Below are positions 1 through 38,775 of a stretch of 38,775 nt of DNA, in pieces (the first letter of the stretch is position 1; each line of letters opens with the position of its first letter). The DNA is taken from the IMG/VR virus record IMGVR_UViG_3300045950_000166, positions 1 to 38,775 of that record; one strand, given 5' to 3'. This DNA comes from a virus. A program made the translations under genes and the position numbers. Under the pieces are notes generated by a model. The model did not search any database. It saw only the letters and a list, made by a program, of their open reading frames with translations, and was not told where the DNA came from.

Positions 1-179
1 AACTCCGTGCGCGGATTGAGCGTCACGTCCGGCTCTCCCGGATCGCCGTCGCGCAGGATGACGAGACCGGATGCCGGCACCTTCTCGGGCAGCACTTCAT
101 TGCGACGCACGTTCGCGGCTAACGCGGTGTCGAGCGTCTGGAAGAGGGCTCCGAGGATGGCTTCACGGCGGCTGGACAC
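1..179 (-). CDS. Phage tail protein in the gpU position (5' part only)
   Basis: A GTG codon at 179 follows a GAGGAG-type ribosome binding site and opens a frame that stays open to the window edge (59 codons). It reads MSSRREAILGALFQTLDTAL, then a stretch with VILRDGDPGEP. Proteins with this start are common in rhizobial prophages, directly after the DUF6441/gpZ-like gene; they are sometimes labelled acyl-CoA transferase without biochemical support. By position in a lambda-like head-tail module it would be the tail terminator (gpU) equivalent. The 94 bases before it (180-273) contain no other convincing gene. The 3' part lies outside the window, so length and C-terminus are unknown. Confidence 0.6.
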   Translation of the reverse strand, partial: MSSRREAILGALFQTLDTALAANVRRNEVLPEKVPASGLVILRDGDPGEPDVTLNPRTE

Positions 180-273
180 TGGTTCTCCTCAGGCTTGCGG
201 GTAATGCAGGTGATCGCTCCGCACGCGGTGCGGCGCGCACATGCACCGGGATGCGAAGAAGGCGAAGACGGGG

Positions 274-921
274 CTACCGCCCGTCGACCCAGTTGCGGAC
301 GACCAGGCCGGGCAGCCGCTCCTGCCAACTGTTCGCTGCGGAGGCGACATCGAGCCGCTTCCTGAATGTGACCTGCGGCACCAGAATGAAGATCGGCACG
401 GTCACCAAGCCGCGCCCGCTGCGCACAGCGGCGGCACTGGCTCTGGCGTATCCGCCTCGCTTCCCCGTCCGCGCGCGCATGTTGTCGGCGACGAGCAGAG
501 ACGCAGCGTTGCGGCGGTAGACGAAGCGCAGCCGCTGCCCGGTACGCCGTTCCCATCCGCCGGGCGTAATCTTGCGGCCACCGTCGCCGAAGCGTCCGGC
601 AGCAGCGGTCGGAATGGCCAGGAAGAAACCCTTGGTCGACCGGATGGTCGCGCCGTCTTCGTAAATGCGAATGATGCCGGGCGCCTTCGACCAGACGAGC
701 CCCGCCGCCCGGATGCTGTTCTGGCCCTTGGGGAAGGTCTCGGACCGCCAGGTACGGGCCAGCTGAGGGCCGAGCCCCGCATTGGTGATCTGCGTTCTGA
801 GCTCGGTCTTGAGTCCCTCCGCCGCCTCACCGACACCGGCCGTGACAGCCTTTTCGGCCGCCTTGACCTCCTCGGCCATGATGCGACCAAGGTCACCGAT
901 GATGGTCGCGGACAGCCTCAT
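274..921 (-). CDS. DUF6441 family phage protein (gpZ-position minor tail / neck protein)
   Basis: 215 aa, starting MRLSATIIGDLGRIMAEEVK. The N-terminal third is a predicted amphipathic helix. It is followed by a conserved stretch with TWRSETFP, IRIYEDGATIRS and FLAIPT, and by a basic segment. This matches my memory of DUF6441, found in rhizobial lambda-like prophages between the head-tail joining protein and the gpU-like protein. That is where lambda has gpZ, which completes the tail end that joins the head. The ATG overlaps the stop of the preceding gene by 4 bases (ATGA), so translation is probably coupled. The structural role is inferred from position, not from a motif. Confidence 0.75.
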   Translation of the reverse strand: MRLSATIIGDLGRIMAEEVKAAEKAVTAGVGEAAEGLKTELRTQITNAGLGPQLARTWRSETFPKGQNSIRAAGLVWSKAPGIIRIYEDGATIRSTKGFFLAIPTAAAGRFGDGGRKITPGGWERRTGQRLRFVYRRNAASLLVADNMRARTGKRGGYARASAAAVRSGRGLVTVPIFILVPQVTFRKRLDVASAANSWQERLPGLVVRNWVDGR

Positions 922-1232
922 ACCGGTCTCAGCTCGACGGTCCAGACAAGGCGTTCGCTGTCGCGCACGGGCTCTCCCTGGACGACGTAAATCGCGCCGT
1001 CGATTTCAAAGACGTCTGCTTCCGCCAGGCTCGGGGCATCGTGCGTTCGCACATCGCCAATGACGCATTCGCTCCAGATGCGCGTCTCGCCGAAGCGCTC
1101 GACACGATCCGGCTGTCGCAAGACAATCCGGACGGTCACCGGCGCGCCCGTGCCGCCTGCCCGCCAGATGGCATCCCGCGCGAGATTGGGATCGGCGAAG
1201 AGGTCGTCGATCGCCTCTGCGAAGATGCTCAT
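918..1232 (-). CDS. Head-tail joining protein, lambda gpFII-like
   Basis: 104 aa, starting MSIFAEAIDDLFADPNLARD. The size, the beta-rich composition (VRIVLRQPDRVERFGE, VFEIDGAIYVVQGEP) and the position just after the major capsid gene fit the gpFII/phage attachment family. This family forms the collar surface to which the tail docks. Such proteins in rhizobial prophages are sometimes labelled 'ATP-binding sugar transporter', which is not supported by any motif here. The gene starts 3 bases after the gpE stop and overlaps the DUF6441 start by 4 bases, as expected for a coupled structural operon. Confidence 0.75.
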   Translation of the reverse strand: MSIFAEAIDDLFADPNLARDAIWRAGGTGAPVTVRIVLRQPDRVERFGETRIWSECVIGDVRTHDAPSLAEADVFEIDGAIYVVQGEPVRDSERLVWTVELRPV

Positions 1233-1234
1233 GC

Positions 1235-2257
1235 TCAGTTGCTGGAGAAGATGCGCACGGCGAGACGCGGCCGCTTGTTGATCGGCAGGATCGATGCCTC
1301 GGTCTTGACCTCGATGGCGCTGCCGTCAGGTCGCGCGATCTGCCGCGCGTAGATCGGAAGTCCGACCGTGTTGACCGTCTCGATCAGGTTCGCCGGCGCG
1401 CCGTGGGTGACGAAGGTGTCGAGGGTGCCGAGCGGAAAGGCGATGCCCTCGCCGGCCGGGATCAGCGTCTCGGTGGCGCCTGTCGAGAGCGTGACGGTGG
1501 CGTTGTACTCCTCGAACAGGATGCCGGCGAAGGGAAAGCGCCGGCGGGTGTCCTCGCGCAGCGGCTGCGCCCCGGTCGAGGAAAAGTACTTGTAGGCCTC
1601 CTCGACCTTGGCATGACCGATCAGCTTGTCGAAGAACTCAGGGCTGACGAGAGCGAGCACACCGGTCATGGTCTCGCCCTTGAGCTCGGTCTCGACTTTG
1701 CGCAGAACGTCGCGCACCTTGCCCTGGACCTGGGTGCCGGCGGTGCCGAGCACGAAGTCCGTCTCCAGTTGCGTGAGGCCGAACTCGGTGAAGTAGTTGT
1801 AGAGCGTGGTGCCGGCGCCGTCCTTGACGATGCCGCGCAGCGCGTTGACCTCCATGTACTCGCGCGTCTGGGCGTGTTTGACCCGCATGCGGGTGAGCTT
1901 GCGCTCCATCACGGTGGCGAGCGGATCGGCGGCGTCTGCGACGCCGAAGCCGCGCACGCCCTGGATGTCCTGGGGCGTGATCACGTCGTCGTGGGGGATC
2001 CACGGCACCGTGAAGGAGCGCATGGAGCGCGTGTCGCGGTTGGCGACGGTGGCTGGGCCGCCGAGCGGCACGGTGGGGAGGAGGTTCAGCACACCCTCGG
2101 CCTGCTCGATGACGACGGAGCGCTGGGTCACGCCGTCGAAGCGGAAGAGGCCCATCTGCCCGAGCCGGGTATAGACGTTGGGCAGGATGTTGATGGCCTG
2201 GGTCATCTCGGCGAGCGAGTAGCCGCCCGCGTCGAACGGATTGATCATGGCGACCAT
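1235..2257 (-). CDS. Major capsid protein, lambda gpE family
   Basis: 340 aa, within the usual length of the gpE family (about 340 aa in lambda). The N-terminus MINPFDAGGYSLAEMTQAIN, the central EYMEVNALRGIVKDG and the C-terminal PRLAVRIF are typical of alphaproteobacterial gpE-like coat proteins. It forms the hexamers and pentamers of the icosahedral shell and is stabilised by the gpD decoration protein encoded next to it. The chosen ATG at 2257 has an AAGGAG site ten bases upstream; an in-frame ATG three codons later is possible. A terminator-like hairpin lies between it and the gpD gene upstream. Confidence 0.93.
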   Translation of the reverse strand: MVAMINPFDAGGYSLAEMTQAINILPNVYTRLGQMGLFRFDGVTQRSVVIEQAEGVLNLLPTVPLGGPATVANRDTRSMRSFTVPWIPHDDVITPQDIQGVRGFGVADAADPLATVMERKLTRMRVKHAQTREYMEVNALRGIVKDGAGTTLYNYFTEFGLTQLETDFVLGTAGTQVQGKVRDVLRKVETELKGETMTGVLALVSPEFFDKLIGHAKVEEAYKYFSSTGAQPLREDTRRRFPFAGILFEEYNATVTLSTGATETLIPAGEGIAFPLGTLDTFVTHGAPANLIETVNTVGLPIYARQIARPDGSAIEVKTEASILPINKRPRLAVRIFSSN

Positions 2258-2290
2258 GATGTCGAGTCTCCTTGGGATGGAACGGGCATG

Positions 2291-2322
2291 AAAAAGGCCC
2301 CGAAGGCGGACGCCTCGGAGCC
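2291..2322 (-). terminator. Terminator-like hairpin between gpD and gpE genes
   Basis: Read on the minus strand, GGCTCCGAGG pairs with CCTTCGGGGCC (ten pairs including G-U wobbles) around a short loop, and five T residues follow. This is the form of a Rho-independent terminator, yet it sits inside the structural operon, between the decoration and coat genes. It may be a partial terminator or an mRNA-stabilising 3' end that sets the expression ratio of the two abundant proteins. Confidence 0.7.
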
Positions 2323-2351
2323 GGTGACGGGTTGGGTCTGACGAGCGTGGA

Positions 2352-2741
2352 TCAGGCGGTGTCGCGTGGCACGATGCCGGCAGAGCTCAGCTCGGCGTGC
2401 TTGACGGCCGTCTTGGCCGCGTCATCGACGGAGGCGTCGAAGACGAGCGCCGCCTTGGAGACGATCGCCGGGCCGCGGGCAACCACGAGGCCGGTCCTAT
2501 CGCCGGCCGTCGCGTCGACCGCCTCGATCAGGACGGCCGTTGCGACCTCCGCACCCTCGTCTCCGAGAACCTCGGCGTTCGGCGACAGGCGGTACTTGCC
2601 CGACGCGGTGATCCGGCCGAGGGCGGATCCGAGCGCGTAGTTCGTGCCAGCCTTGAGGGTCACAGCCTCGCGGCAGTAGCTCGCATTGAGCTCGTATTTG
2701 AGCAGGTCGCCGAGGGTCGGCGACATGGTGAGAACGGTCAT
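2352..2741 (-). CDS. Head decoration protein, lambda gpD family
   Basis: 129 aa, starting MTVLTMSPTLGDLLKYELNA. The pattern of an N-terminal arm, then YCREAVTLKAGTNYALGSALG, a central VLIEAVDATAGD and RGPAIVSKAALVFDASV, is characteristic of bacteriophage lambda head decoration proteins (HDPD). These bind as trimers at the threefold sites of the expanded capsid and stabilise the packaged head. It lies between the prohead protease/scaffold gene and the gpE gene, the lambda C-Nu3-D-E order. An AGGAGG-type site precedes the ATG. Confidence 0.9.
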   Translation of the reverse strand: MTVLTMSPTLGDLLKYELNASYCREAVTLKAGTNYALGSALGRITASGKYRLSPNAEVLGDEGAEVATAVLIEAVDATAGDRTGLVVARGPAIVSKAALVFDASVDDAAKTAVKHAELSSAGIVPRDTA

Positions 2742-2758
2742 GATGATCCTCCTTGTCG

Positions 2759-3178
2759 TCAGCTGCGGTTTGCCGAGGCGCGCTCACGCGCACGACGCAC
2801 GATGGGGCTTTCGCCGCTGTTCGAGGCCGGCGAGCCGGCCAGTGACGGCGCCACGGCGACGACAGAGCTCGCCTCGGCGCGTGCCGCGAGGGCGTCGAGG
2901 ATGGAGCTTCGCAGCGCATGCGGCGCCACCCCCTTCGCCATGGCGTCGGCGGCGTCGATGGCGACGCCCAGCCGGGCGCCTTGGGCGGCGATGGCGGCGA
3001 TCTCCGCATATTCGGCGCGCAGCCGCTCGGCCGTTTGATCGGTCTGCGCCTCCGTCGCCTCCGGCGGCGCGGCGGGCGCCGCTGGTTGCGGCGTTCCGAG
3101 AGTTTCCGGATCGGACGCGTTCGTCTCTTCGACAGCCGCGTCTTCGGCAGCCGGGTTGAGGTCGGGTTCTACTGTCAT
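2759..3178 (-). CDS. Probable nested scaffold protein (lambda Nu3-like internal start)
   Basis: An in-frame ATG at 3178 inside the protease gene is preceded, at eight to nine bases, by a perfect AAGGAG site (CAAGGAGAAAGACCGCA before ATG). It would give a 139-aa protein starting MTVEPDLNPAAEDAAVEE with an acidic, Pro/Ala-rich head and a helical tail. Lambda makes its Nu3 scaffold in this way from within gene C. The strong internal ribosome site is seen directly; that it is used is inference from the lambda precedent. Confidence 0.6.
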   Translation of the reverse strand: MTVEPDLNPAAEDAAVEETNASDPETLGTPQPAAPAAPPEATEAQTDQTAERLRAEYAEIAAIAAQGARLGVAIDAADAMAKGVAPHALRSSILDALAARAEASSVVAVAPSLAGSPASNSGESPIVRRARERASANRS

Positions 3179-4075
3179 TGCGGTCTTTCTCCTTGAAGGT
3201 TGATGAGCGCGGGCACGTTGCGATGCGCCCGCAATGAGGCGTGGCGGGTCCAGCGCCCTGGCGAGATCCACAAGAGCGAGATCGACAGTGCCGAGCTTGT
3301 CGGCGAGGCCGGCGTCTATGCCGCGCTGACCCCGATAGATCGCGGCTTCGGTGGCGCGCACGGCGTCGGGACTCATGTTCCGATTGCGCGCCACCAGGGT
3401 GACGAGGTCGGCATGGAGCGCGTCGACATCCGCCTGGATCGCCGACAACGCCGTATCCGAGAGCGGCTCGTGGGCATTGCCCTCGATCTTGCGGTCGCCC
3501 GCGTGAACGAGCGTCCATTTGAGGCCGGCCATGACGTCGGCGACGCTCTCGTCGACATGGATGGCGACGACACCAATGGATCCGACCTCCGCCGTACGGG
3601 TGACGTAAAGGCGGTCCGCCACACTGGCGATGGCAAAGGCAGCCGACAGCGCGCTTTCGCTCGCGACAGCCCAGAGCGGCTTCTGCGCGGCTTCGCGCAA
3701 CGACACGAGGCGATCGACCAGGTCGAAGAGACCGCCGACCTCACCGCCTGGCGAGTCGATCTCCAACAACACGGCCCGCACAGAAGGATCGGCCAGCGCG
3801 GCTTCCACGGCGGAGGCGATCTCGCCATAGTCGCTGGCGCCCAGAAGACTGGTGAGCCAGTCGCCACGCGTCACCAACGGTCCGAGGATCGGCACCACGG
3901 CGATGCCGGGACCGGTAACGGAATGGCTCGCCACCGGCGGCGCATCGCGGGCCGGAAGCATGGCCTGGCGTGTATCGAGCATTGGGCCGGCGGCGAGCAG
4001 GCCGTCGAGCGCTCGCGGGGCGATCGCCAAGGGCCGGCCGCCGAGCCGGGTGAGCGGCGGATTCAATCGCGTCAT
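2759..4075 (-). CDS. Prohead protease, S49 family (lambda gpC-like), with C-terminal scaffold region
   Basis: 438 aa from the ATG at 4075, chosen because a GAGG site lies five bases upstream and the portal gene ends eight bases earlier. Residues 55-200 carry the S49/ClpP-type fold: EIDSPGGEVGG near 105, a candidate nucleophile Ser at about 144 in SALSAAFAIAS, GSIGVV at 165-170, and a candidate catalytic Lys at about 196 in AGDRKIEG. The C-terminal 140 residues are rich in Ala, Pro and Glu, then helical, like a scaffold domain. In lambda, gpC and the nested Nu3 share such a gene. The protease cleaves scaffold and portal during capsid maturation. The exact catalytic residues are inferred from motif spacing. 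Confidence 0.88.
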   Translation of the reverse strand: MTRLNPPLTRLGGRPLAIAPRALDGLLAAGPMLDTRQAMLPARDAPPVASHSVTGPGIAVVPILGPLVTRGDWLTSLLGASDYGEIASAVEAALADPSVRAVLLEIDSPGGEVGGLFDLVDRLVSLREAAQKPLWAVASESALSAAFAIASVADRLYVTRTAEVGSIGVVAIHVDESVADVMAGLKWTLVHAGDRKIEGNAHEPLSDTALSAIQADVDALHADLVTLVARNRNMSPDAVRATEAAIYRGQRGIDAGLADKLGTVDLALVDLARALDPPRLIAGASQRARAHQPSRRKTAMTVEPDLNPAAEDAAVEETNASDPETLGTPQPAAPAAPPEATEAQTDQTAERLRAEYAEIAAIAAQGARLGVAIDAADAMAKGVAPHALRSSILDALAARAEASSVVAVAPSLAGSPASNSGESPIVRRARERASANRS

Positions 4076-4082
4076 GGAAACC

Positions 4083-5561
4083 TCAATCGGCGGCGACGTT
4101 CGCCTGGTTGTCCGCTGGTGCTGCCTCTTGAGCATCGGTCAGCAGCCTCGGGTCGGATGAGGCGCTGCCGAAGGTGAGGCCAAGCTGACGCTCTCGCGCA
4201 CGGTCCGCAGCAATCTCGGCATCGACCTGATCGGCGTCATAGCCGCGCTCGGCGAGCGCCTGCGTCCGGCTCTTCAGCCCCGCCTCGATCTGTTCGATCT
4301 CGGCGCGCGCGTCCTTCAGCGGGTCGACCCAGTCCCATTTGGGCGGCAGCCAGGAACAGCCGAGAAAAACGCGCCTCTGCTGTTCGTAATCGGGCAAGGC
4401 AATCGCGCCCGCCATGACCGCCGTATCGAGCCATCGCGCCCAGACCCGTCGACAGATTTGCCAGACCATGACCGAGTGCTGGTAGGCCTCGATGCGGCGG
4501 CGAAACTCAAGGAGCGCGAGCCGCGAGTTCGAGTAGTTCGCCTTCAGCATGTCGTTCGACAGATACGCATACGGAATGCCGAGCGCCGCCGAGACCTGCA
4601 GCAGCGTGCGGTATTGGAACGGTTCGTAGGTCTGGCCGACATCGGCCGGCGCCGAGGTCTGCACTTCCTCGCCCGGCTCCAGCATGACGATCTGGCCGGG
4701 CTGCAGGTCCATCGTTCTTTCGCCGCCTTCGTCGCTCTCCGCGACGTCGAAGGGCTCCGCAGGCGCCGGCGTGGTGATGAACAGTGCATGCATCGCCGCG
4801 ACCTTCTTCCGGTCGAGCTCCGCATCGTCGTACTGATCGAGCAGGAACAGCTTCACGATACCCGGCGCGAAGCGGGAAATCCCGCGCAACTGCCCCGCAT
4901 CGACCGGATCGATGACGTGGATGACCTCGGACGCCGGCACCCGCACCGTCTCGCCCGTAAGGCCCGGATCGGTCACGTCGCCGGGATGGCGGCGCAGGAA
5001 GTGGTAGGCCATGCGCCTGCCGATCCGGTCGAACTCGATACCTTGGCGAATGACGTTGCCGCCGGGAAGCTGCTCGTTGCGGGTGAGCGGCAGCATCTCG
5101 GAGGGGATCATCTGCAGCTGCAGCGGCACCATGAGCCCGTCCTCGGGCCGGCGCGGACGGAAGCGGAAGAACACCTCGCCGGCAATGAATACCTCGCGCG
5201 CGGCGCGCCGCTGCTGACCATAGAAATCGGTAAAGCCTTCGGCGTCGCTGTCGTCGGTCCAGTCGAGCCAGAGGCGCTGCACGCGCGCCTTAAGATCGGC
5301 ATCGGCGATCAGGGACGACGGCTTGATGCCGTCGCCAACCACATTGCCGGCCCAGCTCTCGATCGCGTTCGCCGCATAGCCGTTGTTGCGCACGAGCCAG
5401 CGGGCGCGCGCGGTGATGTCGGCGCCGGCTGCCGCGATCAGCGTGTTGAGATGCGCCCGGCTCGGCTGGAAGTGCCGCAGCCTTCGGCTTCCCTGTCCCG
5501 CTTCAAAGCCGCCCACCAGAGCGCCGATGCGGCGGCGCCACCGTGTGATCGATTCCAGCAC
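4083..5561 (-). CDS. Phage portal protein, lambda gpB family
   Basis: 492 aa. The N-terminal region contains RARWLVRNNGYAANAIESW, then WTDDSDAEGFTDFYGQQR and EVFIAGEVFFRFRPR. The C-terminal half contains IPYAYLSNDMLKANYSNSRLALLEFRR (split here as two adjacent stretches). Together these are the hallmarks of lambda-type portals. The dodecameric portal forms the DNA entry channel at one capsid vertex and contacts the terminase and the gpW/gpFII connectors. It begins four bases after the gpW stop and is followed closely by the prohead protease. The acidic, Asn-rich extreme C-terminus is probably flexible. Confidence 0.93.
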   Translation of the reverse strand: MLESITRWRRRIGALVGGFEAGQGSRRLRHFQPSRAHLNTLIAAAGADITARARWLVRNNGYAANAIESWAGNVVGDGIKPSSLIADADLKARVQRLWLDWTDDSDAEGFTDFYGQQRRAAREVFIAGEVFFRFRPRRPEDGLMVPLQLQMIPSEMLPLTRNEQLPGGNVIRQGIEFDRIGRRMAYHFLRRHPGDVTDPGLTGETVRVPASEVIHVIDPVDAGQLRGISRFAPGIVKLFLLDQYDDAELDRKKVAAMHALFITTPAPAEPFDVAESDEGGERTMDLQPGQIVMLEPGEEVQTSAPADVGQTYEPFQYRTLLQVSAALGIPYAYLSNDMLKANYSNSRLALLEFRRRIEAYQHSVMVWQICRRVWARWLDTAVMAGAIALPDYEQQRRVFLGCSWLPPKWDWVDPLKDARAEIEQIEAGLKSRTQALAERGYDADQVDAEIAADRARERQLGLTFGSASSDPRLLTDAQEAAPADNQANVAAD

Positions 5562-5564
5562 GGG

Positions 5565-5777
5565 TCAGAGCCCCTTGCTTGCCGTCGTGCGAACGATGCG
5601 ACGGCGCGCGCCGGTTTGCTCCTCGGCGATCCGCCGTTCGAGGTCACCGAGGGCGGCCGCCATTTCGGCATCGCTCGCATAGGTGATGCGGCGCCCCTCG
5701 ACCTCGACGGTACGCACGCCGCGCCATCGGGCTGCGAGCAGCGCATCGCGGCGCGCGATCATGTCCTCAAGCGTCAT
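5565..5777 (-). CDS. Head-tail joining protein, gpW family
   Basis: 70 aa, starting MTLEDMIARRDALLAARWRG. The two-helix layout with a short beta hairpin (VRTVEVEGRRITYASDAEM) and the length (lambda gpW is 68 aa) match the gpW family. gpW monomers stop the portal channel after packaging and provide part of the tail-docking surface. The position between large terminase and portal is the canonical one. The start is only about ten bases downstream of the terminase stop. Confidence 0.85.
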   Translation of the reverse strand: MTLEDMIARRDALLAARWRGVRTVEVEGRRITYASDAEMAAALGDLERRIAEEQTGARRRIVRTTASKGL

Positions 5778-5787
5778 GGTCTTGGTC

Positions 5788-7764
5788 TCAACTCAGATAG
5801 CTGGGCGTGAACACCCGTCGGCCGCGCCGGGCTGGTGCTCGGCGCACCAGACCCGCGGAGGCGATCTCTGGCGTGCCGGGGTCAGAGGCCGTCGTCTCTG
5901 GCGCCGCTGTGTCGCGTGGATCGAGCGAGCCGACCTGGCGTTCGAGATCACGCCATTTCTCCTCGCCCCAGCGGTCGGCGCCGGCGATCCAGGCGGCGGC
6001 ACGGGCATAGACCCGGCAATCCAGCGCCTCGTTACGCTCGCGCAGCTTCTGCCATTCGAGCCGCTGAAACCCGCGCCTGGTCTTCACAGTCACCAGCTGC
6101 TCGGCGACGAACTGCTTGCACCACTCGCTGTCGGCCCAAGCCGGCAGGTGGATGGTCCCTGCGGGGAAGCGCGCGCCTCCGGCACGCTCCTCGTCGGTCG
6201 GCCGTTCGAGCCGGAGGTAGCGATAGGTCTCGGCCTTGAAAGTCGAGACCGCGACCGACCATAGCCGCGCGCCGCGCCGCAGTCGCTTGCCGCCGGCGGT
6301 CGCATCGACATAGGTCGGCCCGGAGACCGGGCTCGCCCGATTGAAACCCTCGACACCCTTGACCGGCGCCACCTGCGCGAAGCCGGCGCGCCGGGCCCAG
6401 CCGTAGACCGACGGCGCCTCGAAGCCGGTGTCGATCGCGAGGCGCGACAGGCCCATCGCCACCCCAGAGGCGTGCGGCCAGTTGCGGCCCAAGAGACCGT
6501 CCAACGCGGACCATGCTGCGGCATGTTCGGGGCCGCCCTCGATGACGATATGGTCGACGAGCCAGCTCTCCAGCCCGCGCCCCCATGCCCAGACATCGAC
6601 CTCGATGCGATCCTTCTGGACGTCGGCGCCGGCGGTGAGAAACAAGCCGCCCATCGGCACCGTGCCGGCCGGCCAACTCTCCCTGCGATCGTAGAGTCGC
6701 TGCCAGTCCGGCGCTTCGCCCGTCTCGACCCATGTCTCGCCCAGCGATGTATTGACGAAGGTCTTCATCGCCTCGTCGCCGTGATCCTTCGCCGACAGAA
6801 AGGTGCGCACCATGGCTTCCAGGCGGACCCAGGAAGAATAGACCTCGTTCAGGTGAAAGCCGGCGATGCCGTCGAACGGGGCCTCGGCCCGCCATTCGCC
6901 CCTGCGCACGGCGGCCCAGCGTTCGGCGTCGCTCCAATGCGCGCCGCAATGGCGGCATTGGTATCGCGCGGTCTCCGGCCGGTGGGCGCCGTCCGCCTCG
7001 CGGTCCCAGCGAACCTGCTCCCAGACCAGCGTCTGATGCTCGCCGCATTCTGGGCACGGCACGAAGAAGCGGCGCCTGTCGCTTTCGGCATAGGCGGTCT
7101 CGATCCGGCTCGCGCCACGGATGGTCGGCGTCGAGACCAGGACGATCTTGCGGTTCCAGAAGGTGACGGTCCGCTTCTTCGCCAGATTGACCGGATCGCC
7201 CTCGGCGCCGGCGCTGAACGGATAGCGGTCGACCTCGTCGCACAGGAGGATGCGGATCGGCCGGCTGGCCAGGCCCGAGGGTGCATTGGCGCCAACGATG
7301 GTCAGATGCCCGCCGGGAAACTTCTTGTGCAGAATCTTGTTCGAACCGTCCCGCGATTTCGGATCCGAGATGCGCCCATGCAGACAGGGCGTATCGCGCG
7401 CCATCGGCGAGAAACGGTCCTTCGACCAGGTCTCCGCATCGCGTTCCGTCGGCATCACCACCATCACCGGCGCCGGGTCCTGGTCGATGTGGAATGCAAC
7501 GGTGTTGAGCAGCACCTCCGTCTTGCCGGTCTGGCTCGACGACATCACGACGACGCTTTCGACCGCCGGATCGGAGATCGCGTCCATGATGCCGCGCTGG
7601 TAGATGGCCCGCTCGGTGCGCCAGCGGCCGGGCTCGGCGCTGGCTTCGGAACTCAGGCGGCGCTTGGCGTCGGCCCACTCACTGATCGTTAGGGTCGGCG
7701 GCGGCGCCAGGATCGTCAGCGCCTTGCGCGTCGCCTGCGCCAGCCGCGCCGGCCCCTTCAGCAT
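5788..7764 (-). CDS. Terminase large subunit, GpA family
   Basis: 658 aa from the ATG at 7764 (MLKGPARLAQATRKAL). Upstream in-frame codons run antisense-like inside the small terminase gene and are excluded, though the start remains a choice. A GpA-type Walker A, SSSQTGKTE, is at residues 75-83. The Walker B-like ILLCDEVDRYP has Asp/Glu at 176-177. A zinc-knuckle region (CPECG ... CRHCGAHW) lies near 230-270, and the nuclease half begins around 380 (LFLTAGADVQKDRIEVD). The enzyme pumps DNA into the prohead with ATP and cuts the concatemer at cos sites. The gene overlaps the small subunit gene by about 86 bases, more than its neighbours. Confidence 0.92.
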   Translation of the reverse strand: MLKGPARLAQATRKALTILAPPPTLTISEWADAKRRLSSEASAEPGRWRTERAIYQRGIMDAISDPAVESVVVMSSSQTGKTEVLLNTVAFHIDQDPAPVMVVMPTERDAETWSKDRFSPMARDTPCLHGRISDPKSRDGSNKILHKKFPGGHLTIVGANAPSGLASRPIRILLCDEVDRYPFSAGAEGDPVNLAKKRTVTFWNRKIVLVSTPTIRGASRIETAYAESDRRRFFVPCPECGEHQTLVWEQVRWDREADGAHRPETARYQCRHCGAHWSDAERWAAVRRGEWRAEAPFDGIAGFHLNEVYSSWVRLEAMVRTFLSAKDHGDEAMKTFVNTSLGETWVETGEAPDWQRLYDRRESWPAGTVPMGGLFLTAGADVQKDRIEVDVWAWGRGLESWLVDHIVIEGGPEHAAAWSALDGLLGRNWPHASGVAMGLSRLAIDTGFEAPSVYGWARRAGFAQVAPVKGVEGFNRASPVSGPTYVDATAGGKRLRRGARLWSVAVSTFKAETYRYLRLERPTDEERAGGARFPAGTIHLPAWADSEWCKQFVAEQLVTVKTRRGFQRLEWQKLRERNEALDCRVYARAAAWIAGADRWGEEKWRDLERQVGSLDPRDTAAPETTASDPGTPEIASAGLVRRAPARRGRRVFTPSYLS

Positions 7765-8248
7765 CAACGGCGATGGTCGGGAGGCTGGCGAGTTCCGCGA
7801 GCGCTTCGGTGATCGCGTCGCGGATCTGCGCGCGCGTGCCGGCAATGGTGGACTCCTCATGGACCAGCGGCGCCAGCCTGTCGGGCAGGACCAGCAAACG
7901 TGCGCGCAGGCGGGCCAGCACGGCGATCCACGCCTCCTCGACCTGAGCGGCCGGCAAGAGGTCGCCGCGCCGGACAGCTGCGTCCATTTCGGCGAGATCG
8001 GCCTTGGCCTTGATCAGCCGGGCGCGCTCCACACCGAAATCCGCGGCGCCCGTCTGCGACCGCGTCGCCAGCTCGCGCAGGTAGCGCACATAGCCGCGCA
8101 CCGTGCCGACGAGGTCGTAGCGCCCGCGTTCGGGGCCGGTGCGAGCTGACGCTGGGATGATCCCGTCGCGCGCCAGCTGCTGGACCCGCCTCTCGGTCAG
8201 GTCCAGGAGCCGGGCGATGACCGCGATCGGTTGGGTATTGGTCGCCAT
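7679..8248 (-). CDS. Terminase small subunit, Nu1-like DNA packaging protein
   Basis: 189 aa, starting MATNTQPIAVIARLLDLTER. Residues 8-30 form a MerR/Nu1-type winged helix-turn-helix (IARLLDLTERRVQQLARDGI). It is followed by a long helical segment (ARLIKAKADLAEMDAAVRRGDLLPAAQVEEAW) typical of Nu1-type small terminases. The last 30 residues are Ala/Gly/Asp-rich and probably disordered. It recognises the packaging (cos) site and recruits the large subunit encoded next. It is the first gene of the late minus-strand module; the plus-strand genes diverge from it across a 147-bp intergenic region. Confidence 0.8.
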   Translation of the reverse strand: MATNTQPIAVIARLLDLTERRVQQLARDGIIPASARTGPERGRYDLVGTVRGYVRYLRELATRSQTGAADFGVERARLIKAKADLAEMDAAVRRGDLLPAAQVEEAWIAVLARLRARLLVLPDRLAPLVHEESTIAGTRAQIRDAITEALAELASLPTIAVDAEGAGAAGAGDAQGADDPGAAADPNDQ

Positions 8249-8395
8249 GAACGGGGGCCGCTCCCGGGCAAGATCAGGTCATGTCGGGAGCCCCGCCATC
8301 ACTGCAGAAAAAGCAATGAAATGATGCACTTATCGACTTGATGAGGGTGCCGATCAGAGCCTGTATGGGGTCACCATCAAGCGCTGGAGACCGCC
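8249..8395. other. Divergent intergenic region between packaging genes and small plus-strand genes
   Basis: This 147-bp region separates the minus-strand terminase operon from the plus-strand 73-aa gene and must contain start signals for one or both. A weak TTGATG at 8338-8343 lies 17 bases before CTGTAT, a poor -35/-10 match toward the plus strand. In a lambda-like phage the cos site is usually near the small terminase gene, but I cannot identify it by eye. Confidence 0.3.
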
Positions 8396-8617
8396 ATGAC
8401 CAAGTCCCGAAACACCGCTTCCGCCCTCGACGCTTTCATCGCCAAGAAGGCGGAGATCGACGCGATGCTGGAGCGCATCAAGGTGCTGAGCGACGACCAT
8501 TTCGACACCAGCCCCGACGAGATCAACTGGGGCCACGTCGGGACACTCACGCACTACGCCGAGCTCCTGAAGCGCATCACCGACGCCGCCTTCAAGGAGG
8601 GCGAGCACGCCGATTGA
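8396..8617 (+). CDS. Small conserved prophage protein, unknown function
   Basis: 73 aa, starting MTKSRNTASALDAFIAKKAE. A GGAG site lies about six bases before the ATG. It is acidic and helical with a central DEINWGHVGTLTHYAELLKR. Similar short proteins occur next to DUF3489 and recombinase cassettes in alphaproteobacterial islands as far as I recall, but I know of no function. There is no membrane segment, signal or Cys cluster. It is the first of three co-directional small genes that end at the hairpin at 9536. Confidence 0.7.
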   Translation: MTKSRNTASALDAFIAKKAEIDAMLERIKVLSDDHFDTSPDEINWGHVGTLTHYAELLKRITDAAFKEGEHAD

Positions 8618-8720
8618 GCCTGCCGCTTCCTGCCGTCGCCCCGTTGGGTTCGCCCTTGGGGCTCGGGGCAGTAGAAGGTCCGCGATGGTCGCGCGCCTCT
8701 CCTGAAGAAGGATTGCCCCA

Positions 8721-9266
8721 ATGACCAAACTCTCCGACACCCAGACGATCGTCCTTAGCGCCGCCGCGCAGCGCGCGAACATGCTGGCGCTACCGCTCCC
8801 AAAGAACCTCAAGGGCGGCGCCGCGCAGAAGGTGATCGCTTCGCTCCTCAAGCAGGGCCTGCTTGAAGAGATCGATGCCAACACGCGCATCGGCGAACAC
8901 ATCTGGCGCGAGACCGGCGACGGCCACGGCGTCACACTCGCGATCACCGAGCACGGGCTCGCCGCCATCGGCATCGAGCCGGAGGCCTCGCGTGAGCCTG
9001 CGGAGCGGAAGCATGGCGTTCCCGCTGCCGCCAAGGCGTCAACGGAGCCGAAGGTCCGCGAGGGCAGCAAGCAGGCCCAGCTGATCGCCATGCTGCAGAG
9101 CGCCGACGGAGCAACCATCGCCGAAATCGCTTCCGCATTCGGGTGGCAGCCGCACACCGTGCGCGGCGCCATCGCCGGGGCGCTCAAGAAGAAGCTCGGG
9201 CTCGACGTGACCTCGGAGAAGGTCGAAGGACGCGGTCGGGTCTACCGCCTCAGCCGGGAGGGTTGA
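8721..9266 (+). CDS. DUF3489 domain protein with C-terminal winged-helix
   Basis: 181 aa, starting MTKLSDTQTIVLSAAAQRAN, with an AAGGA site eight bases upstream. The N-terminal half reads like a helical DNA- or protein-binding unit (LNGGAAQKV-like LKGGAAQKVIASLLKQGL). Residues 115-178 are the DUF3489 winged helix: SKQAQLIAMLQSADGATIAE, then FGWQPHTVRGAIAGALKKK and GRGRVYRL. DUF3489 genes usually lie beside DUF2924 and a serine recombinase. Here those are about 15 kb away, at 24960-26740. A regulatory or DNA-binding role is inferred from the fold only. Confidence 0.85.
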   Translation: MTKLSDTQTIVLSAAAQRANMLALPLPKNLKGGAAQKVIASLLKQGLLEEIDANTRIGEHIWRETGDGHGVTLAITEHGLAAIGIEPEASREPAERKHGVPAAAKASTEPKVREGSKQAQLIAMLQSADGATIAEIASAFGWQPHTVRGAIAGALKKKLGLDVTSEKVEGRGRVYRLSREG

Positions 9267-9270
9267 GGCC

Positions 9271-9516
9271 ATGGTGAGGATCACCATCCACGACCGTCTC
9301 GTCGCCGCCCTGCAGCACCGAGGCGAAGCGATCATCGCCGACACCCGCTCGACCCGCTACACGGTCCTCACGCGAACGCGCCGAGAAACCGGCGAGCAGG
9401 TCGGCTTCTATTTTGTCGACCGTGCCGGTGCGCTCCGGGCCGGCCGCACGGTGGCCGAGAGCCGACCGGTGGGCGCCGACTTCCGGACGAAGCTGCTCGG
9501 CATAACGACCAGCTGA
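9271..9516 (+). CDS. Hypothetical protein, 81 aa
   Basis: I do not recognise this protein. It starts MVRITIHDRLVAALQHRGEA, is basic, and is predicted beta-rich (YTVLTRTRRETGEQVGFYFVD). It begins four bases after the DUF3489 stop, behind GGGAGG and GAGG sequences, so it is co-transcribed. It has no Cys, signal or membrane segment. It ends twenty bases before the strong hairpin at 9536. Confidence 0.65.
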   Translation: MVRITIHDRLVAALQHRGEAIIADTRSTRYTVLTRTRRETGEQVGFYFVDRAGALRAGRTVAESRPVGADFRTKLLGITTS

Positions 9517-9535
9517 CACGTCATCATCACTGAGC

Positions 9536-9565
9536 CGCCGCTGCCCGCCATGGGCGGCGGCGTTT
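9536..9565 (+). terminator. Hairpin terminator between convergent genes
   Basis: CGCCGCTGCCC (9536-9546) pairs with GGGCGGCGGCG (9552-9562): eleven pairs including one G-T, with a five-base loop, then TTT. It lies between the stop of the plus-strand operon (9516) and that of the minus-strand operon (9569). The T tract is short, but the stem is very strong and may serve both directions. Confidence 0.7.
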
Positions 9566-9568
9566 CGC

Positions 9569-9790
9569 TTATGCATTCCAAGAGCGCATCCTCTCGAACA
9601 TGCGCCGCACGGCATAGCTGCGCGCCACGGATACCAGCGTGAACAGAGCGCCGATCAACAGATTGTCACTCAGGGACACCTGCAGATCGAACAGCGGGAA
9701 GACCGCGATCTGGGTCAGCACGGCCACGCCGTAACCGATCGCGACATTGCTCAATGCCTCGATCAAGGACATTCGGCGCGACTGCATCAT
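9569..9790 (-). CDS. DUF7220 family small membrane protein
   Basis: 73 aa, starting MMQSRRMSLIEALSNVAIGY. Two hydrophobic segments (about residues 14-33 and 41-60) are separated by a short polar turn, and the tail is Arg-rich (RSYAVRRMFERMR). The pattern matches DUF7220, a two-span protein common in alphaproteobacterial phages and islands. The start overlaps the stop of the methyltransferase gene by four bases (ATGA). Its function is unknown; a role at the inner membrane, such as superinfection control or lysis, would be a guess. Confidence 0.8.
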   Translation of the reverse strand: MMQSRRMSLIEALSNVAIGYGVAVLTQIAVFPLFDLQVSLSDNLLIGALFTLVSVARSYAVRRMFERMRSWNA

Positions 9791-11109
9791 GCGGCGTCCT
9801 GATCGCTGTCACGAGCGCCGACGCGCTCGGTCTTCACCTCGTCGAAGCTGCGATTCTCGCCGTCCAGCCTTGCCGATTTCCCCGTGAAGGCCTGCCAGCG
9901 GTTGACGATCACGTCACAAAAGGTCTCGGAGAGTTCGAGGCCGAAGACGCGTCTCCCCGTCCGCTCGCCTGCGATGAGTTGCGAGCCCGAGCCCGAGAAC
10001 GGCTCGTAGCAGATTTCGCCTGGCACCGTGTGCAGTTCCATCGGCAGTGTGAATACGCGCACCGGTTTCGAGGTCGGGTGCTCCCGCGTCTCGATCTCGC
10101 TCGACGGGATGGACCACACCGTCGTCGGCCAGTTCTCGAAGCCTTCGCGGTTGACGCGCGGCTTGTTGCCCGAGCGCCAGCCGAACAGGCACGGCTCGTG
10201 CGCCCACAGCATGATCGAGCGCGTGAGCACCGGACGGCTCTTGGCCCAGATGATCTGTTGGTGATGCAGAACGTCGAATTTGGACCAGCAGGCTTCCAGC
10301 ATCGCCTGGCGCCGCGAGGCATGCCAGCAATACCAGGCCGCGCCCTCCTTGATGGCGCAGTCGATGGCGACCTGCATGAACGCTTCATAGAACTGCGGCC
10401 CCTGAGATGAATCGTCCCAGTGCTTCTGCTCGATGTAGTCCTCGGACCAGTCCTTGTTCGCGATCTTCTTGGCGCGGGCGGACGCGTTCTTCTTCGTCGG
10501 ATGGTTGGTGCCGTCATAGTCGACGAGATAGGGCGGATCGGTCGCAAACAGCGCGGCGCGCTCGCCGTTCATCAGTCGGATGACATCCTCGGCCGAGGTC
10601 GAGTCCCCGCAGAGCAGGCGGTGGTCCCCGAGGATCCAGAGATCGCCGCGGCGGGTGACGGGCGTGGCGGGCGGCTCCGGAACCTCGTCTTCGTCCGCCA
10701 GCCCCTCGACGGGCGCCTCGGCCAGGAGACGGGCCAGTTCGTCGTCCTCGAAACCGGTCAGCGCCAGGTCGAACTCGTCGAGCTTCAGATCGGCCAGTTC
10801 GAGCTTGAGCAGCTCGTCGTCCCAGCTCGCATTCTGATGCGAGCGGTTGTCCATCAGCCGGTAGGCGCGCAGCTGCGCCGGCGTCAGGCCATGCGCGACA
10901 TGCACCGGCACGCTCGTCATACCGAGCCGCTTGGCCGCCTCGTAGCGGGTATGGCCGACGACGATCACCATGTCCTCGTCGACGACGATCGGCTGACGCC
11001 AGCCGAACTCGGCCAGCGAGGCGGCGACCGTGGCGACAGCCTCCTCGTTGCGCCGCGGGTTGCGCGCATAGGGCACAAGCTTGTCGATCGGCGTTTCGAC
11101 GACGTCCAT
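9787..11109 (-). CDS. Site-specific DNA methyltransferase with N-terminal ParB-like domain
   Basis: 440 aa from the ATG at 11109 (MDVVETPIDKLVPYARNPRR). Residues 1-100 are a ParB/Srx-type nuclease-like domain (VVDEDMVIVVGHTRYEAAKRL). The C-terminal part is an adenine or N4-cytosine methyltransferase: ATDPPYLVDYDG with DPPY at 191-194, and FSGSGSQLIAGE near residue 375. The catalytic DPPY motif precedes the SAM-binding motif, which is the beta-group order. No restriction partner is adjacent, so it is an orphan phage enzyme; such enzymes commonly protect phage DNA or alter host methylation. It is the last large gene of the early minus-strand operon, coupled to DUF7220. Confidence 0.92.
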   Translation of the reverse strand: MDVVETPIDKLVPYARNPRRNEEAVATVAASLAEFGWRQPIVVDEDMVIVVGHTRYEAAKRLGMTSVPVHVAHGLTPAQLRAYRLMDNRSHQNASWDDELLKLELADLKLDEFDLALTGFEDDELARLLAEAPVEGLADEDEVPEPPATPVTRRGDLWILGDHRLLCGDSTSAEDVIRLMNGERAALFATDPPYLVDYDGTNHPTKKNASARAKKIANKDWSEDYIEQKHWDDSSQGPQFYEAFMQVAIDCAIKEGAAWYCWHASRRQAMLEACWSKFDVLHHQQIIWAKSRPVLTRSIMLWAHEPCLFGWRSGNKPRVNREGFENWPTTVWSIPSSEIETREHPTSKPVRVFTLPMELHTVPGEICYEPFSGSGSQLIAGERTGRRVFGLELSETFCDVIVNRWQAFTGKSARLDGENRSFDEVKTERVGARDSDQDAA

Positions 11110-11504
11110 GGTCGGTCCGGTGCGATGGGTGAAGGATCTGATCCGGCGGTCGCGAAAGCCCGCCGTTGTGCTGTGTCGGCGAAACGGGTCCCGCTTCGTC
11201 AACGCGCTCGAAACGAAACGCCCCCGACCGGCGGCTTCGCCATCGCCGAGGCACGCAGACGCCCAAGTGTTTGAATTAACGAGGCCAAGGATGCGGGCGA
11301 AACGAAATGGCCTATTTCGGCGCCGTCACTGGGCAAGCATCGCGCCATTGCCGCCAGCATACGATTTCGGCCAGGGAGGAACCGTGCATCTCGCCGGTCG
11401 GTGATCATCCCCGCACGCGGCTCACCCGAGCATACCCGAGAACTAACCCAAATCGCCGATGTGTGTCTCGCCGGGAAATGTCTCAGCAAAAATTGTCTCA
11501 CGCA
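11110..11504. other. 395-bp gap in the early operon; no firm gene
   Basis: The surrounding genes overlap by a few bases, so this gap is exceptional. One minus-strand frame (11199-11348, 49 aa, MARCLPSDGAEIGHFVSPAS onward) has acceptable codon use, but I see no clear ribosome site and do not call it. The DUF6362-proximal end carries three phased TGTCTC repeats. The promoter of the methyltransferase gene may be here. A decayed transposon fragment is the other option. Confidence 0.4.
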
Positions 11505-11508
11505 TCAA
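11464..11508. repeat. Three TGTCTC repeats at exact 15-bp spacing
   Basis: TGTCTC occurs at 11464, 11479 and 11494, each followed by nine variable bases. On the minus strand this reads as GAGACA repeats immediately after the DUF6362 stop. The regular spacing suggests repeated protein-binding sites, as at the ends of transposons with several transposase sites, or a tandem operator. No transposase gene is present in the window. Confidence 0.6.
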
Positions 11509-11945
11509 AATGAACTTGACGAGCGAACGCGGTCGACGAGGAAAGCGCGCGATCGCTTCGCCGGCACTTGCTGTCCGTTGAGCTTCCAGGTGATGACGCT
11601 GAGGCCGTACTCCCAGCGGCGGCACGCCGTGGCGCGGGAGATCCCGAAGCGCCAGCAGATCGGCTTCCACGGTGTGCCCTCGGCGCGCGCCCAGACCAGA
11701 CGGGCGTCGTCGGGCTCCAGCCATCTGAGCCAGGGCAGCGTCGCCTCCATGCGGCTGATGGCGTCCGGCAAGGGCGGCGGACGCTTCATGCGCGGCGGCT
11801 CCTGACCGACGAGATCAGCGAACTCGTGAACGATCTTCGGCCACACCGAGAAATAGCCCTGCACCCGAACCTCGGGCAGGCGCTTCATGACGTCGGCAGC
11901 TTCGATCAACCGCTCCTCGACCTGTTCACGAGTCCAATCAGCCAT
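11505..11945 (-). CDS. DUF6362 family protein
   Basis: 146 aa from the ATG at 11945 (MADWTREQVEERLIEAADVM); the frame is open further upstream, but that part overlaps the preceding gene. Core motifs are VQGYFSVWPKIVHEFADLVGQEPP, given here as its parts VQGYFSVWP and EFADLVGQEPP, then WLRWLEPDDARLVWARAEG and WKPICWRFGISRATACRRWE. The last is a helix-turn-helix-like segment. The family is confined to alphaproteobacterial phages and islands as far as I know and may bind DNA. The start overlaps the preceding 66-aa gene by eight bases. The final residues (RVRSSSSF) lie right next to the phased TGTCTC repeats and may be altered relative to relatives. Confidence 0.85.
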   Translation of the reverse strand: MADWTREQVEERLIEAADVMKRLPEVRVQGYFSVWPKIVHEFADLVGQEPPRMKRPPPLPDAISRMEATLPWLRWLEPDDARLVWARAEGTPWKPICWRFGISRATACRRWEYGLSVITWKLNGQQVPAKRSRAFLVDRVRSSSSF

Positions 11946-12138
11946 GCCGATGCTCCGTCGGCTGGCGCCGTCCGCCATAGAGCTTCTCGCCGAGCTGGCG
12001 AACGAGTTCCCGCTCGGGCCAGGTGAGGCGCGGATCGGTGGGGCTGACGACGAGGAGGCCCTGCTCGCGCCAGCCCTCCCGCTTGACCTCTTCGGCCGAC
12101 CGGCGTTCGCCGCCATATCCTTTCGGCAGCCATCTCAT
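11938..12138 (-). CDS. Small phage protein, 66 aa, unknown function
   Basis: It starts MRWLPKGYGGERRSAEEVKR and includes LVVSPTDPRLTWPERELVRQ. I do not recognise a named family, but the position between DUF6378 and DUF6362 genes and the 4- and 8-base overlaps on both sides show it is a real, coupled gene. It is basic, soluble and helical in its second half. Confidence 0.75.
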   Translation of the reverse strand: MRWLPKGYGGERRSAEEVKREGWREQGLLVVSPTDPRLTWPERELVRQLGEKLYGGRRQPTEHRHG

Positions 12139-12392
12139 CGTCCGACCTCCTGCAGCACCGCTGCATAGCCGGCGATGTCGAGGATCGAATCCTGATGCTT
12201 GGGATTGTGCCCTAGCCGCGCCAGCTTCAGATCGATGAGGCAGAGCACGACCTCCGCCGGCGTGATGGGTCGGCCGAGCGTGATCGACCAGCGTCTGGCG
12301 ACCACGGCCATCGCGGTGGCCGGTTCGCCGTATATCTTGCGGCGCTCGGCGACGACCGACGCGGCATGCCTGAGCATCGTCTCCCCGCTCAT
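12135..12392 (-). CDS. DUF6378 family protein
   Basis: 85 aa from the ATG at 12392 (MSGETMLRHAASVVAERRKI). The signature is AERRKIYGEP near residue 20, then RRWSITLGRPITPAEVVLCL and IDLKLARLGHNPKHQDSILD, ending in IAGYAAVLQEV. It resembles small all-helical proteins of the MazG/dATP pyrophosphohydrolase-like group that occur in phage replication operons; that similarity is my inference. The stop overlaps the next start by four bases. Confidence 0.85.
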   Translation of the reverse strand: MSGETMLRHAASVVAERRKIYGEPATAMAVVARRWSITLGRPITPAEVVLCLIDLKLARLGHNPKHQDSILDIAGYAAVLQEVGR

Positions 12393-12928
12393 CGCACACC
12401 TCCATCGGTCTCGATGGCCCACAGCAGGATGGCGATGGCGTCGGCTTCATTATCGTCCGCGGGTGAGAAGCCGCGGGCGCGAACGGCGGCCATGACGGCG
12501 GCCTTGTCGGCGTTGCCCTTGGCGGCGACGTGCCGCTTGATCGTGCCGACGGGAACGCCCTGATAGGCGATTGCGTGGCTCTCACACCAGGCGCTCAACG
12601 TCGCCAGGAAACCGCCATAGAGATGGGCGGCATCGGTGCCGACATGCCGACGAACCTCCTCAAAATAGATCGCCGCTAGACCGCCGGCGTCGGCAGCGAT
12701 CTGGTCCAGCCAGCTCCGGAAGCGCAGGTAGCGCATGCCGCCGCCGTCATAGCGGCTCGGCCGGAACGAGACCGTGCCGCTCGTGATCAGGCCGTCATGG
12801 CTGCGCAGTGCCCAGCCGGTCGTGGTGCCGAGATCGAGGCTGAGAATGGCGCGATGCGCATGAGCCGGATGCGGACGGAATGCGATGGCCCCTGCTGCGG
12901 CGGGGCCGGTTTCGATGGTCGAGATCAT
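12389..12928 (-). CDS. RuvC-like crossover junction endonuclease
   Basis: 179 aa from the ATG at 12928, which has GGAG seven bases upstream. RNase H-fold residues are visible: SLDLGTTTGWAL with Asp 32, IYFEEV with Glu 90-91, and a C-terminal DDNEADAIAILLWAI with Asp 159 and Asp 163. These match phage RuvC-type Holliday junction resolvases. They would resolve branched intermediates before packaging, together with the Sak4-like annealase upstream. An alternative in-frame ATG at 13036 has a stronger AAGGAGG site and would add 36 residues (MGMLRKLGRLPAAATGPPRW onward), which look less conserved. Confidence 0.85.
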   Translation of the reverse strand: MISTIETGPAAAGAIAFRPHPAHAHRAILSLDLGTTTGWALRSHDGLITSGTVSFRPSRYDGGGMRYLRFRSWLDQIAADAGGLAAIYFEEVRRHVGTDAAHLYGGFLATLSAWCESHAIAYQGVPVGTIKRHVAAKGNADKAAVMAAVRARGFSPADDNEADAIAILLWAIETDGGVR

Positions 12929-13035
12929 GATTGTCTCCAATGAGCGCGAGCAAGGGTCGGGTTTCGGATCGAAGACCCATCGCGGCGGACCGGTCGCGGC
13001 GGCCGGGAGACGGCCGAGTTTTCGGAGCATGCCCA

Positions 13036-15963
13036 TCAGAGCACCTCCTTGAGCCAGTCCGGCGCGGCGCCGTTCGGGGAACGTGGTGAGGGATGTTCCC
13101 CCGCACGTTCCCCGGTGCAAGCCGTTGACGAACAAGCGCTTTGGGAAGGTGACGAAGGTGGGGAACGTTTTTCCCCATCCTCCATCGCGTGGGCGCAGCC
13201 GCGCACATGCGTTAGTGTCGAAAAACGTTCCCCATGTTCCCCACGTTCCCCGGAGCCTTTTGTTTCAATGGGTTGTGCCGGGGAACGTTGGTTTTCGACG
13301 TTCCCCTTTTCGGCGCAACGTTCCCCGCCCGATGCCGCGACACCTTGCGGAAAACGTTCCCCACGTTCCCCTTCGATCGTGAGCTGCCAGCGCTTGGCCT
13401 GATGGGAGACCCCCAGCGTGCGCACGCGCATCTTGCGGCCGTCGATGTCGAAGACCCGGTCGCGCATGCGGGCGAGCGCCTTGCCGAGCCGTGTGCGCTG
13501 TGACCGGTCGCCCCCGGCGCCCAGCGGCAGCGGGGGCTCGCAGGCCAACGCCACCTCATAGAGATCGCCGGTGCCGACCTCTGCCGTCCCGAAGCGGTCC
13601 CACCAGCCGCCGATGAAGCTGCGCCAGATCGCGCCCTCGCCGTCGGCGGCAGCGAGCATCTCGTCGAGGTTGGCGAGAAACCCTTCGATCCCGGCCACCT
13701 CGAGGACGCCGCCCATGATGCGCGACCAGCTCTCGTAGCTCCCGATCATGCGCGCGCCCCGTGGACGGCCGGCGGCCAGCCAGGCCCGGCACAGCGTGAG
13801 GCAGGCCGCGACGAGGCGCGGCCGGTTGGCGCGGACCCAGCTCATGAGATCGGGGTGCCGGAACCCCTCGCGCCGCCAGGGTTGATCGACCCGGGCGTCG
13901 AGGCGGATGCGCACGATGCGGCGCGCCATCTCGTTGGAGAATTCGGGATTGTTGCCGGTCGCGATCCAGACGCAGCGGATCGGCAATCGCGTCATCTCGG
14001 ACGCCCCGAGAATGCGGTCCTCCCAGAAGGGCGCGGTGAGCGCTGCCGCGAGCGCCGAGGAGTCGAGTGGGTGACGCAGATTGTCGATGAGCACGATCGA
14101 GGGAATTTGGCGGAGCTTGGCGGTCAGCCGCTTGCGCCACTCTTCGTCGTCGCGGCCCTCGGTCATCACGGAGGCGCTGACGCCGGTGAGCACGGTCGCG
14201 ATCGCGTCGACCATCAGGGTCGCGCCGGTGCCGGGTGTCGGCTTCTCGATCAGATGAAGCGGCGTCGGCGCGTCGATCATGGCGCGAAGAAAGCCGAGCA
14301 GCATCAGGGCAACGGCATGCGCCCGCTCCGCGTGGCCGGTGAAGGGGAACTCGCCCAGCATGTCGTCGACGATGAGACTGCGCGCGGTCGCGATCTCCGC
14401 CGGCGACGGGCGCTCCGGCACCTGCGGCACGGCAAAGCCTGGTGTCGGCTGGTAGAGCAGCCGCGCATCGGGGTGGTAGCCGGGCTCGGTCAGGAGGGCG
14501 CCATTGCGGCCGAAGACCGGCGTGGTGACGATCCCCGCCAGGACCGGCAGGCCGGGATCGGGCGTCGCCAGCAGCGACTTGATGAGCGGCGTCGGCGGAT
14601 GCGCGGGAACGAGATCGCCGTTTCGCGCCAGACGCCGCCAATCGGCGAGCTTGGCCAGCATGTGGCGCAGGCGCTCTTCCGTCACCGGCCGGGCCATGGG
14701 CAGGCCGTCATCGTCGTGCACGGCCCATGTCGGCATGCCGCCGCTGCGAAAGAGCCAGGGCGTCCTGTTCGAGGCGAGCAGCAAACCCCAGCTGCGTGCA
14801 TGGGCGCGGGCGAGATCGCCCTCATCGGCGCGCAGTTGCGGCAAGCGCCCCTGGGGCTCGACGAAGCCGATCGGGCGGTTTCGGGCGCCATCCTGCGCAT
14901 CCGTGCCATCCGCCACTGCACACGGCTCGGCCGCGTCGATGATCTGACGGACAGCCTCCGCGCCGTCACGCATCAGGAGGTCGTTGAAGTCATCGCCTTC
15001 CGCTCGCGGCAGGGCGATGGCGACGCTGCGGCCTTCGGCGACGAGACGCCGCGCCGCCGCCTCGGCTGCACGAAGGCCCGCTCCCGACGCATCGTGGTCG
15101 GCGAGCAGAACCACACGCCGGGCCTCCGGCGGCAGGACGACCTGTTCGAGATTGGTGGCCGAGAGCGTTGCCCATACCGCCATGCCCGGACAGGCCGTCA
15201 TCACGGCGAGCGCCGTCTCGATGCCTTCGCTGAGACCAAGGACAGCGTCGTCGCCGATCGGCGCCAGCCGCACCGCGCCGCCGCCGACCCGGCCCAGCAT
15301 CTTCTTCGGCTTTTCGACCTCGGCCTTCGTCGCTCCATCCGGGCGCAGGTAGATGCGGTGCAGGGCAACCACGCTGCCGGAGCGATCGCGAACCAGGCCG
15401 ACGATGGCCGGGAACCCGGTCCTCGTATCCCAATGCGCGAGATCCGGATGGAACAGTAGGTCGGACGGTGGCGGGACCGTGAGACCTCGCGCGCGCAGAT
15501 AGGCCTCACCCGGTGTGCCGGCGATCGGGAGGGCCCGCGAGAGGATGATCTCGATTTCTCGGGCAGAGTCTTTCTCCGGCTTCGCGGAAGCCGCCGAGGG
15601 TTCGCGACGCGCTGGCGCGGCGGCCGACCATCCGACGAGATCGGCGGCATAGGCGAAGAGGTCGCGGCCCTTGAAGCCGGTCGCCTGTTCAAGCGTGCTC
15701 AGCGGCCCGCCGCCCTGGCCGCCGTCGAAGTCGATCCAGTCGCCGGCGTGCTCGCCTCTGAGCGTGATCACGCAGGAGCCGTTCTTTCGCGGCGCCGCGC
15801 CATTGATGTTGGCGAGACGCCATTCGTCCCCGTTGCGCCGGCCGTTTGGAAAGTGCTGCGGCACCCAGGCGCCGGTCCTGTCACGCAGGCCAGCCACGAT
15901 GGCGTCGAGATCGTAATGGACCGCAGGCGTTCTGGCGGGTGCGATGTCGTTGAAGTCAATCAA
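13036..15963 (-). CDS. Phage primase-helicase with Toprim domain
   Basis: 975 aa. The N-terminal 90 residues carry a DUF7146-like/primase zinc-less head (DEWRLANINGAAPRKNGSC, GDWIDFDGGQGGG). A Toprim domain follows, with LSEGIETALAVMTACPGMAV near residue 250 and VVLLADHDASGAGLRAAEAA near 285. The C-terminal half is an AAA-like ATPase. Its P-loop position reads KPTPGTGATLM at 574-584, where Ala 581 replaces the usual Lys, and it has a sensor-like WIATGNNPEF. The last 110 residues are low-complexity, encoded by an array of GGGGAACGT repeats. It would prime and unwind phage DNA. It overlaps the RecD-like gene by eight bases. Confidence 0.88.
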   Translation of the reverse strand: MIDFNDIAPARTPAVHYDLDAIVAGLRDRTGAWVPQHFPNGRRNGDEWRLANINGAAPRKNGSCVITLRGEHAGDWIDFDGGQGGGPLSTLEQATGFKGRDLFAYAADLVGWSAAAPARREPSAASAKPEKDSAREIEIILSRALPIAGTPGEAYLRARGLTVPPPSDLLFHPDLAHWDTRTGFPAIVGLVRDRSGSVVALHRIYLRPDGATKAEVEKPKKMLGRVGGGAVRLAPIGDDAVLGLSEGIETALAVMTACPGMAVWATLSATNLEQVVLPPEARRVVLLADHDASGAGLRAAEAAARRLVAEGRSVAIALPRAEGDDFNDLLMRDGAEAVRQIIDAAEPCAVADGTDAQDGARNRPIGFVEPQGRLPQLRADEGDLARAHARSWGLLLASNRTPWLFRSGGMPTWAVHDDDGLPMARPVTEERLRHMLAKLADWRRLARNGDLVPAHPPTPLIKSLLATPDPGLPVLAGIVTTPVFGRNGALLTEPGYHPDARLLYQPTPGFAVPQVPERPSPAEIATARSLIVDDMLGEFPFTGHAERAHAVALMLLGFLRAMIDAPTPLHLIEKPTPGTGATLMVDAIATVLTGVSASVMTEGRDDEEWRKRLTAKLRQIPSIVLIDNLRHPLDSSALAAALTAPFWEDRILGASEMTRLPIRCVWIATGNNPEFSNEMARRIVRIRLDARVDQPWRREGFRHPDLMSWVRANRPRLVAACLTLCRAWLAAGRPRGARMIGSYESWSRIMGGVLEVAGIEGFLANLDEMLAAADGEGAIWRSFIGGWWDRFGTAEVGTGDLYEVALACEPPLPLGAGGDRSQRTRLGKALARMRDRVFDIDGRKMRVRTLGVSHQAKRWQLTIEGERGERFPQGVAASGGERCAEKGNVENQRSPAQPIETKGSGERGEHGERFSTLTHVRGCAHAMEDGEKRSPPSSPSQSACSSTACTGERAGEHPSPRSPNGAAPDWLKEVL
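13076..13371. repeat. Array of twelve 9-bp GGGGAACGT motifs (candidate replication origin iterons)
   Basis: ACGTTCCCC or its complement occurs exactly at 13076, 13105, 13160, 13225, 13243, 13280, 13298, 13318, 13354 and 13363; ATGTTCCCC occurs at 13093 and 13234. Positions 13225-13251 are three copies in tandem and 13354-13371 are two. Nine copies lie in the primase coding direction and three are inverted (13076, 13160, 13280). The copies are read in different codon phases (Gly-Glu-Arg, Gly-Asn-Val, Arg-Ser-Pro), so the DNA word is conserved rather than a peptide. Lambda carries its origin iterons inside gene O in a comparable way. Confidence 0.85.
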
Positions 15964-17236
15964 GGATCACCAGCCCTTGCTCCGCACGCGTGATGGCGGT
16001 GTAGAGCCAGCGGGCGCGGTCCTCGGCGGTCCGCCCGAGACCGTCGTCGTAGACGATCACGTTCTCCCACTGCGACCCTTGAGCCTTATGGCAGGTGATG
16101 GCGTAGCCCCAGACGCTCTCGACAAGTCCCCGCATGTCGCGCCAATCGCGGCGCAGGCGCTCGGCGTCGTAGGCGACGTGGTCGTCGAAATGCCCCTTGT
16201 AGAACCACTGGCGGCCGGGAACGCTCGTCCCGTCCTCGGTGCGCACCGTCGCGCTGAAGGCGAGCGGGCTTTCGTCGCGGATGTCCGACAGGTCGAGGAA
16301 CATGCCGTTGACGAGACCGAGATCGTGCCGGTTCTTGAGGCAGATGATCTTCTCGCCGAGACCTCGCGGGTAAGCGTCAGGAAAGCCGGCCGCCTGTTTC
16401 ATCGCGGTGTTCAGAAAGAGCCGCGTCGCGTTGCGGCCGCAAATCACTTGGCCGCCCTTGAGGAACTGATTTGGGCCGATGTCGGAGCGCCGCATCTTCC
16501 AGACGAAGTCGTCGTGCTCGCCGTAGGGAATGGGCACGCCCTGCCGCGCGAGCGTGGCGAGACGGATGATCGCGCTGGTCTCGGCCTGGCGATGGATATC
16601 GGTCAGCATCACGTCGGGATCGGCGTCGGTGAAGGCGCCGTCGCCCTTGATCGGCGGCAGCTGACCGGGGTCGCCAAGCACCAGGATCGGCTTGCCGAAG
16701 GCGAGCAGATCGCTCGCCATTTCGGCGCCGACCATGGAGACCTCGTCGAGCACGATCAGGTCGGCGTCGCGGACCAGCGACTGCTCGTTCAGAATGAAAC
16801 GGGGCTGATGGATGTCGGCGAGCCGGAGCTCGAGGCGGCGGATCTGGGTCTCGGCGAAGGAGCGCTCGGCCGGTCCCATGCTCCGCAAGCCTTTGCGCAG
16901 CGTCTCCAACTCGCGGGTGACGCGCTCGATTTCTTCGGGTGTCGCCTCGGAGACCTTGTAGATCAGGCTGTGGATCGTCGAGGCTGGCGTTCCCTTCCGG
17001 GTCATCACCAGGGCCGCCTTGCCGGTGAAGGCGGCATAGAGCACGCCGCCCGAGCCGCCCGTGCGATCCATCGGTTCGAGACCGAGCTCGCCGATCGCAT
17101 GCCGGGTGATGGTGGTCTTGCCCGTTCCTGCGTAACCGAACAGGCGGAACACCTGCTGATCGCGCGTGCGGCGCCGAAACCAGTCCTCGATCGCGGCAAT
17201 TGCCGCCGCCTGCTGCTGAGACGGGATGAAGCTCAT
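15956..17236 (-). CDS. RecD-like ATP-dependent DNA helicase (superfamily 1B)
   Basis: 426 aa from the ATG at 17236 (MSFIPSQQQAAAIAAIEDWF). Walker A GYAGTGKTT is at 34-42, and Walker B LIVLDEVSMVGAEMASDLLA is near 152-171, followed by ILVLGDPGQLPPIKGDGAF. The C-terminal UvrD-like motif is GYAITCHKAQGSQWENVIVY, then LYTAITRAEQGLVI. These are the Dda/RecD2-type 5'-3' helicase motifs. It probably supports phage replication or recombination. It overlaps the PD-(D/E)XK nuclease gene by four bases upstream and the primase by eight downstream. Confidence 0.93.
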   Translation of the reverse strand: MSFIPSQQQAAAIAAIEDWFRRRTRDQQVFRLFGYAGTGKTTITRHAIGELGLEPMDRTGGSGGVLYAAFTGKAALVMTRKGTPASTIHSLIYKVSEATPEEIERVTRELETLRKGLRSMGPAERSFAETQIRRLELRLADIHQPRFILNEQSLVRDADLIVLDEVSMVGAEMASDLLAFGKPILVLGDPGQLPPIKGDGAFTDADPDVMLTDIHRQAETSAIIRLATLARQGVPIPYGEHDDFVWKMRRSDIGPNQFLKGGQVICGRNATRLFLNTAMKQAAGFPDAYPRGLGEKIICLKNRHDLGLVNGMFLDLSDIRDESPLAFSATVRTEDGTSVPGRQWFYKGHFDDHVAYDAERLRRDWRDMRGLVESVWGYAITCHKAQGSQWENVIVYDDGLGRTAEDRARWLYTAITRAEQGLVILD

Positions 17237-18003
17237 CGCTCGCCCTCCCAGCAGCGCTCCGCATAGGCGCACATGCGGCAGAGATAGAAATCGCGGGCTG
17301 CGGCGATGCGCGGTGGAAGTTCGCCGGCTTCGGCGGCGCGCAGGATATCGACGGCCTTGTCGGACAGCGCCTGCGCGCAGGGCGGATCGAACCCGACCAC
17401 CTCGTGGTGGAGCGCCTCGGTGTCCTTGTTGAGCGCCGTGACGAGGGCGGTCTCCAGCTCCAGATAGCCCATGTAGAGCTGGACCTGTGCGTAGTAGACC
17501 GGCTTGGAGGCGCGCAAGCCACGCTTGACCAGGTCGTTCCAGGATTTGGCGTTGAGCGCCTTGTGCTCCCAGAGCACGGGCCAGTGCAGACCGACATCGG
17601 GGCCAGCGACGATCACGCCGTCGATGTGGCCGCGCAGTCTCCCGCCCGCCGTCTCGAACCCGAATTGTCCGCCGTCCGCGCGCTCGGTGCGAAGGTCGAA
17701 GCCCGCGCCGCGCAGCCAGCAGATGGAGAGCGTCTCGAACTGGTGGCCGGCGTCGAAGATGCGCAGGATCGCGCCATCGAAATCCCGTCCCTCATCCTTG
17801 GGCGTATGGGTCACCTCGTAGACGAGCTTGCGCGCGCAGGGCTCGCCGATCCGGCTGCCGCCGAGATAGTCGCGCGGCTGCTGCCGCCGATTGCGTGCGA
17901 CGAGCGCCGCATCGATCAGCGCATTGACCCGATCGGACACGCTGATCGCGTGGCCGATGCGGCCATAGATGAAGCCGGAGCCGTGGTTGAGATCGACGAT
18001 CAT
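17233..18003 (-). CDS. PD-(D/E)XK nuclease with Cas4-like iron-sulfur cysteines
   Basis: 256 aa. The nuclease signature is GHIDGVI with Asp 128, followed by LWEHKALN with Glu 146 and Lys 148. Four Cys, one at 56 (IGEPCARKL) and three at 242, 245 and 251 (CRMCAYAERC), match the spacing of the 4Fe-4S cluster in Cas4, AddB and related exonucleases. It is likely the single-strand end-processing exonuclease of the phage recombination system, acting with the adjacent RecD-like helicase and the Sak4-like annealase. The start is supported by a 4-base overlap with the HNH gene. It is not associated with any CRISPR array here. Confidence 0.88.
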   Translation of the reverse strand: MIVDLNHGSGFIYGRIGHAISVSDRVNALIDAALVARNRRQQPRDYLGGSRIGEPCARKLVYEVTHTPKDEGRDFDGAILRIFDAGHQFETLSICWLRGAGFDLRTERADGGQFGFETAGGRLRGHIDGVIVAGPDVGLHWPVLWEHKALNAKSWNDLVKRGLRASKPVYYAQVQLYMGYLELETALVTALNKDTEALHHEVVGFDPPCAQALSDKAVDILRAAEAGELPPRIAAARDFYLCRMCAYAERCWEGER

Positions 18004-18419
18004 GAGCGCGACCTCGCCCGAGCCTTGGCGGCGGGGTGCTGGTCTCCGGTGCGCGAACGGCAGTAGTCGAGAAATCCCGGCGCGTTGAGATTCTCCCGTT
18101 GCGTGCCCCAGCGAAGATTGTCAGCGCGATTATTGGCTGCGTTCTCATCGAGGTGCATGACCACGGCGCCCTCAAAGGGCGGGCTGCCATGGAATGCCTC
18201 GGCTACCAGCCGGGCGACCTTGTAGGTGCGATCGCCAATCGTGACGATAAAACGACCATCGGCCTTGTTCCACACGCCGAATGTCGGCGTTCCGCCATAG
18301 GGCCGTTGCCCGCCACGCGGCATCGCGCCACGATATGGGACCAGCATGATACGTCCCTCATTGCTGGCGAGAACGCCGGGCAGGGACGGAATATCTCTCC
18401 AGATTTCTCCATTGGGCAT
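18000..18419 (-). CDS. HNH homing-type endonuclease (NUMOD4-HNH)
   Basis: 139 aa. The N-terminus EIWRDIPSLPGVLASNEGRI is a NUMOD4-like segment, and the HNH core reads VVMHLDENAANNRADNLRWG followed by TQRENL. Here the first His of the HNH fold is in VVMHLDE and the Asn in NNRADNLRWG. Free-standing HNH genes of this kind are often selfish passengers in phage genomes. It nevertheless overlaps the nuclease gene by four bases, so it is integrated in the operon. The C-terminus is short and basic (AAKARARSRS). Confidence 0.88.
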   Translation of the reverse strand: MPNGEIWRDIPSLPGVLASNEGRIMLVPYRGAMPRGGQRPYGGTPTFGVWNKADGRFIVTIGDRTYKVARLVAEAFHGSPPFEGAVVMHLDENAANNRADNLRWGTQRENLNAPGFLDYCRSRTGDQHPAAKARARSRS

Positions 18420-18434
18420 GGCTGTTCGTCGTCT

Positions 18435-18959
18435 CTAAAAGGGCAAAGGATCGTCGAGCGGGTCGCGGGCGGCTGCCTGGCGCTGCATCGATTCCTGAAA
18501 CCCGTCGACGCAGGCTTCGATGATGCGATCGATCTCTTCCGGCTTCCGGTCGTAGAACGGCGCCATCAGGTCGAGCTCAGTGAGCGTCTCGGCGAAAAAC
18601 CGGCGCGCCTCCTTGATCGCTTGGGTCTCCATGTCGGTCTTGTCGATCATCCCGTTGTTCCTGTTGGCGAGCGCCGCGCCGACGTCGAGGCAGCGCATCG
18701 AGCAGAAGCGGTGGTAGGGAAAGCGGTCCCAGCGCAGCTGGTGGACGTAGCCGAAGCCCCGCGCCTGACGTCCGCAGACGGCGCAGACGGCTACCCGAGC
18801 AAGAGCCGGGTCAGGTCCTCGGCGTCGTCCGGCTGATCCTTGATCCGGTGTGAGGCCAGGACGATGAACCGCGCGATCGCGTTCGCCGCCATGGCTTCCA
18901 GTTCGGGGAGCGTGAGAGCGGCGATGGGCTGGTGAAGCCTTCCGCGTCCTTCGAGCCAT
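18435..18959 (-). CDS. DUF6511 domain protein with Cys-rich N-terminus (start uncertain)
   Basis: The conserved part begins at VAVCAVCGRQARGFGYVHQL (about 18800), a CxxC zinc-ribbon-like unit completed by FCSMRCLDVG. It continues through KTDMETQAIKEARRFFAETL and EEIDRIIEACVDGFQESMQR. No ATG, GTG or TTG in this frame occurs near the conserved start; the nearest is the ATG at 18959. That lies well inside the upstream 75-aa gene, in a stretch that looks like out-of-frame sequence. The true start is thus unresolved: a long overlap, an unusual initiation codon, or a frameshift from the upstream gene. Function unknown; found in alphaproteobacterial phages. Confidence 0.75.
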   Translation of the reverse strand: MARRTRKASPAHRRSHAPRTGSHGGERDRAVHRPGLTPDQGSAGRRRGPDPALARVAVCAVCGRQARGFGYVHQLRWDRFPYHRFCSMRCLDVGAALANRNNGMIDKTDMETQAIKEARRFFAETLTELDLMAPFYDRKPEEIDRIIEACVDGFQESMQRQAAARDPLDDPLPF

Positions 18960-19018
18960 TGTCCCATCGCCTTCGCTGCCTCGCGCGTGACGTGCGCCTG
19001 CCACTCATCGGCCGTCAT
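18791..19018 (-). CDS. Small helical phage protein, 75 aa
   Basis: It starts MTADEWQAHVTREAAKAMGQ and contains ALTLPELEAMAANAIARFIV, ending DDAEDLTRLLLG. I do not recognise a named domain. It starts five bases after the stop of the probable ssDNA-binding gene. Its stop codon falls exactly where the conserved part of the DUF6511 protein begins in the -1 frame. That arrangement could mean coupled genes or a fused product made by frameshifting. Confidence 0.75.
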   Translation of the reverse strand: MTADEWQAHVTREAAKAMGQWLEGRGRLHQPIAALTLPELEAMAANAIARFIVLASHRIKDQPDDAEDLTRLLLG

Positions 19019-19023
19019 GACGG

Positions 19024-19755
19024 TCAGGTGTTGAGCCAGGCCGGGCCACTCGGGGCCGGCGTCGCGGCAGGTGCGGCTGCCGGGGCCGTGCCCCGCTGTG
19101 CCGGCCGGCTCCAGGCCGGGGCAGCGCTCGCAGGCGGCGATGCGGCGGGCTGCCCCCAGGCCGGGGCTGCGGGCGATGCGGGCGATACAGCCTTCGGCCG
19201 CGCGCGGGTGCTGGGGCTCGGCGCCAGGACCTCGCCGTCCATCACCTTCCGCCATTCCGGCTCGCTCGGCAGAACCACGCGGTCGAGCTTGTTGCTGTCG
19301 CCGTAGCGCGGGTCGTCGCTGGGCTCGACCTTTATCTTGGCGACGAAGGTGATGCCGCTGAGGTCGGCCAGGCCGCGCAAGATCCGCTTCGACTTCGCCG
19401 TTTCGCTCATGTCCTGCGGATCGAGTCCGAGCGCGCTGTCGATCATCGCGCGGAAGCTCCCCTTGGAGATCTTCCAGCCTATCGAGACACCCTGCTCGTC
19501 GACCTTGCCGCCGGAGACGGTGAACATCTGCCAGAACTTGCGCCGGACGTGAGGGCCCTCGGCGACGGTGAACTCGGCATCCACCATCAGCACGTCGCTG
19601 CCGGGCGCGTTCGAGGCCTTGAGCAGCCCCCGGTCGATCTCGCTCTGGCCGTCGGTCCCGCCCGGCCGGATGGTCATGGTGACCTTGGCGAAGGTGCCGT
19701 CGGGGATCAGTTCGCCGCTCTTCTGCGGCTCGGCGTCGTTCATGTCGAAGCTCAT
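19024..19755 (-). CDS. Probable phage ssDNA-binding protein / Sak4 partner
   Basis: 243 aa, starting MSFDMNDAEPQKSGELIPDG. The first 160 residues are beta-rich (TFAKVTMTIRPGGTDGQSEI, then MVDAEFTVAEGPHVRRKFWQ and ISKGSFRAMIDSALGLDPQD). The last 70 are Ala/Pro-rich and end APSGPAWLNT. This layout of an OB-like head with a disordered Pro-rich tail is like DUF669-type and other phage ssDNA-binding proteins. It is encoded directly after a Sak4-like annealase, and such annealases commonly pair with their own SSB. No catalytic motif is visible. The function is inference from layout and context. Confidence 0.6.
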   Translation of the reverse strand: MSFDMNDAEPQKSGELIPDGTFAKVTMTIRPGGTDGQSEIDRGLLKASNAPGSDVLMVDAEFTVAEGPHVRRKFWQMFTVSGGKVDEQGVSIGWKISKGSFRAMIDSALGLDPQDMSETAKSKRILRGLADLSGITFVAKIKVEPSDDPRYGDSNKLDRVVLPSEPEWRKVMDGEVLAPSPSTRARPKAVSPASPAAPAWGQPAASPPASAAPAWSRPAQRGTAPAAAPAATPAPSGPAWLNT

Positions 19756-19761
19756 GGCTCG

Positions 19762-20595
19762 TCATCCTTTCCGGGTTGCGTTGATCTTGGAGAGCAGCGC
19801 GCCGAGGTCGGGCGGCTCGGTGACATCGAGACGACCGCTGCGATCCTTCGCCGGCAGGCCGAAGGGATTGCCGGCGCGGCAGACGAGGCGGCGTTCTTCG
19901 CCGCGCTCGGGCTCATGCCGCCAGCCGTCCCCGTCGCGCGCGAACAGGCTCATGGTGATGACCTGATCGACGATGCCAGGGAGCTCGCGGCCGGCCTTGC
20001 CGCCTTCCATCTGCGGCTGCCAGGTCGTGCGGTTGAACTCGTCGGTGACGCGTTCGAGGATGCCGACGAAGATCACGGTCTTCGCCTGCGCGTGCTGCAG
20101 GTGCTTGAGCAGGCCGATGACCTCGCGGGCGAGCAGCCCGTAGGCGCCGCGGGTGTCGGGTTTGCCGGTCTTGTCGGAGAAAGCCTCCGGCCGGGTCTTC
20201 GCCCAGGCCATGGCCTGGCGCGTGAGGTCGGTGATCGAGTCGACGAAGACGATGCGCTTGCCCGCGATCATCTGAACGAGATCGGGATAGCTTTCCCTGA
20301 GATGCTGGTAATGCGCCTCGGAGAAGAAGCCGCTCGGGTCGGCGGACGGATTGACCCCGCCGACGAGACAGCCGATGTCGAGGGCGTCGGCGAAGGTGCG
20401 CACCGGGATGCTGTCGCCGGGCCAGTCCTGGACCGACTTCATGCCCGCCTCGAGGTCGATGCAGAGCGTCTCGGCCGGCGGCAGCGATTTCAGCAAGGAT
20501 GTCTTGCCGACGCCGCTCGGGCCGAAGATCGCCATGGTGGTCTTGGCGCCGGCCGCGGACAGCCGTTCGTCGGCGCTGACGATGCGCAGCGCCAT
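19762..20595 (-). CDS. Sak4-like RecA-fold ATPase / ssDNA annealing protein (AAA_24)
   Basis: 277 aa. Walker A GPSGVGKTS is at 25-33, TLCIDLEAGMKSV follows, and Walker B is RIVFVDSITDLTRQAMAW. A central region GLLAREVIGLLKHLQHAQAK and the Gln-rich TTWQPQMEGGKAGRELPG precede a C-terminal tail. This is the shortened RecA-core architecture of the Sak4 group (AAA_24), which anneals single strands with help from a phage SSB. It lies just upstream of the probable SSB gene and overlaps the 99-aa gene stop by one base (TGATG). Confidence 0.85.
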   Translation of the reverse strand: MALRIVSADERLSAAGAKTTMAIFGPSGVGKTSLLKSLPPAETLCIDLEAGMKSVQDWPGDSIPVRTFADALDIGCLVGGVNPSADPSGFFSEAHYQHLRESYPDLVQMIAGKRIVFVDSITDLTRQAMAWAKTRPEAFSDKTGKPDTRGAYGLLAREVIGLLKHLQHAQAKTVIFVGILERVTDEFNRTTWQPQMEGGKAGRELPGIVDQVITMSLFARDGDGWRHEPERGEERRLVCRAGNPFGLPAKDRSGRLDVTEPPDLGALLSKINATRKG

Positions 20596-20894
20596 CAGCG
20601 GCCTCCCGTGTTGCGCGACGCGACATCGAGCGCGCGCTCACTCCCGCGCGCGCCGGCCTGCCGGGCGAGACCATAGAGCTTGCGCAAGGCGTGCAGGCGG
20701 TCGCCGACCGCGCTGAACTCGGCTTCGACCCCGAGCAAGGCGAAGGCGATATCATCGAGCGTGGCGCCCTCGATCGGCTTGACCACCTGCTCGCGGCGGA
20801 TCTCGCCGAGCACCGGAATGACGATGGTGTCGGGCAGCGCTTCGAGCGCGTAGTGGCGCTTGCGAATCTCGGTCAGGGCAGCAGAGCTGGTCAT
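20595..20894 (-). CDS. Hypothetical phage protein, 99 aa
   Basis: It starts MTSSAALTEIRKRHYALEAL and contains IVIPVLGEIRREQVVKPIEG and DDIAFALLGVEAEFSAVGDR. I do not recognise a family. It is predominantly helical, soluble and without Cys. It overlaps the preceding 164-aa gene by four bases and the Sak4-like gene by one base, so it is a genuine operon member, possibly an accessory of the recombination module. Confidence 0.75.
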   Translation of the reverse strand: MTSSAALTEIRKRHYALEALPDTIVIPVLGEIRREQVVKPIEGATLDDIAFALLGVEAEFSAVGDRLHALRKLYGLARQAGARGSERALDVASRNTGGR

Positions 20895-21385
20895 CGGGTA
20901 TCCTCGGACTTGATGGTGAGACGGAAGGTCGGCTTGGCGGTCCGCACCGTGCGGGCGGCGGCGAAGACCTCGCGGACGGCGGTAGGCCAGGCGGTGTATT
21001 TGCGCTCGGGGACTTTGAAGCCGATATCGACGTAATCGGCCGGGTTCTCCCCGCCCGCACGGATCCGCTCGACGAGTGCGGCGAGCAGCGACTGGTCCCA
21101 GTCGACCTTCTTCGGGAGATCGGCCGCGACCACGACGGCGCCGTCCTCAAAACGAACGAGGCCCGTGTCCTTGCCCTCGGCCCGGCGCACCGTCGCTGCC
21201 GCGTCGGCGTAGCGACGCGCGATCGCGCCTTCGAGCCACTCCTTGAGCCGCTTGGCGGCATCAAGTGCGGCGTCGGCATCCTCCTGGAGCAGCGCCAGAT
21301 GCTCCGCCGGAAGCTTTGCGATCTCGCCGACCGGCATGGTGCGGATGTCGTCGAGGCTGGGGCGGTTGTTGCGATCAGATGCCAT
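20891..21385 (-). CDS. Hypothetical phage protein, 164 aa
   Basis: From the ATG at 21385 (MASDRNNRPSLDDIRTMPVG). The N-terminal half is helical (KLPAEHLALLQEDADAALDA, then AKRLKEWLEGAIARRYADAA). The C-terminal half has GLVRFEDGAVVVAADLPKKV and a final TFRLTIKSE strand. Similar proteins are carried by many rhizobial prophages in the same place, between the sigma-like gene and the annealase, with no known function. The start overlaps the stop of the 113-aa gene by one base (TGATG). Confidence 0.8.
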   Translation of the reverse strand: MASDRNNRPSLDDIRTMPVGEIAKLPAEHLALLQEDADAALDAAKRLKEWLEGAIARRYADAAATVRRAEGKDTGLVRFEDGAVVVAADLPKKVDWDQSLLAALVERIRAGGENPADYVDIGFKVPERKYTAWPTAVREVFAAARTVRTAKPTFRLTIKSEDTR

Positions 21386-21726
21386 CACGCCACCTCCGCC
21401 AGCAGGAGGGTGGACAGCGATACCGAGGCCTGCCTCGGCTTCGGGCGGGCGATGGCGAGATAGCTGTAATCGTCTGACCGGTGGCGACGCTGCACGAGAT
21501 GGATCAGTCCGCGCTCGGCCGCCCACCAAGCGCGGCGCGCGACGCGGGCGAGTTCCGCCCGCTCCCGCTCGGCAAGCCGCGTGCCCTGCGGCATGGTGTC
21601 GAGTGCGAGGAAACCACGGTGATATTCGAGGATGTCGCCGGGTGCTGCCTGGCCGACCCAGCCGCAGAGATCGATCTCGGTGAGCGGGTTCCGGACAGCG
21701 GAGAATCTGGATGCAATGACGTTCAT
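21385..21726 (-). CDS. Hypothetical phage protein, 113 aa
   Basis: It starts MNVIASRFSAVRNPLTEIDL. It carries a compact beta unit (CGWVGQAAPGDILEYHRGFL) reminiscent of small metabolic-switch or RNA-binding folds, then an Arg-rich helix (AERERAELARVARRAWWAAE) and a beta-rich end. I do not recognise a named family. It begins 34 bases after the sigma-like gene and overlaps the next gene by one base. The basic helix would suit nucleic acid binding; this is only inference. Confidence 0.75.
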   Translation of the reverse strand: MNVIASRFSAVRNPLTEIDLCGWVGQAAPGDILEYHRGFLALDTMPQGTRLAERERAELARVARRAWWAAERGLIHLVQRRHRSDDYSYLAIARPKPRQASVSLSTLLLAEVA

Positions 21727-21760
21727 GATGGGCTCCTACTCACGCGCTCGCCGAACCGTC

Positions 21761-22336
21761 TCACGCGGCCCGGACGCCGATCGCCGTCAGGGCGAGGCGG
21801 ATGTCCTTGACGCGGCGGTAGAGGCTGCTGCGGGCGCCATGCCCGCTCGCGGCAAGGCGATCGACGGTGGTCCGGGAGAGGGCTGCACAGAGAGCGCCGT
21901 CGACGGGTTCGAGCGAGCCAAGACCGCGCTCGACATCGAGACGCTCCTCGGCGGTGGCGAACGCATCGACCGGCTGGCCGAAGAGCGCTGACAGCCCGTC
22001 GGCTTCGGCGACGAGGTCGCCGCGGGTCAGCCCGTCGCTGTCGGGAATGGCCTCATCGAGCGAGATCGGCGCCGCGCCATACATCTGGCGCTCCCGCTTC
22101 ACCTTGTTGGCGATGCGCGTCGCCCGATTGGCTAGGATGGCGCCGGCGAAGGCGCCGAGCGTGCCACGATCAGCGTCGTAGGCGGGAAGCCGGGCGATCA
22201 GATCAACGAGCAGGTCCTGGCGGACATCGTCGAGATCGGCGCGGGGAAGCCGCAGCTGGCGGACCAGACGGCGCGCCGCAATGTCCGCCTCATGAAGCAG
22301 GATCTGAAGGTCGTCTCGGGAAATCGAAGAGTGCAT
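21761..22336 (-). CDS. Sigma-70-like (ECF-type) transcription factor
   Basis: 191 aa from the ATG at 22336, chosen because GAGG is eight bases upstream; an ATG two codons earlier is too close to that site. Residues 15-90 resemble sigma region 2 (ARRLVRQLRLPRADLDDVRQ, then DLLVDLIARLPAYDADRGTL and FAGAILANRATRIANKVKRE). The C-terminal part resembles region 4 with a helix-turn-helix (LCAALSRTTVDRLAASGHGA, SSLYRRVKDIRLALTAIG). As first gene of the long early operon it could redirect host RNA polymerase to later phage promoters. Degenerate phage sigma-like proteins without promoter function are also possible. Confidence 0.75.
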   Translation of the reverse strand: MHSSISRDDLQILLHEADIAARRLVRQLRLPRADLDDVRQDLLVDLIARLPAYDADRGTLGAFAGAILANRATRIANKVKRERQMYGAAPISLDEAIPDSDGLTRGDLVAEADGLSALFGQPVDAFATAEERLDVERGLGSLEPVDGALCAALSRTTVDRLAASGHGARSSLYRRVKDIRLALTAIGVRAA

Positions 22337-22465
22337 TGGCATGGCCTCGGGTCATCGCTGTTGATGACCTCAAGCCTGCCGAAGCCGCCGATCCGTTAGG
22401 TGGGAGCGGGGTGGGTTTTGGATGGGCGAGAATGGGAAGACAGGTCGTGACGCGGGCCAGCGCCC

Positions 22466-23401
22466 CTATGGCCGCAGATCAAACTCTCCCGGAGCCAGCC
22501 CCAGGAAATAGCGGGTCGGGCTCTGGCGGGTCCTGATCAGCGTCTTCTGATCGTCGTGAAGTGCATTTCTCAGGTCACGGATCAGGTCGCCAGCGCTGCG
22601 GCCGCTGTTCTCGGCCTCGATTTCCTGCGGGGTCAAATGGCGTTTCCGAGTTCCCACAGCCTCGGCCAACTTCACCAAGAGCTTGAATGGCTGCTGCGGT
22701 ACGTGCAGCTCGTTACCCCCCAAAATCACCCGCTGGCTCTGGCGGAAAATAACGAGGTGTGGCTCCAGAGCCGGAGCGGACTCCAGCGTCGAAAGGTCGA
22801 TCGCGAAGCCCACCGCGTTCCCGCCCAGACAGCCGTCAATCGGTATGATGGCGATCGCAGCGTCGACGAAGCGGGCGAGTTCGTCCGCCGCCATCGCCGG
22901 CGCGATCACCGTGATGGGTGATGACCGGGCGACCGAACGCATCAGGCCGATCAATCCCGGTTGAAGCACTGCATCCTGCGACAGTGCGAGGAACAGCGCC
23001 CGCTGATTCGATGTTTCCCCCAGATGCCAGACACCCGCCGCGACCGGCGTCGGCTCGCCTCCGAACCTGGACGCCATGGCGATTTCGCGGACCAGCGCGG
23101 AGGAATGAATCCGAAAGCTCCGCAGATCGTCAGCGCCGAGAACGACGTCGTTGCGCCGGTCCGTCGGACAAACCGCGATGTGTCGCCCGTTGACCTGATG
23201 GATGGGCCGCGCGTCGAGACCGCAATCGCACGCGGGGCACACATTCCATTCCGTTGCCGGGGCCTGTTCAACCAGGACGCCATGATCAAGCAGCCGCTCG
23301 AAATCGCGCCCGGCATGAGGCGCCGCCTGCCGGCCCCATAGCATTGCGGGATCGCCCGCCTCACTCAGCCGCAACAGCAGCTTGGGCAGCGTCTCGATCA
23401 T
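22466..23401 (-). CDS. Unrecognised 311-aa protein with Cys cluster and C-terminal wHTH-like domain
   Basis: I do not recognise this family. It starts MIETLPKLLLRLSEAGDPAM. A Cys cluster NVCPACDCG with a later HIAVCP (about residues 53-78) resembles a small zinc site. The C-terminal 100 residues (VILGGNELHVPQQPFKLLVK, then HLTPQEIEAENSGRSAGDLI and RQSPTRYFLGL) look like the winged helix of OmpR-type regulators or AAA-linked response proteins. The start lies 41 bases inside the end of the 415-aa gene, so the pair is co-translated. It sits between the phage early operon and the recombinase cassette. A sensor/regulator or defence cargo role is inference. Confidence 0.7.
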   Translation of the reverse strand: MIETLPKLLLRLSEAGDPAMLWGRQAAPHAGRDFERLLDHGVLVEQAPATEWNVCPACDCGLDARPIHQVNGRHIAVCPTDRRNDVVLGADDLRSFRIHSSALVREIAMASRFGGEPTPVAAGVWHLGETSNQRALFLALSQDAVLQPGLIGLMRSVARSSPITVIAPAMAADELARFVDAAIAIIPIDGCLGGNAVGFAIDLSTLESAPALEPHLVIFRQSQRVILGGNELHVPQQPFKLLVKLAEAVGTRKRHLTPQEIEAENSGRSAGDLIRDLRNALHDDQKTLIRTRQSPTRYFLGLAPGEFDLRP

Positions 23402-24608
23402 TGAGCAGTCCGTTGCGGCGAAGGAGCGTCATGATCCGGCCCTCGAACTGCTGACGCTTGAACATGGCGTGTGCCGGCGGCTTCAGCTTGACGGTCACCT
23501 TCTTCGCCGACTTGCCGCCGGTCGCGAAATGAACGCGGATGACGATGTGGTTGAGGCGCCAATCCGACCCGAGACGAGCGCCCCGCATCATCTCGCCCAA
23601 CCTGGCCAGGGCATTGTCGCGTCCGTCGCGCGCAACATAGGAGTAGAAGGTTCGTGTCTCGCCGGTCTTCGGATCGGCGCCGACGCGGTCGACCTGGACC
23701 TCGGTGATCTGGACCCGCTGGATGCCCGGATCGAAGTCATGGTTGAACGCGAAGCCGAAGCCCGCGCGTTGCACCGGGTCGAGCGTGTAGAGGTTCTGGG
23801 CGTCGTCGCCGGCGAAGAATTCGGGCTTGCCCAGGACCTTGTGGGCGAACAGTTCCGCGAGGTCGCCGCGACGCGCCTTGGCGATGCCGCCGATCTTCAA
23901 CAGGCCCGTCGTTGAGTTGTAGGACAGCACCGCGTGTTCGGCGGCGCGGAAGCTGATCACGCGCTTCTGGTCCTTTTGCAGGACATCGGTCGTGGTGATC
24001 GGAGAGCCATGCTCGATCACCAGAACGAGTTCGTCGGCATCGTCATACCAGCCGGCGCGGCAATAATTGCTGCGGAGATCCTGTTCGAACATCGCGGCGG
24101 CGGCGGTTTCAAATTCGGCCTTTGCGCGATCGTCCATGATCGCCTCGACGCCTTCGTCGCGGCCTACGAACTCGGCGAGCGACGTGCGCGCCATGAGCGC
24201 CATCATGTCCGACGCGGCGTCAAAAACGTCGGGATGATCGAGGAAGACGCGCAGGGCGACGTGCTTGGGATCCTGGTGAACCTCCGGCTCGTCATCCTTC
24301 GCTTCGGGTGTCACGCGGATCCCGAGCCGCGCGGCCTGCTGAAGAATAATGTCGAGGCCTGCCGCGTTACCGATCTCCGCGATCCGGTGCAGGTCGGCGA
24401 CGAGTCCTTCCGGGTAGTTCTCCTCCGGGCCTGCGAAGAAATCCTGGACGGCGCTGCGTGCCTCGTCCTGCGCGGCCTCGTTCCTGAAGATCCCAAGGTC
24501 CAGCCCGTTCAGGGCATCGCCGTGGCGCTCGAACAGGCGGCCCAGCAGGCCGAGGTCGACGGTTCGGGTAAACTTGGGATTGACGAATTTCTTCAGGTTC
24601 TTAGCCAT
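23361..24608 (-). CDS. Unrecognised 415-aa protein
   Basis: It starts MAKNLKKFVNPKFTRTVDLG. I know no family for it. The N-terminal 110 residues are acidic and helical. The middle contains MARTSLAEFVGRDEGVEAIM and a beta-rich segment (LVLVIEHGSPITTTDVLQKD, RVISFRAAEHAVLSYNSTTG). The C-terminal part has strands such as WRLNHIVIRVHFATGGKSAK and ends MTLLRRNGLLNDRD. There are only one or two Cys and no membrane segment. The ATG has only a weak ribosome site. It is the first gene of a two-gene minus-strand unit with the 311-aa protein and is transcribed away from the recombinase cassette. Confidence 0.7.
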   Translation of the reverse strand: MAKNLKKFVNPKFTRTVDLGLLGRLFERHGDALNGLDLGIFRNEAAQDEARSAVQDFFAGPEENYPEGLVADLHRIAEIGNAAGLDIILQQAARLGIRVTPEAKDDEPEVHQDPKHVALRVFLDHPDVFDAASDMMALMARTSLAEFVGRDEGVEAIMDDRAKAEFETAAAAMFEQDLRSNYCRAGWYDDADELVLVIEHGSPITTTDVLQKDQKRVISFRAAEHAVLSYNSTTGLLKIGGIAKARRGDLAELFAHKVLGKPEFFAGDDAQNLYTLDPVQRAGFGFAFNHDFDPGIQRVQITEVQVDRVGADPKTGETRTFYSYVARDGRDNALARLGEMMRGARLGSDWRLNHIVIRVHFATGGKSAKKVTVKLKPPAHAMFKRQQFEGRIMTLLRRNGLLNDRDAAQAAVAAE

Positions 24609-24725
24609 CTCAGCCGCCCATAATTGCCTCGCATTTGTTCATCTTACGTTCTTATCGCAAATGCCTAGCGGAGTCGATTCAAAAGCCATCGCCTTGGGAC
24701 GGATCGTCCGCACCGTGAGTAGAGG

Positions 24726-24748
24726 CCAAGGGAATCCAATCCCTTAGG
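24726..24748 (+). promoter_or_regulatory. Inverted repeat overlapping the ribosome site of the recombinase cassette
   Basis: AAGGGA (24728-24733) and TCCCTT (24740-24745) form a six-base-pair hairpin with a six-base loop. The downstream arm runs into the AGGTGAT that serves as ribosome site for the ATG at 24760. It may be an operator or an RNA hairpin that limits translation of the cassette. The pairing is seen; the role is inference. Confidence 0.4.
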
Positions 24749-24759
24749 TGATCTCTGCG

Positions 24760-24963
24760 ATGGACATGCCGAACCCGATCCACCCCGGGCATATGACGCC
24801 GGACGAGCGAATCGGGGAGGTCTGCAGGATTCTTGCGCGCGGGCTGGTTCGGCTCAAGGCACGCCAGTCAAGGCAAGTATCTGGCGACCGCGGAGAAAGT
24901 TGCCTTCACTTCCCGCCCGACCGGAGCGGTCATGGAACTCCAATTTGCAAAGGAGACGCATGA
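24760..24963 (+). CDS. Small conserved leader protein of DUF2924-recombinase cassette
   Basis: 67 aa from the ATG at 24760 (MDMPNPIHPGHMTPDERIGE); an ATG four codons earlier is less well placed relative to AGGTGA. The pattern ILARGLVRLKARQSR followed by GESCLHFPPDRSGHG is typical of the short protein that precedes DUF2924 in alphaproteobacterial islands. The stop overlaps the DUF2924 start by four bases (ATGA). Function is unknown; its constant position suggests a role in control of, or cooperation with, the recombinase. Confidence 0.8.
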   Translation: MDMPNPIHPGHMTPDERIGEVCRILARGLVRLKARQSRQVSGDRGESCLHFPPDRSGHGTPICKGDA

Positions 24964-25412
24964 CCATGACAGACACCGTCCTGGCTCGGCTGGCCGCGCT
25001 GAAGACCACGCCGACGCCCGACCTCAAGAAGCAGTGGCGCGAACTCTTCGACACGGAGGCGCCGCCTTACAATCGGCGTTTCCTCGAAAGCCGGCTCGCC
25101 TATCGGATCCAGGAATTGGCCTATGGCGGTTTGAAGCCCGCGACCGTCGAGCGCCTCGAGGCCCTGGGCGAGCAGCTCGACGGTGGCAACATCGTGCTGC
25201 GCCGGATCCGCGCCGACGACAAGCCGATCGCCGGCACGCGGCTGATCCGCGAATGGCAGGGCGTCGAGCACACCGTCACGGTGCTGAACGACGGTTATGA
25301 ATGGCAGGGGCGGCCTTACCGCTCGCTCTCCGCCATCGCGCGCGCCATCACCGGCACCCGCTGGAACGGCTGGATCTTCTTCGGCCTCAAGAACCGGCGA
25401 GGCCAAGCATGA
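24960..25412 (+). CDS. DUF2924 family protein
   Basis: 150 aa from the ATG at 24960 with AAGGAG five bases upstream (MTMTDTVLARLAALKTTPTP). The signature DLKKQWRELFDTEAPPYNRR, followed by FLESRLAYRIQELAYGGLKP and a C-terminal YRSLSAIARAITGTRWNGWI with FFGLK, is unmistakable DUF2924. The C-terminal part is a small RAMA-like/wHTH unit. These proteins are almost always encoded just before a large serine recombinase and probably assist it, perhaps as a directionality or DNA-binding factor. It overlaps the recombinase start by four bases. Confidence 0.92.
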   Translation: MTMTDTVLARLAALKTTPTPDLKKQWRELFDTEAPPYNRRFLESRLAYRIQELAYGGLKPATVERLEALGEQLDGGNIVLRRIRADDKPIAGTRLIREWQGVEHTVTVLNDGYEWQGRPYRSLSAIARAITGTRWNGWIFFGLKNRRGQA

Positions 25413-26740
25413 CGAAATCACCCGCATCCACCAAATCTATCCGGAAGCTGCGCTGCGCGGTCTATACGCGCAAGTCGACGGAAGAAGGGCTGGAGATGGA
25501 ATTCAACAGCCTCGACGCCCAGCGCGAGGCTTGTGAGGCCTATATCGCCAGCCAGAAGGCCGAAGGCTGGGTGCTCTATCCTGAGTCCTATGATGACGGC
25601 GGCTTCTCGGGCGGCACGCTCGACCGGCCGGCGCTGAAGCGCCTGCTCGCCGACATCGAGGACGGCCGGATCGACGTTGTCGTGGTCTACAAGATCGATC
25701 GGCTCAGCCGCTCGCTGATGGATTTCGCCAAGCTGGTCGAGGTGTTCGATCGCGGCGGCGTTACCTTCGTCAGCGTGACCCAGTCGTTCAACACCACGAC
25801 GTCCATGGGGCGGCTTACGCTCAACATCCTGCTCAGCTTCGCCCAGTTCGAGCGCGAGGTTATCGGCGAGCGCATCCGGGACAAGATCGCCGCCTCGCGC
25901 AAACGCGGCATGTGGATGGGCGGCTTCGTGCCGCTCGGCTACGAGGTCAGGGACCGCAAGCTGGTGATCAATGATGCCGAGGCCGCGACGGTCCGGATGA
26001 TCTTCGAGCGCTTCGTCGAGGTGGGTTCGGCGACGGCGCTGGCTCGGGCGCTCGCCGCCGAGGGTGTGCGGACGCGGCGCGGACGGCTCGTCGACAAGGG
26101 GTTTCTCTACAAGCTGCTCAACAACCGGGTTTATATCGGTGACGCCGTGCACAAGGGCACGGCCTATCCCGGCGAGCACGAAGCCATCATCACGCGCGCC
26201 TTGTGGGACAAGGTGCACGGAATCCTGCGCGAAAGCCCGAGGATGCGCGCGGGCCGGACACGGGCCGCGACCCCGGCTCTTCTGAAGGGCCTCATCTTCG
26301 GGCCGACCGGCTGCGCCATGACGCCGACGCACACGCGGCGCGGTGACAAGCTCTACCGCTACTATGTCAGCCAGTCGGTCCTGAAGCGCGGCGCCGATGC
26401 CTGCCCGGTCGGGCGCGTGCCCGCCGCTGAGATCGAGGGCGCGGTTGTCGACCAGCTGCGCGGCCTCCTCCGGGCCCCGAAGGTGATCGTCGGCACATGG
26501 CGATCGGCACGACCCGAGATCGATGGTCTGTCCGAGGCTGAGGTCAGGGAAGCCCTGGAAGGGCTGGACCCGCTGTGGGACGAGCTGTTCCCGGCCGAGC
26601 AGGCGCGCGTCGTCCAACTCCTCGTCGAGCGCGTGGAGGTCGGACAGGGAGGCGTCGATATCCGCCTCCGCGTCGATGGGCTGGCTCGTCTGGTTCATGA
26701 GCTTGGCGGCATGGCCGACGATCCGCGGAGGGCAGCATGA
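25409..26740 (+). CDS. Large serine recombinase (integrase/resolvase family)
   Basis: 443 aa from the ATG at 25409 (MTKSPASTKSIRKLRCAVYT). The catalytic N-terminal domain (about 12-155) has YTRKSTEEGLEMEFNSLDAQ, with the nucleophile Ser in YTRKS, VVVYKIDRLSRSLMDFAKLV, and FEREVIGERIRDKIAASRKR. The recombinase domain follows (YEVRDRKLVINDAEAATVRM, VDKGFLYKLLNNRVYIGDAV). Then comes a zinc-ribbon-like segment (LIFGPTGCAMTPTHTRRGDK) and a C-terminal coiled part. It is the only integrase-type gene in the window and could excise or integrate the prophage or island. Attachment sites are not identifiable by eye. Confidence 0.95.
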   Translation: MTKSPASTKSIRKLRCAVYTRKSTEEGLEMEFNSLDAQREACEAYIASQKAEGWVLYPESYDDGGFSGGTLDRPALKRLLADIEDGRIDVVVVYKIDRLSRSLMDFAKLVEVFDRGGVTFVSVTQSFNTTTSMGRLTLNILLSFAQFEREVIGERIRDKIAASRKRGMWMGGFVPLGYEVRDRKLVINDAEAATVRMIFERFVEVGSATALARALAAEGVRTRRGRLVDKGFLYKLLNNRVYIGDAVHKGTAYPGEHEAIITRALWDKVHGILRESPRMRAGRTRAATPALLKGLIFGPTGCAMTPTHTRRGDKLYRYYVSQSVLKRGADACPVGRVPAAEIEGAVVDQLRGLLRAPKVIVGTWRSARPEIDGLSEAEVREALEGLDPLWDELFPAEQARVVQLLVERVEVGQGGVDIRLRVDGLARLVHELGGMADDPRRAA

Positions 26741-27141
26741 GAGCCGGCGACGCCGCCACCGATGACGGGCGCACGCTGACGGTCCGTGTGCCTCTGACCC
26801 TCCGGAAGCGTGGCGGGCGCAAGCAGGTGGTGATGCCCGAGGGGGCCTGTTGGGGCCAGCCCCGCCCGCGCGTCGACAACACCATGGTCAAGGCGATCGC
26901 CCGGGCCCACCGCTGGAAGCGCCTCATGGAGAGCGGCCGATTCGCCTCGGTGACCGAACTGGCCGAGGCCGAAAAGATCAACCAGTCCTACCTGTGCCGG
27001 GTCCTGCGCCTGACCCTGCTGGCCCCGGACATCGTCGAGGCGATTCTCGACGGAAGGCAGCCGGCCGCCTTGCAGATGGACGCTCTGTTGAAGCCCATGC
27101 CGCTAGAGTGGGCGGCACAGCGAGCTGCGCTGGGCCTCTGA
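26737..27141 (+). CDS. Helix-turn-helix protein of the recombinase cassette
   Basis: 134 aa, starting MRAGDAATDDGRTLTVRVPL. A basic N-terminus (LRKRGGRKQVVMPEG) is followed by a HTH-like segment SGRFASVTELAEAEKINQSY with LCRVLRLTLLAPDIVEAILD, ending in MPLEWAAQR. Such proteins regularly follow this type of serine recombinase and may act as excision or regulatory factors. The start overlaps the recombinase stop by four bases. The gene ends 88 bases before the palindrome that opens the defence operon. Confidence 0.85.
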   Translation: MRAGDAATDDGRTLTVRVPLTLRKRGGRKQVVMPEGACWGQPRPRVDNTMVKAIARAHRWKRLMESGRFASVTELAEAEKINQSYLCRVLRLTLLAPDIVEAILDGRQPAALQMDALLKPMPLEWAAQRAALGL

Positions 27142-27228
27142 CGCCGATCGCCGGCCACGAAACCGCGCGCCCGTCAAGTTTCTATTGCCCGGCGATCATC
27201 TCTCCACTAGCGTTATCGAAGAGCCCAG

Positions 27229-27248
27229 TAACTAGGCATGCCTAGTTA
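27229..27248. promoter_or_regulatory. Perfect 20-bp palindrome, probable operator of the WYL regulator
   Basis: TAACTAGGCA is followed immediately by its reverse complement TGCCTAGTTA, with no mismatch and no spacer. It lies 30 bases before the GTG start of the WYL-domain gene, where a repressor site would block initiation of the whole defence operon. CapW/BrxR-type regulators bind such inverted repeats. The palindrome is seen; the partner is inferred. Confidence 0.75.
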
Positions 27249-27278
27249 ACGGACGGATCATGTCATTGGGAGTCCAGG

Positions 27279-28166
27279 GTGGCGACAGCGAAGGCCGATC
27301 TGCGATGGGGGGTCGAGCAACGACTCGAATTCATCGAGTTCCGGCTGTTTTGGGAGGGGCATGTGAACCGGGGCGATCTGATGGAGGCGTTCGGGGTGTC
27401 GGTGAATCAGGCGTCCACTGACCTGAACCGCTATATCGGAATGGCGCCGCAGAACATCCACTACGACAAGAGCGCTCGCGCCTATGTCCGCGGTGCAGAG
27501 TTCGCTCCACAGTTCCTGAAACCCGACGCGAACCGCTATCTCGCGCAGCTTAGATCAGTCGCCGACGGAATTCTGGATCGCGCCGATGCGTGGATCGGAC
27601 AGTTTCCCCCCTACGATGCAGCGCCGACGCCCGTGCGGGGCGTTAATGCCAAGACGCTGCGCGCAGTGGTCGCTGCGATCCGCCGGTCCGAAGCGATCGA
27701 GGTCAAGTATCAGTCGCTGTCGCGGCCGGAGCCGCGCTGGCGTTGGATTGCGCCACACGCAATCGGCTTCGACGGGTTCCGCTGGCATACCCGGGCGTTC
27801 TGTCTCAGCGACCGAAGCTTCAAGGACTTCCTGCTTTCGCGGATCATCGAGACCCGCGGCACCAAGCCAAGCGAGATGGGATCAGAGGCGGATCAAGATT
27901 GGAATGACGAAGTGGTGCTTGAGATCGGACCCCATCCCGATCTCTCAGATACCCAGAAGAAGGTGATCGCACTGGATTACGGGATGCGTGGAGGACGAGC
28001 GAAAATCCGGGTTCGAAAGGCGTTGCTCTACTACGCGCTCCGCAGGCTTGGCCTCGATACCGATCCGGCCGCGCGCCGTCCTCAAGATCAACAGATCGTA
28101 TTGCTCAATCGGGATGCAGCTGGCCCGAGCTTGCCGCGGCAGGACAATGGAGAGGTTCGGGTATGA
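27279..28166 (+). CDS. WYL-domain transcriptional regulator (CapW/BrxR-like)
   Basis: 295 aa. The GTG start at 27279 follows GGGAG by several bases. Residues 10-70 form a winged helix (FIEFRLFWEGHVNRGDLMEA, then FGVSVNQASTDLNRYIGMAP). Residues 115-190 are the WYL domain (AIEVKYQSLSRPEPRWRWIA, PHAIGFDGFRWHTRAFCLSD), followed by a WCX-like end with LALDYGMRGG-type VIALDYGMRGGRAKIRV. This architecture is that of regulators which repress BREX, CBASS and other defence operons until a ligand is sensed. It is the first gene of the operon, overlaps the next by four bases, and is preceded by a perfect palindrome. Confidence 0.9.
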   Translation: MATAKADLRWGVEQRLEFIEFRLFWEGHVNRGDLMEAFGVSVNQASTDLNRYIGMAPQNIHYDKSARAYVRGAEFAPQFLKPDANRYLAQLRSVADGILDRADAWIGQFPPYDAAPTPVRGVNAKTLRAVVAAIRRSEAIEVKYQSLSRPEPRWRWIAPHAIGFDGFRWHTRAFCLSDRSFKDFLLSRIIETRGTKPSEMGSEADQDWNDEVVLEIGPHPDLSDTQKKVIALDYGMRGGRAKIRVRKALLYYALRRLGLDTDPAARRPQDQQIVLLNRDAAGPSLPRQDNGEVRV

Positions 28167-31100
28167 GCGAGACATTCTTCGAACGCCCGATCCTGAACTC
28201 GCCCTACGAGTATCCGCGCCGACATTGGGAACTCGATGAGGACGGGCAGCCAACCAATCGGATCATCGAGACACGGCGCCGATCCGACCTCATCACCCCG
28301 GTTCCGAAGCCGAAGAAGCGCCGCCAGGGACGCGGCAATCAGGCTCAGATGATCTTTGGCGATGACACCGGCCTGTCATCGGAGGAGCAGGAGTACAACC
28401 CCACTCCGATCATCAACGAGGTCCGCACCTACGTCGAGGAATGGCGCAGGCTGCCCAACCCCGACCAGTGGCTGGTCACGCCGGAAACGGCGCGCCTGCT
28501 GACGCATTGGCGTCACCACAAATTCGAGAGTATTCGTCCATTCTTCTGCCAGATCGAAGCCGTCGAGACAGCAATCTGGCTCACTGAGGTCGCGCCGAAG
28601 CTCGGCGCACGGACGAAGAAATTCTGGGCTCACATCGAGGGCGGCAACGCGCAGGCCAATCCGGAGCTCATGCGCCTGGCGCTGAAGCTCGCCACCGGCG
28701 CCGGTAAGACGACCGTAATGGCGATGCTGATAGCCTGGCAGACGGTGAATGCTGTCCGCCATCCGAACAGCAAGCAGTTCTCGCGCGGCTTTCTGGTCGT
28801 CGCGCCGGGCATCACCATCAAGGATCGCCTGCGCGTCCTCATGCCCAACGATCCGGAGAGCTACTACCGGCACCGCGAGATCGTGCCGCCCGACATGCTC
28901 GCCGATATCGACCGGGCCAAGATCGTCATCACCAACTATCACGCCTTCAAATTGCGCGAGCGCATTTCCGTCTCCAAAGGCACCCGCACCGCCCTGGAAG
29001 GCTGGCGCGGCGAGACGCTGCAGACGCTGGAGACCGAAGGCCAGATGCTTCAGCGAGTCATGCCCGAACTCATGGGGCTAAAGAACATCGTCGTTCTGAA
29101 TGACGAGGCGCATCATTGCTATCGCGAGCGGGTGAAGGACGCCGAAGGCGAAACTGAAGCTGACCTCAAGGGCGAGGATAAGGACGAGGCCAAGGCAAAC
29201 AACGAGGCCGCCCGGATGTGGATCTCGGGGCTCGAGGCGGTCAAGCGTAAGCTTGGGATATCGCTCGTCTACGACCTCTCGGCCACGCCCTTCTTTTTGC
29301 GCGGCTCGGGTTATGCGGAAGGCACCCTGTTCCCGTGGACCATGAGCGACTTCTCCCTCATGGACGCGATCGAATGCGGGATCGTGAAGCTGCCGCGCGT
29401 TCCGGTCGCCGACAATATTCCAGGCGGCGACACGCCGAAGTTCCGCAATCTATGGGAGCACATCGGCAAGAAGCTGCCGAAGAAGGGCCGCAGCGCAGGC
29501 AAGTCGCTCGATCCGCTGAGCCTGCCGGCGGAGCTGCTGACCGCGCTCGAAGCGCTCTATGGCCACTATCAGAAAACGTTCGAGCTCTGGGAGAACGAGG
29601 GCATCGGCGTGCCGCCGGTCTTCATTGTGGTGTGCAACAACACCTCGACCTCGGAGCTGATCTACAAGTACGTCTCCGGCTTCCATCGCGAGAACGACGA
29701 CGGCTCCACGACGCTGGAGAACGGCCGCCTGGCGCTGTTCCGCAATTACGACGACTACGGAAACCGCATCGCTCGTCCGAACACGATCCTGATCGACTCG
29801 GCCCAGCTCGAATCCGGCGAAGCCCTCGACAAGGACTTCCGCGAGATGGCGGGCGACGAGATCGAGCGCTTCCGCCGAGAGATGATCGAGCGTACCGGCG
29901 ACGTCCACGCCGCCGACAGCATTGACGACGCCACGCTCTTGCGCGAGGTCATGAACACCGTTGGCAAGAAGGGTCGGCTTGGCGAACAGGTGCGCTGTGT
30001 CGTCTCGGTCTCGATGCTGACGGAGGGATGGGACGCCAACACCGTCACCCATATCCTCGGCGTTCGCGCCTTCGGCACGCAGCTGCTGTGCGAGCAGGTG
30101 GTCGGCCGCGGCCTGCGTCGTCAGTCCTATGACCTCAACGAGGAAGGGCTGTTCAACGTGGAGTATGCCGACGTGCTCGGCATTCCGTTCGACTTTGCTG
30201 CCAAACCGGTCGTCTCCCCACCCGCCAAACCGCGCGAGACGGTGCGGGTCCATGCCGTCAAACCGGACCGCGATGCGCTGGAGATCGTCTTTCCGCGCGT
30301 CGAGGGCTATCGCGTCGAACTGCCCGACGAGCGGCTGGAGGCGGCCTTCGGGCGGGATCACGTCCTCCATCTGACGCCGGAACTTGTCGGTCCATCTGTG
30401 ACCAAGAACCAGGGCATCATCGGCGAGGGTGTCGATCTGACTGTCGCGCATCTGGAGGACATGCGGTCCTCGACCGTCCTGTTCCACCTCGCGCGACACC
30501 TTCTCTACAACAAGTACCGCGATCCGGGAGAGGAGCCGAAGCTCCATTTGTTCGGGCAGCTCAAGCGCATCACGCGCCAATGGCTCGAAGGCGGGTATCT
30601 CAAGTGCTCGGGCGGAACCTATCCCGCGCAGCTGATCTACAAGGAGATCGCCGACATGGCGGCCGAGCGGATCAAGGCCGCCATCACTGAAACGCTCGCC
30701 GGCGATCGGCCGGTCAAAGCGATCCTCGACGCCTACAACCCCACCGGCTCGACGGCCTTCGTCAACTTCACGACGTCGAAGGAAACACGCTGGCAGACCG
30801 ACCCGCGCAAGTGCCACGTGAACTGGGTCGTTTGCGACAGCGATTGGGAAGCGGAGTTCTGCCGCGTGGCGGAGGCGCACCCCAAGGTTCGGGCCTACGT
30901 CAAGAACCAGAACCTCGGTCTCGAAGTGCCCTACCTGATGGGTTCGACGCCCCGAAAATACATCCCGGACTTCATCGTCCAGGTGGACGACGGCCATCCA
31001 GAACCGCTGAACCTCATCGTCGAGATCAAGGGCTTCCGCGGCGAGGACGCGAAGGAGAAGGCGAACACCATGCGCGCCTATTGGGTGCCGGGCGTCAACA

Positions 31101-31231
31101 ACCTCGAACGTTACGGCCGCTGGGCCTTCGCCGAGTTCACGGCCGTCTACGAGATCGAGGCGGAGTTCAACAAACTGATCGCTGCGCAGTGTGAACACGC
31201 TGCCGCAGCCGTCGTCGATCACGAGGTGTGA
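28163..31231 (+). CDS. Type III-like restriction endonuclease, BPTD_3080 family (helicase-nuclease)
   Basis: 1022 aa, starting MSETFFERPILNSPYEYPRR, the N-terminus typical of this family. Superfamily 2 motifs are in order: Walker A LATGAGKTT (Lys 182), DEAH-type NDEAHHCY (Asp 314), YDLSATPFF near 372 and EQVVGRGLRRQ at 644-654. A C-terminal PD-(D/E)XK nuclease has YIPDFIV with Asp 936 and VEIKGF with Glu 954 and Lys 956. It is comparable in size to EcoP15I Res (about 970 aa). It should translocate on and cut unmodified DNA together with the methyltransferase encoded two genes downstream. All motifs are intact. Confidence 0.92.
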   Translation: MSETFFERPILNSPYEYPRRHWELDEDGQPTNRIIETRRRSDLITPVPKPKKRRQGRGNQAQMIFGDDTGLSSEEQEYNPTPIINEVRTYVEEWRRLPNPDQWLVTPETARLLTHWRHHKFESIRPFFCQIEAVETAIWLTEVAPKLGARTKKFWAHIEGGNAQANPELMRLALKLATGAGKTTVMAMLIAWQTVNAVRHPNSKQFSRGFLVVAPGITIKDRLRVLMPNDPESYYRHREIVPPDMLADIDRAKIVITNYHAFKLRERISVSKGTRTALEGWRGETLQTLETEGQMLQRVMPELMGLKNIVVLNDEAHHCYRERVKDAEGETEADLKGEDKDEAKANNEAARMWISGLEAVKRKLGISLVYDLSATPFFLRGSGYAEGTLFPWTMSDFSLMDAIECGIVKLPRVPVADNIPGGDTPKFRNLWEHIGKKLPKKGRSAGKSLDPLSLPAELLTALEALYGHYQKTFELWENEGIGVPPVFIVVCNNTSTSELIYKYVSGFHRENDDGSTTLENGRLALFRNYDDYGNRIARPNTILIDSAQLESGEALDKDFREMAGDEIERFRREMIERTGDVHAADSIDDATLLREVMNTVGKKGRLGEQVRCVVSVSMLTEGWDANTVTHILGVRAFGTQLLCEQVVGRGLRRQSYDLNEEGLFNVEYADVLGIPFDFAAKPVVSPPAKPRETVRVHAVKPDRDALEIVFPRVEGYRVELPDERLEAAFGRDHVLHLTPELVGPSVTKNQGIIGEGVDLTVAHLEDMRSSTVLFHLARHLLYNKYRDPGEEPKLHLFGQLKRITRQWLEGGYLKCSGGTYPAQLIYKEIADMAAERIKAAITETLAGDRPVKAILDAYNPTGSTAFVNFTTSKETRWQTDPRKCHVNWVVCDSDWEAEFCRVAEAHPKVRAYVKNQNLGLEVPYLMGSTPRKYIPDFIVQVDDGHPEPLNLIVEIKGFRGEDAKEKANTMRAYWVPGVNNLERYGRWAFAEFTAVYEIEAEFNKLIAAQCEHAAAAVVDHEV

Positions 31232-33153
31232 CCTTGGGGAAGCAGGCAGCATTCAAGACCAATCCGGTCAGCCTTGAAGAACTGCTCCGGCATTGCGGAA
31301 GCGGGAAGATCCAGCTTCCCGACTTTCAGCGCAGCTGGGTTTGGGATGAGGAGCGGATCAAGGGTCTGATCGCGTCGATCTCGCAAGCTTTTCCGGTCGG
31401 CGCCCTGATGACGCTCGAAGTGAAGCCGGGAGCTGCCGATACCTTCGCACGGCGCCCGATCCAGGGCGCCGATATTGTCGCGACCGCCGCCCCCGACCAG
31501 CTCCTCCTCGACGGCCAGCAGCGCATGACGTCGCTCTACCAGACCTGCCTGCGGCGCGAGGTGGTGCAGACGGTTACTCCGCGCCTCAAGCTCGTGAGGC
31601 GCTGGTTCTACATCGACATCCGCAAGGCCATGAACCCGGCCGAGGATCGCGAGAACGCCATCGTCTCCGTGCCGGAAGATCGGCGGATCAAATCGGATTT
31701 CGACCGGAAGATCGAACTCGACCTCTCCACGCCCGAGCTCGAATACCAGAATCTCATGTTCCCGCTGAACCAGGTGTTCGACTGGGACGAATGGCAGGAC
31801 GGGTTCAACGAATACTGGCTGGAGAAGGATCCCGAGACGCGCAGGCTCTTCAAGCCGTTCAAGGATGAAGTCCTCCAGAACTTCAAGGCTTACCAGCTGC
31901 CGGTCATCGCGCTGGGCCCCGACACCTCGCACGAGGCGGTCTGCCTCGTCTTCGAAAAGGTGAACACCGGCGGCAAGCCGCTCGATGCCTTTGAGCTCGT
32001 CACCGCTATGTACGCCGCCCGCGGGCATCGCCTCCGCGACGACTGGCTCGGCGCCGATGGCCAGGCCGGGCTGCAGACGCGCCTGCAGCTCTACGGCCGC
32101 GCGGCCGAGCAGAAGTTCGGTGTTCTGGAGAAGGTCGCCGCGACGGATGTCCTGCAGGCGATTGCGCTCCTGCACGGCGTCGAGAAGCGCGCGGCCGAAA
32201 TCGCCGCGGGCCGCAAGGAGTCCGAGCTCTCCGCCGTCCGGGCGACGCGCCAGTCGCTGCTAGACCTGCCGCTGGAGGCCTATCTGAAGCACCGTGGCGC
32301 GGTCGAGGACGGGTTCAAGGCGGCTGCCCGCTTCCTCCGCCAGAACCACATCTACCGCGTCATCGACTTGCCCTATCAGGGCCAGCTCGTCCCGTTCGCC
32401 GCGATCCTCGCGATCATCGGCCCGAAATTCGACCATGCCGCGGTTCGCGACCGGCTGGCGCGCTGGTTCTGGTGCGGCATCTTCGGCGAGCTATACGGGT
32501 CCGCCATCGAATCCCGCTTCGCCAAGGACGTGCTCGAAGTCCCCGCCTGGCTCGATGGCGGGCCCGAGCCCAGCACCATCACCGAAGGGCGTTTCCGCCC
32601 CGAACGGCTGCGCACGCTGCGCACCCGCCTCTCCGCCGCCTACAAGGGCATCCACGCCCTGCTGATGGCCGAGGGGGCGATCGATTTCCGTTCGGGCCAG
32701 CCCTACGGCCAGACGGTGTTCTTCGACGAGTATGTCGATATCCACCACATTTTCCCGCAGGACTGGTGCAAGAAGCAGAAGATCGAGCCGAAGGTCTTTG
32801 ACACCGTCGTCAACAAGACCCCGCTCAGCTACAAGACCAACCGCATCCTCGGCGGGGTCGCGCCTTCGGAGTATCTCTCCCGGCTGGAGATGGGCGGCAA
32901 GGATACGCCGCCCATCGCGCCCGCCGCGCTGGACGAATACCTCGCAAGTCACGCGATGGACCCGGCGCTTCTGCGTGCCGACGATTTCGAAGGGTTCATG
33001 GCGGATCGCGAGGCGCGGCTCCTCGCCATGATCGCCAAGGCGACCGGCCACCCGGTCATCAAGGCCGGCGTGGCGCCCGAGGAAGGCGAGGATATCCCCC
33101 AGGATGACGAGGGCTTCGATCTGCCCGACGCGCAAGCAGAGGAGGCCGCGTAA
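31228..33153 (+). CDS. DUF262/DUF1524 (GmrSD-like) nuclease
   Basis: 641 aa with a GTG start that overlaps the Res stop (GTGA). The N-terminal DUF262 (ParB-like) domain has IQLPDFQRSWVWDEERIKGL near 28-48, LLLDGQQRMTSLYQ at 92-105 with the conserved DGQQR, and FEKVNTGGKPLDAFELVTA near 235. The C-terminal DUF1524 HNH domain has VDIHHIFPQDW with His 506-507 and VVNKTPLSYKTNRI near 527. GmrSD proteins cut modified (glucosylated hydroxymethylcytosine) DNA using NTP. Here the protein is embedded between Res and Mod subunits, so it may add a modified-DNA branch or a second nuclease to the system. The acidic tail (EEGEDIPQDDEGFDLPDAQA) is odd. Confidence 0.9.
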   Translation: MTLGKQAAFKTNPVSLEELLRHCGSGKIQLPDFQRSWVWDEERIKGLIASISQAFPVGALMTLEVKPGAADTFARRPIQGADIVATAAPDQLLLDGQQRMTSLYQTCLRREVVQTVTPRLKLVRRWFYIDIRKAMNPAEDRENAIVSVPEDRRIKSDFDRKIELDLSTPELEYQNLMFPLNQVFDWDEWQDGFNEYWLEKDPETRRLFKPFKDEVLQNFKAYQLPVIALGPDTSHEAVCLVFEKVNTGGKPLDAFELVTAMYAARGHRLRDDWLGADGQAGLQTRLQLYGRAAEQKFGVLEKVAATDVLQAIALLHGVEKRAAEIAAGRKESELSAVRATRQSLLDLPLEAYLKHRGAVEDGFKAAARFLRQNHIYRVIDLPYQGQLVPFAAILAIIGPKFDHAAVRDRLARWFWCGIFGELYGSAIESRFAKDVLEVPAWLDGGPEPSTITEGRFRPERLRTLRTRLSAAYKGIHALLMAEGAIDFRSGQPYGQTVFFDEYVDIHHIFPQDWCKKQKIEPKVFDTVVNKTPLSYKTNRILGGVAPSEYLSRLEMGGKDTPPIAPAALDEYLASHAMDPALLRADDFEGFMADREARLLAMIAKATGHPVIKAGVAPEEGEDIPQDDEGFDLPDAQAEEAA

Positions 33154-36050
33154 TGGCGAAGAAACCGATCGAGGTCGAGGCGCTGAAGCACGACTCGGCG
33201 ACCCGCAAGAACATCCCGACGGCCGAGTTCGAGAGCGTCATGCGCGAGGCCGACAAGACGCCGATCCAGCTCGCCTATGAGCGGCGCAACCGCGACCTCG
33301 ATCCGCAGCTCGTCTGGCGCGGCAAGGACGAGCAGGACTGGTCTGACCTCATCGTCTCCGCTCCGCCGCTCTATATCCAGGAGAAGGTGCACCCCAAGGT
33401 CGTCATCGACGACCTGAAGCGCGTGTCGAGGGCGCGCGCTGAAGAGTCCGCACCGCCGGTGGCCGACCTCTTCGCCGATTTCAACGGACTGCGGGATGCC
33501 GAGGCGGCGACCGAGTTCTATCAGCACGACCAGCACTGGTCGAACCGGATGATCTCGGGCGACTCGCTCTCGGTCATGGCGTCACTGGCCGAGCGCGAGG
33601 GGTTGCGCGGTCAGGTGCAGTGCATCTATTTTGACCCGCCCTATGGCATCAAGTTCAACTCGAACTTCCAGTGGTCCACCACGTCGCGCGACGTGAAAGA
33701 CGGCGCCAAGGACCATGTGACGCGCGAGCCCGAACAGGTGCGCGCCTTCCGCGACACCTGGAAGGACGGCATCCACTCCTACCTGACGTATCTGCGCGAC
33801 CGGCTGACCGTGGCGCGCGACCTGTTGCACGAGAGCGGCAGCATCTTTGTGCAGATCGGCGACGAGAACGTCCATCGCGTGCGTGCGCTGTTGGATGAGG
33901 TGTTTGGGGAAGACAATTTCTGTTCTCTGATCCAAGTTCAGAAGACGGGGAGCCAAGCCGGAAATCTTCTTGCCTCAACCGTAGATTTCGTCCTCTGGTA
34001 TGCTCGTTCCAAGGATAAGACGAAGTATCGGCAACTCTACAATCAGAGGATTGCAGGGCATGTGTCTTCTGATCGCTACGATCAGATCGAGCTGTCCGAC
34101 GGTTCTGAGCGCCGCTTAACGAAAGAGGAGCTAACGCGCTCAGGTGGGATTCCAGAGGGCCGAATTTTTCGGCAGACCAGCTTAATCAGCTCCGGTCAAG
34201 CCTCTCAGGAGCAAATTTTTTATTTTCAAGGCAGAAAGTTCGGGCCCGGATCGGGTAGCCACTGGAAAACGACACTTCCTGGAATGGGCACGCTCAGTAA
34301 AGCCGGACGGGTCACTGCGGGAAGATCTACTGTCCGGTACAAACGCTACTTGGATGATTTCTCGGTGTTGCCGATCACTGATCGCTGGGAATCTATGCAG
34401 ATCGGTACTGGCTTGATTTATGTCGTGCAGACCAGCACGTCGGTTGTCGAACGTTGCATTCTGATGACCACCGACCCCGGCGATCTAGTGCTTGACCCCA
34501 CCTGTGGCTCGGGAACGACGGCCTATGTTGCCGAGCAGTGGGGACGGCGCTGGATCACCATCGACACCAGCCGAGTCGCCATCGCGCTGGCTCGCTCGCG
34601 CCTGATGGGCGCGCGCTATCCTTATTTTCTGTTGGCCGACAGCCCCGAAGGTCAGGCCAAGGAAGGCGAGGTCACGCGCACCGTCCCGAAGACCACACCC
34701 ACCCGCGGCGATATCCGCATGGGTTTCGTCTACGAGCGCGTGCCGCACATCACTCTCAAATCCATCGCCAATAATGCCGAGATCGACGTGATCTGGGAGC
34801 GGATGCAGCCCGCCGTCGAGGACGCGCGGGCTGCCCTCAACGCCGCCCTGAAAGGACACCCGGAGCCCTTCCAGGTCGAGACCGGCGGCCGCGCCGGCAA
34901 GACGATCGACTTTCGCAAGGAGGGCGAGGTCACGCTGCCCTCCGGCGAGCCCGCCCCCGCTGGCGGCTTCATGGAGTGGGAGATTCCGCGCGAGGCCCCC
35001 AAGGGCTGGCCCGAACCCGCCAAGGCCGCGCTCGCCCGCTTCTGGGAGGCGCGGATCGCGCGGCAGAAGGAGATCGATGCATCCATCGCCGCCAAGGCCG
35101 AGTTCGAATATCTCTACGACAAGCCCTACGTGGACAATTCCAGGGTCCGCGTTGCCGGGCCCTTTACGGTTGAAAGCCTCTCGCCCCACCGGACGCTGGC
35201 GGTGGACTGGAACGACGAGCTGATCGATGTGCTGGAGGCCGCCGAGGGCAAGCGCAAGGCGGCGGATCGCGACGAGAGCGTGACCGACTTCGCGCACATG
35301 ATCCTGGAGAACCTGAAGACCGCCGGCGTCCAGCAGGCGCACAAGGAAGATCGGATCACCTTCACCAGCCTGACCGGCTGGCCCGGCCGCTTCATCTGCG
35401 CCGAGGGCGCCTTCATGGAGGGCGATCGCCAGAAGCGCGCCGGCATCTTCATCGGTCCCGAATTCGGTACCGTCAGCCGCCCCGATCTGGTAGCTGCGGC
35501 CCGCGAGGCGGGCGATGCCGGATTTGATGTTCTGATCGCCTGCGCCTTCAACTATGACGCTCATTCGGCTGAGTTCGACAAGCTCGGCCGCGTACCGGTG
35601 CTCAAGGCCCGCATGAACCCCGACCTGCACATGGGCGGGGACCTGAAATCGACCAGCGCCGGTAACCTCTTCGTCATCTTCGGCGAGCCCGACATCAAGA
35701 TCGAGGATGCGGGCGACGGCATGATCCGGGTGAAGGTGTTCGGCGTCGACGTCTTCAAGCCGCAGACTGGCGAAGTCGTCTCCGAAGGCACCGACGGTAT
35801 CGCGCTTTGGATGCTCGACACCGACTACAACGAGGAAAGCTTCTTCGTCCGCCACGCCTATTTCCTCGGCGCGAACGATCCCTACAAGGCATTGAAGATG
35901 ACGCTGAAGGCCGAAATCGATCAGGAGGCCTGGGAAAGCCTGCACAGCGACACGTCGCGCCCCTTCCCGAAGCCGGCGTCGGGGCGGATCGCGGTGAAGG
36001 TCATCAATCACCTCGGCGACGAGGTCATGAAGGTGTTCTCAGTGGGGTGA
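33153..36050 (+). CDS. Type III-like site-specific DNA methyltransferase (Mod)
   Basis: 965 aa; its ATG overlaps the previous stop by one base (TAATG). DPPY is at 161-164 (YFDPPYGI) and the SAM-binding motif is LDPTCGSGTTAYVAEQWG at 447-464, beta-group order, as in type III Mod. The region between them (about 250-445) should be the target recognition domain. It is encoded by visibly AT-richer DNA than the flanks. The C-terminal 400 residues (ITFTSLTGWPGRFICAEGAF, GFDVLIACAFNYDAHSAEFD) exceed EcoP15I Mod (644 aa) and probably contact Res. It provides self-protection methylation and sequence specificity for the Res subunit. Confidence 0.92.
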   Translation: MAKKPIEVEALKHDSATRKNIPTAEFESVMREADKTPIQLAYERRNRDLDPQLVWRGKDEQDWSDLIVSAPPLYIQEKVHPKVVIDDLKRVSRARAEESAPPVADLFADFNGLRDAEAATEFYQHDQHWSNRMISGDSLSVMASLAEREGLRGQVQCIYFDPPYGIKFNSNFQWSTTSRDVKDGAKDHVTREPEQVRAFRDTWKDGIHSYLTYLRDRLTVARDLLHESGSIFVQIGDENVHRVRALLDEVFGEDNFCSLIQVQKTGSQAGNLLASTVDFVLWYARSKDKTKYRQLYNQRIAGHVSSDRYDQIELSDGSERRLTKEELTRSGGIPEGRIFRQTSLISSGQASQEQIFYFQGRKFGPGSGSHWKTTLPGMGTLSKAGRVTAGRSTVRYKRYLDDFSVLPITDRWESMQIGTGLIYVVQTSTSVVERCILMTTDPGDLVLDPTCGSGTTAYVAEQWGRRWITIDTSRVAIALARSRLMGARYPYFLLADSPEGQAKEGEVTRTVPKTTPTRGDIRMGFVYERVPHITLKSIANNAEIDVIWERMQPAVEDARAALNAALKGHPEPFQVETGGRAGKTIDFRKEGEVTLPSGEPAPAGGFMEWEIPREAPKGWPEPAKAALARFWEARIARQKEIDASIAAKAEFEYLYDKPYVDNSRVRVAGPFTVESLSPHRTLAVDWNDELIDVLEAAEGKRKAADRDESVTDFAHMILENLKTAGVQQAHKEDRITFTSLTGWPGRFICAEGAFMEGDRQKRAGIFIGPEFGTVSRPDLVAAAREAGDAGFDVLIACAFNYDAHSAEFDKLGRVPVLKARMNPDLHMGGDLKSTSAGNLFVIFGEPDIKIEDAGDGMIRVKVFGVDVFKPQTGEVVSEGTDGIALWMLDTDYNEESFFVRHAYFLGANDPYKALKMTLKAEIDQEAWESLHSDTSRPFPKPASGRIAVKVINHLGDEVMKVFSVG

Positions 36051-36081
36051 GCGCCTTGAAGCTCAACAGGGCGGTGGGGGG

Positions 36082-36537
36082 ATGAGCACGATGGGAGCAA
36101 AGGCGCCGGATCTCTCGGAGGAATGGGATCAGCAAAAGCTGCGGAACTGGATGGCGAATGCCCGCCGGCTGGGGCGGGACGATGTCTATCAGGCCGCCTT
36201 CCGTCAGTTATGTCGCATCGAAGGCCGCGACATTGACGACCCGCTCGCAGCCGATTTCGCCGCTGTCATGCGCGCGCTAGAAGAAGCGCTGAGCGAGCAG
36301 AACGGCAGAACCACTCGATTGTCACGCACCAGGCAGAAGCTCGCCCGCGCCGGTGTCCGCAAGACCCTTGCCGATCTCGCACTCAAGCCGAAACCGTCAG
36401 AGGGATTTCTGAAGCTGATGGAGTTCGGAATGGCCGACATGTCGGCAGAATCGCTGATCCTGAAATATCGGCAGGAGTTCGAGCCCGAGGTCGTAGCCGC
36501 GGCTGAACGGCGGCTGGCGGAGTATGGGGTGGATTAA
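36082..36537 (+). CDS. Small accessory protein of the defence operon, 151 aa
   Basis: It starts MSTMGAKAPDLSEEWDQQKL, 31 bases after the Mod stop, with a GGTGGGG stretch just before the ATG. The sequence is all-helical: RNWMANARRLGRDDVYQAAF at the N-terminus, RTTRLSRTRQKLARAGVRKT in the middle, and SAESLILKYRQEFEPEVVAA at the end. I recognise no named domain and no catalytic motif. Its helices and position between Mod and the helicase suggest an adaptor or specificity-like partner. The gene stops two bases before the helicase ATG, so expression is coupled. Confidence 0.8.
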   Translation: MSTMGAKAPDLSEEWDQQKLRNWMANARRLGRDDVYQAAFRQLCRIEGRDIDDPLAADFAAVMRALEEALSEQNGRTTRLSRTRQKLARAGVRKTLADLALKPKPSEGFLKLMEFGMADMSAESLILKYRQEFEPEVVAAAERRLAEYGVD

Positions 36538-36539
36538 GC

Positions 36540-38624
36540 ATGGAATTCCGGATTGCGGACACGTTCACCGACAGCCTGTCCAGGCTGACCGCGCAGGAAC
36601 AGAAGGCAGTGAAGACGACCGCCTTCGACCTGCAACTCGATGCCTCCGCGCCGGGCCTTTCCTTCCACAAGCTGGACCGCGCCAAGGACCCGAATTTCTG
36701 GTCGGTGCGAGTGAACGCCGACATCCGGCTGATCGTCCACCGCACGCAGTCGAGCCTGCTGCTCGTCTATGTCGATCACCACGACGACGCCTACAAATGG
36801 GCCGAACGGCGCAAGATCGAGCGGCATCCGACAACAGGCGCCATGCAGCTCGTCGAGGTGCGCGAGCGCGTCGAAGAGGTGGAGATCTTCAAGCCGAAGG
36901 AGGTCGCGGAGCCGGTTGCCCCCGCGCCGGCTGCGAGGCCGAAACTCTTCGACAATCTGCGCAAATTCGAGCTGATGGGTTTCGGGGTACCCGAGGAGTG
37001 GGTGGAGGACGTTCGCCGGGCGACCGAGGACACCCTGTTCGACATCATCTCCCATCTGCCGCAGGAGGCGCAGGAGGCGCTCCTGAAGCTGGCGGTGGGC
37101 GAGAAGCCGGAGCCGCCCGTGACGGCACCCGTGGAGGCCGATCCGTTCGCCCATCCCGATGCGCAGCGGCGTTTCCGGGTCCTGACCAACATCGAGGAAC
37201 TGCAGCGCGCGCTCGACTATCCTTGGGAGAAATGGGCGGTCTTCCTCCATCCCGACCAGTTGCAATATGTGGAGCGCAGCTATTCGGGGCCGGCCAGGAT
37301 TTCGGGGTCCGCGGGCACGGGCAAGACGGTGGTGGCTCTGCATCGCGCAGTGCATCTGGCGCGCAACGAACCACAGGCGCGCATTCTGCTGACGACCTTC
37401 TCCAAGGCGCTCGCCAATGCGCTGAAGGTGAAGCTGCAGCATCTGGCCGGAAACGAACCGGCCGTTTTGGCGCGGATCACCGTGCAGTCCATCACGGGCG
37501 TCGCCTATGATCTCTATTCCAGTCTTTTCGGGCAGCCGAACATCGCCTCGCCGTCCCTCGTTCACACTCTGCTCACCAAGGCGGCGGGACAGGACGATGG
37601 CCAGAAGTTCTCCTTGCCCTTCCTCGCCGGGGAATGGTCGGAGGTCGTCGATGCCTGGCAGATCGGAAGCTGGGAGGGGTACCGCGATGTCTCGCGCCTT
37701 GGCCGCAAGACGCGGATTGGCGGCAAGCAGCGGGAAGCACTCTGGTCGATCTTCGAGCAGTTGCGCGCCGGTCTCGCCGAGCGCAAGGCGGTGACATGGT
37801 CCGGCGTGTTCGGCCGTCTCGCGGCGCATTATGGCGCGACGGAGAAGCGGCCGTTCGATTTCGCGGTCGTCGACGAGGCGCAGGATATCAGCGTGGCCGA
37901 GGCCCGCTTCCTGGCCGCACTGGTTTCGCACAGGCCGGACGGGCTGTTCTTCGCCGGCGATCTCGGACAGCGCATCTTCCAGCAACCCTTCTCGTGGAAA
38001 TCGCTCGGCATCGACTTACGTGGACGCTCCCACACATTGCGGATCAACTATCGCACCTCCCACCAGATCCGCGCCCAGGCGGATCGGCTGCTGCCGCCGA
38101 ACATCTCCGACGTTGACGGTAACACCGAGAGCCGCCGCGGCACCATCTCCGTGTTCAACGGGCCGGCACCCGAGATCTGCACCTTCGATACGGCCACGGA
38201 AGAGAGCGAAGCCGTCGGGCACTGGCTCGCCGATCGCCTGAAAGAGGGTTGCCAGCCGCATGAGGTCGGCCTGTTCGTTCGAACCGGCGAGCAACTGAAA
38301 CGCGCGCGGGCCGCGATCAAGATCGCTGGCGCGTCGGGTGTCGAGCTGAGCGACAAGGTAGAGGCGGAAGCAGGCAACGTCGCGATCAGCACTATGCACC
38401 TCGCCAAGGGCCTCGAATTCCGCGCCGTCGCCGTGATGGCGTGCGACGACGAGGTGCTGCCCTTGCAGGAACGGATCGAGACCGTTGCCGATGAGTCTGA
38501 TCTGGAGGAGGTCTACAACACCGAACGCCATCTGCTTTATGTCGCCTGCACCCGCGCCCGCGACCGGCTCCTGATCACCGGCGTCGATCCGGCCTCCGAG
38601 TTCCTCGACGATCTGGCGCGATAG
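36540..38624 (+). CDS. Superfamily 1 (UvrD-like) helicase fused to N-terminal RelE/ParE-like domain
   Basis: 694 aa. Residues 1-95 read like a RelE/ParE toxin fold: FTDSLSRLTAQEQKAVKTTA, FHKLDRAKDPNFWSVRVNAD, then IRLIVHRTQSSLLLVYVDHH and DDAYKWAERR. A linker follows, then UvrD-like motifs: GSAGTGKTVVALHRAVHLAR (Walker A, about 257-265), FAVVDEAQDISVAEARFLAA, FAGDLGQRIFQQPFSW, LRINYRTSHQIR, STMHLAKGLEFRAVAVMACD and LYVACTRARDRLLITGV. No nuclease domain follows the last motif. The N-terminal part may be a toxin-derived regulator or interaction module. The helicase could process DNA ends made by the nucleases encoded upstream. It is the last gene of the defence operon. Confidence 0.9.
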   Translation: MEFRIADTFTDSLSRLTAQEQKAVKTTAFDLQLDASAPGLSFHKLDRAKDPNFWSVRVNADIRLIVHRTQSSLLLVYVDHHDDAYKWAERRKIERHPTTGAMQLVEVRERVEEVEIFKPKEVAEPVAPAPAARPKLFDNLRKFELMGFGVPEEWVEDVRRATEDTLFDIISHLPQEAQEALLKLAVGEKPEPPVTAPVEADPFAHPDAQRRFRVLTNIEELQRALDYPWEKWAVFLHPDQLQYVERSYSGPARISGSAGTGKTVVALHRAVHLARNEPQARILLTTFSKALANALKVKLQHLAGNEPAVLARITVQSITGVAYDLYSSLFGQPNIASPSLVHTLLTKAAGQDDGQKFSLPFLAGEWSEVVDAWQIGSWEGYRDVSRLGRKTRIGGKQREALWSIFEQLRAGLAERKAVTWSGVFGRLAAHYGATEKRPFDFAVVDEAQDISVAEARFLAALVSHRPDGLFFAGDLGQRIFQQPFSWKSLGIDLRGRSHTLRINYRTSHQIRAQADRLLPPNISDVDGNTESRRGTISVFNGPAPEICTFDTATEESEAVGHWLADRLKEGCQPHEVGLFVRTGEQLKRARAAIKIAGASGVELSDKVEAEAGNVAISTMHLAKGLEFRAVAVMACDDEVLPLQERIETVADESDLEEVYNTERHLLYVACTRARDRLLITGVDPASEFLDDLAR

Positions 38625-38649
38625 GCGAGAGGGCGCGGGAGGCAAGCCT

Positions 38650-38775
38650 ATGGCATTCCGTTTTTGGCGCCGCATCCGACTTGCGCCCGGGGTCACGCTG
38701 AACCTCTCGAAATCGGCGGCTTCGCTATCCTTCGGGCCGCGCGGGGCCAAGTACACGATAAGCCCCCGCGGAAAC
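38650..38775 (+). CDS. DUF4236 domain protein (5' part only)
   Basis: The ATG at 38650 has GGGAGG eight bases upstream. The 42 visible residues, MAFRFWRRIRLAPGVTLNLS then KSAASLSFGPRGAKYTISPR and GN, are the DUF4236 N-terminus, usually part of a membrane-associated protein of unknown function. It begins 26 bases after the helicase stop, so it could be an extra gene of the same transcript, or simply the next gene. The rest lies outside the window. Confidence 0.85.
   Translation, partial: MAFRFWRRIRLAPGVTLNLSKSAASLSFGPRGAKYTISPRGN

Follow-up and report, generated by a model that had tools for sequence, protein, structure and literature searches.

A perfect 20-bp palindrome, TAACTAGGCATGCCTAGTTA (27229–27248), stands in the leader of a gene for a WYL-domain regulator and, judged by comparison with homologous leaders, is very probably this regulator's own operator. 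The window, the whole stretch of DNA analysed here, is an IMG/VR virus record of 38,775 bases, in which family scans and PADLOC place a defence operon next to the WYL gene and its palindromic site. We have good confidence in the overall explanation, in which the palindrome makes up most of a composite operator of 26 bp, from which a dimer of the WYL protein would repress its own operon until a ligand releases it.

The palindrome, its promoter and the operon behind it

The palindrome (dyad A) is strandless, has no spacer and is centred between 27238 and 27239. The original prediction described a perfect, spacer-free 20-bp palindrome 30 bases ahead of the WYL gene, and a check of the sequence bears out both statements, with bases 27249–27278 preceding the GTG start codon. 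The window holds a single copy of it even when up to three mismatches are allowed, and no further half-sites were found there at up to one mismatch. Zero-spacer palindromes with arms of at least 10 bases turned up seven times among 60 simulated windows, a rate of about 0.12 per window, and in 8 of 20,000 simulated 150-bp leaders of local composition. Across the window such a palindrome is only mildly unusual, while within a 150-bp leader chance is an unlikely source. Given the window-wide rate, perfection is weak evidence, and conservation among relatives was therefore used. The one other 10-bp inverted repeat of the window, also perfect but with an 8-base loop, lies at 32889–32916 within the GmrSD_N gene.

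A generic scan for E. coli-type consensus promoters found none, and a family-specific comparison was used instead. The pattern TTG-N17-TAnnnT occurs in 28 of 31 dereplicated leaders, with a spacer of 17 in every one, against 13 of 620 shuffles. In the window it points to a putative promoter on the plus strand with a −35-like hexamer TTGCCC at 27185–27190 and a −10-like hexamer TAGCGT at 27208–27213. Fifteen bases separate the end of the predicted −10 element (27213) from the start of the dyad (27229), and this spacing is conserved: the distance from the −10 end to the dyad axis is 23–26 bases in 27 of the 28 promoter-bearing leaders. Spacing only places the predicted transcription start near 27220, so that the palindrome would cover about +10 to +29 of the transcript. 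A Shine–Dalgarno-like GGGAG (27268–27272, plus strand) follows 6 bases before the GTG codon and corresponds to conserved G-rich columns at +31 to +34.

The regulator itself (27279–28166, plus strand, 295 aa) is named by Pfam only for its WYL domain (PF13280, E 2.7e-10), whereas its homology to CapW spans the entire wHTH-WYL-WCX chain. Residues 5–280 of the 295 align to Stenotrophomonas maltophilia CapW (7tb6) with an E value of 8.4e-64, and the match to BrxR (7t8k) has an E value of 1.9e-44. In the available text of PMC9122588, R32 and S42/Q45/S47 of CapW are required for DNA binding; the equivalent R31, S41, Q44 and S46 of the window protein are invariant in 13 of 13 aligned sequences. Six of the eight residues lining the CapW ligand pocket (Y145, S147, W156, R169, H171, R183, F185 and R189) are identical (Y144, S146, R168, H170, F184 and R188), the two changes being R183 to K182 and W156 to R155. 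An AlphaFold monomer model was of low confidence (mean pLDDT 58.7) and was excluded from the evidence. By alignment, the protein is a clear relative of the CapW/BrxR group of defence-associated WYL repressors.

Five further genes follow on the plus strand. A Res-like helicase-endonuclease of 1022 aa (28163–31231; ResIII 1.9e-08, RE_endonuc 1.6e-04, the latter below cut-off) overlaps the WYL gene by 4 bases and is itself overlapped by 4 bases by the gene for a GmrSD_N (DUF262-type) protein of 641 aa (31228–33153; PF03235, 4.9e-26). A Mod-like type III methyltransferase of 965 aa (33153–36050; PF01555, 1.2e-31; PADLOC MTase_III, 1307 bits) shares 1 base with the GmrSD_N gene, and a 151-aa protein with no family match (36082–36537) and a UvrD-like helicase protein of 694 aa (36540–38624; PF13361, 3.2e-17) complete the series. 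The overlapping or nearly abutting arrangement, by 4, 4 and 1 bases among the first four genes, fits a single transcript under the predicted promoter. Upstream, positions 1–28166 carry prophage-like genes (terminase, portal, head proteins, primase and a Cas4-type exonuclease), followed by the gene for a large serine recombinase and, after it, the WYL cassette.

Conservation and symmetry among WYL homologues

Relatives were drawn from 24 IMG/VR WYL loci, the best 80 of 314 loci in GTDB genomes and 16 of 690 plasmid records, and three loci with leaders shorter than 100 bp (L020, L021 and L109) were left out before counting. Among 102 leaders 100 bp or longer, the window's included, a motif search located a site in 99. 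The search found no site in L019, L022 and L023, whose WYL proteins are 60–62% identical to that of the window, and this counts against the operator reading; these three were excluded from the symmetry, promoter and footprint counts and kept as misses in the following one. After dereplication, 31 of 34 WYL leaders contain a related site; scored with matrices built without close relatives, each of these sites surpasses every one of 1020 null windows. The number of representatives is 31 or 36 below because identity was taken over 34 or 42 bases, respectively.

The axis at 27238|27239 is the best symmetry centre of the family, with a paired fraction of 0.65 against a median of 0.23 over all centres (36 dereplicated sites), and it is also the best centre in both subgroups. 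Pairing across this axis averages 9.5–10 of 10 positions in loci with a WYL identity above 90% and about 6 of 10 at 70–80%, compared with 2.3 of 10 for the median centre. Perfect sites are found at only 6 of the 99 loci: the window, four loci that share its sequence, and L058, whose perfect palindrome occupies the same position but differs from the window's in four of the ten pairs, with both members of each pair replaced. Outside the close relatives only this one independent sequence is perfect, and the four IMG/VR contigs with the exact 20-mer are all WYL homologue loci. The original prediction would have been refuted by a lack of conservation upstream of homologues, and the comparison shows the opposite, a related site on the same axis in the 31 of 34 leaders. 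The exact 20-mer is restricted to near-identical loci, and most homologues are followed by something other than a WYL-Res system.

Covariation between the arms is no more than suggestive. The observed paired fraction was reached by 20 of 200 column shuffles for all sites and by 19 of 200 for the AACT-type group, and covariation was rejected as proof of the dyad since it was not significant by shuffling. In counts of co-change, the dyad axis leads in the AACT-type group (0.28, next 0.17), whereas among all representatives centre 13 scores 0.20 against 0.18 at the dyad. Paired cells are only slightly more frequent than in shuffled columns, and symmetry and conservation were therefore counted as evidence in place of covariation.

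The motif fades below about 65% identity, since 7 of the 16 plasmid homologues (45–78% identity) outscore every null window, and one of these does so by a narrow margin (4.8 against 4.7 for the best null). A scan of IMG/VR for degenerate palindromes returned 12 contigs, of which four were already known WYL loci; the remaining eight gave no WYL match in the fetched DNA, and a palindrome of such shape is therefore not diagnostic by itself. In L023 (WYL 61% identical), a perfect palindrome of another sequence, GGACTAATTATTAGTCC, lies at a similar distance from the WYL start, some 53 bases ahead of it, and is perhaps a diverged operator. In L112, L115 and L119 (WYL 52–68% identity), AGAAA-type half-sites face inward 31 bp apart rather than 14 as in the window; the difference of 17 equals the outer-dyad distance of the composite operator in Rhodobacterales. 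BREX genes lie behind the WYL homologues of L112 and L115.

The composite operator and its predicted mode of action

The conserved unit is larger than the 20-bp palindrome, comprising about 26 bp with three predicted half-sites. Column information content over 31 dereplicated leaders is highest from −16 to +9 around the axis, from 27223 to about 27247, and on this basis a strandless 26-bp block (27223–27248) of GCCCAG followed by TAACTAGGCATGCCTAGTTA is delimited; downstream, a less conserved spacer leads to the ribosome-binding site. Within this block lie three near-identical 9-mers on alternating strands: half-site 1 (TTACTGGGC, 27223–27231, minus strand), half-site 2 (TAACTAGGC, 27229–27237, plus strand) and half-site 3 (TAACTAGGC, 27240–27248, minus strand), with consensus sequences of TTTCTGGGC, AAACTGGGC and AAACTATGC, respectively, over the 31 representatives. 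Half-sites 1 and 2 also span an overlapping, strandless and imperfect dyad C, GCCCAGTAACTAGGC (27223–27237, 6 of 7 pairs, axis 27230), which is the second-ranked symmetry centre among the 36 dereplicated sites. The three best centres of the family are spaced 8.5 bp apart, and two of them are well kept in the window. The true axis might instead be that of dyad C, 8.5 bp off, and Rhodobacterales have a further dyad, B; both count against the operator reading.

We propose that the conserved half-sites, whose consensus is about AAACTGGGC, are bound by a WYL dimer immediately behind the −10 element. An operator at about +10 to +29 overlaps the RNA polymerase footprint, and bound regulator would therefore block initiation or early elongation, which would silence the WYL gene together with the overlapping genes behind it. 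The autorepression that had been predicted is thus well supported by the site in 31 of 34 leaders, the promoter in 28 of 31 and gene overlaps that fit one operon. Release of the dimer by a ligand of the WYL domain, which is single-stranded DNA in studied relatives, would raise expression of the restriction–modification (R-M)-like operon, and with such a trigger DNA damage or phage DNA processing would be the expected signal here. That the operon is switched on during infection, as also envisaged originally, may be assumed by analogy with CapW. CapW is released after infection by phage lambda in the available text of PMC9122588, and that of PMC13373217 describes CapW and BrxR as repressing until they bind single-stranded DNA.

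The resemblance to CapW, a CBASS-associated WYL repressor described from S. maltophilia C11, Pseudomonas aeruginosa PA17 and E. coli upec-117, includes full-length similarity and the retained binding residues and, in the portions of the sources available, a palindrome of about 20 bp in the regulator's own promoter region next to a defence operon. The CapW palindromes, according to the same portions, are 19–24 bp long, imperfect and overlap the −10 element, whereas the window's dyad has no mismatch and is centred 25 bases behind the −10. This overlap, a feature of the CapW subgroup, is absent from the window and counts against the operator reading. The cargo of CapW is CBASS, in contrast to the R-M-like operon found here.

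BrxR of Escherichia fergusonii pEFER and Acinetobacter NEB394 is, in the text available, likewise a wHTH-WYL regulator encoded first in a defence operon whose leader contains inverted repeats. Those of pEFER are described there as lying just downstream of the predicted promoter, as in the window, and the Acinetobacter site as overlapping the −35 element, unlike the window's. BrxR repeats are given as differing in sequence and as having 5-bp spacers, where the window palindrome has none, and the window's operon is also set apart from BrxR systems by having no second operator inside it. According to the accessible part of Picton et al. 2022 (PMC9122601), BrxR homologues accompany diverse systems, type III R-M included, and inverted repeats lie upstream of 193 of 347 of them. 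A more distant parallel is RptR. According to the available text of PMC12255303, it is encoded first in an R-M defence island, acts there as an autorepressor and has a palindromic operator of several parts; it is an unrelated small protein, and its operator, unlike that of the window, combines three direct 9-bp repeats and a palindrome of 6 bp. The general idea that a CapW/BrxR regulator represses itself from a palindromic site has been published before in these sources, as far as their available portions go. An aligned operator, a half-site register and a promoter spacing for this alphaproteobacterial group were found neither in the accessible part of PMC9122601 nor in literature searches, and the register and spacing are undescribed in the literature found.

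It is unlikely that the site serves another factor, such as a host or phage regulator, or that the WYL protein acts as an activator, even though PafBC and SiwR are described as activating WYL proteins in the sources at hand. The site travels with the WYL gene and not with the upstream or downstream genes, its position behind the −10 fits repression rather than activation, and the nearest relatives, CapW and BrxR, are repressors in their available descriptions.

We consider it quite unlikely that the inverted repeat works as a hairpin in the 5′ leader RNA, as an attenuator or in translation control, rather than as a DNA operator. Being downstream of the predicted start, the palindrome would be transcribed, and an 8-bp hairpin is predicted for the window leader (z −3.0), which is one of 12 among the 31 representatives with z of −2 or below; moreover, G–T accounts for 37 of 109 non-Watson–Crick cells. 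The other 19 fall short of z −2 and the mean over all 31 is −1.2, with several positive values, whereas the sequence block is conserved in all. No Rfam match was obtained up to E 1 across 26900–27500, and no terminator-like sites were found in the region. With 19 of 31 leaders lacking a notable fold and Rfam silent, an RNA hairpin was rejected as the main role.

The regulator cassette and its defence cargo

Regulator, predicted promoter and putative operator form a portable cassette ahead of unrelated defence systems. In all eight of the loci L031–L038, nucleotide similarity to the window is limited to the leader from about 27208–27227 onward and the WYL gene, and the flanking genes differ on both sides. 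Among 98 homologous loci with a site, 82 have at least one gene of a labelled cluster within the first five ORFs and 16 have none, some of the latter being incomplete. The labels, taken from one representative per cluster, the window's own scans or plasmid annotation, include BREX (BrxA/B/C and BrxF/PglXI types), DISARM-like DrmA, Hma, Mza, Druantia-like DruE and R-M types.

This distribution also makes it very unlikely that the upstream large serine recombinase (25301–26740) uses the palindrome for attachment or resolution. Sites of serine integrases are often imperfect inverted repeats close to the gene, the upstream protein has Resolvase and Recombinase domains, and its gene ends about 490 bases away. 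Against this, L031–L038 share the leader and WYL gene with no nucleotide similarity to the recombinase found in any of the eight, which speaks against the recombinase as the owner of the site and largely refutes this reading, and the palindrome keeps a fixed distance to a conserved promoter ahead of many unrelated cargoes. A chance palindrome, to which the window-wide expectation and the scarcity of perfect sites (five of the six identical in sequence) would lend some weight, is extremely improbable, as conservation of position, axis and half-sites across dereplicated homologues rules out what window-wide simulation alone does not.

Many alphaproteobacterial defence operons, whose control is undescribed in the literature found, gain from this comparison a predicted WYL operator together with its half-site consensus and promoter. 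The same comparison predicts that a regulator–operator pair tested once would be transferable to BREX, DISARM, Hma, Mza and R-M cargoes. A further proposal, which we offer tentatively and regard as somewhat doubtful, is that in Alphaproteobacteria the whole cassette, about 1 kb long with promoter, three-half-site operator and WYL gene, is moved by recombination in one piece to positions ahead of unrelated defence systems, and that dimers can occupy its alternating half-sites in overlapping registers 8.5 bp apart, with a third dyad lying 8.5 bp further along in Rhodobacterales; if true, such registers could allow graded repression or a change of register between lineages.

Three loci (L009, L011 and L060) have parts of 19–22 kb, the recombinase and the WYL gene in common with the window and carry other genes behind WYL, DrmA in L009 and MzaB/C in L060, as if the cargo had been swapped right after the WYL gene. 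The GmrSD_N gene (31228–33153) is 81–85% identical at the DNA level in 11 loci (L024, L059, L066, L069, L072, L074, L080, L083, L091, L092 and L103), where it lies near WYL without Res, mostly ahead of DruE-like or Hma genes, and looks like a separate module.
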